Shown here: positions 1-64,000 of the stretch, piece after piece
Numbering within the stretch: the stretch's first letter is position 1
How the letters are laid out: the number at the start of each line of letters is the position of its first letter
From: Oceanococcus sp. HetDA_MAG_MS8
Lineage (GTDB): Bacteria > Pseudomonadota > Gammaproteobacteria > Nevskiales > Oceanococcaceae
DNA: 64,000 nucleotides
Reading direction: 5' to 3'
Assembly (NCBI GenBank): GCA_019192445.1
Contig: JAHCMK010000002.1
Coordinates: 372,001-436,000 of the forward strand
Notes under the pieces: generated by a model
The model's database searches: none
What the model saw: the letters and a program-made list of their open reading frames with translations, nothing else
What the model was told of the DNA's origin: nothing
Translations under genes and position numbers: made by a program

Positions 1-151
1 GCATGTCATGCACTTCTTTATGCTCCAGCACCGGCAAGTTAATGCGACGCATGTCCCCGTCCACGCGAATCATGGGCTCAACACCGGCAGACAAGTGCAG
101 GTCTGAGGCCCCTTGCTTAACGCCGAAAGTTAATAATTGCGCAATATCCAT
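1..151 (-). CDS. pilT: PilT, type IV pilus retraction ATPase (N-terminal fragment, cut by window edge)
   Basis: Only the first 50 codons are present, read leftwards from an ATG at 149-151. The peptide begins MDIAQLLTFGVKQGASDLHL and continues with SAGVEPMIRVDGDMRRIN, which is the conserved start of the PilT/GspE-like ATPases that power pilus retraction at the inner membrane. The Walker motifs lie outside the window. The gene is divergent from yggS, a neighbour pair also found in Pseudomonas. It belongs functionally with the pilS-pilD locus 35 kb away. Identification rests on N-terminal similarity alone, but this segment is very characteristic. Confidence 0.9.
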   Translation of the reverse strand, partial: MDIAQLLTFGVKQGASDLHLSAGVEPMIRVDGDMRRINLPVLEHKEVHDM

Positions 152-175
152 GAATTCAAAGGTCTCCGTAGCAAG

Positions 176-889
176 ATGTTGAGCCAGAACAGCAACGCAA
201 CGCTAGCGACTGCAGAGCATGCCAGCAAGCGGCATGCCGTGCTTGAGCAAATAGCAGCAGCCTGCGCGGCTGCCAAGCGCAGCCTTGATAGCGTCACCTT
301 GCTAGCAGTGAGTAAAAAGCAGCCGGTCAGCGCCATTCGCGCTCACTATCAGCTAGGCCAGCGCGATTTTGGCGAAAATTATGTGCAGGAAGCTTTAAGC
401 AAGATGCCCGAGCTACCCAATGATGTGGTTTGGCATCACATCGGGCCACTGCAGAGCAACAAAACCCGAGCTGTCGCCGAACACTTCGCCTGGTGCCATA
501 CGCTTTGCGGCCTCAAGATTGCCCAGCGTCTGTCAGCACAAAGACCTTCGGACATGGCGCCTTTACAGGTGTGTATTCAGGTGAATCTGGAAGGCGAGGC
601 GAGCAAAAGCGGGCTGGACGCCACTGAGGCCATCGCTCTTGCCCAAGCTATTCAGGACCTTCCCGGCCTGCGTTTACGCGGACTGATGACGCTGCCCCCA
701 CCACAAACCGACCCAGCCATACAGCAACAGCAATTCGCCAAGGTGGAGAAGCTGCTGCAGCAGCTACCTGGCACCTGCGACACCCTGTCCATGGGCATGT
801 CAGGAGATTTAGAGGCCGCCATTGCTGCGGGCAGCACTATGGTGCGTATTGGCACTGCGCTTTTCGGTCCTCGCCCTGAGGCTGCCTGA
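176..889 (+). CDS. yggS: YggS/PLPBP family pyridoxal-phosphate homeostasis protein
   Basis: A 237-residue single-domain alanine-racemase-fold protein that binds PLP and keeps vitamin B6 and amino-acid pools balanced; it has no known catalytic activity. The PLP lysine motif LLAVSKKQP lies near residue 45, followed by FGENYVQEA, WHHIGPLQSNK and the C-terminal SMGMSGDLEAAI phosphate-binding segment, all typical of the family. I start at ATG 176. A TTG at 137 would extend it by 13 residues but would overlap the pilT start on the other strand, so it is less likely. The usual Pseudomonas neighbour proC is absent; rpiA follows 94 bp downstream. Confidence 0.93.
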   Translation: MLSQNSNATLATAEHASKRHAVLEQIAAACAAAKRSLDSVTLLAVSKKQPVSAIRAHYQLGQRDFGENYVQEALSKMPELPNDVVWHHIGPLQSNKTRAVAEHFAWCHTLCGLKIAQRLSAQRPSDMAPLQVCIQVNLEGEASKSGLDATEAIALAQAIQDLPGLRLRGLMTLPPPQTDPAIQQQQFAKVEKLLQQLPGTCDTLSMGMSGDLEAAIAAGSTMVRIGTALFGPRPEAA

Positions 890-983
890 GCTTGTGTCTT
901 CGACAATGCCGCCCACACGCTCCCATGGCTGGCAATCTCTGTAACAATAGGTGCCCTCGTTTACTGCTCTGCCCACGCATTCG

Positions 984-1646
984 ATGACTACTCAAGACCA
1001 ACGCAAACAAGCTGCCGCCGAGGCGGCACTGGAATATGTAGAAAGCGATATGGTTGTGGGCGTTGGCACCGGCTCCACCGTGAATTACTTCATTGAGGGC
1101 TTGGCCAAGCTAAAGGGTCGTATTGAGGGCGCCGTGAGTAGCTCGGAAGCCTCCACCAAAAAGCTACGTGAGGCCGGCATCGAGGTATTCGACCTCAACA
1201 GCGTGGGGCCCATCCCCCTCTATGTCGATGGAGCCGACGAATGCGACCCTCACCGGCGCCTGATCAAGGGCGGCGGGGGTGCATTAACCCGCGAAAAAAT
1301 TGTTGCCGCTGCGAGCGACCGCTTTGTGTGCATCGTCGACCAAAGCAAATGCGTGCCAGTGCTCGGGGATTTTGGCGTGCCCGTCGAGGTGCTGCCGATG
1401 GCACGCTCCTTAGTGGGCCGAGCTTTGGTGGGGCTGGGCGGTTTGCCCGAGTGGCGGGAAGGCGTGGTCACCGATAATGGGGGACTCATTATCGACCTGC
1501 GCGGCCTGCGCATCTCTGACCCCTTGGCACTAGAGCGCGAAATCAATCAAATCACCGGAGTCATCAGCTGCGGCCTGTTCGCCGCACGCCCTGCCGATGT
1601 TTTATTGGTGGCTGGAGATCAGGGAGTGGAGCGACGCGACCGCTAA
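984..1646 (+). CDS. rpiA: Ribose-5-phosphate isomerase A
   Basis: Interconverts ribose 5-phosphate and ribulose 5-phosphate in the non-oxidative pentose phosphate pathway. The 220-residue protein matches the usual RpiA length (about 219). Visible motifs are GVGTGSTV (phosphate binding), [15 protein letters not shown] with the catalytic acidic residues, and [14 protein letters not shown] with the catalytic lysine region. ATG 984 is chosen because it gives the standard N-terminus [19 protein letters not shown]; an in-frame start at 951 would add 11 untypical residues. The last 45 bp overlap the 3' end of murU on the opposite strand. Confidence 0.95.
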
Positions 1647-2300
1647 GCGCGCGGCGTCCAGCCGCTGCGGAGTGCCCACATCATTCCAGTAGCCAGTGTG
1701 CAGCTCCCCGCTGACCCGTCCAGCGTCAATAGCCTCGCGAAGCAAAGGCGCCAGTGCGAAGGCCTTCTCTTCAGGGGCATTTGCAAACAAAGACGGATGT
1801 AACACGCTCATGCCGGCAAAGGTGTAATCACGCTGGTTGCTGACGCGCCCATCGGTCAATCCAAAATCTCCTTGAGGATGATGGGCGGGGTTGGGCACTA
1901 AGACCAGATGGGCCAAGTCACCTTCCTTCCAGTTGCCGGCAGATTGGATTAAGCGCTGCAACGCAAAGTCAGTCAGTACATCCGCGTTAACCACTGCAAA
2001 TAATCCATCGCCCAACAATGGCAAAGCCTGGCGGATGCCTCCGCCGGTCTCCAATCGCTGTTCCAGCTCCAGGCTAAACTCCACAGGCATGGCCAAGGGC
2101 CAATCTGCGACGGCTTGGCGAATCTGCTCTCCCAGCCAGGAGACGTTGATCACCGCTGCAGAAAAATCGGCAGCCTGCGCTTGCAGCAATACCCGCTGCA
2201 GCAGGCTACAGCCGCCGACATCCAGCAAGGGCTTGGGGCAGACATCGGTCAGCGGCGCCAACCTGGAGCCGCGACCAGCAGCCAGCACCATGATCCTCAT
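1602..2300 (-). CDS. murU: N-acetylmuramate alpha-1-phosphate uridylyltransferase
   Basis: Nucleotidyltransferase that makes UDP-MurNAc from MurNAc-1-phosphate in the peptidoglycan recycling route that bypasses de novo MurA/MurB synthesis and intrinsically lowers fosfomycin sensitivity (known from Pseudomonas). The 232-residue protein opens with [20 protein letters not shown], the sugar-nucleotidyltransferase signature, and has VVNADVLTD as the metal-binding aspartate motif and [11 protein letters not shown] near the C-terminus. Its ATG overlaps the stop of amgK by 4 bp, so the two are translationally coupled. The 3' end runs into rpiA convergently. Confidence 0.92.
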
Positions 2301-3289
2301 AAGCTAAGCCGTGGAGTCCACAGCGGCAGGCTTTGGTGCAACCAGGCCACAGCGGAATGGGTAGCGTGGCGGCGGCACACCTGGCGAACATACTGCATGG
2401 TGCGCGGAATATCCTGCAGGTAACCCGCCTTACCGTCGCGCAGATACAGGCGTACAAAAATCCCGGCCACCTTGAGGTGACGCTGCAAGGCCATCAAATC
2501 ACACGCCATGGCAAAGCGCGTAAAAGGCCAATCCTCTGAAAGCAGGCCTGATGCACTGGCAAAAGCGTGGTACTGGCGCAAACATTGCGCATAGTCTGCG
2601 CCAGACAAATCCCAGTAGCAGTCGCGGGTAATCGAGATCAGGTCGTAGCACAGCGAACCCCGCACAGCATCCTGAAAGTCAATGATCGCCAATCGGCCGT
2701 CATCCTGCGGCATCAAGTTACGGCTATGAAAATCGCGGTGCACTAAGGTGGTTGGGTGGCTTTGAATGTGCTCGATGAGCCAGGTACAAAGCCTCTCCCA
2801 ACCCCGCTGATCTTCTGCGCTCCAAGGGGCTTTACAGGCCTGGCGCACATACCATTCCGGGAAAAGCTCCAGTTCGCGACGCAGCATATCGTCGGCGTAG
2901 TTCGGCACCGAAAGCGGCTGCCTCTGGTCGGCCAAATGCCAGTGCTTAAGCTCCTCCAGTGCCAGTTCGGCTGCCTTGAGAGGCGGGTAATGCGCCGCCT
3001 GAATATGATCCAGCAAGGTCTGCTGGCCGAGGTCCGAAAGCAGTAAAAAACCTTGTCGCAGATCCCGCTCACGAACTCGGGGGCCGGGCAATTGCAAGGC
3101 CTGCATCCAGTCCGCAACATGCACAAAGGGCTGGCAATCCTCATGCTCTGGAGGCGCATCCATCACAATATGAGATTGCTTTTGGCAATGCGTGCGAAAA
3201 TAGCGGCGAAAACTGGCGTCGCTGGAGGCCGACTGAGGCGCTTCCGCATCGGGTAGTACCGTCGCCAGCCATTGCATCATCGCCTGCAT
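2297..3289 (-). CDS. amgK: Anomeric MurNAc/GlcNAc kinase (aminoglycoside phosphotransferase fold)
   Basis: Phosphorylates MurNAc (and GlcNAc) at the anomeric carbon, feeding MurU. The 330-residue protein has the APH/choline-kinase fold: ASSDASFRRYFR near the N-terminus, the catalytic loop LVHRDFHSRNLM and the metal-binding IIDFQDA. I choose ATG 3289 (MQAMMQWLATVLPDAEA), which matches the usual N-terminus; an in-frame GTG at 3319 would add 10 residues and is possible. The gene is divergent from lptD with a very short shared upstream region, the same layout as in Pseudomonas. Confidence 0.9.
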   Translation of the reverse strand: MQAMMQWLATVLPDAEAPQSASSDASFRRYFRTHCQKQSHIVMDAPPEHEDCQPFVHVADWMQALQLPGPRVRERDLRQGFLLLSDLGQQTLLDHIQAAHYPPLKAAELALEELKHWHLADQRQPLSVPNYADDMLRRELELFPEWYVRQACKAPWSAEDQRGWERLCTWLIEHIQSHPTTLVHRDFHSRNLMPQDDGRLAIIDFQDAVRGSLCYDLISITRDCYWDLSGADYAQCLRQYHAFASASGLLSEDWPFTRFAMACDLMALQRHLKVAGIFVRLYLRDGKAGYLQDIPRTMQYVRQVCRRHATHSAVAWLHQSLPLWTPRLSL

Positions 3290-3333
3290 CCGTCCGCCCG
3301 CGCTGTCGGATTCGTCCACGGATTTGGTTTAGA

Positions 3334-5475
3334 TTGGGAAAAGCCGCCGCAGTTTACGCAATTGGAGTGTTATGCGCGGGAGTTTGCGCTCCGGCTGCTG
3401 CGCAAGTGTGTCCGGCCCCGGGTGGCCTGCTCGACCCTCTGGACCCCTCTGACATCTCGGCGGATACGCTCAGGCTGGAAGCTGGACGAGCCGACTTAGA
3501 TGCTTATGGCGAGTCCTTCCTGGACGGCGGTGTACGGCTGCGTTTTGCCGACCAGGAGCTACGTAGCGAGAGCATTCGCTATGACCATCCACGCCGGTAT
3601 GCCTGGATTGATAGCCCGCTGCAATTTCGCAGTCAGGATGCAGCCGTGGAGGCCGCACAAGCCGAAATTGCGCTGGACACCAATGCCGTGGACTTTGTGG
3701 ATACGCAGTTTTTGTTAGCCGATGGCGCCCGCGGCGAGGCCGGACATATGGCCATCGACCCCAATGGGCTGAAGCTACAGGATGTGGCCTACTCCACCTG
3801 CGCAGGGGAAGATCCCGCCTGGGCGATTGAAGGCCGGGAAATACGCATTGACCGCGAGAAAGGCCGAGGCACCGCGCGCAATATCCGCCTGAAATTTTTC
3901 CGCGTCCCTTTGTTGTACTTACCCTGGTTTCAATTTCCGGTCAGCCCCGAGCGGCAGACTGGCCTGCTGTTCCCGCAAGTGGGAACCAGCGATGCCACAG
4001 GCTTTTTCACCCGATGGCCGCTCTACATCAATCTCCATCCACAGGCCGACCTGACATTGGCGCCGGAATACTTGAGTGAGCGCGGCCTGGTGCTGGGCGG
4101 GCAGGCGCGCGGATTGTGGTCACGTGGGCAAGCACAGCTCAACATTCGTCACCTAGATGAAGACAGCCGCAATGGGCTGGGCCGCACCCATGTTGAGGCA
4201 GAACTCGGAGCCCGACTGGGAAGCACTAGTCGAGCTGAGATCGACTGGGCCCGCGTCAGTGATATCGATTTCCTCCGCGATCTCGGGCTTGAGGGCGGTG
4301 ACTCGGCCACCAATGTCTTAGAACAGCGCGTGGAGTTAAGTTGGCGCCCGGCTCCGGGAGTCAGGGCCCGAGCCCGGACCTTAGACTTCCAGATTCTGGA
4401 CCCCGCCATTAGCTCTAATGTGTTTGCTCGCGAACCAGAGCTCAGCCTGGACTATCTCAGCCCTGAGCCCTGGTACGGGCTCCAGCCTGGACTCAGGATG
4501 GAGATGGTGCGCTTCAGTGATGGTAGCGACTCAACCACGAATCGACTCGACCTCAACGCCCGTCTGCGCTGGCAACAGCAAGGGCCTGGTTGGCAGGCTG
4601 ACGCTCAATATGCATGGCGCGCCACCCGCTACGATCTTAGCGATGCACCCACCCAGGATCGTGAACTGCCTACCGTGCGCGCGGGGGTACAAATGGACTT
4701 GCGTCGGCGGCTGCAAAGTGGGCTAGTGCAATCCCTGCGCCCTCGACTGGATTACATCTACACCCCCTTTCGCGATCAATCCGAACTACCGCTCTTTGAC
4801 ACCAGCCTGCCCGACTTCACTCTGGACCAGCTACGTTTGGGCAACCGCTTTTCCGGCATTGACCGCATTAGTGACGAGAACAGCCTGATCCCATCCGTAG
4901 AAAGCATGCTGCTGGACCCGGTGAGCGGAATACGTCGGGCGCGACTCCGGCTGGGCTTACAACTCCGCCTCAGCGACAGCCGCGTCAGCTTGCCACAGGG
5001 CAACAGCAGCGAGGCTGGTAGCTCCGATTGGCTATTCGAGGTAGACATGGATGCTGCCAACGGGATTCGAGGACGGGCCTCGGGGCAGTACAATACCCAG
5101 GAGTCGCGTTTCGACGCCTTGAACATCGGCGGCCGTTTCATCGGCCAAGGCCAGCGCCGGGTGCAACTGGCGTATCGTTTCCGGCGTGAGCTGTTCGAGC
5201 AAGTCGATGCCTTGGCCGTATGGCCATTGGGCGGTCGCTGGACCGGGGCAGCTCGCTGGACCTGGGCTATCGACGAATCCCGCAGCCTGGAAACCTTAGC
5301 GGGTTTGTCGTATCAAAGCTGTTGTTGGGGCGCGACAGTTGGGTTGCGCCGTTTTGTAAATGGTTCAGCGGAAAATTTTGACACCGGGGTCTTTGTCCAA
5401 CTGGCCTTCCAAGGGCTGGGCAACTTTGGCCGCGGTTTTGGCGAGCTGTTTAACAGCGAAGCCTTGAGCTTTTGA
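3334..5475 (+). CDS. lptD: LptD, outer-membrane LPS assembly translocon
   Basis: Inserts lipopolysaccharide into the outer leaflet together with LptE. The 713-residue precursor starts with a signal peptide (residues 1-24, ending AAAQ), then an OstA/LptA-like periplasmic domain (about 40-190) and the C-terminal beta-barrel. Cysteines at 26 and 156 and the adjacent pair at 663-664 (YQSCCWGAT) match the four-cysteine pattern that forms the long-range disulfides needed for LptD maturation. The start is TTG 3334; no in-frame ATG or GTG lies close upstream, and the next starts would delete the signal peptide. SurA, an LptD chaperone, follows and its possible TTG start overlaps the lptD stop. Confidence 0.95.
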   Translation: MGKAAAVYAIGVLCAGVCAPAAAQVCPAPGGLLDPLDPSDISADTLRLEAGRADLDAYGESFLDGGVRLRFADQELRSESIRYDHPRRYAWIDSPLQFRSQDAAVEAAQAEIALDTNAVDFVDTQFLLADGARGEAGHMAIDPNGLKLQDVAYSTCAGEDPAWAIEGREIRIDREKGRGTARNIRLKFFRVPLLYLPWFQFPVSPERQTGLLFPQVGTSDATGFFTRWPLYINLHPQADLTLAPEYLSERGLVLGGQARGLWSRGQAQLNIRHLDEDSRNGLGRTHVEAELGARLGSTSRAEIDWARVSDIDFLRDLGLEGGDSATNVLEQRVELSWRPAPGVRARARTLDFQILDPAISSNVFAREPELSLDYLSPEPWYGLQPGLRMEMVRFSDGSDSTTNRLDLNARLRWQQQGPGWQADAQYAWRATRYDLSDAPTQDRELPTVRAGVQMDLRRRLQSGLVQSLRPRLDYIYTPFRDQSELPLFDTSLPDFTLDQLRLGNRFSGIDRISDENSLIPSVESMLLDPVSGIRRARLRLGLQLRLSDSRVSLPQGNSSEAGSSDWLFEVDMDAANGIRGRASGQYNTQESRFDALNIGGRFIGQGQRRVQLAYRFRRELFEQVDALAVWPLGGRWTGAARWTWAIDESRSLETLAGLSYQSCCWGATVGLRRFVNGSAENFDTGVFVQLAFQGLGNFGRGFGELFNSEALSF

Positions 5476-5483
5476 GTGAATAC

Positions 5484-6773
5484 ATGATGCGTTTAGTTTT
5501 GCTAGTCCTGATGATGTGTGCCACGCCCCTGGCGTGGGCCGAAGGACGGCCTGTGGATTACATCGTTGCAAAGGTCAACGATGACGTGATTTTGGCCAGC
5601 GAGTTGCGCAGCACCTACGACACCTTGGCCCGTCAATACGAGGCTCAAGGCAATCCCCTGCCGCCACTGGATAACATCGAGCGACAGTTACTCGACCGGA
5701 TGATCCTCAACCGCGTGCAGTTGCAGCGTGCCGCGCAAGCCGGCATGGACGTCACCGAAGACGAGCTCGACCAAGCGATGCGACGCTTAGCAGCGCGCAA
5801 CAACCTCAGCCTGAACGCCTTCGCTCGTGCACTGCGTGATGAGGGTTTGAGTTACCTGGAGCTCCGCCGGCAAGTTCGTGAAGACCTGATTTTGAATCGC
5901 CTGCGCAGCCGAGAGGTCGAAAGCCGGGTCGTGGTCAGCGAACGCGATGTGGAAACTGCGCTGAGCCTGGGCTTGGCCGATGACAATACCGAATACAAGC
6001 TCTCCCACATTTTGATTAACGTCCCCGACGATGCGGCCCCCAGTGAGCGGGCCGAGGCTTTGGCCCGGGCACGCAGCCTGCGCGAAGAACATGCTCAGGG
6101 TAAAAGCTTCCGCGACTTGGCCATTGCCAATTCAGCAGCGTCAACCGCCATTGATGGCGGAGAGTTGGGTTGGCGTAAAGGCACCGAACTCCCCAGCATT
6201 GTGGCGCAGGTAGCACCGCAGCTGGCTGTGGGTGAGGTCAGCGAACCTCTGGCTGGCCCTGGCGGCTGGCATTTATTCCGGCTGGATGACCAGCGCGGCA
6301 TCGTGAACGAGCAAGCCCTCGTGGACGAGGTCAAGGCACGCCACATTTTGATGCGCTCCAACCCATTGCGCGACGATACCCAAACTCGGCTTGCTCTGGA
6401 GGAGGTCCGCGAACAAATTCGTGACGGCGCCGACTTTGAAGAACTGGCCAGGGAAAACTCGGAAGATCCAGGTTCGGTCAATCAGGGTGGCAATCTTGGC
6501 TGGCAACCCACCGCAACCTTTGACCCAGCATTTACTGAGGCGCTCAATGCCTTAGAACCAGGTGAGCTGAGCCCCGTCTTTCGCTCTAGCTTCGGCTGGC
6601 ATATCGCCGAAGTCTTGGACCGGCGCCAACGTGATCGCAGTGACGATTTGCGCCGTGCCCAGGTCCGCGAAGCCATTTTTCGCCGCAAGGTAGGAGAAGA
6701 GTTTGAATCCTGGGCGCGCCGCCTTCGGGATGAGGCTTTTGTGGAGTACCAAACCGACCCTGGCAACGCTTAG
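5484..6773 (+). CDS. surA: SurA, periplasmic chaperone and peptidyl-prolyl isomerase
   Basis: Escorts unfolded outer-membrane proteins such as LptD to the BAM complex. The 429-residue precursor has a signal peptide (ending LAWA), an N-terminal SurA chaperone domain starting VDYIVAKVNDDVILASEL, two parvulin domains (about 170-275 and 285-390, with KLSHILINVP and KARHILMRSN as their first strands and GGELGW and GGNLGW as their parvulin core turns) and a C-terminal helix. I use ATG 5484; TTG 5472, which overlaps the lptD stop, is in frame and possible. It is the second gene of lptD-surA-pdxA-rsmA. Confidence 0.95.
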   Translation: MMRLVLLVLMMCATPLAWAEGRPVDYIVAKVNDDVILASELRSTYDTLARQYEAQGNPLPPLDNIERQLLDRMILNRVQLQRAAQAGMDVTEDELDQAMRRLAARNNLSLNAFARALRDEGLSYLELRRQVREDLILNRLRSREVESRVVVSERDVETALSLGLADDNTEYKLSHILINVPDDAAPSERAEALARARSLREEHAQGKSFRDLAIANSAASTAIDGGELGWRKGTELPSIVAQVAPQLAVGEVSEPLAGPGGWHLFRLDDQRGIVNEQALVDEVKARHILMRSNPLRDDTQTRLALEEVREQIRDGADFEELARENSEDPGSVNQGGNLGWQPTATFDPAFTEALNALEPGELSPVFRSSFGWHIAEVLDRRQRDRSDDLRRAQVREAIFRRKVGEEFESWARRLRDEAFVEYQTDPGNA

Positions 6774-6810
6774 TGGCTAGCGCAGTCATGTCCCTGAGCG
6801 CAGCATAGCG

Positions 6811-7809
6811 ATGTCGGAGCAGGCTCAGGGCTATTTGTTGCATACGCCTGGCGAGCCCGGCGGTATTGGCTTGGAGTGTTTGCTCAAGCTCGCGCAACAG
6901 CCAAGCCCGGGTTGCCGGGTCGCGCTCACGGACCCGCAACTGTTATTACAAACCGCTCAGCGGCTCGGCTTAGACATTCGTCTGGACGACTGCCCCCAGC
7001 AACCACAGCCCACAGCGGCTGGGCAGCTATTTGTGGACCCACTACCGACGAAGACGCCAGCGGTGCCAGGTCAGTGCCTGACTGAACATGCCCCCATGCA
7101 GCTGGCGGCGTTGCAACGTGCGGTGGTGAGACTGGGAAAAACCAGGGCGGCAGCCTTAGTGACAGGTCCGGTGCAAAAATCGTCACTGGCGTCGGTCGCG
7201 GCGGATTTTCGCGGTCATACCGAGTTCTTGGCAGCAGCCGCGGGCGTAGAGCGCGTGGTCATGATGCTGGCCTGCTCCAGCCTGAAAGTGGCGCTGGTCA
7301 CTACACATTTACCGCTTACCCAGGTGCCTCAGGCCATTCAGCGGGGAGACCTGCTGCGCTGCTTGGAGATCCTCCAGGGCGACCTGCAAAAACGCTGGGC
7401 CATCGACCGGCCGCGGATCGCCGTCTGCGGACTCAACCCGCATGCCGGTGAAGCCGGACTGTTAGGACATGAGGAGATTGAAACAATCCAACCTGCTCTG
7501 CGCGATGCTCAGGCTCTGGGCATAGATGTCAGTGGGCCCTGGCCGGCAGACACCATTTTCACACCGCGCAAAAGCGCCCACTATGACGCCATCCTGGCGA
7601 TGTACCACGACCAAGGTTTACCCACACTGAAATACGCCGGTTTTGGCGAATCGGTGAACGTCACCTTAGGGCTGCCCTTTATTCGCACCTCCGTGGATCA
7701 CGGTACGGGTCTAGATATTGCCGCGCAGGGTATTGCCGACCCCGGAAGCTTGCAGCACGCCGAGGCCTTGGCGTGGCAAATGCTCTGTGCACAGGCACGC
7801 CATGCATAA
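6811..7809 (+). CDS. pdxA: 4-hydroxythreonine-4-phosphate dehydrogenase
   Basis: NAD-dependent oxidation and decarboxylation of 4-phosphohydroxy-L-threonine in the DXP-dependent pyridoxal 5'-phosphate pathway. The 332-residue protein has the family landmarks GEPGGIGLECLLKLA, TGPVQKSSL, the zinc-ligand histidine in FRGHTEFLA, GLNPHAGEAG and AMYHDQGLPTLKY, and ends in the TSVDHGTGLDIA region. The first motif has GEPGG where GEPAG is more common. Its stop overlaps the rsmA start by 8 bp, the standard arrangement. Confidence 0.95.
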   Translation: MSEQAQGYLLHTPGEPGGIGLECLLKLAQQPSPGCRVALTDPQLLLQTAQRLGLDIRLDDCPQQPQPTAAGQLFVDPLPTKTPAVPGQCLTEHAPMQLAALQRAVVRLGKTRAAALVTGPVQKSSLASVAADFRGHTEFLAAAAGVERVVMMLACSSLKVALVTTHLPLTQVPQAIQRGDLLRCLEILQGDLQKRWAIDRPRIAVCGLNPHAGEAGLLGHEEIETIQPALRDAQALGIDVSGPWPADTIFTPRKSAHYDAILAMYHDQGLPTLKYAGFGESVNVTLGLPFIRTSVDHGTGLDIAAQGIADPGSLQHAEALAWQMLCAQARHA

Positions 7810-8584
7810 ACCTCCGCGCAAGCGCTTCGGCCAAAACTTTCTCACCAATAGCGGCATCATCAGTCGGATCATCGAGGGTGTAGCGCCCCGCGAAGGCGAG
7901 CACATCGTGGAGATTGGGCCTGGGCGTGGCGCTTTGACCGAACATCTGGCCAGAAGTGGTGCCAAGCTCTCGGTGGTGGAGATTGACCGTGACCTGATCG
8001 CCGCGTTACCGCAACAGTCCTGGTGGGGTTCCCATTGTGAGCTGCATGCCGGAGATGCCCTCAAGCTGGACTTCCAGGCACTGCAGCCCCAACCTTTGCG
8101 CATCGTCGGCAACTTGCCCTACAACATCTCCACGCCGCTGCTCTTTCATTTACTGAGCGCCAGTGAGGCTGTGGCGGATATGCATCTGATGTTGCAAAAA
8201 GAAGTGGTGCAGCGCTTATGCGCCCGCCCCGGCACCGCAGCTTGGGGGCGCCTGTCGGTGGCAGCTCAATTGCGTGCACAGATGCAACTACTGCTGGATG
8301 TACCACCTCATGCATTTTTCCCGGCTCCCAAAGTGCAGTCACAGGTGGTTCGGGTGCAGCCGCGGCAGCCGCAACCCACACTGCCAAGCTCTTTGGATGG
8401 CTTACTTCGCGCTGCCTTCGGTGCCAGGCGCAAAACCTTGCGTAAGGCGCTCAGTGCCCAAGTGCGACCCGAGACATGGACCAAGGTAGACATTGATCCG
8501 GGGCGCCGTGCCGAAGTCTTAGAGCTGGAGGAATGGCTGAGCCTAGGGCGTGCAGTGGATGCAGCTGGATATACTGAAAGCTGA
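7802..8584 (+). CDS. rsmA: 16S rRNA (adenine1518/1519-N6) dimethyltransferase
   Basis: Dimethylates two adjacent adenines of helix 45 in 16S rRNA late in 30S assembly. The 260-residue protein shows RFGQNFL, the SAM-binding EIGPGRGALTEHL, the acidic loop VVEIDRDL and the catalytic NLPYNIS motif, followed by the C-terminal helical domain with FGARRKTLRKAL. ATG 7802 lies inside the pdxA end (8-bp overlap), so the pair is translationally coupled. In many relatives apaG and apaH follow; here a UspA-like gene follows, apaH lies at 21795 and apaG is not in the window. Confidence 0.96.
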   Translation: MHKPPRKRFGQNFLTNSGIISRIIEGVAPREGEHIVEIGPGRGALTEHLARSGAKLSVVEIDRDLIAALPQQSWWGSHCELHAGDALKLDFQALQPQPLRIVGNLPYNISTPLLFHLLSASEAVADMHLMLQKEVVQRLCARPGTAAWGRLSVAAQLRAQMQLLLDVPPHAFFPAPKVQSQVVRVQPRQPQPTLPSSLDGLLRAAFGARRKTLRKALSAQVRPETWTKVDIDPGRRAEVLELEEWLSLGRAVDAAGYTES

Positions 8585-8613
8585 GCACCAAGGCATTGCC
8601 AGGAGACAAGCGG

Positions 8614-9048
8614 ATGTACCACAAAATGTTGTGTTTACTCGGCCAGGGCCAGGACGCCGAGCGCGTACTACAGCGAGCCATGCAGGCTAGAGACCACTTT
8701 CAAGCGCAGCTGTACCTATTACGCGTGGTGGAGTTTGTCCCTGTGAGCGGTGCCGAAGATGCTATGTTGGCCACGCCATTAGTGGTCGCTGATGAAATGG
8801 AAGAGCAGGCCACACGGCACATGGAGCAAGCTGCTGCCAAAGCCGGCGTGGCACCAGATCACCGCCGCGTCGTGCAGGGCAGCCTCATGACCGAGGCCGC
8901 GCAGTGCGTACAGGATTGGAACATTGACCTCATCGTGCTTGGCAAACATGAGCGGCACGGCATGGCCTGCTGGTTTAACCACTCTGAAGACGATGTCCTC
9001 CACGGTAGCCGGTGTGACCTGCTCGCTGTGCACTTAGAGGACGCCTAG
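8614..9048 (+). CDS. UspA-family universal stress protein
   Basis: A 144-residue single Usp domain. It opens with MYHKMLCLLGQGQDAERVL, where the first strand and following helix fit the family although the usual acidic residue after strand 1 is not obvious. The middle has NIDLIVLGKHER, the strand that leads into the G-x2-G-x9-G nucleotide loop of UspA; here it reads GKHERHG followed by a tail without the full glycine pattern, so ATP binding is doubtful. AGGAG at 8601-8605 supports ATG 8614. It is 29 bp after rsmA and probably co-transcribed. The specific role is unknown. Confidence 0.8.
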   Translation: MYHKMLCLLGQGQDAERVLQRAMQARDHFQAQLYLLRVVEFVPVSGAEDAMLATPLVVADEMEEQATRHMEQAAAKAGVAPDHRRVVQGSLMTEAAQCVQDWNIDLIVLGKHERHGMACWFNHSEDDVLHGSRCDLLAVHLEDA

Positions 9049-9112
9049 CCCGAGCGCAAGGTGTCGCGAATGAGCGCAAGCGCTGACTGAAGCCAATGGC
9101 GAGCGCTACGGT

Positions 9113-11179
9113 TTATTCGGCAACCGCCGGGCGACTCGGTGGCTCGATTTTCAGCCCCCCACCCTGAGCAATCATTTCCACCAATGCGGCATTCGCCGTC
9201 GATAAGCACATATCGACACGTTGGTGGAGTGGGCCAACCCCCATAGCCAACTCGGGTTTCATCAAGCCTGAGGCAATTTCAACCGGCGCCGACAAAGTGG
9301 TCAGGGCCTCATCCAATGCCGGGGGCAGAGTATCGAAAAGCAGCATATAGGTAGCCCCACTCCAACGCGCGCAAAAACGGCTTTGCGGGAAAATTTCTAC
9401 CAGTCTTTCGGCCACTGTGGCGATCACCACATCCCCTTGCTCAAAGCCCTCGCGGATGTTGATGGGGGCCAAGTCCAGAATACTGACCAAACCCACCCAG
9501 TAGTCCTGATGATCTCGAGCCGCCCGCGCCAGTTCCTCTAAAGCCGCCGAGCGATTCGGCAGGCGCGACAAGCTGTCATGGCGCGTCATCCATGCGAGGC
9601 GGTTCTCAGCCGCCCGCAAGGCCGTGACATCGTGAGCCAGCAGCATCAGTACCGGGGGTTCCTCTTCCCGCGAGCAGGTGAGGCTCAAAGCGACTGGATA
9701 ACTACTATGGTCTTGCCGCTTGAACATGGTGTTGAGACGGAGCTCACGCTGTTCACCACCACGCAGCGCCGCCAGCTGGGGGTCGGTTCGACCAGCGTCC
9801 AGCTCTGGCGCCAGGTGAAACAGAGTCATCCGTCGCAGCTGCGCCAAGGTATAACCTAGGTTTTCTTGGGCGCCACGGTTTGCCTCACGCACGTAGAGGG
9901 AGCGGGCATCCAGGATCAGTACCTCTTCAGCAGTCTGATCAAACAGTCGGCCCAGGCGCGACTGAGCGGCCAAGGTCTGCAGAGCCTCAGTCTGATCTTC
10001 AACCAAGACCAGCAGCCCACCGCTATGGTCAGCCAAATCCTCAACCTTGAGATTCACCGGAAAGGTGGTGGCATCCTTACGCCAGCCAACCACCTTTGGC
10101 AAAGCGGTTCCGGTTTCAGCCCCTTGCCCTCGATAATCCTGTAGCTGGATGTCGGGCTGGTTTAGGAAGGGTACCGGCATCAGCTTGGTAATTTCCTCGC
10201 CTTCAAGCTCACCCGGCGCCCAGGCGAACAGCCGCTCTGCAGTGAGATTGCTCAGCCGCACCCGGCCATCGGTATCGGTGACCAGCACGCCCACCGGCAA
10301 GACATCCAGAATATGCCCCAACAAGGCGCTCCGTTGGCCCAGTTCCTGCGCGGCCCCATGCCGCGAGCTGACATCTACCAGAACCAAGCGCCAGCCCTGC
10401 GCTGCGGCGGGCACCCGCAGCATGGCAACCACTTTAGACGCGCTGGGTAAACCCCACTCCTCCCGGCTGAGCTGCCCTATGGTTAACTGGTCCCAGGGCG
10501 ACTCTACGCGACGCCCCTGACCATCACATACGCTCAGCACCTGCTCGAGTCGCTGGCCGCGCAGAGTGCTCAAATTGCGCCCCACCCAGGAGCAAAACAC
10601 CGCGTTGGCGTCCAGCACCCGCGCATCGTCGTCCACATGGACCATCGCTAGATCCGCAGCGTCCAAATCCTGGTACGCCGACTCGGACTGGAATGTGGGT
10701 GCCACCTGTGGGGCCTGCGGCGGCAGCCAGGCTGGTGCTGTGGATAGCCTCGCTGGCCGCCATTTCGCGAGTTGATGCCAGGCCAAGAGCATGAACGCAC
10801 TCCATGCCACACCTAAAGCAACCCAGAGCCAAGCCACACTGGGACTGGCTCCCCGCCAATAGTGCACCTCGGCCCCACTGCGCGGCTCAACCCAGCGCTG
10901 AGGCTGACCCCACCAGCCCCGCAAGACTCCTGGCACTTGCTGCCAAGCGGCCAGGATCCGCCCGGCTCGATCTCGAATCTCCAAGCCACGCAGACTCAAA
11001 CGACCACCCAGTTGAGCCAAATCTTGGGTGCTCAGCTGGGTGAGCGCTTCGGCTTGCAGTTGACGCTGCAACTCCAACTCGCCCAGGTCGCGACCACGCC
11101 AACGGGCATCCAAGCCCAGGGAGATCGTCAGCAACCCCGGAATGACGGCGAATAAGAGGGCAAAGCGAGGAAGAAGCAC
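9113..11179 (-). CDS. Membrane-anchored triple-PAS protein with degenerate GGDEF domain
   Basis: A 688-residue inner-membrane sensor. Transmembrane segments at about 4-23 and 115-135 flank a periplasmic stretch; then come three PAS-like domains (about 170-270, 285-400 and 405-515) and a C-terminal GGDEF fold (about 525-670). The fold is recognisable from RHDSLSRLPNRSAA and the last helix STANAALVEMIAQGG, but the signature loop reads RWSGATYMLLF, with SGATY at 607-611 instead of GGDEF, so a diguanylate cyclase is not expected. No EAL domain follows. The start is GTG 11179. It lies 85 bp downstream of tadG on the same strand, so it may be the last gene of the Tad operon and sense or relay a signal for pilus control. 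Confidence 0.82.
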   Translation of the reverse strand: MLLPRFALLFAVIPGLLTISLGLDARWRGRDLGELELQRQLQAEALTQLSTQDLAQLGGRLSLRGLEIRDRAGRILAAWQQVPGVLRGWWGQPQRWVEPRSGAEVHYWRGASPSVAWLWVALGVAWSAFMLLAWHQLAKWRPARLSTAPAWLPPQAPQVAPTFQSESAYQDLDAADLAMVHVDDDARVLDANAVFCSWVGRNLSTLRGQRLEQVLSVCDGQGRRVESPWDQLTIGQLSREEWGLPSASKVVAMLRVPAAAQGWRLVLVDVSSRHGAAQELGQRSALLGHILDVLPVGVLVTDTDGRVRLSNLTAERLFAWAPGELEGEEITKLMPVPFLNQPDIQLQDYRGQGAETGTALPKVVGWRKDATTFPVNLKVEDLADHSGGLLVLVEDQTEALQTLAAQSRLGRLFDQTAEEVLILDARSLYVREANRGAQENLGYTLAQLRRMTLFHLAPELDAGRTDPQLAALRGGEQRELRLNTMFKRQDHSSYPVALSLTCSREEEPPVLMLLAHDVTALRAAENRLAWMTRHDSLSRLPNRSAALEELARAARDHQDYWVGLVSILDLAPINIREGFEQGDVVIATVAERLVEIFPQSRFCARWSGATYMLLFDTLPPALDEALTTLSAPVEIASGLMKPELAMGVGPLHQRVDMCLSTANAALVEMIAQGGGLKIEPPSRPAVAE

Positions 11180-11264
11180 GCGCGGTATCAGTGTTCTGTC
11201 TCAGGGCAGTATGCCTAGGCTGAGAGGGCGATGCATCAGCCTAAGCTCAGCGCCCAAGCACGAG

Positions 11265-13013
11265 CTAATTTGAGGCAATCAACTGTGGCGGGGGAACATC
11301 AAATTGAACGACGACAATATCGGCCCCTCCGGGATGAATCCCGAGTGTTCCCAGCAAGGGGTTGAGTAAAGCCAAGTCCAGGCCCCGCAAAACCGAACTT
11401 AAGGCTGGCTCCACTTGTGCCAACAGTGTGGTCAGGGTTGGGCTTAGGGCCTGATTGACCACGCCTTCAGCCACGCCGCCTACGACCGGCACATCCACTT
11501 CCAGGCGTAGCTCCAATGACTCAACCAGAGTATCCAAGGCAGTGGCCACAGACTGCCCCAGGGAAGAATGCACGGTCCAGGTATTCGCGCCGATGAGAGT
11601 AGGGTCGGTCGCAGAGAATGGGCTGGTGAAGGTATGCGGGCCATGGCGCCCACCATTGCCAATCACAGCCTCGCCGGAGGCAAAGACTTGTACGCCGACG
11701 GTGCCAACAATGGGCAAATTATCGATCTGTAAGGAGAGTATTGGTTGGGTCTCGTCTATTCGCAGTCGCGATATCTGGGTCTCTGCTTCCAACACCACGC
11801 GGCTTTCCGGGTCATCCGCATTGGCGCAAAAGGTATCCACCAAAATGGCTTCAGCCTCGGCTGCGGTGAGGACCAAGGGCAGGCTCACATCGACGATTTC
11901 GTCCAAGGTGCCCACCTTCAAATTCAGATCTAATCCCAAACTGGCTTGCTGGTTTTGGGCGCGGGTGACAAATGAGCCACCCTCATCACGGAGTACCGGA
12001 CCAATACCTATAGAGGGCCGCTGCAGTAGGGCGACATCGACAATGACCTCTACCAAGTTGGGAATTTCCACCTCTGGAGTGATGGAAAACACCGGATTGG
12101 CTTGGACCACGGCATTGCGGACTAGGTCGAAGGTCATGACCCGGGCATTTTGAGCTGACTCAGGCAAGTCATCAGGTAAGCCAGCAAGCTCTGCAACCGT
12201 ACTTGCCGGAGTGTTGTCTGCCACCGCAGCCATACTATTGATGAGGGTCGCGGTGGCCGCATCGCCCACATTGATCAAAGTGTCTGCCAGCAGCTGCAAA
12301 AAGCCCGGCAGGGTGATGGATTCGGTGAGGAAATCGAGTAACGAGGGTTGATTAGCCGCAGCGGCCAGATCACCCAAATCGATGAAACTCTCCGCCAAAC
12401 CTTGATAACTCACAATATCGCCGATGATAGGGCCGCCCAAGGCCGAACTAAAGATATCGTTGAGTAAATCGAGTTGAGGAGGATCCACACTGGCGAGAAA
12501 TGAGCCCACAGTAAAGGTCACTAGAGGCGAGCGCACCGCCTGTGCTTGACCGCGAACAGAAGCTTGATTTTGGCGTGGAAGGATGGGGACGATCTGTGGG
12601 GGCAGCGGGCGTTCAACCTCCACAGAGACCGCATTGGCGTTGACCCCAGAGGTGGGTACAAAAACCCGTTGAGCACCGCGCAGCTGTTGGGCTCCGACTT
12701 GAGTATTCACCAGAGTCAAACCGGGCTGGGCATTGCGGGCCAAACTGGCGGCTGCAGCAGCCTGCGCCAGTTGCAAGCGGGTGTCCGCATCAGCTGGACT
12801 CACGCAGCCGCCAGCAGCGGAAGCCGTATCCAATGCCACGAGCTCAGCATTGGTGCGCGCATCAACGCGAGCCGAGTAGAGCAAGCCCAGCTCAATCGCA
12901 AAGCCCAGAGCCGTAATCAGCGCCAACAAGCTCACCGCCAGCAGTATGGCCGCGACACCACGCTGATTCCCAGGCCGCGAGTGCGACCAGCCTTGTTTTG
13001 GCCGAAGCGGCAT
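11265..13013 (-). CDS. tadG: TadG-family Flp pilus assembly protein
   Basis: A 582-residue protein with one N-terminal membrane helix (about 20-45, preceded by NQRGVAAILL) and a long periplasmic part. The N-terminus resembles Flp prepilins and TadE, but the residue at +5 after the glycine is not glutamate, so classic prepilin cleavage is uncertain. The first 80 residues match the Flp pilus-assembly TadG domain (SARVDARTNAELVALDTA), and the C-terminus has the GGADI repeat-like end seen in beta- and gammaproteobacterial TadG proteins. It begins at the DUF3613 stop (1-bp overlap) and ends the core Tad gene series. Confidence 0.8.
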   Translation of the reverse strand: MPLRPKQGWSHSRPGNQRGVAAILLAVSLLALITALGFAIELGLLYSARVDARTNAELVALDTASAAGGCVSPADADTRLQLAQAAAAASLARNAQPGLTLVNTQVGAQQLRGAQRVFVPTSGVNANAVSVEVERPLPPQIVPILPRQNQASVRGQAQAVRSPLVTFTVGSFLASVDPPQLDLLNDIFSSALGGPIIGDIVSYQGLAESFIDLGDLAAAANQPSLLDFLTESITLPGFLQLLADTLINVGDAATATLINSMAAVADNTPASTVAELAGLPDDLPESAQNARVMTFDLVRNAVVQANPVFSITPEVEIPNLVEVIVDVALLQRPSIGIGPVLRDEGGSFVTRAQNQQASLGLDLNLKVGTLDEIVDVSLPLVLTAAEAEAILVDTFCANADDPESRVVLEAETQISRLRIDETQPILSLQIDNLPIVGTVGVQVFASGEAVIGNGGRHGPHTFTSPFSATDPTLIGANTWTVHSSLGQSVATALDTLVESLELRLEVDVPVVGGVAEGVVNQALSPTLTTLLAQVEPALSSVLRGLDLALLNPLLGTLGIHPGGADIVVVQFDVPPPQLIASN

Positions 13014-13288
13014 CAGCGCTGGCCGCCTCCGCCACCAGCGTTATTGACGGAGTCGCGTTGGAAGGTTTCGGGGATTTCTCGACCAAAGCTTTCTACGTAG
13101 CGCTTCCAAGTTTGCGCCGCCCGTTCGCCGCTGATGACCTGGTCTGAACTGAGATCTTGGGACTTTTGCAAATCCAACCAAGCTTGGGTTTCAGCACCCG
13201 AACCGGGTCGTTGCGCCCACACCGCACTCACCGCTGTAAGGGACATTACACTGGCAAGGCACAAGGGCTTAAGAAGCAGATGGGTCAT
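13013..13288 (-). CDS. DUF3613 small periplasmic protein of the Tad locus
   Basis: A 91-residue protein with a signal peptide (about 1-25, ending SAVWA) and a short mature part with QAWLDLQKSQ and ERAAQTWKRYVESFGR, followed by a glycine-rich tail. This is the pattern of DUF3613 proteins, which occur between tadD and tadG in Pseudomonas and Xanthomonas-type Tad clusters. The role is unknown. It overlaps tadD by 20 bp and tadG by 1 bp, so expression is tightly coupled to pilus assembly. Confidence 0.75.
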   Translation of the reverse strand: MTHLLLKPLCLASVMSLTAVSAVWAQRPGSGAETQAWLDLQKSQDLSSDQVISGERAAQTWKRYVESFGREIPETFQRDSVNNAGGGGGQR

Positions 13289-13985
13289 CGGAGACTCCTG
13301 TAGGGGCAGCGAGCAGTTCTGCCTTTCGTTCGACCATGGTAGCGCGCAATTGTTCGTACTGGCGCTGGTGTTGCTGACGTTCTGCCGGGGTGAAGCCCTG
13401 AACCTGCATCATGCGCTCCACCTCATCATGACGGCCCAGTGCTGCCTCGCAAAGCAACAAATTGGCAATGATGCGTGCCTGCTGGGGGTCAAGTTCATGC
13501 GCCGTACGCAAATGTCGGCAGGCGTCGAGTACGCGGCCACCCAAGAGCAAGGCATACCCGAGGTCATTGCGGATGGCAGCGTCCGTAGGCCGCTGTTCCA
13601 AGGCGTTATTGTAGGCCTGCAGGGCCTTGCGCAAATCGGTAGGGGTATAAATGCGGCCTAGACCGTGCCAGGCCTGTCCGGCCAGGGTGGTTTGCAGTAA
13701 CTGTGTGTAATCGGCGGAAGCTTCACCCAGTTCACCGATGCGGTAATGAGCCTCGGCCCGCAGCAAACGCTGATCCGCAGTGAGCTTGCCTTGCTGGCGG
13801 CGCAACTCCTCCAAGTGAGCCAAGGCCGCATGGCTACGTCCCTGGGCGAGCATGTCGTGCACCAATTCGCCGTGCAGAACCCGTTGCTGCGCAGGTCGGG
13901 CCAGATCCTCCACATTGCGGGGCGCCATGGTGCATGCCGTCAGCAGCCCCAACAAGACCCCACATAACGACACTGAGCTGCGCAT
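13269..13985 (-). CDS. tadD: TadD-like TPR lipoprotein
   Basis: A 238-residue lipoprotein with lipobox LTAC (cysteine 18) followed by about four tetratricopeptide repeats, for example ALQAYNNALEQRPTDAAIRN and ACRHLRTAHELDPQQARI. TadD proteins help localise the secretin and export the pilus in Tad systems. The start overlaps the tadC stop by 1 bp (TAATG). The assignment rests on the lipobox, the TPR content and the position between tadC and tadG. Confidence 0.82.
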   Translation of the reverse strand: MRSSVSLCGVLLGLLTACTMAPRNVEDLARPAQQRVLHGELVHDMLAQGRSHAALAHLEELRRQQGKLTADQRLLRAEAHYRIGELGEASADYTQLLQTTLAGQAWHGLGRIYTPTDLRKALQAYNNALEQRPTDAAIRNDLGYALLLGGRVLDACRHLRTAHELDPQQARIIANLLLCEAALGRHDEVERMMQVQGFTPAERQQHQRQYEQLRATMVERKAELLAAPTGVSDDPSAS

Positions 13986-14902
13986 TAACTTCCTCCTCCC
14001 AAAGCCGCCATGATGGCCAAAAAGGCGGGCCCGGCAACGAATACCAATAAGGCCGGAAAGAAGAACAGCACCATCACGACCGTCATCCGCCCCGATAAGG
14101 CGCTGACCCGCTCGCGCAGGCTGAGCTCGCGTCGCTTCTCCACGAGTTCTAAGACATCCATCAAGGGGACTCGCAGCTCTCCCCCATAGCGATCGACTTG
14201 CTGCAGCACGGACAGCACGCTGGACAGTTCCGTGACCTCCAGAGCCTGCGAGGTGTTACGGATGACCTCCGAGACCTCGGCCCCAGACTCCAACTGACGC
14301 AGGACTGCGGCTAGCTCCTGGCTGGACTCCGGCAGCACCAAATCTCCTTCGGTGGTTAAGGTCAGCAGCGCTTGGCGTAAGGACAAACCAGCATCGAACA
14401 ACAAGGCCAGCAAGTGGATCAGCATCGGGACTTCCCCGCGCAGCTTGGCCTGACGATGCTTGGCGCGCCGGCGTAAGCTCCAACGTGGCGCGAGCAAGGC
14501 TACGGTGAGCAGCACGAAGCCAATCAGCACACGCTCTAAGGCGCTGCCGTCGAGCAAGCCAAAAAACACAGCAGCAGACCAACCAACGATGGCCAGCAGC
14601 GGCAGGGCTACCTGAGCAACAAAGTAGGGAAGCCGCGTACGCGGGTTGCGCATGCCTGCTTGCAGCAATAGCCGTTCGGTTTCGCCGTGCTCGTCGAAGA
14701 GGCGATCAATGTGCTGGCCTTGCTTGGCAAGCCGCCCCCAAAAGGCCGAGACTCCGGCGCTCTCTTGCGCTGAGCCCGAGGTTGCGGCAAAGCGCTGCTG
14801 CAGCGTTTCGCGCTGCATTTGTTGGCTGATAAGAACCACGCCTAGTACCAGCCCCACCAGCAAGCAGACGACGGCAGCGGCAACCAAAAAAGCCGGGCTC
14901 AT
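13985..14902 (-). CDS. tadC: TadC, Tad pilus inner-membrane platform protein
   Basis: A 305-residue GspF/T2SF-type membrane protein that with TadB forms the platform on which the TadA ATPase acts. It has an N-terminal transmembrane helix, a cytoplasmic helical domain containing EVPMLIHLLALLFDAGLSLR and C-terminal membrane helices (VVMVLFFFPALLVFVAGPAF). I place the start at ATG 14902, which forms an ATGA overlap with the tadB stop; a start at 14938 would overlap tadB by 40 bp and is less likely. Confidence 0.9.
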   Translation of the reverse strand: MSPAFLVAAAVVCLLVGLVLGVVLISQQMQRETLQQRFAATSGSAQESAGVSAFWGRLAKQGQHIDRLFDEHGETERLLLQAGMRNPRTRLPYFVAQVALPLLAIVGWSAAVFFGLLDGSALERVLIGFVLLTVALLAPRWSLRRRAKHRQAKLRGEVPMLIHLLALLFDAGLSLRQALLTLTTEGDLVLPESSQELAAVLRQLESGAEVSEVIRNTSQALEVTELSSVLSVLQQVDRYGGELRVPLMDVLELVEKRRELSLRERVSALSGRMTVVMVLFFFPALLVFVAGPAFLAIMAALGGGS

Positions 14903-15816
14903 CCCTCGTCCTGCCCGGCGCGCTGGAGCATGCGCCAAATAATGATCACACCGAGCACCTGCATCACACCTGCTATGAAGAGCAAGCTGCGGCCGGCTGG
15001 GTCAAACCACATTTCCAGATAGTAGGCTGGGTTCTGCGCCAAGATGTACAACATCATCCCTGTGGGAACAATGGCCAGCACCACCGCCGACACCCGAGTC
15101 TCGGCAGTGAGCGCTCGCATTTCACGGCGCGCGGCATCCTGCTGATGGATGGCTCCAACGAGGCTTTTGAAGATGCGTTTCAGGCTTCCGCCAAAACGCC
15201 GATTAATCCGAATGGCCAGCGCCATGACCTGAAGCTCGCGCAAGCCGGATAGATAGGCCACCTCGGTGAGAGTCTCATCAATAGCAGCACCCAATCGCAC
15301 CTGGCGAGTCACCCCGCTGAAGATGTGCACCAGAGGCTCAGGGCAGTCTTGCGTTGCCACCGCCAGAGCCTCTTCCAGCGCATTACCAGCATTGAGCACA
15401 CGCATCATATGCTCCAGAAAACCCGGCAGCTGCTCGCGCATTTTGTTCTGCCGGGAGGCCTCTCTGGCCATCACCCAACCCAGCAAAGCCAGCAACACAA
15501 CGACCAAGCCCATCAAGGCCAGCACCCAGCTAAATAGCAATGCCAGCAGTGCCAAACCTACGGCTGCACACAACAAACTAGGCCTTAACCAGCCCGGCAA
15601 CTGCTCTGGCGCCATGCCAGCGCGCAGCATGAAACCCTGCAGCGTACGGGTGAGCACATCGCCCTCGCTGCGTATACTGCGCGGCGCATCGTCCTGCCCT
15701 AGCCTGTGACCCAGGTAAAAGCTTTGCTCACGTTCGACCTGCCGAGCCCGCCACAAGAGCGCCCCTGCAGCGAAGAGCAGCAGCGTACATAAGGCCACCA
15801 GGACGCCCATGATCAT
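14899..15816 (-). CDS. tadB: TadB, Tad pilus inner-membrane platform protein
   Basis: A 305-residue paralogue of TadC with N-terminal membrane segments (about 4-22 and 85-115), a cytoplasmic T2SF domain with LPGFLEHMMRVLNAGNALEEAL and RINRRFGGSLKRIFKSL, and C-terminal membrane helices. It pairs with TadC beneath the pilus base. The gene is chained by ATGA overlaps to tadA upstream and tadC downstream. Confidence 0.9.
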   Translation of the reverse strand: MIMGVLVALCTLLLFAAGALLWRARQVEREQSFYLGHRLGQDDAPRSIRSEGDVLTRTLQGFMLRAGMAPEQLPGWLRPSLLCAAVGLALLALLFSWVLALMGLVVVLLALLGWVMAREASRQNKMREQLPGFLEHMMRVLNAGNALEEALAVATQDCPEPLVHIFSGVTRQVRLGAAIDETLTEVAYLSGLRELQVMALAIRINRRFGGSLKRIFKSLVGAIHQQDAARREMRALTAETRVSAVVLAIVPTGMMLYILAQNPAYYLEMWFDPAGRSLLFIAGVMQVLGVIIIWRMLQRAGQDEG

Positions 15817-17033
15817 GCGCGCAGGTCCTCAAATTGTTGGGTGTCGGGGTTGTATCGAATGACCGGTGTCAAAACGAGCTCACCCTGGCCGTGGGTAATT
15901 TGAGCCACCTCAGCCAGACGCCGAGCGCCACTAGGCAGACGCACAAGCTGGACCAACAAATCGATTGCAGACGCAATTTGCCGATGCAAATTGGCCGTAT
16001 CACCGGCAAAACCGGCAAAGCCTGCGAGCAGTTCCAAGCGATGAATGGCGTCTTGAGGAGAGTTTGCGTGCAAGGTCGTCATGGACCCCTCATGGCCGGT
16101 GTTCATGGCCTGCAGCATGTCCAAGACCTCATTGGAACGCACTTCGCCCAGAACGATGCGATCCGGGCGCATGCGCAGCGCATTGCGAACTAAATCACGT
16201 GCGGTGATCTCTCCATCGCCTTCTAAGTTTGGGGGGCGAGTCTCCATGCGCACTACATGCGGGTGCTCCAAACGCAGCTCAGCCGCATCCTCAACGGTAA
16301 TCACCCGTTCGCTGGTACTGATCCAGCGTGAGAGCATATTCAAAATCGTGGTTTTGCCGGTGCCCGTACCACCAACCACGATCATGCTGCGCCGACCAGC
16401 GACCGCCTCTTGCAAGAAGTCCGCACTGCGCTGATCCAGCGTACCCAAGCGGATCAACTCATCAACCAGTAACGGCTTCGCCCGGAACTTACGAATCGAA
16501 ATACACGGCCCATCTAAGGCCACCGGGGCGATGACGGCATTCACGCGACTGCCATCCGGCAGGCGGGCATCGACCATGGGGGTGCTTTCGTCTATGCGCC
16601 GGCCAATCGGCGCCAAGATGCGGCGGATGATGCGCAGGACATGCTCATCATCGACAAACACAGCGGCTGTTTGCTCCAGTTTTCCGCGGCGCTCTACAAA
16701 AACCCGCTGTGGGCCGTTGACCACGATATCGTCCACGGTGGGGTCATCGATCAAATCTTGTAATGGGCCAAAACCGATGAGTTCATCTTGAACATCATCC
16801 ACCAGCTGGCGCATTTCCGAACTGTTAACCGCAAGCCGCTCACGGGTAACTTCAGCTTGAATTTCCGTCGAGATCCAGCGCCTCAGCTGCGCTGCGGTCC
16901 AGTCATCGATACGTAAGTTGTCGGTTTCTAGACGGGCAATCAATGCCCGATGCAGGCGGGCCTTATGTTCTACGTACTGACGACTGACAGTCTGTTGTCC
17001 GGCCCGTTTGCGGTTAGTGATAATTTCGGCCAC
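15813..17033 (-). CDS. tadA: TadA/CpaF pilus assembly ATPase
   Basis: A 406-residue hexameric secretion ATPase that drives Flp pilus polymerisation. It shows the CpaF N-terminal helical domain, DELIGFGPLQDLIDDPTVDD, Walker A GGTGTGKTT, the ASP and Walker B regions (PDRIVLGEVRSNE) and the His box TGHEGSMTTLHANSP. The start is GTG 17033 behind a GAGGGG ribosome-binding site that overlaps the tadZ end (10-bp gap). Length and motifs are normal, so it should be active. Confidence 0.95.
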   Translation of the reverse strand: MAEIITNRKRAGQQTVSRQYVEHKARLHRALIARLETDNLRIDDWTAAQLRRWISTEIQAEVTRERLAVNSSEMRQLVDDVQDELIGFGPLQDLIDDPTVDDIVVNGPQRVFVERRGKLEQTAAVFVDDEHVLRIIRRILAPIGRRIDESTPMVDARLPDGSRVNAVIAPVALDGPCISIRKFRAKPLLVDELIRLGTLDQRSADFLQEAVAGRRSMIVVGGTGTGKTTILNMLSRWISTSERVITVEDAAELRLEHPHVVRMETRPPNLEGDGEITARDLVRNALRMRPDRIVLGEVRSNEVLDMLQAMNTGHEGSMTTLHANSPQDAIHRLELLAGFAGFAGDTANLHRQIASAIDLLVQLVRLPSGARRLAEVAQITHGQGELVLTPVIRYNPDTQQFEDLRA

Positions 17034-17043
17034 GCCATGCCCC

Positions 17044-18234
17044 TCAAGCGCCAGTCAGCCGTTGCCACAGGCTCCGAGACTCGGCGGATGCTTGAGGGCC
17101 GCGTCCGCGATGCAGCGACTCTGCAAGGCTCATAAAGCTGCGTGCACTGGCATCGCGTGGCGCCACTTTGAATAAAGGCTCGCCGCGATTGGCGGCCTGC
17201 GCGCGTGCTTGCGGGCTCCCGCGAAGCTCAACCCATAGCGGCAGTTCCAACAATCGCGCCAGGTTCGGCGCATCTAGTGCCTGAATCCCTCGGCCCGAAT
17301 CGCAAATCAGACCCAGCCTTTGTAGGGGTATATCTTCGTGGCGCAAAGCCTGGAGCAAGGCGCGGGTGGCGCGGCTGCTCACAATCCCTCCATCGCTCAC
17401 CAAAGCCGCGTGCGTGGCATCTTCCAAACACAGGCGTGCCACCGACACCGGCCAATGCGGGCCTATGGCACAGACGATATGGCGGAAATGCTCGCGCAGA
17501 ACCGGTAGCAGGGAGCCCAACTCCTTTTCACCCAAGGGCGGTGGGCCAATCAAATCTTCGGGTAGGCTGAGCACATACAGGCCCTCGCCCCCATGCCGGG
17601 CAAAGGCACTATCAATCAAATTCGCATCGCAGCGATAGGTGTCGCTAATCGCGTCCAACACCGAATAGCTCTGATTCAAATCCAGATGCACCAGCGCCGC
17701 ACCATAAGGCAGCGCCAGATCTAGCAGCAACACACGTTCTCCGGGCTGCACTTGTTGCAATAGCGCCAAGGCCATGTGCGCCGCGCAAAAACTCAAATCT
17801 CCAAGCCCGCTAGGACCCAAGAGGGTAATCAGGTCCGCAGAGCGGGTGTTCGCACTCGCTCCACGATCAGAGCCTGCCTGCTGCAGCTTATTCCGCAACA
17901 AGGTGTCCAAGCGATGGCGGATTTCCTGATCATCGCGCCCCATCACGAAGATATCCGCAGCTCCGGCACGAACCAAACTGATCGCGCTATCGCCGGGGCT
18001 GTCCATTGACACAGCCACCATCAGGGCTGACATGGCCCGCCCTACGTCTCGGAGCAGGCTGGGATTAGGCTCTACCAAGATCGCATCTGGCGACTCCAGC
18101 CGAGCCAGCTGCTCTAGCGCGGGATCTTCGGGGTCATCGGGGCGAATCCAATGCAGCTCGCAGTCATCGCCGAGCACATCTGCTAACCAACTGGCATACA
18201 AGGGGTCTGTAGCGATTAATGCAACAGCCAACAT
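17044..18234 (-). CDS. tadZ: TadZ/CpaE-like MinD-family protein with degenerate Walker A
   Basis: A 396-residue protein with an N-terminal atypical receiver-like domain (about 1-110) and a C-terminal MinD/ParA-like fold, as in TadZ/CpaE proteins that position the Tad machine at the pole. The Walker A position (residues 140-148) reads GPSGLGDLS. Both lysines of the deviant Walker motif are missing and the threonine is absent, so nucleotide hydrolysis is doubtful; degenerate forms are known in this family. It sits between rcpA (2-bp gap) and tadA. Confidence 0.85.
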   Translation of the reverse strand: MLAVALIATDPLYASWLADVLGDDCELHWIRPDDPEDPALEQLARLESPDAILVEPNPSLLRDVGRAMSALMVAVSMDSPGDSAISLVRAGAADIFVMGRDDQEIRHRLDTLLRNKLQQAGSDRGASANTRSADLITLLGPSGLGDLSFCAAHMALALLQQVQPGERVLLLDLALPYGAALVHLDLNQSYSVLDAISDTYRCDANLIDSAFARHGGEGLYVLSLPEDLIGPPPLGEKELGSLLPVLREHFRHIVCAIGPHWPVSVARLCLEDATHAALVSDGGIVSSRATRALLQALRHEDIPLQRLGLICDSGRGIQALDAPNLARLLELPLWVELRGSPQARAQAANRGEPLFKVAPRDASARSFMSLAESLHRGRGPQASAESRSLWQRLTGA

Positions 18235-18236
18235 GA

Positions 18237-19595
18237 TTAGCGACTCAAGCCGGCATCGAAACGTCCGGACTCCTGGAACAGTAGCTCGCCGAAGGAGGGG
18301 TCATAGCTTTCTAACTCTTCCCCAGGCATGGGTGGCAGTTTGGTTCCGGCGGGAATGGGCCCGACCAAATGCGGGGTCACGACCATGATGAGCTCACGCT
18401 CTTCTTGGTCATACAGACTGGAGCGGAAGAAGCCACCCAAAATGGGCAAGTCTCCTAAAAACGGAAGCTTGTCGACGTTCGCCATCATGTTGCGGCTGAC
18501 CAAACCACTGATCACGAAGCTCTCACCATCGGCCAGTTCCACCACGGTATCGGTGCGCCTAACGGCCAGGGCTGGAACCGAAGTACCGCCCACCTGGACG
18601 GCGGCTGTGAAATCCAGCTCACTCACCTCCGGAGCGACCCTCAGGCTGATCCGCTGGGCCCCTAACACTGTGGGCGTCAGCGACAGCCGAACCCCGAACT
18701 CTTTGTACTCGATGGTGATAGCACCATTCCCGCCACCGCCTTGAGCGACTGGAATGGGGAATTCGCCGCCGGCCAGAAAGCTGGCTGTTTGTCCAGAGGT
18801 GGCTACCAGCGAGGGCTCAGCCAAGGTTCGTACCAAACCTTGGTTTTCCAGCAATGACAAGAAACCCAGCACATTGCGGCTAGCATTTCCCAGCACGATA
18901 TTGAAGGCATTCCGCAGCGGCAGAAAGCCGGCATCGCTCTCAAACACAACAGGGCTGGTGAAGGGGTTATCACCATTCGGAGGCGGACCCAAACTCGCTC
19001 CACCGAGCGTACCCGGGCGAGTGACTGCCACCGAGCCATCCAAGCGATTGAGCAGCAGATTAAAACCAAACTGGCGCATGGTGCTGCGCGACACCTCCGC
19101 AATCCGGATCTCCGTCATCACCTGCGCGGGCAGGCTCACTTGGCTGGTGTCCTTAGCATCTTTACCGGCAAGCTCACGCGCCTTCGCGTGGGAGCGCAGA
19201 TCCTTGAACTGGCCTTGTAGACGATCCTTGGTGATTTTCGCGGCCCGTAGTTCAGGGTCGGACTCAGGAGGCTCCAAGGGATTTTCTACCGGCTGTACCG
19301 CCAGCTTATAGGCTGCCGTGCGGTTACTGTTTTGAAACCAGATGAGCAGGGAAGTGACACCCTGGGCTTTGCCGGTAATTAACAGCTCTCGCGGGCTCAC
19401 GACCGCAACATCGGCAATGCTGGGGTCACCCACAGCGACGCGTTTCACATTCTGCTGACGCAGTAGACGATGGGTGCCCTCCTCAACGGTCAATACACCG
19501 CCACTGGGAGTCACAGTTGCGGCCGCCATCGTGCCAGTCCAAGCTACGCTGAGCAGGCAGATGATGCTCAGTCTCCAACATAGCTGCATGCTCAT
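18237..19595 (-). CDS. rcpA: RcpA/CpaC Tad secretin
   Basis: A 452-residue outer-membrane secretin through which the Flp pilus passes. It has a signal peptide (ending about residue 25), a pilus/BON-type N-domain (RLLRQQNVKRVAVGDPSIADV), a long spacer and the secretin domain with LLENQGLVRTLAEPSLVATS, GGEFPIPVAQGGG and the C-terminal VPFLG-like LPFLGDLPILGGFFRS. The start overlaps the rcpC stop by 4 bp. Pilotin RcpB is not evident in the cluster. Confidence 0.93.
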   Translation of the reverse strand: MSMQLCWRLSIICLLSVAWTGTMAAATVTPSGGVLTVEEGTHRLLRQQNVKRVAVGDPSIADVAVVSPRELLITGKAQGVTSLLIWFQNSNRTAAYKLAVQPVENPLEPPESDPELRAAKITKDRLQGQFKDLRSHAKARELAGKDAKDTSQVSLPAQVMTEIRIAEVSRSTMRQFGFNLLLNRLDGSVAVTRPGTLGGASLGPPPNGDNPFTSPVVFESDAGFLPLRNAFNIVLGNASRNVLGFLSLLENQGLVRTLAEPSLVATSGQTASFLAGGEFPIPVAQGGGGNGAITIEYKEFGVRLSLTPTVLGAQRISLRVAPEVSELDFTAAVQVGGTSVPALAVRRTDTVVELADGESFVISGLVSRNMMANVDKLPFLGDLPILGGFFRSSLYDQEERELIMVVTPHLVGPIPAGTKLPPMPGEELESYDPSFGELLFQESGRFDAGLSR

Positions 19596-20485
19596 CGCCC
19601 GCCCTCCTGGGTCTGTTGATCTGCCCTAAACACTTCCACCTTGAAGGGAGCAGGTCCGGGCTTGGGAGTGGGCGTTGGCTTCTTCACTTTGGTGAGTTCG
19701 GTCAAGGTCACAGCTTGTTCTACATCAAAGTCCGGCGACGGCGTTGGAGTTACAAGTGGCACATTCCCTTCGGGCTCGGCCAGGTCGGCTTGCTGGCGGC
19801 GTAATGCCAAGCGCACATCACCAACGCTGGCACCGAGCATAACGCGTGTCACCTGGGTTTCCGGCACCGCAACCACAGCTGTGCGCACACGACCACGCTG
19901 CGCTCTAGAAGTAGAGTCATCCACACCTTGAGGACGCTCAATAATGCGTTCCTCGTACGCTAAGACCAACACATCGTCGAGCAGGATGCGGCTTTGCGCC
20001 AATTGTTGGGTATCCCGTAGGTGGACCAGAAGATCCACGCGGTCTCCGGGACGCACGAAGCCTCCCACAGCGACAACATCGCTAATCTCTAAGGACAAGG
20101 CCCGATGCCCTTCAGGAATTAAGCGGGCGAGCACATTGGCGTCTTTGAAGTAGCGTGGCGTGATCGGCGCGCCCGCATCAATGTCTAACAGCGGCACGCG
20201 GCCGACCACATCTTCAATGCTGGTGTAATAGCGGCTAGGAACAACCGCCAATGGCTTCAAGGCTACAGCGGTTTCCGCTACCGGCTGGTTCGCCGGCAGA
20301 GGCTGCAGGGCGACTACCGCCAAAGACTGGGGCTCCGCCACAGGTGCGGTCGCAATAACCTCTTGTACCGCCTCCTGCCGAGCGGCTTGAGTGGCGTTTT
20401 GAGTCGCCCGCCAGGCCAGTCCTCCGAGGATAACTGCCAGCGCCACGGCGACTACCGCCGCCACTTTCAGGCCCTGCCCGTTCAT
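19592..20485 (-). CDS. rcpC: RcpC/CpaB Flp pilus assembly protein
   Basis: A 297-residue protein with an N-terminal membrane anchor (about 7-27), an SAF domain (LKPLAVVPSRYYTSIEDVVG, followed by APITPRYF) and an RcpC/CpaB periplasmic domain (VGGFVRPGDRVDLLVHL). RcpC associates with the secretin. The C-terminus is a proline-rich tail. A GGGGAG ribosome-binding site precedes ATG 20485. It is separated from tadE by 141 bp and starts the second run of tightly packed tad genes. Confidence 0.9.
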   Translation of the reverse strand: MNGQGLKVAAVVAVALAVILGGLAWRATQNATQAARQEAVQEVIATAPVAEPQSLAVVALQPLPANQPVAETAVALKPLAVVPSRYYTSIEDVVGRVPLLDIDAGAPITPRYFKDANVLARLIPEGHRALSLEISDVVAVGGFVRPGDRVDLLVHLRDTQQLAQSRILLDDVLVLAYEERIIERPQGVDDSTSRAQRGRVRTAVVAVPETQVTRVMLGASVGDVRLALRRQQADLAEPEGNVPLVTPTPSPDFDVEQAVTLTELTKVKKPTPTPKPGPAPFKVEVFRADQQTQEGGR

Positions 20486-20626
20486 ATCACTCCCCTGTGC
20501 TTAGTGCTCGCATGCGCATTGTTGGCAGATTGACCAGACGGTTGCTCAATGCCCATTTTATCTGTCCTTCACAACACGGCGGTGTCGACCCAAAGCCGAT
20601 GGCGCGCATATTGTTATATGCCAAGA
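20486..20626 (-). promoter_or_regulatory. tadE-rcpC intergenic region with small palindrome
   Basis: This 141-bp gap separates the pilin part from the machine part of the Tad locus. It holds an inverted repeat at 20606-20621 (GCATAT, loop TGTT, ATATGC) immediately after the tadE stop. There is no U-tract, so I do not call a terminator. It could be an operator or mRNA element that sets different levels of pilin and machinery; I see no convincing -35/-10 pair. Confidence 0.3.
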
Positions 20627-21103
20627 CTAACTCGATCCGCCCACCAACACACTCGCAGAAGCGTTGAGAACTGCCGGCAGCGGCGGAATTTCGCCAACAA
20701 AGGGAAGAACCACGGCCGGAAACAAGCCTGCCAAATCGAAGTTTAAGTTCACTTCAACCACACTACCGGCCGGATCAGCTACCAGGCTCACATCCACGGC
20801 GTCGCCGTTACTTCCCAAAACACGCGCTTGTTGGGGTTCGGGCAACCACACCAGAGCGCGCACAGCACCCTCTCGAGCTTGTGCGCGAACGGTATCAACA
20901 TAAGCGCCACCCGTAGCCTCGGGGCTCACGGACACCGCCCTAGAAGCCGCCTGCTGAGCGGCAAAGGTGATGGACTCCTGCAATACCAAGACGTAGGAGT
21001 ACACGATGACCCCGTACAGCAGGGCAAAGAGCAAGGGAAAGATGAGGGCGAATTCCATTGCTGTGGCGCCAGTTTGCCGGCGCCAGCGCACTACAGGCCT
21101 CAT
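20627..21103 (-). CDS. tadE: TadE minor pseudopilin
   Basis: A 158-residue pseudopilin with a class III prepilin-like N-terminus: a basic leader, then GATAMEFALIFPLLFALLYG, with cleavage expected after the glycine and glutamate at +5. The rest is a small periplasmic domain. TadE is required for Flp assembly. It lies 34 bp downstream of flp1 on the same strand. Processing needs a prepilin peptidase, and none is encoded in this cluster. Confidence 0.87.
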   Translation of the reverse strand: MRPVVRWRRQTGATAMEFALIFPLLFALLYGVIVYSYVLVLQESITFAAQQAASRAVSVSPEATGGAYVDTVRAQAREGAVRALVWLPEPQQARVLGSNGDAVDVSLVADPAGSVVEVNLNFDLAGLFPAVVLPFVGEIPPLPAVLNASASVLVGGSS

Positions 21104-21137
21104 TCTTGCTCCGGTGACTGGACCGAGAGCGCGTAAA

Positions 21138-21320
21138 TTAACTACCGCCGCCGGTCAGGGTGGTTTCTGCTTCGGTGAACTTACCACTAATGGCCGTGCC
21201 AAGTGGGCCCATAACCGCAGCGACAGCAATCGCAATCAAAGCTGCGATAAGTGCGTACTCGATAACGGTGGCTCCGCGTTGATTCTTTTTAGCGGAAGGC
21301 TGAGTGCGTTGCTTCAACAT
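21138..21320 (-). CDS. flp: Flp1, major Flp-type pilin
   Basis: A 60-residue Flp/Fap pilin: basic leader with NQRG, cleavage site G then ATVIEYALIAALIAIAVAAV, and a short C-terminus ending in three glycines and serine. ATG 21320 is chosen because AGGAG lies just upstream; the in-frame TTG 21338 would sit before that ribosome-binding site. Glutamate and tyrosine at +5/+6 are the Flp signature. Confidence 0.9.
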   Translation of the reverse strand: MLKQRTQPSAKKNQRGATVIEYALIAALIAIAVAAVMGPLGTAISGKFTEAETTLTGGGS

Positions 21321-21428
21321 GATGTGCTCCTGTTTCAATGCGCGTTTGGATCAATACAAATCCGTTCAATAATCGTGCCGCGCCTAAGGTCAAGGTTTCG
21401 TCAAGATTGTGGCAGAAAGCCGACGGCT
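21321..21428 (-). promoter_or_regulatory. flp1 upstream region with promoter-like and GGTCAA-type motifs
   Basis: Reading on the minus strand, TTGACC followed by 16 bp and TATTGA could be a sigma-70 promoter for flp1. On the plus strand the same area contains GGTCAA at 21388-21393 and CGTCAA at 21399-21404, 11 bp apart; a matching pair with 11-bp spacing lies upstream of flp2. The motif may mark a shared regulator or simply be overlapping -35 elements. Confidence 0.35.
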
Positions 21429-21629
21429 TCAGGGCGCAGTAGGCTGAACCGTCTGTGTTGCACGAGCCATTTGTTCACCGAGCACATCCGCAACTGGCCC
21501 AATGGATGCCGCTACGCCTACTGCCACCATGGCAGCGATCAAAGCGTATTCGGCCGCCGTTGCGCCCCCCTCGCGAGCGGCAGTTGTTGGCTTCACAGAT
21601 GTCTCGTTCTCAGCAAAGGGGCTTGCCAT
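21429..21629 (-). CDS. Flp2, second Flp-type pilin
   Basis: A 66-residue Flp-like pilin with a longer, less basic leader (MASPFAENETSVKPTTAARE), cleavage site GG then ATAAEYALIAAMVAVGVAAS, and a C-terminus rich in Thr, Gln and Pro. It keeps glutamate and tyrosine at +5/+6. GGAGG upstream supports ATG 21629. It differs from Flp1 in leader and tail, so it may be a minor or conditional pilin. It is the first gene of the Tad locus and divergent from apaH. Confidence 0.85.
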   Translation of the reverse strand: MASPFAENETSVKPTTAAREGGATAAEYALIAAMVAVGVAASIGPVADVLGEQMARATQTVQPTAP

Positions 21630-21794
21630 AAGGTGCCCTCCGACCAAACCTAAGTCCGCTTATGCCAGGGTCAAGGTCAAGAGCGGGTCAACATCGAGCT
21701 GCAAGGGCTTGGCGGCAACCTAGGGGAAGCAGCCCTCAATGGCGCAAAATGAGGCCACCCCCCACCGCTACAGTTTGCGGGCTAGACTGCGGTG
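21630..21794. promoter_or_regulatory. flp2/apaH divergent intergenic region with GGTCAA repeats
   Basis: Three GGTCAA hexamers on the plus strand (TTGACC on the minus strand) at 21669-21674, 21675-21680 and 21686-21691 lie 40-62 bp upstream of the flp2 ATG. The last two are 11 bp apart, the same spacing as near flp1. A clean -10 for flp2 at the right distance is not apparent, so the assignment as promoter or operator is tentative. Confidence 0.35.
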
Positions 21795-22616
21795 ATGAGC
21801 GTTTTTGTTTTCGGCGACCTACAGGGCTGCGCCAGCGAACTCCAATCTCTCGTTGATCAACTTCCGCTCCAGGCGCAGGATGAGCTTTGGTTTTGCGGCG
21901 ATTTGATTAACCGGGGGCCAGACTCGATGGGCACTCTGCAATGGCTGTGGGACCACCGTGCTCGTATACGCTGCGTGCTGGGGAATCATGACCTCTCGGT
22001 GCTCGCTCGATTACATGATCCCCAACGGAAAATGGGTAGCACAGCCTCAGAACTCGCAGCGCACGGGATGGGCTCGCAGTGGGTAGCGTGGTTGCTGGGC
22101 ATGCCATTGATTCAGGTGGGTGCCGGGCTCAGCATGGTTCATGCCGGCATTCCACCGGATTGGGATTTAGAGCTCGCCCTGCAGTCTGCCGAGGAGGTCA
22201 GCGCCCAACTTCGCGCTACGCCCCCCGCGGAATTTTGGCAGCAGCTTTATGGCAACACGCCGCAGCGGTGGACGTCCGAGCTGCGTGGAATGGAGCGCAC
22301 CCGGTATACCGTCAACGCCTTGACGCGCATGCGATTCGTAGAGTCGGATGGCGCCCTAGAGTTCGCCTGCAAATCCTCACCCGAGCAGGCCCCCAAGCAC
22401 TTACAACCCTGGTTTAGCTACTCGCGAAGGCGCTGGACTGCAGGCGACATTGCCTTCGGGCATTGGTCCACCTTGGGGCAGGTGCACTGGCCGCAGTTTT
22501 CTGTATGGGGCTTGGATGAGGGCTGCGTCTGGGGTGGTCACTTGACGGCCCTGCAGTGGCCAGAGCGGCGGCTTTTTCGCCAACCAAGCCCTGGTTACCA
22601 AGAACCAGGAGACTGA
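21795..22616 (+). CDS. apaH: Bis(5'-nucleosyl)-tetraphosphatase, symmetrical
   Basis: Hydrolyses Ap4A to two ADP and also removes Np4 caps from RNA. The 273-residue metallophosphatase shows FGDLQGC, FCGDLINRGPDS, VLGNHD and MVHAGIPPDW, the usual metal-binding series, and the C-terminal WGLDEGCVWGG. ATG 21795 is preferred; the GTG immediately before it is in frame. ApaH usually lies after apaG next to rsmA; here it is alone, 13 kb from rsmA, with the Tad locus between them. Confidence 0.94.
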   Translation: MSVFVFGDLQGCASELQSLVDQLPLQAQDELWFCGDLINRGPDSMGTLQWLWDHRARIRCVLGNHDLSVLARLHDPQRKMGSTASELAAHGMGSQWVAWLLGMPLIQVGAGLSMVHAGIPPDWDLELALQSAEEVSAQLRATPPAEFWQQLYGNTPQRWTSELRGMERTRYTVNALTRMRFVESDGALEFACKSSPEQAPKHLQPWFSYSRRRWTAGDIAFGHWSTLGQVHWPQFSVWGLDEGCVWGGHLTALQWPERRLFRQPSPGYQEPGD

Positions 22617-22780
22617 TCCGCCAGCGCTTCGGGATTGCGTCGGACAGTGGGCAGGGGCTGCCCTTAGCTTTTGTGCCAGTAACCCGAATCACCCTAGTCC
22701 ACGAGTGGCGCTCAAGCCAGCCGGGTGTGACGGTCTCACCATCAGCGCGCGGCGCGTGTCACACGATGCGGCGAGGGCAT

Positions 22781-22811
22781 AAAAAAGGGGGCGCCCGAAC
22801 AGCGCCCCCTT
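22781..22811 (-). terminator. Rho-independent terminator of the DUF1302-YCF48-RND operon
   Basis: On the minus strand a 9-bp GC-rich stem (AGGGGGCGC with GCGCCCCCT, plus-strand positions 22802-22810 and 22786-22794) with a 7-nt loop is followed by six U residues. It lies 28 bp after the RND stop. The rest of the 222-bp gap to apaH shows only a 7-bp GTGTGAC/GTCACAC repeat of no clear meaning. Confidence 0.92.
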
Positions 22812-22838
22812 ATCTTCACAGACCTATAGGTACTCGAC

Positions 22839-25196
22839 TTAGGTCGTCTTTTTCTCAAAGTGGCGATGCTGAACTAAAAACCGGGCTAGAGCGGGCATTA
22901 GCAAGATGGCGCCGAACATGTTCGCCGTGAACATGAACACCAGCAAGATTCCCATGTCAGCCTGGAATTGCAGGTCGGACATCAACCAAGTCGACACCGA
23001 GCCACCCAAGGCCACTCCGGTGAAGATCACTGCCTTCCCGGTACGGTGCAAGGTATCCGTGAAGGCCTCTTCCAGGTTCCTTCCCAGGCTCAAACGATCG
23101 ATCAATGTGGAGTAGATGTAGATCCCATAGTCCACACCGATCCCCACCGCTAGGGCGACGACCGGCAGTGTCGCCACCTTCAAGCCAATGCCAAGCACCG
23201 CCATTAGCGCATAGGCCATGGCGGAGACCAGCGATAGTGGCAACACCACGCACAGCACGCCACAAAGGGTACGGAAAGACAGGAACATGAACACGACGAC
23301 CACCAGGTAGACATAGCCCACGACTTCCAATTCTTTCTTCTTAACCACTTCGTTGGTGGCGGCCATAACCCCCACGTTGCCGGTGGCCAGGGCAAAGTTC
23401 ACATGCTGCGCCTCATTTTGATTGAAGCTCTTAACTTCATTCACGATGCGCTGAATGGTCTCGGCCCGATGGTCCTCAGTGAACACCAACACAGCCATTG
23501 CCGAGCAGTCCGGGTTCAGCAAACCCGAAGACGTCGGAATAGGCGTGATGGCCTGCACAATCACATAACGATTGCGCGGCAGCACCGACATATTCGGCGT
23601 GCCCTCATTGAATTGCCCGTTCACAATCTTTGCGACTTGCGGCAGCGAGATCGTGGAGTTCACCCCTTTGGTGTTGTCCATGCGCCAAGCAAAGCGGTCG
23701 ATCTCCTCCATCACCGGATACTGAATGCAGCTTTCCGGAGGTGCCTCTGCAATCACCTTGAGGATATCCACACCAATGGCGAAGTTGTTCACGATAGCGC
23801 GGGAGTCCTGGTTATAGCGAGACTCTGGACGCAGTTCGGGCACGCCCTCCTGCGAGTCACCCACCTGCAGGTCGCCGTACTTAAACAAAGACCAGCCTAA
23901 TAGCAGTGAGGCAATGAGGATGGTCACCAATGCGGGTACTGGGCGCGAAATCTTGGCAAGGAACTTCCACAGCCCGTCGCCCATCTCTTCGCGTTTGCGT
24001 TGCTTTTCTTGGAAGGCCTCCAAATCATCAATCTTGATGTAGGTCAGCCAAATGGGCGCCAACACTTTGTTGGTAATGATGATGGCGAACATACCAAAGG
24101 AGGCATTGATGGCCATTTCCCGCACGATATCAATGGGGATGAGGTAGATGGTCAAAAAGCCGGCCAGATCGGTAATCAGCGCGGTGGTGCCTGGAATGGC
24201 CAAACGCCGGAAGGTGTTCAAAGAGGCATCGAAAGAGTTCTGCCCTTCCGCCAACTCACCCACCCAGGCGTTGACGTACTGAACCCCGTGACTGGTCGAC
24301 ACACTGAGCACCAGGAAGGGGATCAGAATGGCGAAGGGGTCCAGACCATAGCCAAAGCTGGTGAGCAGCCCGAACTCCCAGATGACCGCAACGATGGAAC
24401 ACACCAGCACCACCATCGACAACTTGAAGGAGGCGGTATACAACCAGAGCAAGGTTGCCGTGAGCAGCAAAGCCAAAATGAAGAAGAACACCACCTCAAG
24501 CGCTGCATCGGTGACATCGCCAATGACCTTCGCAAAGCCGACGATGTGAATCTTGACGTTCTCATCTTCGAATTGCTGACGAATTTGTTCGAGGTTGTCT
24601 GCAACTTCGCGGTAATCCAGCTTCTCACCGGTGACCGGGTCGGTTTCCAGCAACTCGGCGAATACCATGGCGCCGTTTTGCTCAGTGGTGACATAGCGAC
24701 CGATAATGCCTGCCTTACCAACGTTAGCCTTGACCAGCTCGAACATCTCGGGCGTAGGTGCATACTCAGCAGGAATAACGTTGCCGCCCGCAAAGCCACC
24801 TTCTACCACCTCGGTGAACCGCACATCCGGGGTGAACAATGAGCTCACTCGGGACCGGTCTACGCCCGGCAGGAAGAAGACCTCGTCGGTCACAGCCTTG
24901 AGCTTGGACAAGAAGGCCTCGTTATAAATCTCGCCATCCTCTTGGATGAGCGCTACGAGGACCGTATTACCACCCCCGAAGTCCTGCTGATATTTCTTCA
25001 GCGTCTTCATGTAGGGGTGCTCTAGAGGAATCGATTTTTCGAAACCGGCGTCGACGGTGGTTTGCGAGGCCATCCAGCCAAAAAAGATGGTCAAAGCGGT
25101 GAGTACCGCTAATCCCACCATTCGCTTGCCGTAAACAAGGGGTTCGACCACCTTCAGAATGCGGTCGGTCCATGTCGTTTGTTGTGCTTGTGCCAT
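22839..25196 (-). CDS. RND/MMPL-family transporter
   Basis: A 785-residue inner-membrane protein with the RND layout: helix 1 (about 26-44), a large periplasmic loop (45-235), a helix bundle containing LLLTATLLWLYTASFKLSMV and the sterol-sensing-like region, a second large loop (about 440-640), and a final bundle with AVGIGVDYGIYIYS. It is smaller than HAE1 drug pumps (about 1040 residues) and resembles the RND/MMPL group that moves lipids or other hydrophobic compounds. No membrane-fusion or TolC gene is nearby. It sits 17 bp after the YCF48 gene and ends at a strong terminator. The substrate is unknown. Confidence 0.87.
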   Translation of the reverse strand: MAQAQQTTWTDRILKVVEPLVYGKRMVGLAVLTALTIFFGWMASQTTVDAGFEKSIPLEHPYMKTLKKYQQDFGGGNTVLVALIQEDGEIYNEAFLSKLKAVTDEVFFLPGVDRSRVSSLFTPDVRFTEVVEGGFAGGNVIPAEYAPTPEMFELVKANVGKAGIIGRYVTTEQNGAMVFAELLETDPVTGEKLDYREVADNLEQIRQQFEDENVKIHIVGFAKVIGDVTDAALEVVFFFILALLLTATLLWLYTASFKLSMVVLVCSIVAVIWEFGLLTSFGYGLDPFAILIPFLVLSVSTSHGVQYVNAWVGELAEGQNSFDASLNTFRRLAIPGTTALITDLAGFLTIYLIPIDIVREMAINASFGMFAIIITNKVLAPIWLTYIKIDDLEAFQEKQRKREEMGDGLWKFLAKISRPVPALVTILIASLLLGWSLFKYGDLQVGDSQEGVPELRPESRYNQDSRAIVNNFAIGVDILKVIAEAPPESCIQYPVMEEIDRFAWRMDNTKGVNSTISLPQVAKIVNGQFNEGTPNMSVLPRNRYVIVQAITPIPTSSGLLNPDCSAMAVLVFTEDHRAETIQRIVNEVKSFNQNEAQHVNFALATGNVGVMAATNEVVKKKELEVVGYVYLVVVVFMFLSFRTLCGVLCVVLPLSLVSAMAYALMAVLGIGLKVATLPVVALAVGIGVDYGIYIYSTLIDRLSLGRNLEEAFTDTLHRTGKAVIFTGVALGGSVSTWLMSDLQFQADMGILLVFMFTANMFGAILLMPALARFLVQHRHFEKKTT

Positions 25197-25213
25197 GAGT
25201 CCTTACTTCCGCA

Positions 25214-26179
25214 TTAAGGGGTAGTGATGAGCTGTGGGCCGGCATTGCCGACAACCAACAAAGCCTCTTTGAGGGGCATCACGCTTGCCAAGGTGATGCC
25301 TTGTGGGTTGGGCAGCGACTCCACCTCTTGCAGCGCATCACGGGTGCGCAAGACCACCCCGTTGATGCCCACCATCACAATCTCACCATCAGCTAACTGC
25401 TCGGCGTGAATGATGGACTCCTCACCGCCGGTCTCCACCCGTTGCCACTGGCCACTCTTCACATCGGGGCTGTAATAAGCATTGCCACGCAGGCCCGCAA
25501 TGAACACGCCAGACTCGCCTACAGGAGCTGCCGTAAAGAAGGTGCTGCCGTAGGGAGACTCAATGGCCTCCCAGGTTTGCCCAGCATCTTGGGAGAGGGC
25601 CAGCGTTCCTTGTTCTCCTGCCAAGAACAAGTCGCCATTGTTAAGCCGAGTCAGTGCATTGAAGTGCCAGCCATCCGGGTTGGCGCCAGTGACGAACTCG
25701 TCCCAGGATTCGCCACCATTGCTGGTAGTGTAGACGCGGCCGTAAGCGCCGACCGCCCAGGCGGTTTGTGGATCCAACATCAGCACATCCAGAAAGGGCA
25801 TATCGGTGTCCATTTCCGGCTCTTCAACGGGCTGAAAGTTTTGTAAGACCCAGCTGCGACCACCGTCTCGGGTGCGCAAAATCGTGGAATCGTGACCGAC
25901 AGCCAGGCCATTCATGGGGTCCGCGAAATCTACTGCGGTGAGATAGGAGCGCACCGGCGTCGGCGCTTGCACCCAGGTCTCGCCATCCAATGACACCACC
26001 ACATGTCCACGCTCACCAACGGCCACGAGGCGTTCGCCCGTGTCGGTGACATCCAGCAGTACAGACTGGTCTGCCAAAGGCATCATCTCAGCCGGTTGCG
26101 GCGAAATTTTTTGACTGATGCCCTGTGCTGATACCACCCCAGCGGCCAAGGCCAGGCCGAGGCCCACGCTGTATCTCAT
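25214..26179 (-). CDS. YCF48/BNR-repeat periplasmic beta-propeller protein
   Basis: A 321-residue exported protein with a signal peptide (about 1-19, ending VVSAQG) and six or so short repeats of the type LRTRDGGRSWVLQNF, YTTSNGGESWDEF and LSQDAGQTWEAIE, which form a YCF48/HCF136-like beta-propeller. In photosynthetic organisms such proteins assist photosystem II assembly; in heterotrophic gammaproteobacteria they accompany DUF1302 and RND genes, where the role is unknown. GGGGAG precedes ATG 26179. It may act as a periplasmic adaptor between the transporter and the outer-membrane partner. Confidence 0.87.
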   Translation of the reverse strand: MRYSVGLGLALAAGVVSAQGISQKISPQPAEMMPLADQSVLLDVTDTGERLVAVGERGHVVVSLDGETWVQAPTPVRSYLTAVDFADPMNGLAVGHDSTILRTRDGGRSWVLQNFQPVEEPEMDTDMPFLDVLMLDPQTAWAVGAYGRVYTTSNGGESWDEFVTGANPDGWHFNALTRLNNGDLFLAGEQGTLALSQDAGQTWEAIESPYGSTFFTAAPVGESGVFIAGLRGNAYYSPDVKSGQWQRVETGGEESIIHAEQLADGEIVMVGINGVVLRTRDALQEVESLPNPQGITLASVMPLKEALLVVGNAGPQLITTP

Positions 26180-26201
26180 ATTGGTCTCCCCAAGTGAACG
26201 A

Positions 26202-26229
26202 CACCGGCACGGCCAAGGCCGCGCCGGTG
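26202..26229 (-). other. Strong intercistronic hairpin between DUF1302 and YCF48 genes
   Basis: Near-perfect 13-bp stem in the 79-bp gap: positions 26202-26214 pair with 26217-26229 with one G-U pair in the minus-strand RNA. No U-tract follows, so it is not a classic terminator. Such stems often protect the 3' end of an upstream message and could keep the DUF1302 transcript more abundant than the downstream genes. Confidence 0.55.
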
Positions 26230-26258
26230 CTCAGATTAACGTGATCTTAGCTGCAAGA

Positions 26259-28703
26259 TCAGAATTCGTAACGCAACGAGAATGCCAGAGTGTCGCGGTC
26301 GGCGCGAGAGTTCCACTTCCCGTTGATGTAGGTGTAGCGCAATTCGGTGAACCACTTTGACAAATAATCGAAGCGCAGGCCCAGCAAACCTGTGAAGTTA
26401 CCTTCGTAAAAGTTTTGGCCGATCCCCGGCGCAACGCCATCGATGTCGTAAAAGGCACCGATCAGGGGCTCGAAGTTGGCGCCCATGAAGAAGTCTTGGT
26501 AGCGGATCAAGCTGATAAACCGCACGCCATAAGATACGGCATCACCAAACTGCTCTGGATCTTCTGCGGTGGGGTTTTGCCGGCAAGGCTCTGCCTCGTA
26601 AGGGCCAAAGCGATCGGAGTCAAAGGTCCGTCGTAAGCACTCCTCGTTGCCATTCCCAGCCGTGGTGAATCCACCTGACACCGCAGCACTATCGGTCACG
26701 CCCAAGTTTTGGGTGCCATCTGCGCCTGAGGAGATATGCGTGTTGGTTTCAGCCCCTTGAAACTGGAGCTCGTCCAAGCTCGGCATATCAACCACATGGG
26801 TCAAACCAGCCTCAGCAATCAATATGATTTGCGAGGCTTTGAGAGGGTTGTCACCACCAATGGTGTTCAGGAAGGTGGTTGTGAGCTGACCCAATTTCAC
26901 CCGCTCAAAACCCGGAATGTAGTAGTTATCTCCGCGCGGGTCGTTGACAGGATCGAATGCGCGATCTCGATAAATTGTCTCGACGTAGTCAGGGACAGCA
27001 ATCCGTCGGCCTGGCAGTACGATCGCAGTTGCCGGGATGGGCGCCGCTTCTAGCGCTGGGTTCACCAGAGCGTTTTGCAGCGCCGTCAGCAGTTCGCTGG
27101 CTCCAGGGATAGGAGGCAAGCTACCCGACAAGTCAATATCTGTGAGGTTAATACTGTTTGTTGGGAAGGCCGGCTGCAGTGAGGCATAAGTCAAATCCAC
27201 CGAGTGAATCTGCAACGGCATATTGGGTCGGAAGCTGTACTCACCCGACCAGGCCCAGTTACCGATGGTGGTGTTGAAGCTGAAGCCAAACATTTGGATG
27301 TCTTCAACGTACTCTACGAACAACTCCGAGGTATCTACCGGCAATGGCTCTCCAGCGAGCCTCAGGCTACCGATGTCACCCTGACCCACGCCACAATTAA
27401 GCGCGAGTTCAAGCACGTTGGTCGCGGGGCGGCCGAGTGGATTCACACGAGTCCCTGTGAGTGGGTCGTTGTAGCCTACGTCAGCACAGCTCTGATCGGC
27501 TGACCGGAAACTAATGCTCGGGAGGCGATTGTGATAGTTGGCAAAGTAGAAGCCAAACTCGGTGCCGTTATTGAAATCTTCGGCAAAGTAGCGCAACGCA
27601 AAGCCAAACTGCCCCGTGTCACGTGGCTCCACGTCACGCGCGCGGAACACGGTTCTGCTGGACGCAGATCCCAAGGCAAAAGGATCGTTCTCCGGAGTGC
27701 CGGGAACGGCCGCGCTATTGTCTTGCGAGGAATAAATGCCGTAGGGGTCCTCCGGCGCTTTACCGAAGGACAGCATGGCGTAATAGCCATCGCTATCTTC
27801 ACCACCAACCACGTCAGAGGTAGAGAAGAAGGTGCCGGGGGCATCAATCACGACCGGCCGCCATTCAAACTGATAAAACGCTTCCATAGACAGGTTCAGC
27901 GTGAGGTCTAAACCCAACACCGCCATACCAACCGGGCGGAACAACTCGGCAAGGTCAAATCCCGGCAAGCGAGCCAAACGCTGATCCGGTGGGTTGATGG
28001 TGTTGATGGAGTTCAGCGGCAGTGCAGTGGACTCACCCCAGTTCAAACCTTGGCGCCCCACGCGAATGGATAAGGTGCGATCACCAATGGGCACGAAAGT
28101 GGAGAGGTAGAGGTCTTGCAGCAAGAAGTCGGTTCCGAACTGCTTTTCGGCCTCAAAACCCAAGCTTTGGCGCCCCGGTTGCAAGGTCGTATCAAAACTG
28201 GTGGTGTCGAAACCGTTGATGGTTTCGTTAAAGAACCAGATACCGCGCCCGAAGAGGTTGAAATTCCCAAAGGAAATGTCGATCTTCGAGTTCAACTTGG
28301 CAACGGCCGAGACCACATCGTATTGGTCGAAGTTCATGTTGCCGTTGTCGCCGTTAATGTTGAAGTTCCCAGGAGTTTCTACATAACGGCGGTTGAAGTC
28401 TGGGAGCTGGGTGTCGTTACAGGTACGACCAATGTCGCCCTCCTGCGTGCCCAAGTACTCTGGCGAATCTGTTGCGCCAAAACCATCCGTCGTCCAGTTG
28501 GTGCGCACGCACAAACCTGGGTTGTTGTTCTGTTTGGCAATCAGGTCCTCAGAGCGCTCTTCCATACGCATCGCGGCGCCCACGGTGAAAAAGCTAATCA
28601 CCGAGCCGTAAACGTTACCTATGGAAAATTCCAAGGCATGGGCGGGAACGACCACCGAAGCCCCTAATGCAATCACCACGGCGCGCGGCCAGAATTTGGT
28701 CAC
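26259..28703 (-). CDS. DUF1302-family outer-membrane-type protein
   Basis: An 814-residue exported protein with a signal peptide (about 1-23, ending PAHA), long beta-rich sequence and a C-terminal aromatic residue (ending LAFSLRYEF), which suggests an outer-membrane beta-barrel. Stretches such as RVGRQGLNWGESTALPLNSIN and SWSGEYSFRPNMPLQ-like elements match DUF1302 proteins, which in Pseudomonas and Nevskiales are found with DUF1329, YCF48 and RND genes. No DUF1329 gene is present here. The start is GTG 28703 behind GGGAGAG. The function is unknown; a porin or receptor for hydrophobic substrates is a guess from fold and neighbours. Confidence 0.83.
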   Translation of the reverse strand: MTKFWPRAVVIALGASVVVPAHALEFSIGNVYGSVISFFTVGAAMRMEERSEDLIAKQNNNPGLCVRTNWTTDGFGATDSPEYLGTQEGDIGRTCNDTQLPDFNRRYVETPGNFNINGDNGNMNFDQYDVVSAVAKLNSKIDISFGNFNLFGRGIWFFNETINGFDTTSFDTTLQPGRQSLGFEAEKQFGTDFLLQDLYLSTFVPIGDRTLSIRVGRQGLNWGESTALPLNSINTINPPDQRLARLPGFDLAELFRPVGMAVLGLDLTLNLSMEAFYQFEWRPVVIDAPGTFFSTSDVVGGEDSDGYYAMLSFGKAPEDPYGIYSSQDNSAAVPGTPENDPFALGSASSRTVFRARDVEPRDTGQFGFALRYFAEDFNNGTEFGFYFANYHNRLPSISFRSADQSCADVGYNDPLTGTRVNPLGRPATNVLELALNCGVGQGDIGSLRLAGEPLPVDTSELFVEYVEDIQMFGFSFNTTIGNWAWSGEYSFRPNMPLQIHSVDLTYASLQPAFPTNSINLTDIDLSGSLPPIPGASELLTALQNALVNPALEAAPIPATAIVLPGRRIAVPDYVETIYRDRAFDPVNDPRGDNYYIPGFERVKLGQLTTTFLNTIGGDNPLKASQIILIAEAGLTHVVDMPSLDELQFQGAETNTHISSGADGTQNLGVTDSAAVSGGFTTAGNGNEECLRRTFDSDRFGPYEAEPCRQNPTAEDPEQFGDAVSYGVRFISLIRYQDFFMGANFEPLIGAFYDIDGVAPGIGQNFYEGNFTGLLGLRFDYLSKWFTELRYTYINGKWNSRADRDTLAFSLRYEF

Positions 28704-28875
28704 CGTCTCTCTCCCAGAATTTGTACTTTTCTTCGCGAAGGGCCGCAGTTATAGCTACTGCGGTCAGGTTCTCAGGTTGATTCTCGCAAAGTGGAGGTGC
28801 TCAGGGCAACTCCCCGCAGCTATGTTTGGCCATCCACGGCGCGGTATAGGCCTGGGCTCTTGAGCTCCTACGGGC
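28704..28875 (-). promoter_or_regulatory. DUF1302 operon upstream region with palindrome over a -10-like box
   Basis: The region holds an inverted repeat CCGCAGT (28743-28749) / ACTGCGG (28757-28763) with a 7-nt spacer. On the minus strand the spacer contains TATAAC, a plausible -10 for the DUF1302 gene, although no good -35 is visible. A palindrome over the core promoter would fit a repressor site. Nothing else is apparent up to the pgeF stop. Confidence 0.3.
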
Positions 28876-29652
28876 TCAAGGGAGCAGCGGCTCACGCCAG
28901 ATCAGAGCGGCCATCCGCCCGCTTTGCGAATCCCGCCGATGTGAGTACCAGCGCCGCTCATCACAGGCCGTGCACCCACCCTGCATCGTCACAGATACGT
29001 TCAGTTCGCGTAATTGAATTGCGGCGATGCCCGCCAAGTCCAGAGTCGCATGCCCCCCGCCAATGTCATGTATGCAGGCCCAAGCGGCCGGACCTGTTGC
29101 TGCCACAATGGCATTCACAACCCGCGAATCCACCTCGTAGTGACAGGGGCCAATACCAATGCCAACCCAAGCCACTATCCGCTCGCCTGCAGGCAGATGG
29201 GCACGCATTTCGCGCACTTGCGCGGCCAATACCCCGCTGGCCAAACCCCGCCAGCCCGCATGCGCAGCGCCCACTATACTCCCACTGCTTGCAGTCATTA
29301 GCACCGGCAGACAATCGGCCGCCAGCACCGCCAAGGCCAGGCCCGCATCCCGCGTCCAATGACCATCTGCGCGAGGTTCTTGCCACGCACTGTCAGCAGC
29401 ACGGCGCTGCATGATGTCGGCACCATGAACCTGATGCAGGTAACGAATGCCCGCCTTCAATCCGAGGCCATGCTGGAGTAGGGATCGATTCACGGCGACT
29501 GGCGCCGGAGAATCTCCACATAAGCGCCCCATATTCCAGCCCCGCCAAGGTCCAGTGCTAGTGCCGCCCTGACGCGTCGTCATGGCGGCGTGAACACCCA
29601 TTGGCAGCTCCCAGCGCGGGCGAAGCAAACAATGCTCTACGGCATCAGGCAC
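28876..29652 (-). CDS. pgeF: PgeF/YfiH family peptidoglycan editing factor (laccase-domain)
   Basis: A 258-residue laccase-domain protein. In E. coli YfiH hydrolyses incorrect UDP-MurNAc-Ser so that peptidoglycan keeps L-Ala; related proteins show purine nucleoside phosphorylase activity. Visible zinc and catalytic motifs are LHQVHGADI, AADCLPV, GAAHAGWRG and the C-terminal CDERRWYSHRRD. It overlaps rluD by 8 bp, the usual bamD-rluD-yfiH context with bamD divergent. Confidence 0.93.
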   Translation of the reverse strand: MPDAVEHCLLRPRWELPMGVHAAMTTRQGGTSTGPWRGWNMGRLCGDSPAPVAVNRSLLQHGLGLKAGIRYLHQVHGADIMQRRAADSAWQEPRADGHWTRDAGLALAVLAADCLPVLMTASSGSIVGAAHAGWRGLASGVLAAQVREMRAHLPAGERIVAWVGIGIGPCHYEVDSRVVNAIVAATGPAAWACIHDIGGGHATLDLAGIAAIQLRELNVSVTMQGGCTACDERRWYSHRRDSQSGRMAALIWREPLLP

Positions 29653-30616
29653 TGCGCAAATGCTCCAGCACAGCCTGCATATCTGGAGGCAGGTCTTGGC
29701 TGAAACTTAGCTCTTCCCCAGTGCCTGGGTGGACGAAGCTCAGCCTAGCCGCGTGCAGAGCCTGGCGTGGCAGTAAGCTGCGTAGCGGATCCCCGCGGCG
29801 TCCATACACCGGATCGCCAACTAGGGGCCACTTCCGCGACTGCATATGCACCCGAATTTGATGGGTGCGCCCCGTCTCCAGCTGCACCCGCAGCAGCGTA
29901 TGTTTGGGCAGACGCTCGGCGACCCTGTAGTGGGTAATCGCATGCCGCCCGCCTTGAGAAATGACATAGCGCCGCCGGTCTCGTGGATCACGCCCCAACG
30001 GCGCATCGATGGTACCGCCGGCAATCACTTCGCCCCAGACCAAAGCCAGGTATTCGCGGCCCACCGCACGCTCCGCCAGCGCTCGCACCAGGGCCGTATG
30101 CGCCTCAAGCGTAGCCCCAATAACGAGCAACCCAGACGTGAGCTTGTCCAAGCGGTGCACGATACCGGCTCGGGGCAGAGCCTCTAAAGCCGGGCGATGA
30201 TGCAGCAAGGCGTTTTGCATGGTTCCTGCTGCTTGGCCAGCTCCAGGGTGTACCGTAAGCCCCGCTGGCTTATTCACGACCAGCACAGCGTCATCTTCAT
30301 AAACGACGTCTAACGGAATATCTTCCGCCGCTGGTGGTGCATCTGCGCTTTGCAGGGCGGGCGTGCACAATGCGATCTCACAACCACTGCGCACAGCCTC
30401 GCGCGTTTTGGTCACCGGAGAACCATCGATATTCACTCGCCCTTCACGGACCCAGGCCTGCAGGCGAGCCCGACTGAACTGTGGCACAGCGGCGGCTAGT
30501 ACCTGATCCAGGCGACGCCCATCGTCTTCTTGCGCAACGGCAAACACGAACTGCTCTGGTGGCTTGTCTATACTGTGCGATTGATCTGTCAATTTTGAGA
30601 TTCCGGCGTGGTACAC
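29645..30616 (-). CDS. rluD: 23S rRNA pseudouridine(1911/1915/1917) synthase
   Basis: Makes three pseudouridines in helix 69 of 23S rRNA. It has an N-terminal S4 domain (RRLDQVLAAAVPQFSRARLQ), then the RluA-type catalytic domain with NKPAGLTVHPG and the catalytic aspartate motif HRLDKLTSGLLV, and GRTHQIRVHM near the C-terminus. The start is uncertain: GTG 30616 overlaps the bamD start on the other strand, while TTG 30592 would give a more usual N-terminal length. Confidence 0.92.
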   Translation of the reverse strand: MYHAGISKLTDQSHSIDKPPEQFVFAVAQEDDGRRLDQVLAAAVPQFSRARLQAWVREGRVNIDGSPVTKTREAVRSGCEIALCTPALQSADAPPAAEDIPLDVVYEDDAVLVVNKPAGLTVHPGAGQAAGTMQNALLHHRPALEALPRAGIVHRLDKLTSGLLVIGATLEAHTALVRALAERAVGREYLALVWGEVIAGGTIDAPLGRDPRDRRRYVISQGGRHAITHYRVAERLPKHTLLRVQLETGRTHQIRVHMQSRKWPLVGDPVYGRRGDPLRSLLPRQALHAARLSFVHPGTGEELSFSQDLPPDMQAVLEHLRSA

Positions 30617-31459
30617 AGGTGGTTTAGCAACATTATGGCGGCGCTGGTCACGGCCTTGGCGCTAGTCGGTTGCGCGAATAACGGAGGAGAACTGCCTCCG
30701 GTTAACCCGCTAGACCCGCAATTGGACGAGCGGCGACTCCAACGCGCCAACGCCCAACAGCTTTATAAAGCGGCTCGCAGCGCGCTAGACGCTGGGGATA
30801 ATGCTACCGCGCTCACGCTGTATTCTCGTCTGGACGCCAGTTATCCCTTCACTCCGGAGGCCACTCAGGGCCAGCTCGAAAGCATATACGCGCGTTTCCG
30901 CAACTTTGAGCCTGAAGCCGCTTCTGCCGCTGCCGACCGCTTCCTCCGCGCTCACCCCCGTCATCCGCATGTGGATTACGTGCTTTACCTCCGCGGGCTC
31001 ATCTTTTTCGACTCCACCGCAGTCGACCTGCTCGATCTCTTCGACGTGGACTCTGCAGGCCGCGACCCGGTCGACGCCCGCCGCTCCTTCCAGGAGTTCT
31101 CGCGGTTACTACAAACCTACCCCAACAGCGCTTATTCCGCGGATGCTCGGCGTCGCATGTTGTGGCTACGTGAGCGCATTGCTGAGCATTATTTCGGCAT
31201 CGCTGAGTACTACCGCTGGCGGGGAGCTTGCGTAGCGGCTATCCGCCGCGGCCATGAGATCCTGGACGAGTTTCGGCAAACCCGCGTGGTGCTAGATACC
31301 TTGGGGCTTCTGACCGAGTGTTACGCCACTTTGGGCTTGGATGAGCAAGCCGCCGAAATGGCTCGCCTGCTTGTAACCAACAAGGCTCGCTGGGATAACA
31401 GCCCCGCCGCCTCGCAGCCCGAGCCGGCCGGCGACGCGCCGGCACCACCTGCACTGTAA
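30608..31459 (+). CDS. bamD: BamD, outer-membrane protein assembly lipoprotein
   Basis: Essential lipoprotein of the BAM complex. The 283-residue precursor has a lipobox ALVGC with cysteine 22, and five TPR-like repeats (AQQLYKAARSALDAGDNATA, AADRFLRAHPRHPHVDYVLY, SFQEFSRLLQTYPNSAYSAD, AEYYRWRGACVAAIRRGHEI). GTG 30608 gives a signal peptide of normal size; ATG 30635 would leave only 12 residues before the cysteine. A TATACT -10-like box lies at 30569-30574, without a clear -35. The first codons lie opposite the rluD start. Confidence 0.93.
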   Translation: MVHRWFSNIMAALVTALALVGCANNGGELPPVNPLDPQLDERRLQRANAQQLYKAARSALDAGDNATALTLYSRLDASYPFTPEATQGQLESIYARFRNFEPEAASAAADRFLRAHPRHPHVDYVLYLRGLIFFDSTAVDLLDLFDVDSAGRDPVDARRSFQEFSRLLQTYPNSAYSADARRRMLWLRERIAEHYFGIAEYYRWRGACVAAIRRGHEILDEFRQTRVVLDTLGLLTECYATLGLDEQAAEMARLLVTNKARWDNSPAASQPEPAGDAPAPPAL

Positions 31460-31528
31460 GCCCCTCCCAAGACTGAGGCTGGGCAGCACGGGTCACAGCC
31501 GAAGAAGAGCGCGAAGCCCCGGCTAGAG

Positions 31529-33151
31529 TCAGAGCAAGGGATAGCGGGCGCTAATAGGATAGCGTCGTTCACGGCCAAAGGCTTTAGGAGTCAACTTGGG
31601 TCCAGGAGCCGCCTGACGCCGCTTGAACTCAGCCATGCGCAGCAAACGTGTGACTCGCATGACCTCACTGGCGGGCGCCCCCCGGTCGATCAGCCACTGC
31701 GGGCCATGTTCTTGTTCAATCAGAGCTTCTAGCCAGGCATCTAGCTGAGCATATGGAGGCAGTGAATCTTCATCGCGCTGATCGGGGCGTAACTCCGCAC
31801 TAGGTGCACGCGTAATCACCCGATCTGGAATCTGCGCAAATCGCTGATTCATAGCGCGGGCCAAAGCGTAAACCTGCATTTTGTACAGGTCTTTGATGGG
31901 TGCAAACCCACCGCACATATCGCCGTACAAGGTGCAGTAACCCACCGCTAGCTCGCTTTTGTTCCCGGTCGCCAGCACCAATCCTCGGCGCTTATTGGCC
32001 AAAGCCATCAGTAGGGTGCCGCGTGAGCGTGCCTGAATGTTCTCTTCAGTGGTGTCCGCTGGCTGGCCCTGATGCACAGGCGCCAAGCACTGCTCGAAGG
32101 CGTCCATCATGGGCGCTATAGGTAATTCTAGATACTCCACATTCAGCCATTGAGCCTGCTGGCGAGCATCCTCCAGGCTCATCTGTGCGGTGTATGGTGA
32201 GGGCATGGCTACCGCAGTCACCTGTTGACTGCCCACAGCCTGCACGGCCAGCGCCAACACCAAGGCCGAGTCAATACCGCCACTGAGCCCCACAAAAATG
32301 TGGGCAAAACCGTTTTCGCGGAAGTAATCGCGAAGGCCCAAGGCGATGATGTCGCTCAGTAGTTGCAAGGGTTCTACGGGTGGAGCGTCCCACACTGCAG
32401 AACGCCAACGGCCCGCTTCCACATCAGCAAGCAAAAGCGCCTCAGTGGGCACCTGACTGACATTGACCGCACCACGCTGCGCGTCCCAGCATTGGCTGTT
32501 GCCATCAAATACCAATTCGTCCTGGCCGCCAACCATGTTGAGGTAGGCTGTGGGTGCCCCCCACTGATTGACGCGCCGTGCCAATAGCGCCTGGCGCTGG
32601 TCGCGTTTTTGCTGATCAAATGGCGAGGCATTCGGGCACAGCACTAGGTCCGGCGCCTGCTGAGTGAGCGCTGCGCAAACTTGGTCATCCCAAAGATCTT
32701 CGCAGATCAATAGCCCCAGCCGACAACCATCCCAATCGACCACCTGAGGCCCTGCGCTCGCGACAAAATGGCGCTGCTCGTCAAAAACACCAAAGTTCGG
32801 TAGTGCAGATTTGCGTGCCACCACGCGCCATTGACCCTGCTCCAACCAGTACAGAGCGTTATAGAGGCCCTCGGGAGCAAATTCTGGAGCACCAACCAGC
32901 ACCGGCAGCGAGGAGGGAAGCTCCGCGCTAAGCGTGTGCAGGGTTTGGGCGAGCGCCGCTTCCAGCGCTGGACGCATTAAGAGGTCATCAGGCGGATAAC
33001 CCAATAGCGCCATCTCCGGGTAGAGCAACAATTCAGCCCCATTGGCCTGCGCCGATCGAGCGTACGCCAGTACACGCTGAGCATTGAATTGAAGATCCCC
33101 CATGCGAGGGCGAAACTGCGCCATGGCGATCCGCCGCGAGGACAAGGGCAT
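31529..33151 (-). CDS. nadE: Glutamine-dependent NAD+ synthetase
   Basis: Last step of NAD synthesis: deamido-NAD plus ATP and glutamine-derived ammonia. The 540-residue two-domain enzyme has an N-terminal nitrilase-type glutaminase (AQFRPRMGDLQFN, LLLYPEMALLGYPP, RKSALPNFGVFDE, catalytic cysteine in LLICEDLW) and a C-terminal synthetase domain with PP-loop FVGLSGGIDSALVLAL and LATGNKSELAVGYCTLYGD. I start at ATG 33151; an in-frame start at 33235 would run into the sucD terminator. It is convergent with bamD; no terminator is visible in the 69-bp gap. Confidence 0.95.
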   Translation of the reverse strand: MPLSSRRIAMAQFRPRMGDLQFNAQRVLAYARSAQANGAELLLYPEMALLGYPPDDLLMRPALEAALAQTLHTLSAELPSSLPVLVGAPEFAPEGLYNALYWLEQGQWRVVARKSALPNFGVFDEQRHFVASAGPQVVDWDGCRLGLLICEDLWDDQVCAALTQQAPDLVLCPNASPFDQQKRDQRQALLARRVNQWGAPTAYLNMVGGQDELVFDGNSQCWDAQRGAVNVSQVPTEALLLADVEAGRWRSAVWDAPPVEPLQLLSDIIALGLRDYFRENGFAHIFVGLSGGIDSALVLALAVQAVGSQQVTAVAMPSPYTAQMSLEDARQQAQWLNVEYLELPIAPMMDAFEQCLAPVHQGQPADTTEENIQARSRGTLLMALANKRRGLVLATGNKSELAVGYCTLYGDMCGGFAPIKDLYKMQVYALARAMNQRFAQIPDRVITRAPSAELRPDQRDEDSLPPYAQLDAWLEALIEQEHGPQWLIDRGAPASEVMRVTRLLRMAEFKRRQAAPGPKLTPKAFGRERRYPISARYPLL

Positions 33152-33211
33152 AGTCACATCCGCAAAGTCAGCGCAAGGCCCAGCACTACAATCCGGGCGC
33201 CGCGATGAAGC

Positions 33212-33245
33212 AAAAAAAAGGCATGTTCGTACCAACGAACATGCC
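33212..33245 (-). terminator. Rho-independent terminator of sucCD
   Basis: On the minus strand an 11-bp perfect stem (plus-strand 33235-33245 with 33220-33230, loop ACCA) is followed by eight U residues (A-run 33212-33219). It lies 47 bp after the sucD stop. A second 8-bp hairpin (33258-33265 with 33271-33278) lies between it and the stop. Confidence 0.95.
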
Positions 33246-33291
33246 CTGTATTGTATCCGGCCAGCCTTTCGCTGGCCGCATCGACGAGGCC

Positions 33292-34167
33292 TTAAGCGCC
33301 TAGGCGTTCTTTCATCTTCGCGCCTAACTCGGCCGGCGAACGAACGGTGGCTACACCAGCGGCTTCTAAGGCTGCAAACTTTTCATCCGCAGTTCCTTTA
33401 CCGCCGGAAATAATTGCCCCCGCGTGCCCCATGCGCTTGCCTGGAGGAGCGGTCACGCCAGCGATGTAGGCCACAACCGGCTTAGTGACATGCTCTTGAA
33501 TGTAGGCTGCAGCCTCCTCTTCTTTAGAGCCGCCGATTTCGCCCACCATGATGATGCCCTCAGTTTGAGGGTCCTTCTCAAAGCGGGAAATCACATCAAT
33601 GAAGCCCATTCCGTGCACGGGATCGCCGCCGATACCCACGCAGGTGGATTGACCCAAACCGTTATTCGTAGTTTGGAAGACGGCCTCGTAGGTGAGCGTG
33701 CCGGAACGCGACACAATTCCTACCTTGCCTGGTTTGTGGATATGCCCAGGCATGATGCCGATTTTGCAGGCTCCAGGGGTGATGATTCCCGGGCAGTTAG
33801 GACCAATGAGAACCGTGTCGGGGTACTGACTCAGCTGCGCCTTCACCTTCACCATGTCCAGCACAGGAATATGCTCGGTGATGCACACGATGACCTTAAT
33901 ACCTGCGTCAGCGGCTTCCAAAATGGCATCTGCGGCAAAAGGTGCGGGCACGTAAATCATGGTGGCATCGGCGCCCGTAGCCGCGACTGCCTCGCCACAA
34001 GTATTGAATACCGGACGATCCAAGTGCGTTTGGCCGCCGCGCCCTGGCGTTACACCCCCAACAACTTGGGTGCCATAGGCAATCGCTTGCTCTGCGTGGA
34101 AGGTCCCCTGCTTACCAGTGAAACCTTGGACAATAACTTTGGTGTTCTCGTTAACAAGAATGCTCAT
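33292..34167 (-). CDS. sucD: Succinyl-CoA synthetase alpha subunit
   Basis: Alpha subunit of the TCA-cycle enzyme that converts succinyl-CoA to succinate with ATP or GTP formation. The 291-residue protein has the CoA-binding Rossmann domain ([31 protein letters not shown]) and the ligase domain with the active-site histidine in [17 protein letters not shown]. It follows sucC by 9 bp and is closed by a strong terminator. Confidence 0.97.
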
Positions 34168-34176
34168 GACAATTCC

Positions 34177-35340
34177 TTAGCTGGCGGCCAGCTTGACAGC
34201 CGTCTGCGCGGCTTGAGTGAGGTCCGTCGCAGGAGTGATGTTGTACCCGGAGTTGGCTAACAGCTCCCGGCCACGCTCCACGTTGGTGCCTTCCAAGCGG
34301 GCGACCACAGGAATTTTCAGGCCCACTTCCTCAACAGCGGCAATGATGCCCTCTGCGATGAGGTCGCAGCGTACGATGCCACCGAAAATATTGACCAGAA
34401 TGGCCTTGACGTCGCCACTGGAGGTGATGAGCTTGAAGGCCTCAGCGACGCGCTCTTTGGTCGTGCCACCACCTACGTCGAGGAAGTTGGCCGGTTGGCC
34501 GCCGTGCAGCTTAATCAGGTCCATGGTCGCCATCGCCAGGCCAGCTCCATTGACCATGCAGCCAATGTTGCCCTCTAGCGTGATGTAGTTCAGACCATGT
34601 TCTGCGGCTTCGCGCTCAGCATCGTCTTCTTGAGTGGGATCGCGCTGCTCGGCGATTTCTGGCTGACGGAATAAGGCGTTGTCATCGATATTGAGCTTGC
34701 CATCCAAAGGCAGCAGGTGGTTGTCTTCGGTGACGATCAAAGGGTTGATCTCCACCAAAGAGGCGTCGCAATCGGTAAAGATCCGGTACAGGCCAGTCAA
34801 AATCCGGCCGAACTCTTTAATCTGATCTTTATCCAAACCCAGGAAAAAGCCCAGCTCACGGACTTGATAGCCCTGCAGACCGGCTGCTGGGTGAACAAAC
34901 AGGGTTTTGATTCGCTCTGGAGTCTCTTCGGCAACGGCTTCGATATCCATGCCGCCATCGGGAGACACCATGATGGCCACGCATTCCTGAGCGCGATCCA
35001 CCAGCATCGACAAGTACAGCTCACGGGCGATAGCACTAGGCTCTTCCACGTAAACACTGTTCACCGGCAGACCTTCGGGGCCGGTTTGGATGGTCCGCAG
35101 GTTCTTGCCGAGCAACTCCTCGGCCACGGCCGCAGCAGCATCAGCACCGTCTACTAACTTGACGCCACCGGCCTTACCGCGTGCGCCAGCGTGCACCTGC
35201 GCCTTCACGACGACTTTGCCACCACCCATTTCGGCGACTTTAGAGCGGACCTCATCTGTACTGCGCGCCAGATGCCCACCAGGTACAGGGATGTCAAAAC
35301 GCTTGAACAGCGCCTTGGCTTGGTATTCGTGTAGATTCAT
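34177..35340 (-). CDS. sucC: Succinyl-CoA synthetase beta subunit
   Basis: ATP-grasp beta subunit, 387 residues, the normal length. The N-terminus MNLHEYQAKALFKRF fixes ATG 35340. Nucleotide-binding and C-terminal motifs include KVVVKAQVHAGARGKAGGVK, VEINPLIVTEDN, GNIGCMVNGAGLAMATMDL and LDVGGGTTKERV. sucCD stand apart from the other sdh/suc genes and instead neighbour pilS-pilR, as in Xanthomonas-type genomes. Confidence 0.97.
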   Translation of the reverse strand: MNLHEYQAKALFKRFDIPVPGGHLARSTDEVRSKVAEMGGGKVVVKAQVHAGARGKAGGVKLVDGADAAAAVAEELLGKNLRTIQTGPEGLPVNSVYVEEPSAIARELYLSMLVDRAQECVAIMVSPDGGMDIEAVAEETPERIKTLFVHPAAGLQGYQVRELGFFLGLDKDQIKEFGRILTGLYRIFTDCDASLVEINPLIVTEDNHLLPLDGKLNIDDNALFRQPEIAEQRDPTQEDDAEREAAEHGLNYITLEGNIGCMVNGAGLAMATMDLIKLHGGQPANFLDVGGGTTKERVAEAFKLITSSGDVKAILVNIFGGIVRCDLIAEGIIAAVEEVGLKIPVVARLEGTNVERGRELLANSGYNITPATDLTQAAQTAVKLAAS

Positions 35341-35385
35341 GAGTTGTTCGGTTCTCGCAACCGGTAAATTTTTTGCGGGCGCAAA

Positions 35386-35414
35386 ATTTAACGTATCGCG
35401 CATGCTGGCGGCAA
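35386..35414 (-). promoter_or_regulatory. Probable sigma-70 promoter of sucCD
   Basis: On the minus strand TTGCCG (plus-strand 35409-35414) and TTAAAT (35386-35391) are separated by 17 bp, which would start transcription about 40 nt before the sucC ATG. The match is fair and the spacing ideal. It is called from sequence alone. Confidence 0.45.
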
Positions 35415-35421
35415 AAGGACC

Positions 35422-35631
35422 ATGGTCGTATTTCGCATCCTGCTACTGATTGGGCTGCTGTTCCTGCTCTGGATGGGCTGGCGCTGGCTGAATGGCAGGC
35501 AACCACGCCGCCGGCCTCAAGCTCTGCCATCCAAACTTCGTTGTGACCGCTGCGGCGTGGCTTTAGACCCGCAAGAGGCGCAGCAAAGAGAAGGCCGGCA
35601 TTACTGCTCTCAGCATGCTCAGGACGATTGA
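35422..35631 (+). CDS. Small membrane-anchored zinc-ribbon protein (PP0621-like)
   Basis: A 69-residue protein with one N-terminal membrane helix (about 4-22, RILLLIGLLFLLWMGWRWL), a basic proline-rich linker and a zinc-ribbon-like end with CDRCG and YCSQH, giving a CxxC...CxxH pattern. Small proteins of this build precede pilS in Pseudomonas and relatives (PP0621 family). The role is unknown; the location suggests a link with the PilS-PilR system. It is divergent from sucC. Confidence 0.75.
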   Translation: MVVFRILLLIGLLFLLWMGWRWLNGRQPRRRPQALPSKLRCDRCGVALDPQEAQQREGRHYCSQHAQDD

Positions 35632-35765
35632 GGCCGCGCCCGCTCGCCCTCGTCACCCTGACGGAGGCGACCCTAGGCAAAGTGTCTACGCAGGACAGCC
35701 CTGGCGCTACTTTGCGCAAAGTTGCGGTTCCTGCCTACCGCCATCAGCGGCCATATTTTCGGTCC

Positions 35766-37340
35766 ATGCGCGCTAAATCTGGAACCGCAGAACGCTTTGC
35801 TCCAGACCGCCTGCTCGAGGCTTGGTCCGCCTACCGCATTGGTGTCGCCGGAGCGCTGCTGTGGCTGGTCTACAGCCCGCTCCAACCCTTGGATTGGAGT
35901 GCTCAGAGGCTGGATGCGCTGACCGCGGTTCTGGTCACCTATTTGGCCGCGGGAGTTTTGCTCTTAGTGTTAGGCCGCAGCCGCATCAAGTCCATACAGC
36001 TACTCATTGGCTTGCAGTTGCTCACGGATTGGGTGGGCGCGGGGGCAGCCGTCACGCTCACCGGCGGCGTTGAAGGAGGCCTTGCAACGCTCTACATACT
36101 GCCTACGGCCATGGGCGGCCTATTCCTGAGCCGACCTGCTGCTCTGGCACCTGCAGCTGCTAGCACCCTGGCCTTGCTCGGCGCTGAGGCTTGGTTGAGC
36201 TGGAGTCAACCGGGGTTCGTTCCTGGCTGGGCCGTAGCGGGTCTTTTGGGGGCCTGCTTATTTCTGGTGGCCTGGCTCGCTAGCGCTGTAGCAGCGCGTG
36301 CGCGCCTAGACGAACAAATTGCCAGGCTCGCAGCCAGCAACCTCGGTCAAATGCGCCGGCTCACAGCGGAAGTTGTAGAACGCATGCATGCCGCCGTCAT
36401 TGTGGCCGACGGCGAAGGCCAAGTGCTGCTGCATAATGCGGCGGCAGAAACTCTGCTGCTGCGACCTCTGCACCAGTGCAATCTGGGCATCAGCGAAGCT
36501 GCGCTCTGGGCCGCGGTACAGCAGTTCATTCAGGCCCCCCAGGCTGCACACTTTGCAGCGGTAGAGCTTGAGGGGGGACGCAGCATCTGGCCACAGTTCG
36601 TGCATATGGCGGGGGACCCGCCCTTAATTCTCATCATGATGGACGACCCAGACACAATTGCCCGGCAAGTCCAACAAACCCGCCTGGCAGCCATCGGCCA
36701 AATCACCGCCGGAGTCGCGCACAACATTCGCAACCCCCTAGCTGCACTGAATAATGCAGCCGAGCTCTTGTTAGAAGCTCCAGACCAAGACCGGCAAACG
36801 CTCATGCCCATCATTCAGCGGCAAGTGCACCGCATGAACCGGGTTGTAGAGCGAATTTATGATCTCTCTAGGCCGATACAGCCTCAAGTCGAGCCCATTG
36901 AGCTCAGGGCCTTTCTGGTGGACTGGCTGGAAGAGCGCAAGCGACTCAATATCGCCACACCGGAGCTAGTGCTCAAACTTCATGCGGACGAGGTTAAAGT
37001 TCTCGTCGACGCCAGCCATTTGTCTGAAGTGTTACAAAATCTCATCGATAACGCGCACACCCATGCTCGACCAGCCCACGCTAAAGCGGTGGTTGTGCGC
37101 ATCGAGTCTGTGGTTGACGACCAGTGGTGCGTACTCGCGGTGTGTGACAACGGAGCCAACGGATGGCCTGCACCGCAGGGCGAGCATTTGCCCGAGGGTG
37201 GTCTTGGATTGACCTTATGCCGAGCGCTGCTTAGCGCCAACGGGGCGCAGCTCGAGTTGCAAGCTCCGCAGCAAGATGCGCACAGCGGCCAAGTTTGGAA
37301 GGCTGCCAAGCTGCGCCTGCCGCTGGCGACCAAAGGCTGA
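35766..37340 (+). CDS. pilS: PilS-type sensor histidine kinase with unusual H-box
   Basis: Sensor of the PilS-PilR pair, which in Pseudomonas monitors pilin levels in the membrane. The 524-residue protein has about six N-terminal membrane helices (residues 25-185), a PAS domain (about 205-300), a dimerisation domain with histidine 319 and an ATPase domain. The H-box reads AHNIRNPLAAL, with asparagine 320 instead of the usual glutamate. In the ATPase domain DNG (aspartate 461) is kept, but the G2 loop is EGGLGL and no FxPFF motif is visible. ATG 35766 gives the standard start; TTG 35628 at the previous gene's stop would add a 46-residue untypical leader. Followed 7 bp later by pilR. Confidence 0.88.
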   Translation: MRAKSGTAERFAPDRLLEAWSAYRIGVAGALLWLVYSPLQPLDWSAQRLDALTAVLVTYLAAGVLLLVLGRSRIKSIQLLIGLQLLTDWVGAGAAVTLTGGVEGGLATLYILPTAMGGLFLSRPAALAPAAASTLALLGAEAWLSWSQPGFVPGWAVAGLLGACLFLVAWLASAVAARARLDEQIARLAASNLGQMRRLTAEVVERMHAAVIVADGEGQVLLHNAAAETLLLRPLHQCNLGISEAALWAAVQQFIQAPQAAHFAAVELEGGRSIWPQFVHMAGDPPLILIMMDDPDTIARQVQQTRLAAIGQITAGVAHNIRNPLAALNNAAELLLEAPDQDRQTLMPIIQRQVHRMNRVVERIYDLSRPIQPQVEPIELRAFLVDWLEERKRLNIATPELVLKLHADEVKVLVDASHLSEVLQNLIDNAHTHARPAHAKAVVVRIESVVDDQWCVLAVCDNGANGWPAPQGEHLPEGGLGLTLCRALLSANGAQLELQAPQQDAHSGQVWKAAKLRLPLATKG

Positions 37341-37347
37341 GGGAGTG

Positions 37348-38730
37348 ATGGGGCAGCGCATACTCATTATTGATGACGAGCAAGACATCCGCGCCACGGT
37401 GGAGATTCTGCTCGGGCGCATGGGCTTAGAAACGCTGTCAGCCCCTGACCTCGAGACAGGCTTGCTCCTGATTCAGCATGAGCCGCTGGACCTAGTGCTC
37501 ACCGATATGCGCCTTCCTGATGGCACCGGTTTAGATGTGGTGCGCTGGATTGCCGACAACGCGCCTGAGTTACCCGTGGCCGTGATCACTGCTTATGGTT
37601 CGCCCCAAGATGCCGTTGCCGCATTGAAGTCCGGCGCCTTCGACTATGTTCAAAAACCGGTTGACACCGCACTACTTCGGCGGGTGGTCAAGGAGGCACT
37701 GCGCAACACTCCAACGTCGCCCTCTAAGCTCACGTCAGACCCTTCTCAGTGGGATAAGGCCAGCAAAACCGAAGGCATGGTGGGCAGTTCAGCACCGATG
37801 CAAGAGCTCAGACGCACCATCGGGAAATTGGCACGCACTCAGGCCCCAGTCTTCATTTGTGGGGAATCGGGCACTGGCAAAGAGTTGGTCGCGCGTGAAA
37901 TGCATCGCCAAAGTCCTCGAGCGTCTGGCCCCTTTGTTGCTGTGAACTGCGGCGCCATTCCCGCAGAACTCTTTGAGTCCGAATTATTCGGGCACCGCAA
38001 AGGTAGCTTTACCGGCGCCGCTCATGAGCGCCAGGGCTTATTTTCCGCCGCCAGCGAAGGCACGATCTTCTTGGATGAAGTCATCGACCTGCCGCGGCCT
38101 ATGCAGGTGAAACTGTTACGTGCTTTGCAGGAGCGCACTGTGCGCCCGGTGGGAGCAGACCGGGAAGAGCCCATCAATGTTCGCGTCATCTCAGCAGCAC
38201 AAATTCCGCTATCGCAGGCCGTACAAGATCAACGACTGCGGGAAGACTTGTATTACCGCCTGAACGTCCTGGAGATTCACCTGCCAGCTCTTCGTGAGCG
38301 CGCCTCCGACATCCCCGAGCTCTGCCAAGCCTTGCTCGAACGTATTGCCCATCGTCATAACATCCCACCCCCACAATTGCAAGTGGAGGCACTCGCCCGA
38401 CTCAAGAGCTACCACTTCCCAGGCAACGTCCGCGAGTTGGAAAACCTGCTGGAACGGGCCTGTGCTCTTGCCGATGAGCTTGGGAATATTTCTGCGCAGA
38501 GCATCCAACTCCCCAGCCAAGTAAGCGGACACCCCCCATCCATACAAGCCAAGGCTCAGGTGTCGGGTGGCGCGGTCGACAATATCGATACGGAGCTCGC
38601 CGAATCCGAAAAAACACGTATTGAGCAAGCACTGACCGCGACACGCTGGAATAGGACGCAGGCCGCCAAACAGCTGGGCATTAGTGTGCGGTCGCTGCGC
38701 TACCGGATAAAAAAGCTAGGTTTGGAATAG
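37348..38730 (+). CDS. pilR: PilR, NtrC-family sigma-54 activator
   Basis: Response regulator that activates sigma-54-dependent pilA transcription. The 460-residue protein has a receiver domain (acidic pair at 9-10, phosphoacceptor aspartate 53 in LTDMRLPDG, lysine 103), an AAA+ domain with Walker A GESGTGKE, the sigma-54 contact loop GSFTGA, Walker B FLDEVIDLP, and a Fis-type helix-turn-helix at the C-terminus (RTQAAKQLGISVRSLRYRIK). All key residues are present. The start ATG 37348 is preceded by GGGAG. Confidence 0.95.
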   Translation: MGQRILIIDDEQDIRATVEILLGRMGLETLSAPDLETGLLLIQHEPLDLVLTDMRLPDGTGLDVVRWIADNAPELPVAVITAYGSPQDAVAALKSGAFDYVQKPVDTALLRRVVKEALRNTPTSPSKLTSDPSQWDKASKTEGMVGSSAPMQELRRTIGKLARTQAPVFICGESGTGKELVAREMHRQSPRASGPFVAVNCGAIPAELFESELFGHRKGSFTGAAHERQGLFSAASEGTIFLDEVIDLPRPMQVKLLRALQERTVRPVGADREEPINVRVISAAQIPLSQAVQDQRLREDLYYRLNVLEIHLPALRERASDIPELCQALLERIAHRHNIPPPQLQVEALARLKSYHFPGNVRELENLLERACALADELGNISAQSIQLPSQVSGHPPSIQAKAQVSGGAVDNIDTELAESEKTRIEQALTATRWNRTQAAKQLGISVRSLRYRIKKLGLE

Positions 38731-38860
38731 CCCCAAGGGTGCACTCACTTCCGAGTGTGCGCAAGCCCAATGCAGCGGCACTGGAATTGCAAATGCGGCG
38801 CGGTGGATATTGATGGTGTTCTGAGCATTGCTCTGCGTTGCCGCTTCGAAACCAGCGACA

Positions 38861-38885
38861 AAAAGTGACAAAAATTGTCACTTTT
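38861..38885. promoter_or_regulatory. 11-bp perfect inverted repeat upstream of pilA, likely PilR site
   Basis: AAAAGTGACAA, a 3-nt spacer AAA, then TTGTCACTTTT. It is about 80-100 bp upstream of the sigma-54 promoter, a normal enhancer distance. The element is far more symmetrical than expected by chance. Confidence 0.55.
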
Positions 38886-38963
38886 GGACATTTCCGGTCG
38901 GTTGTGGACATGCCGAAATCACAGACAATAATCTAAATACCTGTTTTTACTCACCAAAGCACC

Positions 38964-38979
38964 TGGCACAGCACTGGCT
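38964..38979 (+). promoter_or_regulatory. Sigma-54 (-24/-12) promoter of pilA
   Basis: TGGCAC-N5-TGGCT matches the consensus TGGCAC-N5-TTGC(A/T) with one change in the -12 box, and the GG and GC dinucleotides have the required spacing. Transcription would start near 38990, about 45 nt before the pilA ATG. A sigma-54 activator gene (pilR) lies directly upstream. Confidence 0.75.
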
Positions 38980-39035
38980 AGGTAGAAGGGACGTCAGAAT
39001 CTCTGGCGAACAATCTTGGAACGAGGAACCAACTC

Positions 39036-39461
39036 ATGAACAAAGTACAGCAGGGTTTTACCCTTATCGAACTGATGATCGTGGTAGCCATCATCGGCAT
39101 TCTGGCCGCTGTCGCTATTCCGGCTTATCAGGACTACACCATTCGCGCTCAAGTCACTGAAGGCATGAACTTGGCGGCCGGCGCCAAGACGGCTGTGGCC
39201 GAGGTCTATCAGGAAACCGGTGCCTTCCCGGCCGACAATGATGCAGCTGGTCTCGAAGCTGCTGGCAACATCTCTGGCAAGTATGTGACCCAGGTTGCCG
39301 TAGCAAACGGCGTGATCACCGCCACCTATGGTGGAGACGCCAACACCAACATCGCTGCTGGCACCTGCGCACTGACGCCAACGGACAACGCCGGCTCCAT
39401 TAGTTGGGCCTGCGAATGCAGTTTCGCCAACAAGTGGCGCCCACAAGCCTGCCGTACATAA
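39036..39461 (+). CDS. pilA: Type IV pilin PilA (first of two)
   Basis: A 141-residue type IVa prepilin. Leader MNKVQQG, cleavage before [20 protein letters not shown] with glutamate at +5, then a globular domain with cysteines near residues 123, 137 and 139-140 region; the C-terminal CxC and final cysteine would close the D-region disulfide. It has its own sigma-54 promoter and strong ribosome-binding site, so it is probably the major pilin. A terminator follows before the second pilin gene. Confidence 0.95.
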
Positions 39462-39518
39462 GGCTAGGCTTCGGCCTCATGGCACAAAAGTGGCATGTGC
39501 ATGCATATGCCCACTCGG

Positions 39519-39545
39519 AAGGCTCCCGTATGGGAGCCTTTTTTA
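39519..39545 (+). terminator. Terminator between the two pilin genes
   Basis: A 9-bp perfect stem (39519-39527 with 39532-39540, loop GTAT) runs into a U-rich tract to 39544. It lies 57 bp after pilA and ends only a few bases before the ribosome-binding site of the next pilin gene, so it should limit readthrough into it. Confidence 0.88.
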
Positions 39546-39559
39546 TTTGGAGATGCCCC

Positions 39560-40027
39560 ATGCCTAGCTCACGCGGATTCACCCTAATAGAGCTCATGAT
39601 TGTGGTTGCCATCATCGGCATCCTGGCGTCCATCGCAATCCCTAGCTATCGGCTTTACTCGGTACGCGCCCAGGTTTCTGAGGCTGTGGTTATCAGTGCT
39701 GGCGCACGTACTGCCGTAGAAGAATTTTGGGCGGATCGTGGCGTGTTCCCGGCCGACCTGGATGAAGCTGGTATGGACAACAATATCGTCGGCCGCAATA
39801 TCACCGGTGTTGCGGTCGTTAATGGCGTGGTGAACGTGAGCTTCGGGAATGCTGCCGACGCGACCGTCCTGGCCGGAGAGACCTTGAGCTTCAGGCCAGC
39901 GCTCACCCAGGCCCCAGATATCCTCTGGCTGTGTGGTGATGCCCCAGCTCCTGCGGGCAGTACCGCCGTTGGCGCCAATGCCACATCCGTTGCAACGCGT
40001 TTTCTGCCTCAGGCCTGCAAGGGCTGA
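39560..40027 (+). CDS. Second type IV pilin-like protein
   Basis: A 155-residue prepilin with leader MPSSRG, then [20 protein letters not shown], almost identical to PilA in the helix but different after about residue 35. The globular part has a C-terminal disulfide candidate (WLCGD and QACKG). GGAGA at 39549-39553 supports ATG 39560. It could be an alternative major pilin, a minor pilin or a competence-type pilin; its expression may depend on readthrough of the terminator upstream. Confidence 0.9.
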
Positions 40028-40092
40028 GTTGTAGCGATTGAGGGCATAAACAGGCCGAAATCGCGTAGAGTGCTGGACTTCTCCTCCGGCGC

Positions 40093-41841
40093 ATGAGGCA
40101 AGCGGTAACAGTGCAATCGGCAACGGCGAATAAGCCCCAGTATCTCGGCGGCCTAGCGCGGCGGCTCAGTAAGGACGGGCTGCTCAGCGAAGATAAAGCG
40201 CGTGAAATGCAGCAAGCTGCTTTGAAGCAGAAGCGTCCTTTGCTGCATGTGATTTTGGAGAACCGATTAGCTCCGCCGGCAGAAATTGCGGAAGTTGCCG
40301 CACAAGAATTTGGATTGCCGCTGTTTGATATTCGCGCGGCAGCAATCGACCCTGATGTTGTCGCCAAAGTTGACAGCAAACTCCTGGAAAAACACCACGT
40401 TCTACCACTATTTTTCCGTGGTAAGCGCCTCTTCTTGGGAGTGAGCGATCCCAACCAAATCGATGCCGTAGACGAAGTCAAATTTCAGACCACACTGGAT
40501 GTGGAGCCCATCCTCGTTCAGCATGACTTGCTGGAGCGGGCGCTGGAATCCACGCTGGCCACGATGGGCGCCGGCAGCATGGATCTGGAAGATGCTGACC
40601 TGGATGGTGTTGAGGTCTCCAGTGATGAGCCCTCCTCATCGGACGCGACCGATTTAACCAAGTCCGGCACTGATGATGCGCCCATCGTGCGCTTCGTGAA
40701 CAAGATGCTGCTCGACGCCATCAAGAAAGGCGCCTCAGATATTCACTTCGAGCCCTACGAAAAAAACTACCGCATTCGATTTCGTATCGATGGTGTGCTC
40801 AAAGAAGTGGCGGCAGCACCCGTGTCGCAGGCTGGGCGTGTTGCGGCGCGGGTTAAGGTCATGTCGAAAATGGACCTTGCGGAAAAAAGAGTCCCACAGG
40901 ATGGGCGCATCAAAATTCTGCTGTCCAAAAATAAGGCCATCGATTTCCGGGTGAGCAGCTGCCCCACCTTGTATGGCGAGAAAATTGTGCTGCGGATTTT
41001 GGACCCCTCCAGCGCACAACTGGGTATTGATGCCTTGGGCTATGAGCCCTTCCAAAAAGAGTTGTACCTCAATGCCCTGAACAAACCCTATGGCATGATT
41101 TTGGTGACCGGCCCCACCGGCTCCGGTAAAACCGTGTCCTTGTACACCGGGGTGAATATCCTCAACACGCCAGAACGCAATATTTCCACGGCGGAAGACC
41201 CGGTTGAAATTAACTTACCCGGCGTTAACCAGGTCAATGTGAACCCCAAAGCCGGGTTGACCTTTGCCAAGGCACTGAAGGCCTTTCTGCGTCAGGACCC
41301 CGACATTATTTTGGTGGGTGAGATTCGCGACCTAGAAACCGCGGAAATTGCCATTAAGGCCGCGCAAACAGGTCACCTGGTGCTCTCCACCCTGCACACC
41401 AATGATGCCCCGCAAACACTGACTCGTTTGCTGAACATGGGCGTGCCCGCTTACAACGTCGCCACCAGCGTGTCATTGATCATCGCCCAGCGCCTCGCCC
41501 GGCGGCTATGCAAGCACTGTAAAACCCCAGTGAGCCTGCCACATGAGCTGCTATTAGAAGAAGGCTTCCAAGCCGAGCAAATCGAGCATCCCGACTTTCA
41601 AGTCTTCGAGGCCAAAGGCTGCGATCAATGTACGGATGGCTACAAGGGACGTGTGGGGATCTATCAGGTCATGCCGGTCACCGACAAAATTGGACGCCTC
41701 ATTCTTGACGGTGGGAATGCCACCGACATCGCCGATGAGGCAGAGCGCGAGGGGGTGTGGGATCTGCGCCGGGCTGCGCTCGCGAAAGTGGGGGCAGGGA
41801 TCACCTCGCTCACGGAAGCCAACCGGGTCACCATTGATTAG
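40093..41841 (+). CDS. pilB: PilB, type IV pilus extension ATPase
   Basis: A 582-residue GspE-family ATPase that drives pilus polymerisation. It has the N-terminal GSPII_E/MshEN domain (about 20-160), then the catalytic domain with SDIHFEPY, Walker A GPTGSGKT, the Asp box and Walker B (DPDIILVGEIRDLETAEIA) and the His box TGHLVLSTLHTND. A zinc-binding tetracysteine (CKHCK and CDQCTDGYKGR) is present. It lies 65 bp after the second pilin. Confidence 0.96.
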   Translation: MRQAVTVQSATANKPQYLGGLARRLSKDGLLSEDKAREMQQAALKQKRPLLHVILENRLAPPAEIAEVAAQEFGLPLFDIRAAAIDPDVVAKVDSKLLEKHHVLPLFFRGKRLFLGVSDPNQIDAVDEVKFQTTLDVEPILVQHDLLERALESTLATMGAGSMDLEDADLDGVEVSSDEPSSSDATDLTKSGTDDAPIVRFVNKMLLDAIKKGASDIHFEPYEKNYRIRFRIDGVLKEVAAAPVSQAGRVAARVKVMSKMDLAEKRVPQDGRIKILLSKNKAIDFRVSSCPTLYGEKIVLRILDPSSAQLGIDALGYEPFQKELYLNALNKPYGMILVTGPTGSGKTVSLYTGVNILNTPERNISTAEDPVEINLPGVNQVNVNPKAGLTFAKALKAFLRQDPDIILVGEIRDLETAEIAIKAAQTGHLVLSTLHTNDAPQTLTRLLNMGVPAYNVATSVSLIIAQRLARRLCKHCKTPVSLPHELLLEEGFQAEQIEHPDFQVFEAKGCDQCTDGYKGRVGIYQVMPVTDKIGRLILDGGNATDIADEAEREGVWDLRRAALAKVGAGITSLTEANRVTID

Positions 41842-42013
41842 CCCCGCGTTGTGTTTCCCCGGCGAGTGGCAGGCTTCGCCTCGTTTAGCACCGGGATGGG
41901 TATCTGGGTGCGGCTTTGTGCCTCGCGATGGGGCATCGAACGTAGGCACTGACTTTTTGGCACTATGAGGCGCTATTGGGGCTGTATTCAATCGTCATGA
42001 GGAGTCGTTAAGC

Positions 42014-43252
42014 ATGGCCACCACGGCCGCCCGGAACAAAGCTGACCAACCCAAACTCCGCCGGTTTAACTACCAAGGGGTGAACCGTGGTGGGGTCAAA
42101 ATCAAGGGCATTGTTGAGGCGCCCAGTGAGGCGCAAGCGCGCCTGCAACTCACCAAACAGGGCTTAGCGGCAGTGAAGGTGCAGGCGAGAATTGAGTTGC
42201 CTGGCATCGGCAAGCCCAAGATCACCTCCCAGGATATTGCTGTCTTCTCGCGCCAGCTCGCCACCATGATGGCGGCCGGGGTACCCCTGGTACAGGCTTT
42301 GGATATTGTCAGCAAGGGCCACGAAAACCCCGCCATGGGAGAGCTGATCGAGAAGATCCGCAGTGATATTGAGTCAGGCTCCAGCCTGGCCGAAGCCCTG
42401 GCGCATCAGCCTGAATACTTCGACGACCTCTTCGTCAACTTGGTCGATGCCGGGGAGAAGTCCGGCGCCTTGGAAAACTTGCTAGATCGCATTGCGACCT
42501 ACAAAGAGAAAACCGAAGCGCTACGGAAAAAGGTGAAAAAAGCGCTGACCTACCCCATCGCAGTGCTGGTCATTGCCGTCATTGTCACCGCAATTTTGCT
42601 GATATTCGTTGTCCCTCAATTCCAAGAGCTGTTCCAAGGTTTTGGGGCGGACTTGCCAGCCTTCACCATGATGGTGATCAACCTGAGCCAGTTCCTGCAG
42701 AAAAATATTGGGCTTATGGTCCTGGTCCTGGTGGTGATCGGTGTCGCGTTCTCCCAGGCAAAAAAACGATCGCGAGGCTTTCGCAGGTTGCTCGACCGGA
42801 TCGCGCTTAAGCTACCGGTAGTAGGCGACATCCAGAACAAGTCCGCGGTCGCTCGCTTCTCGCGCACCTTAGCCACCATGTTTGCCGCTGGCGTGCCCTT
42901 GGTCGAAGCCATGGACTCGGTCGCTCGCGCTGCAGGGAACATTGTTTATGAAGAGGCCATCCTGACCATGCGCGAGCAGGTGATGGCCGGCACCCAGCTC
43001 CAAGTGAGCATGGAGCAAACCGGCATTTGGCCCAATATGGCCACCCAAATGGTGGCGATCGGCGAAGAGTCTGGCGCCCTCGATGAAATGTGCTCCAAAG
43101 TGGCCGATTTTTATGAAGCCGAAGTGGACAACCTCGTCGACCAGTTATCTAGCCTCATGGAGCCGATGATCATGGCTGTACTAGGCATCTTAGTGGGCGG
43201 TCTGGTGGTGGCTATGTATCTGCCGATCTTCAAACTGGGCGCTGTGGTCTAA
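42014..43252 (+). CDS. pilC: PilC, type IV pilus inner-membrane platform protein
   Basis: A 412-residue T2SF protein with two homologous cytoplasmic domains (about 65-190 and 270-395, each with FSRQLATMMAAGVPLVQAL- or FSRTLATMFAAGVPLVEAM-like starts) and three membrane segments. It connects the PilB and PilT motors to the pilus base. GGAG upstream supports ATG 42014. The 172-bp gap after pilB shows no clear terminator or promoter. Confidence 0.95.
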   Translation: MATTAARNKADQPKLRRFNYQGVNRGGVKIKGIVEAPSEAQARLQLTKQGLAAVKVQARIELPGIGKPKITSQDIAVFSRQLATMMAAGVPLVQALDIVSKGHENPAMGELIEKIRSDIESGSSLAEALAHQPEYFDDLFVNLVDAGEKSGALENLLDRIATYKEKTEALRKKVKKALTYPIAVLVIAVIVTAILLIFVVPQFQELFQGFGADLPAFTMMVINLSQFLQKNIGLMVLVLVVIGVAFSQAKKRSRGFRRLLDRIALKLPVVGDIQNKSAVARFSRTLATMFAAGVPLVEAMDSVARAAGNIVYEEAILTMREQVMAGTQLQVSMEQTGIWPNMATQMVAIGEESGALDEMCSKVADFYEAEVDNLVDQLSSLMEPMIMAVLGILVGGLVVAMYLPIFKLGAVV

Positions 43253-43257
43253 GCAAC

Positions 43258-44124
43258 ATGCTGCAAATCTGGGAACTCATTCAGCAGGAGCCGCTGTTGT
43301 GGTTAGGCCTGTGTGTGGTGGTAGGCCTACTCGTGGGAAGCTTTTTGAATGTGGTGATTTTGCGCTTGCCACTCCAGATGCATGCCCAATGGCGTCGCGA
43401 TGCGGCTGAGTATTTAGAACAAACTCTCCCTGAAGCAGACAAAGATGCTCCTGGGATCGTCGTACCTGCCTCGCACTGTCCGCAATGCCGTAGCCCTCTG
43501 CGCTGGTGGCATAACATCCCATTACTCAGTTTCGTGTTGCTCAAAGGGCGTTGTCATGCCTGTGGCGCCACGATCTCCTGGCAGTACCCGCTGGTAGAAG
43601 CCTTAGCGGCTGGCCTGGCGCTATGGGCGGGCTGGCTTTTCGGCCCAACCTTGCTGGGCTTCGCGGTCATTGGCTTGGGCTGGACGCTGCTCACGCTCAC
43701 CGTGATTGATCAACGCACCCAGTTGTTGCCCGACATCATTGTATTGCCCCTGCTCTGGGTAGGCTTGCTACTGAATTTGCACAGTGGTTTCGTCAGCCTT
43801 GAGCAGGCTGTTGTCGGCGCCGTCGCTGGGTATATGAGCCTTTGGATCATTTACCAGCTATTTAAACTGGCGACCGGCAAAGAGGGTATGGGTTTTGGCG
43901 ACTTCAAGCTACTTGCGGCTTTAGGAGCCTGGTTCGGCTGGATGGCGCTACCGGCCATCGTCTTGCTGTCCTCAATGGTTGGCTTGGTCTGGGCCATAGC
44001 ACTCAGACTACGTGGCTCTATGCAGGCCGGCCAAGCTATGCCCTTTGGTCCCTTTTTGGCCATCGCCGGATGGATCTATGTTGTCGCCGGTGATCAGTTA
44101 CTTCGCTTGATGGGCTGGCAATGA
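43258..44124 (+). CDS. pilD: PilD, prepilin peptidase and N-methyltransferase
   Basis: Cleaves type IV prepilins and methylates the new N-terminal phenylalanine. The 288-residue membrane protein has the cytoplasmic tetracysteine zinc site (C74, C77, C99, C102) typical of bifunctional enzymes and the two catalytic aspartates, D151 in TVIDQRTQLLPD and D215 in GMGFGDFKLL. It is the only prepilin peptidase in the window, and the Tad locus has none, so it may also process Flp pilins. It starts 5 bp after pilC and overlaps coaE by 4 bp. Confidence 0.96.
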   Translation: MLQIWELIQQEPLLWLGLCVVVGLLVGSFLNVVILRLPLQMHAQWRRDAAEYLEQTLPEADKDAPGIVVPASHCPQCRSPLRWWHNIPLLSFVLLKGRCHACGATISWQYPLVEALAAGLALWAGWLFGPTLLGFAVIGLGWTLLTLTVIDQRTQLLPDIIVLPLLWVGLLLNLHSGFVSLEQAVVGAVAGYMSLWIIYQLFKLATGKEGMGFGDFKLLAALGAWFGWMALPAIVLLSSMVGLVWAIALRLRGSMQAGQAMPFGPFLAIAGWIYVVAGDQLLRLMGWQ

Positions 44125-44744
44125 GTCTGTGTATTGGCCTCACGGGGGGCATCGCCAGTGGCAAAAGTAGCGTGGCCCAAGCCTTTGCCGATCTCGGAGT
44201 GCCGGTACTGGACGCCGACCAAGTCGCGCGCGACGTCGTCGAACCTGGCACCCCCGGATTAGCGGCGGTGGTTGCTGAGTTTGGCTCTGAGGTGCTCAGC
44301 TCTACGGGGGAGCTCAACCGTCGTGCCTTGCGTGAACGCGTGTTCAATGACACGGCCCAGCGGAAGCGATTAGAGGCTTTGTTGCACCCTCGCATTCGCA
44401 GGGCCATGCGCGAATGGCGCGATAATCTGCAGGCCCCTTATGGCATTTTAATGGTGCCTATTTTGATTGAAGGCGGTTTCGACGCCCTCTGCGACCGCAT
44501 CCTGGTGATTGATCTGCCGGTGCAGGAGCAAATTGATCGACTCAGGCAGCGTGATGATATTTCTGAAGAACTGGCGCTAAAGATGCTGGCGGCGCAAGCC
44601 AGCCGCGAACAGCGGCTGCAGAGAGCAGATGATGTCATCGACAATAGTGGCCAGCCCCAGGCTTGGAGCGATCAGGTCGCGCAGCTGCATCAACAATATC
44701 TGGCCTTGGCAGCGCTCAGCGCAGCGAATGCGGGAGCGACTTGA
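44121..44744 (+). CDS. coaE: Dephospho-CoA kinase
   Basis: Last step of coenzyme A synthesis. The 207-residue P-loop kinase has GLTGGIASGKSSVAQAF at the N-terminus, the DADQVARDVV motif and HPRIRRAM. Its ATG overlaps the pilD stop (ATGA), the standard pilD-coaE arrangement. Confidence 0.96.
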   Translation: MSLCIGLTGGIASGKSSVAQAFADLGVPVLDADQVARDVVEPGTPGLAAVVAEFGSEVLSSTGELNRRALRERVFNDTAQRKRLEALLHPRIRRAMREWRDNLQAPYGILMVPILIEGGFDALCDRILVIDLPVQEQIDRLRQRDDISEELALKMLAAQASREQRLQRADDVIDNSGQPQAWSDQVAQLHQQYLALAALSAANAGAT

Positions 44745-44800
44745 TCCCAGGGCCGGCCAACCCGCACAATCCGGGCTCAATTATTGCTGATGGTCTTCGC

Positions 44801-45541
44801 GTGTCTGAGCAATTGCTCTGCTACGAACATCCCTTAAACGAACGCATGCGCGCCGCTTTGCGCTTTGAATTCCTGTTCAAAGAGTGGGCGCAGCTCGCTG
44901 AACATGCCACTCTGCGTCGCCCACTCATCGCGGTGATTTGCGACTTGCTGAGCCTGCTCTCCAGACCCGATACCTGGAGCGATATGGCCAAGGATCTGCA
45001 GCACGAACTCGACCATCTACAAAGCCTGCGCGAGCGTCCCGGTGTGGACACTGGCCGACTGCAGGACACTTTGGAGGATATGCAGCAGGCCCATTTAAAC
45101 CTTAGCCGCATTGATGCGACTCGCATTCGCATACCCAAGCTGTTACTCGCGGTGATGCAGCGTGCTAGCGTTCCTGGTGGTCTGGCTCCTGCAGATATAC
45201 CGCCCTACACCTATTGGCTGAATCAGCCGCCGGAAAGGCAGCTGCGCGATATTCATGAATGGACTCAAGGCTTCGAGACCTTCTCCACAGCCTTAAGCTT
45301 TTATCTGCATGTCCTGCGCAGCAAAGCCCACTGGGACATGACACCCTTGGACCAAGGCCAGTGCACGCTACAGGCACACCCTAAAGCGCAGCTTCTACGA
45401 GTGGCTATGCCCCCGGATGCGCCTTGGTATCCCGAAATTAGTGGCGGTCGGCAACGCATGACGATCCGCTTACGTGGCCTAGACACCGCCGATAATGAGC
45501 GGGCCTTGCGTCAGAGTAGTCTGCAAATTGCCTTATGTTGA
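44801..45541 (+). CDS. zapD: ZapD, FtsZ-bundling cell division protein
   Basis: Crosslinks FtsZ filaments at the Z-ring. The 246-residue protein shows YEHPLNERMRAALRFEFLF at the N-terminus and the helical and beta domains of DUF1342/ZapD, ending near RLRGLDTADNERALRQS-like residues. GTG 44801 gives an N-terminus that aligns with E. coli ZapD; TTG 44741, which overlaps the coaE stop, would add 20 untypical residues and has a poorly spaced ribosome-binding site. It overlaps yacG at the 3' end. Confidence 0.9.
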   Translation: MSEQLLCYEHPLNERMRAALRFEFLFKEWAQLAEHATLRRPLIAVICDLLSLLSRPDTWSDMAKDLQHELDHLQSLRERPGVDTGRLQDTLEDMQQAHLNLSRIDATRIRIPKLLLAVMQRASVPGGLAPADIPPYTYWLNQPPERQLRDIHEWTQGFETFSTALSFYLHVLRSKAHWDMTPLDQGQCTLQAHPKAQLLRVAMPPDAPWYPEISGGRQRMTIRLRGLDTADNERALRQSSLQIALC

Positions 45542-45732
45542 GTCATGGTCAGCGCCAAGCGCCGTGTCCACAATGTGGCCAAATGGCGGTCCTAGAGCCA
45601 AGTAATCGCTGGCGGCCTTTTTGCACCCGCCGCTGCAAGCTGATCGACTTTGGTGAATGGCTTCGCGACGATGACGAAAGCGCAGAGGAAAGCCCCAGCT
45701 ACGACAAGCGGGCCGATCAAGACCCCAATTAG
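45535..45732 (+). CDS. yacG: YacG, zinc-binding DNA gyrase inhibitor
   Basis: A 65-residue protein with four zinc-binding cysteines (C11, C14, C30, C34: CPQC and FCTRRCKLID) and an acidic C-terminal tail. YacG binds GyrB and blocks DNA binding. It overlaps zapD by 7 bp and ends the pilD-coaE-zapD-yacG chain. Confidence 0.93.
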   Translation: MLSHGQRQAPCPQCGQMAVLEPSNRWRPFCTRRCKLIDFGEWLRDDDESAEESPSYDKRADQDPN

Positions 45733-45825
45733 CCGTCTCATGCGCGTCTCACTGGCCTTCAGGTATCGCTGCCGACTTGTAGGCATAGGGCTGCGCCCAC
45801 AGTGCACCTCGCCAGCGCTGAATGT

Positions 45826-46746
45826 CTACGCGAAGTCGCGGATTCCACTCACGCCCTGGCCCCAAGCCGCATGAACCTGTGCTAGTTGATCAGGTCCGAC
45901 CCCGCCTAAGGCATAAGTCGGTAGTGAGCCCTGAGCGATAATGCGGGCAAAGGTCGACCACCCCAGCGCCTGTCGCTGCGGGTGGCTAGCCGTAGGCCGA
46001 ACCGGGCTGAGTTGCACATAGTCACACCCGGCGGCGCGGGCTAACTGCCAGCTTTGCTGGTCGTGTACCGAGCGCCCCCAGAATAATGCGGCGTCTACAG
46101 GGCGCTGCGCGTGGGTGTTCGAGCGGGTTTCATGAAAGCCCGCCGCGCCTAGCTGCGCACAGCGCTCGGGGCAGCGGTCCAGAATCCAGCCCATATCCGT
46201 CTGCTCGATTAACTCTTTGGCCAGAGCGTGATATGCCGTCTCGGTCAGGCCGGGCAGACGCAGACGCGCCACACGCCAGCCTTTGGCCAACCACCTCCGG
46301 CTGAGCGCAATGAGTTGCTCCCTGCTAGCCTCAAAAGGCGTGATTGGAAGATGGTGTGGTAACGCCAGCGCCTGCAGCACAGGCCCATCCGCGCCCAGCC
46401 AATCTAATTGCCGCAGGCGCGGCAATGTTCCCCAATACAAAGCTTGGCCGTCTTGGCTCTTGAGTGCTCCGCGCCAGCGATACACCCTATACACCCACAT
46501 CTCAACGTCGCGATCAGAGTAGGCATGACAGATGCGGATAAGGGGCTGCGCCGAGACCACCTGGATGTCCAGCTCCTCGCGTAGTTCCCGAGTGAGGGCC
46601 TGAAGCGGGCTCTCGCCCGACTCCAACTTACCGCCAGGAAACTCCCATTTACCCGCCGCAATTTTGCCTGGCGGTCGCTGGGCGGCTAAATACTCTCCGT
46701 TCGCTCGATCTAGCACTCCGGCGGCCACCCGAATGCGTTTGCGCAT
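45826..46746 (-). CDS. Nudix (MutT-type) hydrolase fused to ThiE/TenI-like domain
   Basis: A 306-residue fusion. The N-terminal domain (1-130) is MutT-like with FPGGKLESGE and the Nudix box continuing to RELREELDI, the normally conserved glycine being aspartate. The C-terminal half (about 145-306) has a thiamine-phosphate-synthase-like barrel with CDYVQLSPVRPTASHP and the final YALGGVG phosphate loop. Such fusions occur widely in gammaproteobacteria and are thought to clean up oxidised or damaged nucleotides; the role of the ThiE-like part is unknown. It follows argJ with a 1-bp overlap. Confidence 0.9.
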   Translation of the reverse strand: MRKRIRVAAGVLDRANGEYLAAQRPPGKIAAGKWEFPGGKLESGESPLQALTRELREELDIQVVSAQPLIRICHAYSDRDVEMWVYRVYRWRGALKSQDGQALYWGTLPRLRQLDWLGADGPVLQALALPHHLPITPFEASREQLIALSRRWLAKGWRVARLRLPGLTETAYHALAKELIEQTDMGWILDRCPERCAQLGAAGFHETRSNTHAQRPVDAALFWGRSVHDQQSWQLARAAGCDYVQLSPVRPTASHPQRQALGWSTFARIIAQGSLPTYALGGVGPDQLAQVHAAWGQGVSGIRDFA

Positions 46747-47966
46747 CAGGAGCGATACTCCGCATTGATGCGCACGTAATCGTATGAGTAGTCACAGGTC
46801 CACACCCGCGCCGTCGCCGGCCCTCGATTCAGAACCGCGCGAATGGTGTATTCCGGACGTGCTGCAACCGCGGCACCCCGCTCTTCTGCGTAGCCAGGGT
46901 CTGGCTGGCCTTGGGCAATCAGGCGCACCTCATCCATCCAGAGATGGACGCCCGCAATATCCAAATCTTCCAAGCCGCTGCGACCAATAGCCGCCAGAAT
47001 CCGGCCCCAGTTGGGGTCACCGGCAAAGGCGGCGGTCTTGACCAAGGGCGACTCAGCCACCGTTAAGGCCACTTGACGCGCTTCTTGCGTATCCCGAGCC
47101 CCCTCCACGCGCACTTCTATGAAACGCGTTGCACCTTCGGCGTCGCGAACGATGCCTTGAGCCAGTTCCACCATCAAGCTGGTCACAGCCTCGGCGAAGA
47201 TCTGCCCATCCAAGCTCTCAGCTGTGAGCGGGCTGCCACCAGCCTGGCCTGTGGCCATCAACACGCAGGCGTCATTGGTGGAGGTGTCTCCATCCACAGT
47301 GATCGCGTTGAATGATTGAGCAACTGCCTGCTGCAGCAGTTCATTGAGCCAGCCCTGGGCCATAGGTGCATCGGTCGCAATAAACGCGAGCATGGTCGCC
47401 ATGTCGGGCTTGATCATCCCGGCGCCCTTGGCCATTCCGGTGATGGTGAGGCGCCGCCCATCCCCTAATTCCACCACCCGACTGCGCAGCTTGGGCAGAG
47501 TATCAGTGGTCATAATGGCTTTGGAGGCCCGAGGCCACCCTTCTGGGCATAGCGCCTGCACCAGCCCTGGCATGGCTTGGGCAAAGGGCGCTATCGGCAT
47601 AGCCTCACCGATCACACCTGTGGAGAAGGGCAACACCTGCTGCGGGTCTATACCGAGCTCTTGGGCAACCACAGCGCAGCTCTCCAAAGCCGCCTGCATA
47701 CCCGCATTGCCGGTCCCTGCATTGGCATTACCAGCATTGATAATCAACGCTTGTGCGGCGTTATGTTGCAGGTGCCTACGCACCACATGTACCGGCGCGG
47801 CGCAGAACGCATTCCGGGTGAGCACGCTGACAACCTGTGTGTTGGGCGCCAAGCGTAGCAACACCAGATCATCGCGGCCTTTGTACCGAATGCCGGCGGC
47901 AGTGCTGGCCAGTTCCACGCCTGCTACAGGCTCCCAAGGCACATCTATGGGCCAGTTCACCGCCAT
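46746..47966 (-). CDS. argJ: ArgJ, glutamate N-acetyltransferase / ornithine acetyltransferase
   Basis: Recycles acetyl groups in the arginine pathway. The 406-residue precursor cleaves itself into alpha and beta chains; the conserved cleavage point is between Ala and Thr in KPDMATMLAFIATDA. Other landmarks are NAGNANAGTGNAG, FSTGVIGE and VDGDTSTND. ATG 47966 is chosen over TTG 47969. It lies 28 bp after secA on the same strand. Confidence 0.95.
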   Translation of the reverse strand: MAVNWPIDVPWEPVAGVELASTAAGIRYKGRDDLVLLRLAPNTQVVSVLTRNAFCAAPVHVVRRHLQHNAAQALIINAGNANAGTGNAGMQAALESCAVVAQELGIDPQQVLPFSTGVIGEAMPIAPFAQAMPGLVQALCPEGWPRASKAIMTTDTLPKLRSRVVELGDGRRLTITGMAKGAGMIKPDMATMLAFIATDAPMAQGWLNELLQQAVAQSFNAITVDGDTSTNDACVLMATGQAGGSPLTAESLDGQIFAEAVTSLMVELAQGIVRDAEGATRFIEVRVEGARDTQEARQVALTVAESPLVKTAAFAGDPNWGRILAAIGRSGLEDLDIAGVHLWMDEVRLIAQGQPDPGYAEERGAAVAARPEYTIRAVLNRGPATARVWTCDYSYDYVRINAEYRS

Positions 47967-47994
47967 CAATCCGTCCTTATCCCTGTGGGCGCAG

Positions 47995-50772
47995 TTAGGC
48001 CTTTTGCAAGCTGCCGTGGCAGTGCTTGTATTTTTTGCCCGAGCCGCAGGGGCAGGGCTGGTTGCGACCCACTTTAGGCATCTGCCGCACCTGAGTCACC
48101 GGCGGTTGAGGGGCGGCTTTGGGCCGCGCGCGTACTTTAGGGCCAGATGCTGGCGCGGGTTGCGCCGCCGGAGCCTCCGGCGCAGACGCTGGAGCCGCCC
48201 CATCCTCTTGCAGGGGGCTTTGGGCATCAGCATGCTCAAAGTGCATTTCCCGTTCTTTGCGAGGGGTTTGCTCGGCTTGCGCCACATCTTCAGGCTGCTT
48301 GATTTGCACCTTACACAGGATGGCCGTCACTTCTTGCTTGTAACGCTCCAGCAACTCCGTGAACAACGCAAAAGCTTCACGCTTGTATTCCTGTTTGGGA
48401 TCTTTTTGCGCGTAGCCGCGAAGATGGATCCCGCGCCGCAGATCATCCATAGACGCCAAGTGCTCACGCCAAAGGGTATCTAGCACCTGCAACATGATGG
48501 ATTTTTCAAAATGCCCCAGGGCGTCCTCACCCACCTGAGCGCGCTTGGCCGTGTAAGCCTCTTCTACCATGCCCAGCACCCGCTCCAACATGGCATCGTC
48601 GCTGAGGCTTTTGTCGGCCTTCGCCCAATCCTGAACCGGTGCATCGACGGCGAACTCGCGCTGCAGCGCATCGTGCAAGTCGTCTAACTTCCAGAGTTCT
48701 TCGGGGGCCCCGGCCGGCACAAAACTACGAAAAGCCTTGTCCACCACATCTTGACGGATGCCGTCTACGGTTTCGCTGACATCGCTGCCGGACAACAGTT
48801 CATCGCGCTGCTCGTAGATGACGCGCCGCTGATCGTTAGCGACGTTGTCGTACTCCAGCAGGTTTTTACGAATATCAAAGTTATGCGCTTCTACCTTGCG
48901 CTGAGCGGTTTCGATGGACCGCGTGACCCAGCGGTGTTCAATCGCTTCCCCTTCTTCCATCCCCAGGCCTTTGAGCATGGCTTGCAGGCGTGGCGGGGTG
49001 AAGATGCGCATTAAGTTGTCTTCTAAAGACAAATAGAAGCGGGTGCGTCCAGGGTCACCCTGACGACCGGAGCGTCCGCGAAGCTGGTTATCAATCCGCC
49101 GGGACTCATGGCGCTCCGAGCCCAACACGTACAAGCCACCGGCTTCCAGTACAGTTTGATGGCGCTGTTTCCAGTCGGCTTTGGCCGCCTCGCGAGCGGC
49201 CTCATCATCTTCCGGAAGTGAGGCAAGCTCGCTGTCTAAGTTGCCGCCAAGCACGATGTCGGTGCCACGGCCGGCCATATTGGTCGCGATGGTCACCGAG
49301 CCAGGCCGCCCGGCCTGCGCCACAATGTCGGCTTCCCGTTCATGCTGCTTGGCATTCAGTACTTCGTGGGCGATGCCTTTATTGCGCAGCAGCGTGGAAA
49401 CAATTTCCGAGGTCTCAATAGACGCCGTTCCCACGAGCACGGGCTGGCCTTTGGCAACGGCTTCCTTGACGTCCTCGGCGATGGCCTCGAACTTCTCCCG
49501 CGCTGTCATGAAGATCAAATCGCCCTGATCGTCGCGCACCATGGGCTTGTTGGTGGGAATAACGATCACTTCCAGCCCGTAAATTTGCTGGAATTCGAAG
49601 GCTTCTGTATCGGCCGTTCCGGTCATGCCCGACAATTTGTCGTACAAGCGGAAGTAGTTTTGGAAGGTAATGGACGCCAGCGTTTGGTTTTCCTGCTGGA
49701 TGGGCACACCTTCCTTGGCCTCAATAGCTTGGTGCAAGCCATCCGACCAACGTCGCCCTGGCATCATCCGGCCGGTAAATTCGTCCACGATGACAATTTG
49801 GCCATTCCGCACGATGTATTCCACATCGCGCTGGTAGAGATGATGCGCCCGCAAAGCCGCCGTGAGATGGTGCATCAAAATGATATTAGAGGCGTCGTAC
49901 AACGAGCCTTCATTGACCAGACCATGCTCTTGGAACAAGGCCTCCACCCGAGCGTGGCCGTCCTCGGTCAGAAAGATCTGCTTGGTTTTCTCATCAACAC
50001 TAAAGTCGCCAGGGCCATCTTCTTCCTGTTGGGGCTGCAGCGCGGGCACCAAGGTGTTCATGCGCTTGTACAGCTCGGGATCATCGTCGGTAGGCCCGGA
50101 GATGATCAATGGGGTACGCGCCTCGTCGATGAGAATGGAGTCCACCTCGTCGACCACCGCATAAGAATGCCCACGTTGGACTTTGTCTTCAGCACGAAAC
50201 GCCATGTTGTCGCGCAGATAATCGAAGCCAAACTCGTTATTGGTGCCGTAGGTGATGTCGCAGGCATAAGCCGCCCGCTTATCGTCGGTGCTCTGACCGT
50301 GCACGACTACGCCAGTGCTCAAGCCCAGAAAGCCGTATAGGCGCCCCATCCAGGCGGAGTCCCGTCGTGCCAAATAGTCGTTAACGGTAACCACGTGGAC
50401 GCCTTTACCGCTAAGAGCATTCAAATACACGGGCAGGGTGGCAACCAGGGTCTTACCCTCACCCGTGCGCATTTCGGCGATCTTGCCCTGATGCAATACC
50501 GCGCCACCAATGAGCTGCACATCAAAATGGCGCATGCCCAAGACACGCTTACCCGCCTCGCGAACGACGGCGAATGCCTCTGGCATCAGCGCATCTAGAC
50601 TCTGACCTTGGGCCAGCCGCTCGCGGAACTCGCTGGTCTTCGCCGCCAGCGCCGTATCGTCCAGCTGGCTCAGACTCTCTTCATGGCGAGCGGCTTCGCG
50701 GACGACCGTTTCGAGCTTAGCGATCACGCGTTGGTTGCGACTGCCAAACAGGCGGGCGAGAAATTGGGCCAT
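47995..50772 (-). CDS. secA: SecA preprotein translocase ATPase
   Basis: Motor of Sec-dependent export. The 925-residue protein has Walker [31 protein letters not shown], the second nucleotide domain with [20 protein letters not shown], and a C-terminal zinc motif [15 protein letters not shown] preceded by a long Ala/Pro-rich linker (about 850-900). Unusually, a terminator-like hairpin and U-tract abut the ATG and no good ribosome-binding site is visible upstream, so leader control of translation is possible. SecM is not present. Confidence 0.96.
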
Positions 50773-50773
50773 A

Positions 50774-50800
50774 CAAAGAAAAACGGGGCGAGCGCCCCGT
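50774..50800 (-). terminator. Terminator-like hairpin directly in front of secA
   Basis: On the minus strand a 7-bp stem (plus-strand 50783-50789 with 50794-50800, GC-rich) with a 4-nt loop is followed by U residues that lead straight to the secA ATG at 50772. Taken alone it is a fair intrinsic terminator for the M23 peptidase gene 160 bp upstream. Its position means that secA needs a promoter inside the leader or transcription past the hairpin. Confidence 0.6.
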
Positions 50801-50959
50801 GCACATTAAGAAAACGGTCCTATTGTAACGGGCCACTAGCAAAGAGGGCTCCGCACTTTAGGTTGTACTTTTAAATGTGGGGCTGATGTCAGCCGCACAC
50901 AAGCCCTCTCAGGCCTTAAGCAGGCACGCTAGCGACTGCACGTACTTCACAGCCTTGGG
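50801..50959 (-). promoter_or_regulatory. Structured region between M23 peptidase and secA
   Basis: Contains an 8-bp outer inverted repeat (50843-50850 with 50902-50909), an inner GGCTGA/TCAGCC hairpin (50881-50894) and, on the minus strand, TACAAT (50822-50827) as a possible -10 for secA; no convincing -35 is seen. The structure may be a leader element controlling secA. Confidence 0.35.
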
Positions 50960-51859
50960 TTAACTGCGAGGGGCGCGTGCCACAAACTGCGCCGGATCGA
51001 CACGCCGACCATCCAAAATTACCTCGAAGTGCACGTGTGGCCCCGTGGAGCGACCGGACTTACCCACCAGTCCAATGCGCTGGCCTTTGTCAACGCGGTC
51101 GCCGACGGCAACAAGGTTTTTCTGATTGTGCGCGTAGCGCGTGGTGTAGCCGTTTCCATGATTGAGCTCGATCACCCAACCATAACCACTGCGCCGCCCC
51201 GAGTAGGACACGATGCCGGCAGCAACCGCAACCACATCCGAGCCCTCTGGAGCCGCAAAATCAAGGCCATGATGCGAAGTTTTACGCCCGGTGAAGGGGT
51301 CATGACGAGCACCAAAGCGGGAGGATATCCAGCCCTTGAGCACCGGCCAGCCAGAAGGGCTGCGCTGCGACTGCATCTGGGACACAAGCAGCAGATGTTC
51401 GAGAATATCAAGTTGGCGGCGCCGGCTTTCCAGCTGACCCGCAATCGCATCGAAATGCGGTGTGAGCTCACCCATGACTTCGTCGGTGGGAAGCGGACCC
51501 CCGATTGGAGGCTCGGTGCTGAAGTCGAAGAGTTCCGGGTCCAGCATCGCCATTTCGGCCAGGGTTTCGCCCAGGGCATTCAAGCGATCTAGGCTGGCCT
51601 GCATGCGGCCCAATTCACGAGCCATCTCCAGCTGACCCGTACGAGCCATATCCCGCGTCTGTTCTAACTTCTGCTCTTCTTGAGCAATCCGCGCACGAAT
51701 TTCCTCAACATCCTGCGCGCCAAGCGTCAGCACGGTATGTTGGGCGGGTGCGGTCCAGCGCCCAGCGACAAAAACTGCCAGCAGCAAAGCCATCACGGCA
51801 ACTGCTTGCATTGCGCCGCGCAAAGGGGGTCGCATTACCATGTGATCATTCAACTCCAT
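50960..51859 (-). CDS. M23-family peptidoglycan endopeptidase, membrane-anchored
   Basis: A 299-residue protein with an N-terminal membrane helix (about 18-34), a coiled-coil-rich periplasmic section (EEIRARIAQEEQKLEQTRD) and a LytM/M23 domain at the C-terminus. The zinc residues are present in TSHHGLDFAAPEG and in GPHVHFEV. It probably cleaves peptidoglycan crosslinks. The counterpart in Pseudomonas also sits between dciA and secA. The start is uncertain: ATG 51859, ATG 51841 or ATG 51970, the last of which would overlap dciA. Confidence 0.87.
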   Translation of the reverse strand: MELNDHMVMRPPLRGAMQAVAVMALLLAVFVAGRWTAPAQHTVLTLGAQDVEEIRARIAQEEQKLEQTRDMARTGQLEMARELGRMQASLDRLNALGETLAEMAMLDPELFDFSTEPPIGGPLPTDEVMGELTPHFDAIAGQLESRRRQLDILEHLLLVSQMQSQRSPSGWPVLKGWISSRFGARHDPFTGRKTSHHGLDFAAPEGSDVVAVAAGIVSYSGRRSGYGWVIELNHGNGYTTRYAHNQKNLVAVGDRVDKGQRIGLVGKSGRSTGPHVHFEVILDGRRVDPAQFVARAPRS

Positions 51860-51910
51860 GTCCAAGGCCGCGATGTGACCGAAGATCGGGAACAAGATTT
51901 TCAATCCGTG

Positions 51911-52180
51911 ATGGATACTGCGTTGCAGCCCCTGCAAGGCCGCATCGCGCTCCATCAGCGCATACATCACTGCTTATCCAAGATTCTCCCCTCAGCACTG
52001 TTACGTCACACACGCGTGAGTTGCGTGGAGAATGATCAGCTCATCCTCATCTGCGACACGCCAGCCTGGGCGAGTGACCTAAGATACAGGCAGTCAGAAA
52101 TTCTGCAAAGCGTAAATTTTTCGCAAAAGTTGCACTTGGCGGGCTGCAAAATATTAGTGCGGCCGGAAATTTTTCGTTAA
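51911..52180 (+). CDS. dciA: DciA (DUF721) replicative helicase loader/operator
   Basis: An 89-residue protein with the DUF721 core, including [20 protein letters not shown] and [20 protein letters not shown]. DciA loads or controls DnaB helicase in bacteria that lack DnaC. The location between lpxC and the M23 peptidase matches Pseudomonas. It is shorter than many homologues. Its stop overlaps the lpxC stop by 4 bp on the opposite strand. The start could also be the GTG just before ATG 51911. Confidence 0.82.
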
Positions 52181-53097
52181 CCCAGCGTCAATTCCTCGAC
52201 GCGAGGCTCCTGCGTGCGAGCGCTATCTGCCCCAAGACAAACCCACTCATAGTTCTTGCGATCAGCTAGCACAGCGCGTGCCAGCTTGTTATTCAGGGCG
52301 TGCCCCGCCTTATAAGCGGAGTAGGCCCCACGGACTTGCGCGCCTAGCAGCGCCAAATCGCCGACAGCATCTAAGATTTTATGACGCACAAACTCGTCGG
52401 CATAGCGCAAGCCATCGTCATTGAGAACGCGGTAATCGTCCAACACGATGGCGTTGTCTAGCGAGCCGCCTAAAGCCATTTCGTGCTGGCGTAGGTATTC
52501 GATGTCGCGCAAAAACCCAAAGGTTCGCGCGCGGCTAATTTCTTTAACGAAGGTCTCCGGGGTGAGGTCTACGCTGACCTGTTGCCCGGCTTCAATCGCA
52601 GGATGGTCAAAATCAATGGCAAAGCTCAGCTTGAAACCCTCGTAGGGTTCCAACCGCGCCCACTTATCATCTTCTGAGACCTGAACCGGTTGGCGCAAAG
52701 CCAAGTAACGACGCGGCTGCTCTTGCGCTCGCAGCCCTGTGGACTGAATGAGAAACACAAACGGTCCAGCGCTGCCATCCACGATGGGAACTTCGGCGGA
52801 GCTCAGACGAACAACCACATTGTCCAGCCCTAAGCCAGCGATGGCTGAAAGCAGATGCTCCACCGTGGCCACACGCTGTCCAGCCTCCGTTAAGGCGGTA
52901 CACAATGTGGTCTCGGTCACAAGGTCAGCGCGCGCAGGGATACGCTGCCACTCACCGGATTGCGCATCAGGCCGCTCAAACACCACGCCGGTATCAACAG
53001 CGGCTGGTAGCAGCTGCATGTGCACCGGTTGCCCGGAATGCAAACCGATTCCCGTGAGGTCAACGGCTTTATTCAGAGTGGTTTGGTAATGGGTCAT
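52177..53097 (-). CDS. lpxC: LpxC, UDP-3-O-acyl-GlcNAc deacetylase
   Basis: Commits to lipid A synthesis. The 306-residue zinc enzyme has [14 protein letters not shown], the zinc histidine in [17 protein letters not shown] and the [14 protein letters not shown] motif carrying the other zinc ligands and the catalytic residue. ATG 53097 ([10 protein letters not shown]) is the normal start; an upstream in-frame start at 53154 would include the ftsZ-lpxC hairpin. In E. coli LpxC is controlled by FtsH proteolysis through its C-terminus; here the C-terminus is [10 protein letters not shown]. Confidence 0.96.
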
Positions 53098-53121
53098 CCG
53101 TTCCTTTGCTGTGTTCAAGCT

Positions 53122-53152
53122 GCGCCGCCCCGCAATTCTAGCGGGGCGGCGC
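53122..53152 (-). other. 12-bp perfect hairpin between ftsZ and lpxC
   Basis: Positions 53122-53133 pair with 53141-53152 around a 7-nt loop. The stem is almost all G and C. No U-tract follows in either direction, so it is not a classic terminator. It lies in the 125-bp ftsZ-lpxC gap and could protect ftsZ mRNA or reduce lpxC readthrough. Confidence 0.6.
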
Positions 53153-53222
53153 ATGCCTCCCGACCGAGCACTATACCGCGCTGATCAGGTTTTGTGCAAC
53201 GCAACAAACTCGGAGGTGGCCT

Positions 53223-54413
53223 CTAGTTCGCCTGTCGACGGAGAAAAGCAGGCACATCCATGTACTCGTAACCGTCATCGGCTTTGGCCGACTTTGACGG
53301 TGTTGCTGGAACCGGACCCGCTTTGGCTTGGGGTTTATTCCGCTGAATGGCAGGAGCCTCCAAACCTTTGTAGCCCTTATCGGCCGGCCGACCAGCGCCG
53401 ATGGGAGCAACCTTGCTGGAGTCGGTGCTTTGCTGTTTCTTGAACACGCTGTCCAAGCCGGTGGCCACGACAGTCACGCGGAGCTCATCTTCCAGCGAAT
53501 CATCGTCGACCGTACCCACGATGACTTCTGCTGTTTCGGAGGCTGTCTCGGAGATTTTTTCCATGACGGTGGTGTATTCGTCAATGGTCAAATCAGCGCC
53601 GGTGATATTCACCAACAAGCCTTCGGCGCCCTGAATGTTGAGCTCTTCCAGCAGAGGGCAGGACAGGGCACTGGTTGCCGCTTCGGTCGCCCGATCTTCG
53701 CCCTTGCCGCGCCCGATTCCAATCATGGCCATGCCCTGCACGCCCATCACCTTCTTCACGTCGGCAAAGTCCACATTCACGATACCTTCGCAGTTGATGA
53801 TTTCGGCAATGCCTTGAACGGCGTTGTGCAGTACGTCATTCGACGCCCGGAAAGCCTCGCGCATGGACACGCCTTTACCCAGCACTGGCAGCAGACGCTC
53901 GTTGGGGATGACGATCAGCGAGTGCACATGCTTGTTCAGTTCTTCAATGCCATGTTTGGCCACGGCCATGCGTTTGGCACGCTCAAACTGGAAAGGCTTG
54001 GTCACCACAGCAACGGTGAGAATACCCATCTCACGGGCAATTTCAGCCACCACAGGAGCCGCACCCGTACCGGTGCCACCGCCCATACCAGCGGTGATGA
54101 ACAGCATGTCGGTGCCATCAATCAGCTCAACAATACGATCCCGGTCTTCCAGGGCGGCCTGGCGACCAACATTCGGATCGGCTCCTGCGCCGAGGCCACG
54201 AGTAATTTGCTGGCCGATGGGCAGCAATACGTCTGCGCTACAACGACGCAGATGCTGAGCGTCGGTATTGGCACAGATGAACTCCACACCTTTAATACCG
54301 GCCTCTACCATTTGGTTCACCGTGTTGGAGCCACCGCCCCCAACACCAATCACCTTGATGACTGCGTCGCGTGTAGGCGCTTCCATTACTTCAAAAATTT
54401 CGTCGGTCGTCAT
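53223..54413 (-). CDS. ftsZ: FtsZ, bacterial tubulin
   Basis: Forms the Z-ring. The 396-residue protein has the GTP-binding motif GMGGGTGTGAAPVVA, the T7 synergy loop NVDFADVKKVM, a variable linker and the conserved C-terminal peptide DVPAFLRRQAN that contacts FtsA, ZipA and ZapD. GGAG lies upstream of ATG 54413. It follows ftsA by 36 bp and ends the dcw cluster before lpxC. Confidence 0.97.
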   Translation of the reverse strand: MTTDEIFEVMEAPTRDAVIKVIGVGGGGSNTVNQMVEAGIKGVEFICANTDAQHLRRCSADVLLPIGQQITRGLGAGADPNVGRQAALEDRDRIVELIDGTDMLFITAGMGGGTGTGAAPVVAEIAREMGILTVAVVTKPFQFERAKRMAVAKHGIEELNKHVHSLIVIPNERLLPVLGKGVSMREAFRASNDVLHNAVQGIAEIINCEGIVNVDFADVKKVMGVQGMAMIGIGRGKGEDRATEAATSALSCPLLEELNIQGAEGLLVNITGADLTIDEYTTVMEKISETASETAEVIVGTVDDDSLEDELRVTVVATGLDSVFKKQQSTDSSKVAPIGAGRPADKGYKGLEAPAIQRNKPQAKAGPVPATPSKSAKADDGYEYMDVPAFLRRQAN

Positions 54414-54449
54414 GTCCTGAACTCCTCGCGAGTTTGCGTTGCGTTGACG

Positions 54450-55691
54450 TCAAAAGTTGCGTTGGAACCAGCTTTTCAACTTATCCCAACCGGCAGCAAA
54501 GCTGGTGCCACTCCCGGGGTTGGGGCTACTGGGGCCAGCCTGCTTGCCGAAGCGCAGCAGGCCCACCGCAGTGGCGTAGGCGGGGCTTTTGGCAATGTCC
54601 TCCAGCCCACTCACATTCAAGGGCAGACCCACTCGGGCCGGCCGCTCAAAAATTTCTTCTGCCAAGAGACAGATACCTGGAAGTTGCGCACTTCCCCCGG
54701 TGAGAACCACACCGCCCGCAGGTAGTGGATGATCAAACCCACCCTCGCGCACTTTGCGCAGAGCCAAACGGAAGATCTCATCCACCCTTGCGCGCACCAC
54801 TTCCGTGAGCATATGGCGACTCACCATGCGCGGCGGGCGATCGCCCACATCCTGTACTTGCACCGTGTCCTCCCCTTCAATCATTTCCGGGACGGCGCAG
54901 CCATGTTTTACTTTAATCGCTTCCGCACTCTGGAAGGGGGCGCGCATCGCTACTGCAATGTCATTAGTAATGTGGTCGCCGCCTAAGGGAATCACTGCAC
55001 TGTGTCGCAGTGATCCGTGTTGGAACACCGCAATATCGGTGGTACCGCCACCAATATCCAACAGCACGACGCCAAGCTCCCGCTCATCTTCATTGAGCAC
55101 TGCGTGCGCTGCCGCCAGTGATTGCAGAACCAGCCGATTGGCCGTGAGGCCACAATGAGAAATGCATTTATGCAGGTTCTGGGTGGCGCTCTTGCTGGCG
55201 GTCACCATGTGCACCCGCGCCTCTAGGCGAACACCGGTCATACCCACCGGCTCGCTAATGCCATCCTGGTCATCCAGGATGTACTCCTGCGGCAGGACAT
55301 GCAGGATTTGCTGATCGGCACTAATGGCCAGCGCCGAGGCGGACTGGATGACATGGTCCACGTCCTTGGGTGTTACTTCCCGATGCGGTTTGGCTACCGG
55401 CACAATGCCCTGGGAATTCTGGCTTTTCAGGTGGCTACCGGTGACGCTAGCAAAGACCGACTGCACGCTACATGAGGCCATTTCGTTGGCCTCTTTCACC
55501 GCCTGCTCAATGCTTTTGGTCGTGGCTTCCATGTTTACCACCACGCCTTTTTTAATACCGCGTGATGGCGCCTCACCATGACCGACCACGCGGACATGAC
55601 CGTCGTCACCCAGCTCAGCAACCACCACTGCCGTCTTGGACGTCCCCATATCCAGGCTGACACTTAGGTTAGCGTCGGGCTTACGGCTCAT
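54450..55691 (-). CDS. ftsA: FtsA, actin-like divisome protein
   Basis: Anchors FtsZ to the membrane. The 413-residue protein has the actin-fold phosphate and connect motifs (LDMGTSKTAVVV, LLDIGGGTTDIAVF, GGVVLTGGSAQLPG), the 1C domain in the N-terminal half and a C-terminal amphipathic helix (GWDKLKSWFQRNF). The ATGA overlap with ftsQ indicates coupling. Confidence 0.97.
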   Translation of the reverse strand: MSRKPDANLSVSLDMGTSKTAVVVAELGDDGHVRVVGHGEAPSRGIKKGVVVNMEATTKSIEQAVKEANEMASCSVQSVFASVTGSHLKSQNSQGIVPVAKPHREVTPKDVDHVIQSASALAISADQQILHVLPQEYILDDQDGISEPVGMTGVRLEARVHMVTASKSATQNLHKCISHCGLTANRLVLQSLAAAHAVLNEDERELGVVLLDIGGGTTDIAVFQHGSLRHSAVIPLGGDHITNDIAVAMRAPFQSAEAIKVKHGCAVPEMIEGEDTVQVQDVGDRPPRMVSRHMLTEVVRARVDEIFRLALRKVREGGFDHPLPAGGVVLTGGSAQLPGICLLAEEIFERPARVGLPLNVSGLEDIAKSPAYATAVGLLRFGKQAGPSSPNPGSGTSFAAGWDKLKSWFQRNF

Positions 55692-56401
55692 AGAGTCACT
55701 TCCTCTGGCTCAGCGTCGCGCCAGCGCACGGCAAAAGCATGGCGATGGCGTAAATCGATGGCGGCGACTCGGTCCAGTTCCGGTTGCAGCGCGGGCAATG
55801 CCAGCTGGACCAATCTTTCCAAGGCTTGGTCCCAGTCTGGTCGACCGAGCTCAACGGCGATGGTGGCCGTATCCCAACCCAAAGTCAGGCCGAGTTGCTG
55901 GCCCGGATGCAGGGTCATCGCCTGCACCTCACATGGCGCACAGCGTTCCCTCACATAACGCAGCGCTGCGGCCACCCGGTCACGTCGCTGGGGCGCCGCC
56001 GCCACCATGGGCAACCCCGCGACCGCAGGCTGCGCAATGCTACTTCCGTCGCGTAGCAAGACGCCACCACTGCGCAGATTGGCCACTGGCTCATGTTCTT
56101 CAACAGCCAAAGCCAGGCGATTAGGCCACAAGTATTCCTGTTGGGTAGTCGCCACCCACGGCAGACTCTGCGCAATCGCTGCCACTTCCTCGGGCCTCGC
56201 GGCAAAAAACCCACGTTGTAACTCCGGCAACAAGGCCTGATGCAGCTGGCTGGCGGGGGTACGCTCCAGCTCACCGTACAGCTCCAGTTGCAAGGGCTGC
56301 GCGCCCAATCGAGCGAGGCCTAGCAACAGCAGCGCTAGTAGCATCAGCAACACGGCCAAGCCCCAGGGGAACTCCTGATTCCAAGCCCTCAGCCCACTCA
56401 T
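55688..56401 (-). CDS. ftsQ: FtsQ, divisome scaffold protein
   Basis: Bitopic division protein that binds FtsB and FtsL. The 237-residue protein has one membrane helix (about 14-35), a POTRA domain (starting LQLELYGELERTPASQLHQA) and the FtsQ beta domain (VEEHEPVANLRSGGVLLRDG). ATG 56401 forms an ATGA overlap with ddlB; an upstream in-frame start at 56560 lies within ddlB and is unlikely. It is slightly shorter than the E. coli protein (276). Confidence 0.94.
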   Translation of the reverse strand: MSGLRAWNQEFPWGLAVLLMLLALLLLGLARLGAQPLQLELYGELERTPASQLHQALLPELQRGFFAARPEEVAAIAQSLPWVATTQQEYLWPNRLALAVEEHEPVANLRSGGVLLRDGSSIAQPAVAGLPMVAAAPQRRDRVAAALRYVRERCAPCEVQAMTLHPGQQLGLTLGWDTATIAVELGRPDWDQALERLVQLALPALQPELDRVAAIDLRHRHAFAVRWRDAEPEEVTL

Positions 56402-57315
56402 GACTGCCCCTCCAGCGTCTGCTCCAGAATACGCAGCACTAGCTCCTGAAAATCTACGCCTAAAGCAGCCGCGGCCTTGGGCACCAGAGAGTGCGAGGTC
56501 ATTCCAGGGATGGTGTTGGCCTCCAACAGCCAAGCCTGGCCGGCATGATCGATGATGCAATCCACGCGGCCCCAGCCCTTGCAGCCCAGAACCTTAAAGG
56601 CCTGGGCGCACAGCTGCTGCACCGCCTCCACAGAGGTTTGCGGGTGCTCATCGACCAGCAAGTACTGGGTTTGATCCGACTGATACTTGGCTTCGAAGTC
56701 GTAATACTCCCCCGGAGGAATGATCTGCAGCATGGGCAAGGCCTGCATACCCAGCATTCCCACGGTGAACTCCCCGCCACTAATGCCGCGCTCCACCAAG
56801 ACTTCGGCATCGACAGCGCGTGCCTTTGCGTAAGCGGCCGCGACTTCTGCACGCTGTTTGACTTTACTCAAGCCCACGCTGGAGCCCTCGCGAGCCGGCT
56901 TAATAAAGACGGGGTAGCCCAGGTGGTCTGCAGCGGCCTCAGCACTGGCCTCATCGCCGGCCAAATGACATTCCGGCGTGGGCAGACCGCAGGCCTGCCA
57001 CAGGCATTTGCTGCGCCATTTATCCATGGCTAAAGCCGATGCCGCCACGCCACTGCCGGTAAAGGGCAAGCCTTGTAGTTCCAGAGCCGCCTGAACAAGA
57101 CCGTCCTCACCGCCTCGACCATGCAAGGCGTTGAATACGCGATCAAAGCCAGCTGCGCCTAAACCCAGCACCCGCTCTGGTGTGGCGTCGACCAAGGTGG
57201 CGTTGACGCCAGCAGCCTCTAGAGCAGCGTGCACAGCCGCGCCACTGTCCAAGGACACGGAGCGCTCCTCGGACCACCCCCCATACAGTACGGCCACGGA
57301 ACCAAAATCAATCAT
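56398..57315 (-). CDS. ddlB: D-alanine-D-alanine ligase
   Basis: ATP-grasp ligase that makes D-Ala-D-Ala for MurF. The 305-residue protein has VLYGGWSEERSVSLDSG, NALHGRGGEDGLVQAAL, PVFIKPAREGSSVGLSKV and the C-terminal LLEANTIPGMTSHSLVPKAA. The first motif has GGWSEER where GGxSxER is common. Overlaps murB and ftsQ by 4 bp each. Confidence 0.96.
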   Translation of the reverse strand: MIDFGSVAVLYGGWSEERSVSLDSGAAVHAALEAAGVNATLVDATPERVLGLGAAGFDRVFNALHGRGGEDGLVQAALELQGLPFTGSGVAASALAMDKWRSKCLWQACGLPTPECHLAGDEASAEAAADHLGYPVFIKPAREGSSVGLSKVKQRAEVAAAYAKARAVDAEVLVERGISGGEFTVGMLGMQALPMLQIIPPGEYYDFEAKYQSDQTQYLLVDEHPQTSVEAVQQLCAQAFKVLGCKGWGRVDCIIDHAGQAWLLEANTIPGMTSHSLVPKAAAALGVDFQELVLRILEQTLEGQS

Positions 57316-58202
57316 GCTGCCTCTCCCACAATGCGTACTTCCGGCGTCAATTCCACGCCGGCATGCTCGCGAACGCGCTGTTGGACATACAGCAGTAACT
57401 CCTCAATGTCGGCAGCGCTGGCCGCCTCTCGATTCACAATAAAATTGGCATGTTTGGTGGAGACCTGAGCCCCGCCCCGTCGCTCGCCTTTGAGACCCGC
57501 CGCCTCAATCAAGGCCGCAGCATATTGGCCAGGCGGGTTGCGGAACACCGAACCACAGGAGGGCTGACCCACCGGCTGCTTGGCTCGCCGCTCTGCCAGC
57601 ATTTGCTTCAGCTGCGCTTGCTCTTGAGCCGCATCGCAGCCCGGCTCTAAGGACAGTTCCGCGGCAACGAACAAACCCTGTTCAATCGGCGATACTAGCT
57701 CGCGATAGCCTACTTGGAAGGCGTCACGTTCCAGCCAATGCAACCCTCCCGACGGGTCTAACACTGCGGCCCGACGCACCACCGACCAAGTTTCGCCCCC
57801 CCAGGCCCCTGCGTTCATTGCCAAAGCACCGCCAATGGTGCCGGGAATACCCCCAAAGAAGGTGGCCCCTGCATAACCTGCGCGTGCCGCCCTACTGGCC
57901 AAGGTGGCGCAGTGGAGGCCACCGCCCACCACGACCCTGCCATCGGCTTGGAATTCGAGTTGCTTGAGGCGGTCAAACAGCACAATCACGCAGCCAGGCC
58001 AGCCGCCATCGCGGACCAATAAATTGCTGCCTAGCCCAACGACCAAACGCGGCTGTGGCAGCTGGGGCAAGGTCTGCTGTAGATCGTCCAAGTCCGCAGG
58101 CTTATACCAGTAACGGGTGGGGCCTCCAGCACGCCAGCTCACATGGCCTGCCATCGGCTCATGCTCGCGAACTTCGCCGCGTGTCTGCCAGGCCACGCTC
58201 AT
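57312..58202 (-). CDS. murB: UDP-N-acetylenolpyruvoylglucosamine reductase
   Basis: FAD-dependent reduction of enolpyruvyl-UDP-GlcNAc. The 296-residue length and the motifs VVGLGSNLLVRDGGW, FFGGIPGTIGGALAMNAGAWG, the catalytic serine in CGSVFRNPPG and HANFIVNREAASAADI identify a type II MurB (no long C-terminal insertion of E. coli type I). It overlaps murC by 4 bp. Confidence 0.95.
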   Translation of the reverse strand: MSVAWQTRGEVREHEPMAGHVSWRAGGPTRYWYKPADLDDLQQTLPQLPQPRLVVGLGSNLLVRDGGWPGCVIVLFDRLKQLEFQADGRVVVGGGLHCATLASRAARAGYAGATFFGGIPGTIGGALAMNAGAWGGETWSVVRRAAVLDPSGGLHWLERDAFQVGYRELVSPIEQGLFVAAELSLEPGCDAAQEQAQLKQMLAERRAKQPVGQPSCGSVFRNPPGQYAAALIEAAGLKGERRGGAQVSTKHANFIVNREAASAADIEELLLYVQQRVREHAGVELTPEVRIVGEAA

Positions 58203-59632
58203 GCTGGCACCCCGGTTTTCACCAAGTCTTGAGCCAGACCACTAATGTTTCCGGCCCCCATGCACAACACTATGTCGCCATCGCGGGCCAAGCTCGCCAA
58301 CTGCTCTGGTACCGCGGCCAACTGCGGTACCAGCACCGGCTCCACCTGACCACGCAGGCGGATGGCGCGGGCCAGGCTGCGGCTATCCGCTTGTGCCAGC
58401 GGGGCTTCCCCGGCAGGGTAGACATCGGTTAAGACCAAAGCTGAGGTGGTCGCGAGTACGCGGGCAAAGTCATCGAATAGGTCGCGGGTACGGCTGTAGC
58501 GGTGCGGCTGAAAAACCAAGATGCAACGCCGATCCGGCCAGGCCTCGCGCACGGCGGTTAATGTGGCCTGCAGCTCCTCGGGATGGTGACCATAGTCGTC
58601 GATGACCATGGCCTCGCCGCCGCCGGGCAAGGTGATATTTCCAAGCACCTCACAGCGCCGACCAATTCCCTTGAAGCTGGCCAGTGCTGGAGCCACCTGC
58701 GCAGGGTCCAAGCCAAGCTCGCAGGCTACGCTGAGAGCAGCCAAGGCATTCTGGACGTTATGTCGGCCTGGCAAGGCCAAGGCAACGGGCACCACTTGCT
58801 GCTGCGGAGTATGCAGCTCGAAGTGCACCATTGCGCCGTCTGGGCGGAGATTCACCGCCCGATAATCCGCCTCCACAGACAAACCGTAAGTCAGTGTGGG
58901 ACGACCAATATCATCACGCAGCTGCATCAACATGGGGTCATCCGCACACAGCAGGGCCAAGCCATAGAAGGGCAGCTGCTGCAAAAACTCCACGTAGCTG
59001 TAGTAGAGGCGCTGCGGATCATGGTCGTAGGTATCCATGTGGTCTAGATCCACATTGGTGACGACGCTGAGCATGGGTGTGAGGTGCAAAAACGAAGCAT
59101 CGGACTCATCCGCCTCCGCCACCAAGTAGGGGCCGGTTCCCAAAGCCGCATTACTGCCCGAGCTTTTCAGCAAACCGCCAATCACGTAGGTCGGGTCCAG
59201 ATCACCAGCTGCCAGCACCGTAGCGGTCAGGCTGGTTGTGGTGGTCTTGCCATGGGTACCGGCAATGGCAATACCGAAGCGAAAGCGCATGAGTTCGGCC
59301 AGCATCTCAGCACGCCGAATCACCGGTGTCCGTGCGGCTAGGGCCGCCGCAATTTCAGGGTTTTCCGCAGTCACGGCACTGGAGCGGACCACCACATCCA
59401 CACCTGCAACGGCGGCAGGGTCATGACCAATGCGCACGCTCGCGCCCAGATCACGCAGACGTTGCACGCTAGGACCTTCGCGTTGATCGGAACCGCTAAC
59501 CGTATAACCAAGGTTGAGCAACACCTCGGCGATGCCCGCCATACCGGAGCCGCCGATTCCCACAAAATGCACCTTGGCCACCTGGCGCAACCGGGCTTGT
59601 AGCATTTGCGACATGGCTTGGGCGTCAATCAT
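58199..59632 (-). CDS. murC: UDP-N-acetylmuramate-L-alanine ligase
   Basis: Adds L-alanine to UDP-MurNAc. The 477-residue Mur ligase has VHFVGIGGSGMAGIAEVL, the ATP motif AGTHGKTTTTSL, EADESDASFLHL, the ligase hinge and a C-terminal domain with DDYGHHPEE. ATG 59632 (MIDAQAMSQML) is the first good start; it overlaps murG by 8 bp. Confidence 0.96.
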   Translation of the reverse strand: MIDAQAMSQMLQARLRQVAKVHFVGIGGSGMAGIAEVLLNLGYTVSGSDQREGPSVQRLRDLGASVRIGHDPAAVAGVDVVVRSSAVTAENPEIAAALAARTPVIRRAEMLAELMRFRFGIAIAGTHGKTTTTSLTATVLAAGDLDPTYVIGGLLKSSGSNAALGTGPYLVAEADESDASFLHLTPMLSVVTNVDLDHMDTYDHDPQRLYYSYVEFLQQLPFYGLALLCADDPMLMQLRDDIGRPTLTYGLSVEADYRAVNLRPDGAMVHFELHTPQQQVVPVALALPGRHNVQNALAALSVACELGLDPAQVAPALASFKGIGRRCEVLGNITLPGGGEAMVIDDYGHHPEELQATLTAVREAWPDRRCILVFQPHRYSRTRDLFDDFARVLATTSALVLTDVYPAGEAPLAQADSRSLARAIRLRGQVEPVLVPQLAAVPEQLASLARDGDIVLCMGAGNISGLAQDLVKTGVPA

Positions 59633-60701
59633 GCGAGCCTCCTGCAGCCAGACAGGCCTGGGCCAGATGATGCGCAGCCTGAGGGCGGGCCAGCTCCCGC
59701 GCCTTACTGGCGCGCCGGCGCAATTCTTCGGGCTGGCTGAGCACCTGCTCTAGCAATGCAGCGAGCTGCTCCGCGGTGCAGTTGTCCTCGGTGAGCATCC
59801 AGGCGGCTCCAGCCTGGACCAGATGGCTGGCATTCGCTTTTTGGTGGTCGTCGATGGCAATGGCGAGCGGCACACAAATCGCGGGCAAACCGGCTGCCAT
59901 AATCTCTGCCAGGCTCAAAGCCCCCGCACGGCAAATGACCAAGTCTGCCTGGGCATAAGCGGCGGGCATATCCTCGATAAAGGCTTCTGGCTCTACATCC
60001 AGGCCTGCCTGTGCATAGGCCTGTTCGGCCGTTGCCAGATCCCGGCCGGCCTGATGGCGCAGCCTGGGGCGAAGCTCCGGCGCCATCAAAGCGACCGCTG
60101 CCGGCACTGTTTGGTTGAGAATGCGCGCACCCTGGCTACCGCCGAGCACCAATACGCGGAGGGGTTGCTCCGAAGCGAGGCCGCGCTGCTCCGGACCAGG
60201 CAGCGCGGAGATATCTGCGCGCACGGGATTACCCACCACTTCAACCGCTACGCCCTGGGGAAAACTGCCCGGATATGCGCCGTACACAGTCCGGGCCAAT
60301 CGCGCCAGGGCGCGGTTGGTGGACCCAGCCACTGCATTTTGTTCGTGAATGAATAGCGGGCGTCGCAGCAGCCAGGCTGCGATCCCACCTGGAGCCGCCA
60401 CGTAGCCGCCAAAACCAATGACGACCTGAGGTGAAATGCGACGCATAAAACCTACAGCCTGAATCAAGGCCTGCAGCAACTGCCAGGGCCAAAGCAACCT
60501 AGACAGCAAAGACTTCCCACGCAAGCCGCGCATAGCAACGATGTGCAGCGGTATTCCAGCCTTGGGCACCAAACGCGCTTCCAGTCCAGCCGCCGTTCCC
60601 AGCCAATGCACCTCCACACCCTGCGCCCGCAACAGCTCAGCAACAGCCAAACCAGGCATGATGTGGCCGCCGGTGCCACCAGCCATCACCAAAGCCTTCA
60701 C
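59625..60701 (-). CDS. murG: MurG, lipid I to lipid II GlcNAc transferase
   Basis: Transfers GlcNAc from UDP-GlcNAc to lipid I on the inner membrane. The 358-residue GT28 protein shows MAGGTGGHIMPGLAVAELL, GFGGYVAAPGGIAAWL, HEQNAVAGSTNRAL, LGGSQGARILNQTVP and CRAGALSLAEIMAAGLP. It overlaps ftsW by 4 bp and murC by 8 bp. Confidence 0.96.
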   Translation of the reverse strand: MKALVMAGGTGGHIMPGLAVAELLRAQGVEVHWLGTAAGLEARLVPKAGIPLHIVAMRGLRGKSLLSRLLWPWQLLQALIQAVGFMRRISPQVVIGFGGYVAAPGGIAAWLLRRPLFIHEQNAVAGSTNRALARLARTVYGAYPGSFPQGVAVEVVGNPVRADISALPGPEQRGLASEQPLRVLVLGGSQGARILNQTVPAAVALMAPELRPRLRHQAGRDLATAEQAYAQAGLDVEPEAFIEDMPAAYAQADLVICRAGALSLAEIMAAGLPAICVPLAIAIDDHQKANASHLVQAGAAWMLTEDNCTAEQLAALLEQVLSQPEELRRRASKARELARPQAAHHLAQACLAAGGSHD

Positions 60702-61858
60702 GAGGAGCCTCCAGGCTTAAGCTCGGTTTCCAGGTTAATGCGCAGCAGCAAACCCACAGCCGCCATGCAGGCCAGCAGATGGCTGCCGCCATAACTGAAA
60801 AAGGGCAATGGCAGACCTTTGGTGGGCAACAACCCCATGTTGACGCCCAGGTTCAGCGCCGCCTGGAGCACCAACCACAAGGTGAGCAGAACACCGACGT
60901 GACCAGCGAATTCCTGGCCCGCTGCGTAAGCATTTTGGGCAATGCTCCAACCAGCCCGCAGTAGCAGCGTAAATGCGGCAATCAGCAGCAGCACACCCAA
61001 CAACCCGAACTCTTCGGCAAAGACCGCGAAGATGAAATCGGTGTGAGTTTCAGGCAAATACATCAACTTCTGCACACTGTTGCCCAGCCCCTCACCAAAC
61101 AAGTGGCCGCGGCCAATGGCGATTAAGGATTGGGTGAGCTGGAAGCCCCCATCAAAAGGCTGCGCCCAGGGGTCACGGAAGGACATCAGCCGTTCCAGGC
61201 GATAGGGCTCCAACACTGCCAAGGCGTAGAGCAACGCCGCTGCAGCAAGCAACAAGGCGGCGCAGTGGAGCAAAGGAGCCCCAGCAACAAACAAAAAGGC
61301 CAGAACCACCGCGGTGAGCACTGCTGCCGCCCCAAAATCGGGCTCAACCAGCAAGAGCACCGCAGCAACGGCAACCGGAACTAAAGGGCGAAACACACCC
61401 AACAGCCCGCGCTGTAGAGCCTCGCGATGCCTGACCGCGTAGGCAGCAACGTAGAGGAATATTCCCAGGCGAGCGAACTCACTCACTTGCAGGCGCAAGG
61501 GGCCTAAATCTAGCCAGCGCTGAGCCCCATTCACGCTCACGCCCAGGCCAGGAACCAAGACCAGCAGCAACAACCCCAGGGACAGCCCCAGGAGCGCAAA
61601 ACTAAAGGATTGGTAGACCGCCAGTGGGATGTGCACCAACAAACCGACGGCCAGCAGCCCTAAGCCGGCGTAGATCAACTGACGGTCAAAAAAGCGCGAC
61701 GGGTCACCCCAGCTACGGTCGGCAACAGCAACGGAGGCCGAAGCCACCATCACCAGACCCACGCCGAGCAGGGCCAAGGTGACCAGTAGCAGCTCACGGT
61801 TGAGCACTGGCCATGCGCGTTGCCAGTCGACCGGCGCAAATAAGGTGGGCAAGGTCAT
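60698..61858 (-). CDS. ftsW: FtsW, septal peptidoglycan glycosyltransferase (SEDS)
   Basis: SEDS-family lipid II polymerase of the divisome. The 386-residue protein has about ten membrane helices, the VNGAQRWLDLG signature, the acidic catalytic residue region after VEPDFGAAAVL and PFFSYGGSHLLACM near the C-terminus. ATG 61858 (MTLPTLF) overlaps the murD stop; an upstream in-frame start at 61936 lies inside murD. Confidence 0.95.
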   Translation of the reverse strand: MTLPTLFAPVDWQRAWPVLNRELLLVTLALLGVGLVMVASASVAVADRSWGDPSRFFDRQLIYAGLGLLAVGLLVHIPLAVYQSFSFALLGLSLGLLLLVLVPGLGVSVNGAQRWLDLGPLRLQVSEFARLGIFLYVAAYAVRHREALQRGLLGVFRPLVPVAVAAVLLLVEPDFGAAAVLTAVVLAFLFVAGAPLLHCAALLLAAAALLYALAVLEPYRLERLMSFRDPWAQPFDGGFQLTQSLIAIGRGHLFGEGLGNSVQKLMYLPETHTDFIFAVFAEEFGLLGVLLLIAAFTLLLRAGWSIAQNAYAAGQEFAGHVGVLLTLWLVLQAALNLGVNMGLLPTKGLPLPFFSYGGSHLLACMAAVGLLLRINLETELKPGGSS

Positions 61859-63162
61859 GCCGTCACCTGCTGGACCAGATCGCGGAATCTTTGTCCACGC
61901 TCCACAAAACCACTGAACTGGTCGAAGCTGGCGCAACCTGGGGATAGCAACACGCTGTCTCCAGACTGAGCCAAGGAGGCTGCGCGATTCACCGCTGCAG
62001 GCAGATCCGCCACGCGCTCCACGGCCAGCTCACCGCGGAGCTGCTCCAGAATGGTCAGCGCATCCTGCCCAAACACCAACACCTTACGGAGCTTGTTTTT
62101 GAGCGGCGCGACCAGAGGTGCGAAATCGCCCCCTTTGGCCTGCCCACCCAGGAGTAACAGTAATGGGCCATCCAAGCCATCAACCGCGGCGGCCACTGCG
62201 CCCACATTGGTGCCCTTGGAATCGTTAATCCAGGTCACACCCTGGTGGGTGGCAACCCACTCGCAACGATGCTCCAAGCCTTGGAATTGCTCCAGGCCAC
62301 GCAGACTGGCGCTGCGGTCCCAGCCCAGAGCATCAGCAATAGCGACAGCCGCCAGGGCATTGAGGTGGTTGTGCCGACCCACCAAGCGCAGCTGTGCGGT
62401 CGCGCAGACGGGCTGCGCGCCCTGCCAAAGCTGTCCATCATGCAAGCTGTAATCAGCACTGGGCTCAACCGCGAAATGGACTGTGCGCTCAGCGCCATGC
62501 ATTGCGCGAACCCAGTCATCATCACTGCGCAGCACACCCACCGTCGCAGCCGCCAGGATGCGCGCCTTGGCGGCGGCATAAGCCTGCATGCTGCCATGCC
62601 GATCCAGATGGTCGGGGCTGAGATTGAGAACAGCGCCTACCGCCAAGGGCAATGCACCACTGTGCTCCAATTGAAAGCTGGATAGCTCCAGCAGGTAGCA
62701 ATCCGCAGCAGGGTCCAAAATATCCAGCGCAGGAGGCGCCAAATTGCCTCCAGCAGGGGCATTCAGACCGGCGGCTCTGGCCATGGCAGCCAGCGCCGTG
62801 ACGACTGTGCTCTTGCCGTTGGAGCCGGTGACCCCGACGATGGGCGCCTGGGCGGCTCGGGCGAACACATCAATATCGCTCAGGATGGGTTTACCTTGCC
62901 TGCGCGCTTCAAGCAGTAGCGGTAGATCCTGGGGTAGCCCAGGCGATACCAATACCCAGTCGCAGTGGCTCAGCAAATCTGCATAGCTGTCCAGAGCAAA
63001 GTGGCATTGGCCCAGGGCAGCCAGCTCCGCGGTAACGGGGGGCTGCTTACGACTATCCCAAAGGTGCAGCTCGTAACCGCCCTGAGCATGCAGCCAACGC
63101 AGCGCACTTTGCCCGGTTTCGCCCAGGCCGCAGATCAGAACGCGAGCACCCAGATCTTGCAT
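61855..63162 (-). CDS. murD: UDP-N-acetylmuramoyl-L-alanine-D-glutamate ligase
   Basis: Adds D-glutamate in peptidoglycan precursor synthesis. The 435-residue Mur ligase has the N-terminal Rossmann domain VLICGLGETGQSALRWL, ATP motif VGVTGSNGKSTVV, NLSPDHLDRHGSM, and WINDSKGTNVGA plus LLLGGQAKGGDF in the later part. ATG 63162 overlaps the mraY stop by 1 bp (TGATG); an upstream start at 63249 lies within mraY. Confidence 0.96.
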   Translation of the reverse strand: MQDLGARVLICGLGETGQSALRWLHAQGGYELHLWDSRKQPPVTAELAALGQCHFALDSYADLLSHCDWVLVSPGLPQDLPLLLEARRQGKPILSDIDVFARAAQAPIVGVTGSNGKSTVVTALAAMARAAGLNAPAGGNLAPPALDILDPAADCYLLELSSFQLEHSGALPLAVGAVLNLSPDHLDRHGSMQAYAAAKARILAAATVGVLRSDDDWVRAMHGAERTVHFAVEPSADYSLHDGQLWQGAQPVCATAQLRLVGRHNHLNALAAVAIADALGWDRSASLRGLEQFQGLEHRCEWVATHQGVTWINDSKGTNVGAVAAAVDGLDGPLLLLLGGQAKGGDFAPLVAPLKNKLRKVLVFGQDALTILEQLRGELAVERVADLPAAVNRAASLAQSGDSVLLSPGCASFDQFSGFVERGQRFRDLVQQVTA

Positions 63163-64000
63163 CAGCGCACCTTCAGGGTCGCCAGACCAATGAGCACCAG
63201 CACCAGCGTCACAATCCAGAAGCGCACGATGATCTTGGGCTCGGCCCAACCGGCCAGTTCAAAATGATGGTGTAGCGGCGCCATGCGGAAAATGCGCTTG
63301 CCGCGCAGCTTGAAACTGCCTACCTGCAGGATGACCGACAGGGTTTCGGCCACAAAAACGCCGCCCATGACAAACAGCACGAGTTCTTGGCGCACAAGTA
63401 CGGCCACCACGCCCAAGGCCGCGCCCAAGGCCAGGGCGCCGACATCGCCCATAAACATTTGGGCGGGGTAGGCGTTAAACCACAAAAAGCCGAGGCCAGC
63501 ACCGCAAATAGCAGCGCAGAAAATGGTGAGTTCGCCCACTCCCGGAACCGCGGGAATACCGAGGTAGCTAGCAAAGTTGGCATGGCCCGAGGCATAGGCA
63601 AACACAGCCAAGGCTGCAGCAACCATCACGCAAGGCATGATCGCCAGGCCATCCAGACCATCCGTGAGGTTCACCGCATTGCTGGAGCCGACAATGACCA
63701 GATAGGCCAGCACGGCAAAACCAAAGCCTAAGGGGATGGCAACATCCTTAAACACCGGCACGAACAAAGTCGTACTGACCTCACTTGGCGCGGTGAGCAT
63801 GATTGCGACGGCGGCCACAGCCGCGGCCAAAGATTGGCCAGCGTACTTTTGTTTAGCGCTCAAGCCATCCGAGCTACGCCGCTTGAGCTTTAGCCAGTCA
63901 TCGGCAAAACCGACGACCGCAAACGCCACAGTGCAAAGCAAAGCAATCCAAATGGCGGCATTGGTCCAATCTGCCCACAACAAGGTGGAGGCAGCCACCG
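63162..64000 (-). CDS. mraY: MraY, phospho-MurNAc-pentapeptide translocase (3' part, cut by window edge)
   Basis: Makes lipid I by moving phospho-MurNAc-pentapeptide to undecaprenyl phosphate. The window holds about 278 C-terminal residues. Motifs include [33 protein letters not shown], the Mg-binding [16 protein letters not shown] and the [13 protein letters not shown] segment. The N-terminus and start lie outside the window. The neighbour order fits a standard dcw cluster that would continue with murF and murE. Confidence 0.95.

Follow-up and report, generated by a model that had tools for sequence, protein, structure and literature searches.

The operon at positions 22839–28703 of the window, by which we mean the whole 64,000-nucleotide stretch of Oceanococcus sp. 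HetDA_MAG_MS8 DNA that was analysed, probably encodes an Ame-type transporter of hydrophobic compounds that has no DUF1329 gene of its own and is served by a carrier acting in trans. The strongest new point is a chromosomal address common to 37 loci, at which a YCF48–RND core is constant and the outer parts, DUF1302 and DUF1329, are swappable. How oily compounds pass through the Gram-negative envelope is poorly understood; DUF1302 and DUF1329 are still listed as unknowns in Pfam, yet they recur near genes for the degradation of hydrocarbons, aromatics and esters.

The operon and its published relatives

Three genes on the minus strand, transcribed in the order DUF1302, YCF48, RND with intergenic gaps of 79 and 17 bases, make up the operon, at exactly the place that a sequence-only reading of this DNA had assigned, and each matches its family far beyond chance. 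The first (26259–28703, 814 aa, GTG start; PF06980, E = 8.6e-141) encodes an AmeA-like DUF1302 outer-membrane beta-barrel. The second (25214–26179, 321 aa; PF14870, E = 1.7e-16) encodes an AmeC-like YCF48/BNR beta-propeller, which by eye has a signal-peptide-like start and which matches Ycf48/HCF136 chains in the PDB at E-values from 1.4e-16 to 2.4e-14. The third (22839–25196, 785 aa; PF03176, E = 5.3e-20) encodes an AmeD-like RND/MMPL inner-membrane transporter of HAE3-like character. The outer-membrane barrel and the RND-type transporter read earlier from the letters are borne out by these Pfam matches together with AlphaFold models of the corresponding folds.

Upstream of the operon lie pgeF/yfiH (Cu-oxidase_4, PF02578; 28876–29652, minus strand), rluD (PF00849; 29645–30616, minus strand) and bamD (YfiO, PF13525; 30608–31459, plus strand), and downstream an apaH-like metallophosphoesterase gene (PF00149; 21792–22616, plus strand); all four are present in most loci of the site described below. 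Because these adjoining genes are housekeeping genes, the substrate is not readable from the context. The earlier remark that membrane-fusion and TolC parts are missing is correct for the operon, in which neither a membrane-fusion protein nor a TolC-type channel is encoded (DUF1302, YCF48 and RND only) and whose flanks are pgeF and apaH. The set resembles HAE1 pumps such as AcrAB–TolC as a putatively envelope-spanning set with a member of the RND superfamily, but differs from them by the lack of these two components in its operon and by another outer-membrane fold, the TolC fold being different from a DUF1302-type barrel.

By published description, AmeABCD of Castellaniella defragrans represents conserved four-gene cassettes, and a strain deleted for it grows poorly on apolar monoterpenes, limonene among them (PMC6394551); in P. 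putida KT2440, PP_0765, PP_0766, PP_2018 and PP_2019 are all reported to be required on Tween 20 (PMC10866462). These phenotypes supersede the earlier statement that no function is established for the set. The window operon shares with AmeABCD, as described, a DUF1302 protein, a COG4447/YCF48 periplasmic protein and an RND transporter encoded together, the latter being of HAE3 type with 12 TM helices in AmeABCD and a probable HAE3 relative in the window; unlike AmeABCD, it has no DUF1329 (AmeB), no terpene genes were seen nearby and its neighbours are housekeeping genes. AmeABCD, the only characterised relative, has been read as an exporter, which counts against the lean towards uptake that we set out below. 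The P. putida proteins, likened here by their published description, likewise comprise a DUF1302 protein, a periplasmic protein and an RND-type transporter. They are described as a DUF1302/DUF1329 pair (PP_0765/0766) and a propeller/RND pair (PP_2018/2019) with distant locus numbers, linked by cofitness and by predicted contacts that are strongest between RND and propeller (PP_2018–PP_2019) (PMC10866462). Whereas DUF1302 and DUF1329 both stand apart from PP_2018–PP_2019 in that description, only DUF1329 stands apart from the window operon.

Further relatives are found near degradation genes. The ‘nanopod’ cluster of the benzene-degrading ORM2a is described as encoding porin-like, DUF1329, YCF48-related and MMPL proteins, with movement of benzene proposed and its direction given as unknown (PMC13101534); the window operon resembles it in its barrel or porin-like protein, its YCF48-related protein and its MMPL transporter, and the ORM2a cluster, from Desulfobacterota, differs in having DUF1329 and stress-protein genes. 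As cited in the same source, a Delftia DUF1329 deletion is impaired on phenanthrene (PMC13101534), and Delftia nanopods are reported to contain DUF1302 and DUF1329, whose genes are adjacent in the phenanthrene cluster (PMC3110197). Published accounts also place all four families in the AphR/AphS/AphT regulons (PMC6449761), DUF1302 together with DUF1329 in a phenol-hydroxylase cluster of Zoogloea (PMC7012976), and an MMPL-LolA protein of Thalassolituus in the context of C28 alkane (PMC6304351). Among the matching papers listed, from a scope that mostly excluded subscription journals, none describes a DUF1329-less cassette, the common address or a shared engine. The envelope-spanning role proposed from the letters is well supported by the conservation of the set, by the folds and by these published relatives; that the three proteins would assemble into one complex we infer.

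The operon ends in an intrinsic terminator (22785–22811, minus strand) with an 11-pair stem and a T-rich tail, which folds better than 198 of 200 shuffles (z = −2.8, the other 2 being equally good) and is, in agreement with the earlier description of a strong terminator, the strongest of the four terminator-like sites in 22600–29000, whose number is not above chance (6.3 in shuffles). The same interval holds no sigma-70-like promoter (0 against 2.7 in shuffles). The palindrome said to mark the upstream region exists as the dyad CCGCAGT-N7-ACTGCGG (28743–28763, no strand assigned), with a second dyad at 28859–28880, but it is not conserved: a search ahead of the three nearest orthologues, L083 from the same genus and L086 and L087 from the same family, found no dyad with arms of at least 7. 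By a rough estimate, about 0.2 such dyads are expected by chance in 260 bases, so the upstream dyad is weak evidence, and a role as operator was dropped.

Between the DUF1302 stop and YCF48 lies a G+C-rich hairpin of 13 pairs with no T-run (26201–26230, minus strand), and a hairpin of different sequence occupies the same position in L083, L086 and L087. In a simple scan of cassettes, with the upstream gene named first, such hairpins occurred between DUF1329 and YCF48 in 19/37 cases, between DUF1329 and RND in 4/6, between DUF1302 and DUF1329 in 4/31 and between DUF1302 and YCF48 in 7/22, with all seven of the last falling among the ten DUF1329-less three-gene cassettes. The YCF48-to-RND junction had 3/83, an unclean control because gap length confounds it (17 bases in the window), and two junctions run contrary to a clean boundary rule, with 9/17 from DUF1329 to DUF1302 and 0/4 from DUF1302 to RND. 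At most, the pattern suggests a module boundary in the mRNA, with the level of expression differing between the outer parts and the inner core.

A chromosomal address shared by 37 loci

We compared 134 RND loci, 114 of them from 27 RND-bearing relatives (among the matches listed) and 20 from named records; nine carry a flag for truncation at a contig end or for a flank of insufficient length. Within 9 kb of the RND gene, YCF48 was present in 109 of these loci, DUF1329 in 80 and DUF1302 in 66. The window protein forms a group with L083, L086 and L087 (support 100) in the RND tree of the 134 relatives, and all four family genomes examined (these three and the window) carry DUF1302–YCF48–RND without DUF1329 in the same order, so on the evidence of four genomes the reduced form is stable within the family.

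Two or more of nine genes that neighbour the window operon surround the RND gene at 37 of the 134 loci, in the order nadE, bamD, rluD, pgeF, cassette, apaH, tadE, cpaB, rcpA, tadZ, although not every locus reaches all nine. The last three genes are, we assume, cpaB, rcpA and tadZ; on the tad side, Pfam recognises TadE, RcpC/CpaB and secretin for three of the neighbours and nothing for ‘tadZ’. YCF48 and RND are present at 37/37 of these loci, which belong to related species and are not independent draws; the constancy of RND is by construction, because the loci were found via RND, whereas that of YCF48 is not. At this address the presence of DUF1302 varies independently of that of DUF1329, and all four combinations occur. 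With two loci cut off upstream left out (L052, L061), the remaining 35 comprise 7 with both genes, 10 with DUF1302 only (the window included), 8 with DUF1329 only and 10 with neither. The distance from pgeF to RND, measured at 34 of the 37 loci, is about 5 kb with both optional genes and 1.25–1.5 kb with neither, and reaches 7.2 kb in L111, which has two DUF1302 genes. Since this distance shrinks with the missing genes, no large undetected gene is hidden there. On the tree of 34 loci (7, 10, 8 and 9 in the four classes, L047 being left out as well), at least four changes are needed for DUF1329 and at least three for DUF1302.

The four families also travel together outside this address. RND matches at E ≤ 1e-40 were found in 40 plasmid records, and by our own family models seven of the eight examined hold DUF1302, DUF1329, YCF48 and RND together; in the remaining one, Comamonas pBHB (L197), only RND and YCF48 are present, adjoining transposases. 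In four of the eight plasmid loci, a gene annotated for ring degradation is present within 9 kb, namely 4-hydroxybenzoate monooxygenase, 4-hydroxy-2-oxovalerate aldolase, homogentisate dioxygenase or hydroxyquinol dioxygenase. These data bear on the view that the adjacency is a matter of history only and that the parts serve different machines, which would fit the coming and going of DUF1302 and DUF1329 at the address and the several copies in the organism's own genome that lie apart from every RND of this lineage. We consider it very improbable, given the order kept in the four family genomes, the cofitness and predicted contacts described for P. putida (PMC10866462), and the combination of the same four families in other orders and on plasmids.

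DUF1329 across genomes and in the organism itself

The co-occurrence survey that the sequence-only reading had proposed found RND and strong DUF1329 matches in the same genomes. Among 41 relatives, RND (E ≤ 1e-60) is present in 27, DUF1329 in the identical 27, and DUF1302 in those and three more; the 14 genomes lacking RND and DUF1329 all come from two genera, so few independent events are involved. The class was sampled with 114 genomes, each of another genus, and searched for RND with profile A2 at E ≤ 1e-60. RND was found in 16, and the best DUF1329 match scores at least 238 bits in 16/16 of these and at most 38.9 bits in the other 98, a pattern that rests on strong matches, with the dividing line for DUF1329 our own and placed in this wide gap. 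At the Pfam cut-off (23.1 bits) DUF1329 matches occur in 47/114 genomes, mostly partial and of 20–40 bits, and at E ≤ 0.001 in 50/114. DUF1302 scores above 100 bits in 15/16 RND genomes (the exception, G048, has a fragment of 39 bits) and in 3/98 of those lacking RND, with weaker matches in a further 12. No RND-bearing genome without DUF1329 was found among the relatives (27/27) or in the class (16/16), and this is the main reason for thinking that DUF1329 acts in trans for the window system.

The statement that DUF1329 is missing holds for the operon, with none within 9 kb of RND, and fails for the genome, which has nine copies, alongside seven of DUF1302, three of YCF48 and three RND genes of this lineage (the RND search gave 10 match rows, five to these three genes and five weak ones to other RNDs). 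Two full sets lie elsewhere. One, at C2:621955–629770, has DUF1302 facing away from DUF1329–YCF48–RND and adjoins an SDR reductase and an acyl-CoA dehydrogenase; the other, at C4:122006–129337, is ordered RND–DUF1329–DUF1302–YCF48 and adjoins a P450 and an AraC regulator. The window operon is therefore one of three systems and the sole one without its own DUF1329.

Three of the genome's DUF1329s outside RND cassettes, L075, L078 and L079, were initially the nearest to those of the shared-site cassettes, and by sequence they are candidate partners for the window system. An enlarged tree, with 41 proteins added from 40 further regions (among the matches listed) and three long branches (L150, L179, L082) dropped before building, places them with the DUF1329s of shared-site cassettes inside a 42-row clade of support 98. 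The clade is mixed and also holds non-cassette DUF1329s from genomes retaining the cassette gene; a simple displacement of the window DUF1329 to one of the three loci is accordingly not supported. No single DUF1329 stands out as ‘the’ partner, because the nearest ones are old paralogues, with relatives where the cassette gene is kept.

The RND proteins themselves vary in two inserts, one of about 70 residues before TM2 (67 of 134 relatives) and one with extra cysteines before TM8, helical-looking by eye (54 of 134); the two inserts occur together in 28 proteins, and 41 have neither of them. The window protein and two family relatives have no inserts, and such proteins, in a cassette without DUF1329 and with a YCF48 that is constant at the address, could be taken to mean that the operon functions independently of DUF1329, with the propeller as the carrier and the loss of inserts marking a simpler machine. 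This we judge improbable: L083, of the same genus and with the same three-gene cassette, keeps the second insert, both are likewise missing from ten loci that have the full set of four genes, and every RND genome found has DUF1329. On the first two of these observations, a tie between insert loss and DUF1329 loss is unsupported.

Protein models, direction of transport and a possible shared engine

The RND protein scores best against TIGR00921 (HAE3) with 140 bits, below the curated cut-off of 351.9, and passes neither HpnN model (69.2 against 751.85 bits for TIGR03480; 21 against 1100 bits for NF052374). Its model (pLDDT 84.5) finds MmpL4/MmpL5 as the best PDB matches, then NPC1-type proteins, MmpL3, Patched and HpnN. 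It resembles HpnN and MmpL3–5 in its RND fold and in having no membrane-fusion protein gene beside it; to our knowledge, no such gene lies beside the transporters of those families. It is unlike these transporters in falling far below the HpnN model cut-offs, in an invariant TM4 histidine and in its barrel and propeller partners. In the alignment of the 134 RND relatives, His303 (TM4 of the model) is invariant (134/134), as is Asp689 (TM10) where aligned (131/131), followed by Tyr in 123/131. MmpL3 has paired Asp–Tyr and AcrB has Asp–Asp/Lys, and the asymmetric His/Asp arrangement of this lineage, as read from the alignment, differs from both.

The DUF1302 model (pLDDT 87.1, pTM 0.87) is closest, among the matches listed, to Occ/OprD channels (Z ~22–23 over ~300–323 residues, 3.3–3.8 Å), with AlgE at Z ~21 among the same matches. 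This likeness, which holds among the families listed, comes from a second structure comparison and not from Foldseek, which gave the barrel low TM-scores (query TM ~0.2–0.3); a sequence search of the PDB with the barrel gave no match. We envision that the lipid-type HAE3/MMPL transporter, driven by protons, would form an inner-membrane core with the YCF48 propeller, which may be the docking part in the periplasm. Hydrophobic or amphiphilic compounds of fatty-acyl, terpene or hydrocarbon-like type would pass between this core and the outer-membrane DUF1302 barrel, and the carrier crossing the periplasm would be a LolA-fold DUF1329 supplied in trans from one or more of the nine genomic DUF1329 genes.

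As to direction, we favour uptake of growth substrates or lipids over export, with confidence that is about evenly poised. Export, in which the set would expel toxic hydrophobic compounds or place lipid in the outer membrane, with DUF1302 as exit pore and YCF48 as adaptor, is a somewhat doubtful but serious alternative. The RND fold matches MmpL and HpnN, which export lipids, and AlgE, an exporter, is among the structural neighbours of the barrel; the top barrel matches are Occ channels, which are uptake channels. The published interpretation of AmeABCD is export, with more Nile Red accumulating in the deletion mutant, a difference described as slight (PMC6394551). The mutants of relatives are described as failing to grow on the compound itself (Tween 20, limonene), which uptake explains equally.

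More tentatively still, we put forward that YCF48–RND is a shared, address-fixed inner-membrane engine powering several exchangeable outer modules of DUF1302 and DUF1329, taken from multi-copy families throughout the genome. By analogy, it might resemble one TonB–ExbBD complex serving many receptors, and the cassettes between bamD and apaH would perhaps differ merely in the outer parts parked beside the engine. The 27 order-mates hold 365 DUF1329 and 294 DUF1302 matches in total and at least 114 RND genes of at least 500 aa, some genes being split by contig ends; a shared engine, if true, would explain why DUF1329 genes are about three times as numerous as RND genes in these genomes.

The Ame-type system itself is already known, and the window operon is an ordinary-looking but informative variant of this transport. 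The comparison at a fixed address separates a constant RND and YCF48 core from swappable outer parts, and it predicts that DUF1329 is able to act in trans.

Invariant residues and variable inserts of the RND pump

Alignment of the window's RND pump (22839-25196) with its relatives shows two invariant membrane residues, a His at position 303 in TM4 (134/134) and an Asp at position 689 in TM10 (131/131). Whereas MmpL3 employs Asp-Tyr pairs, the pair in this lineage, His303/Asp689, is asymmetric. Among the RND loci, that of a pump from the window's own genus (L083:9620-12202) included, inserts occupy matching places in both halves of the protein. An insert of ~70 residues precedes TM2 in 67 of the 134 relatives, and a cysteine-bearing insert precedes TM8 in 54; inserts are gained or lost even inside the window's genus.

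Cassette boundary and surroundings

A hairpin lacking a T-run (window:26201-26230) separates the outer part, here DUF1302, from the inner core of YCF48 and RND, and hairpins recur at this boundary in some, not all, other cassettes. On the Comamonas plasmid pBHB (L197) the cassette is cut down to YCF48 and RND, with transposases alongside, the sole case without DUF1302 and DUF1329 among the eight plasmid loci read. The tad/Flp pilus genes at window:17044-21103 (TadE, RcpC/CpaB, secretin) belong to a conserved block that adjoins the operon at many loci within the order.

DUF1302 and DUF1329 proteins elsewhere

Elsewhere in the same genome, at L077:6483-10462 (within C7:30000-45000), a 726-aa lipase-like protein (PF12262/abhydrolase), whose start appears lipoprotein-like by eye, is followed 2 bases downstream by a DUF1302 gene with no RND nearby, which suggests an ester-degradation operon having a DUF1302 port. 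A second region (L082:5413-15250, within C1:170000-189000) encodes a LolA_like protein, an MMPL transporter bearing a cyclic-nucleotide-binding domain and, farther along, an 857-aa TPR-DUF1329 protein. In the class survey, some genomes that lack this RND (for example at G091:C95, G140:C8 and G141:C11) have weak DUF1329-like frames of ~270-310 aa adjoining DUF1302-like proteins that are likewise weak; these neighbours apparently represent a distant sister pair.
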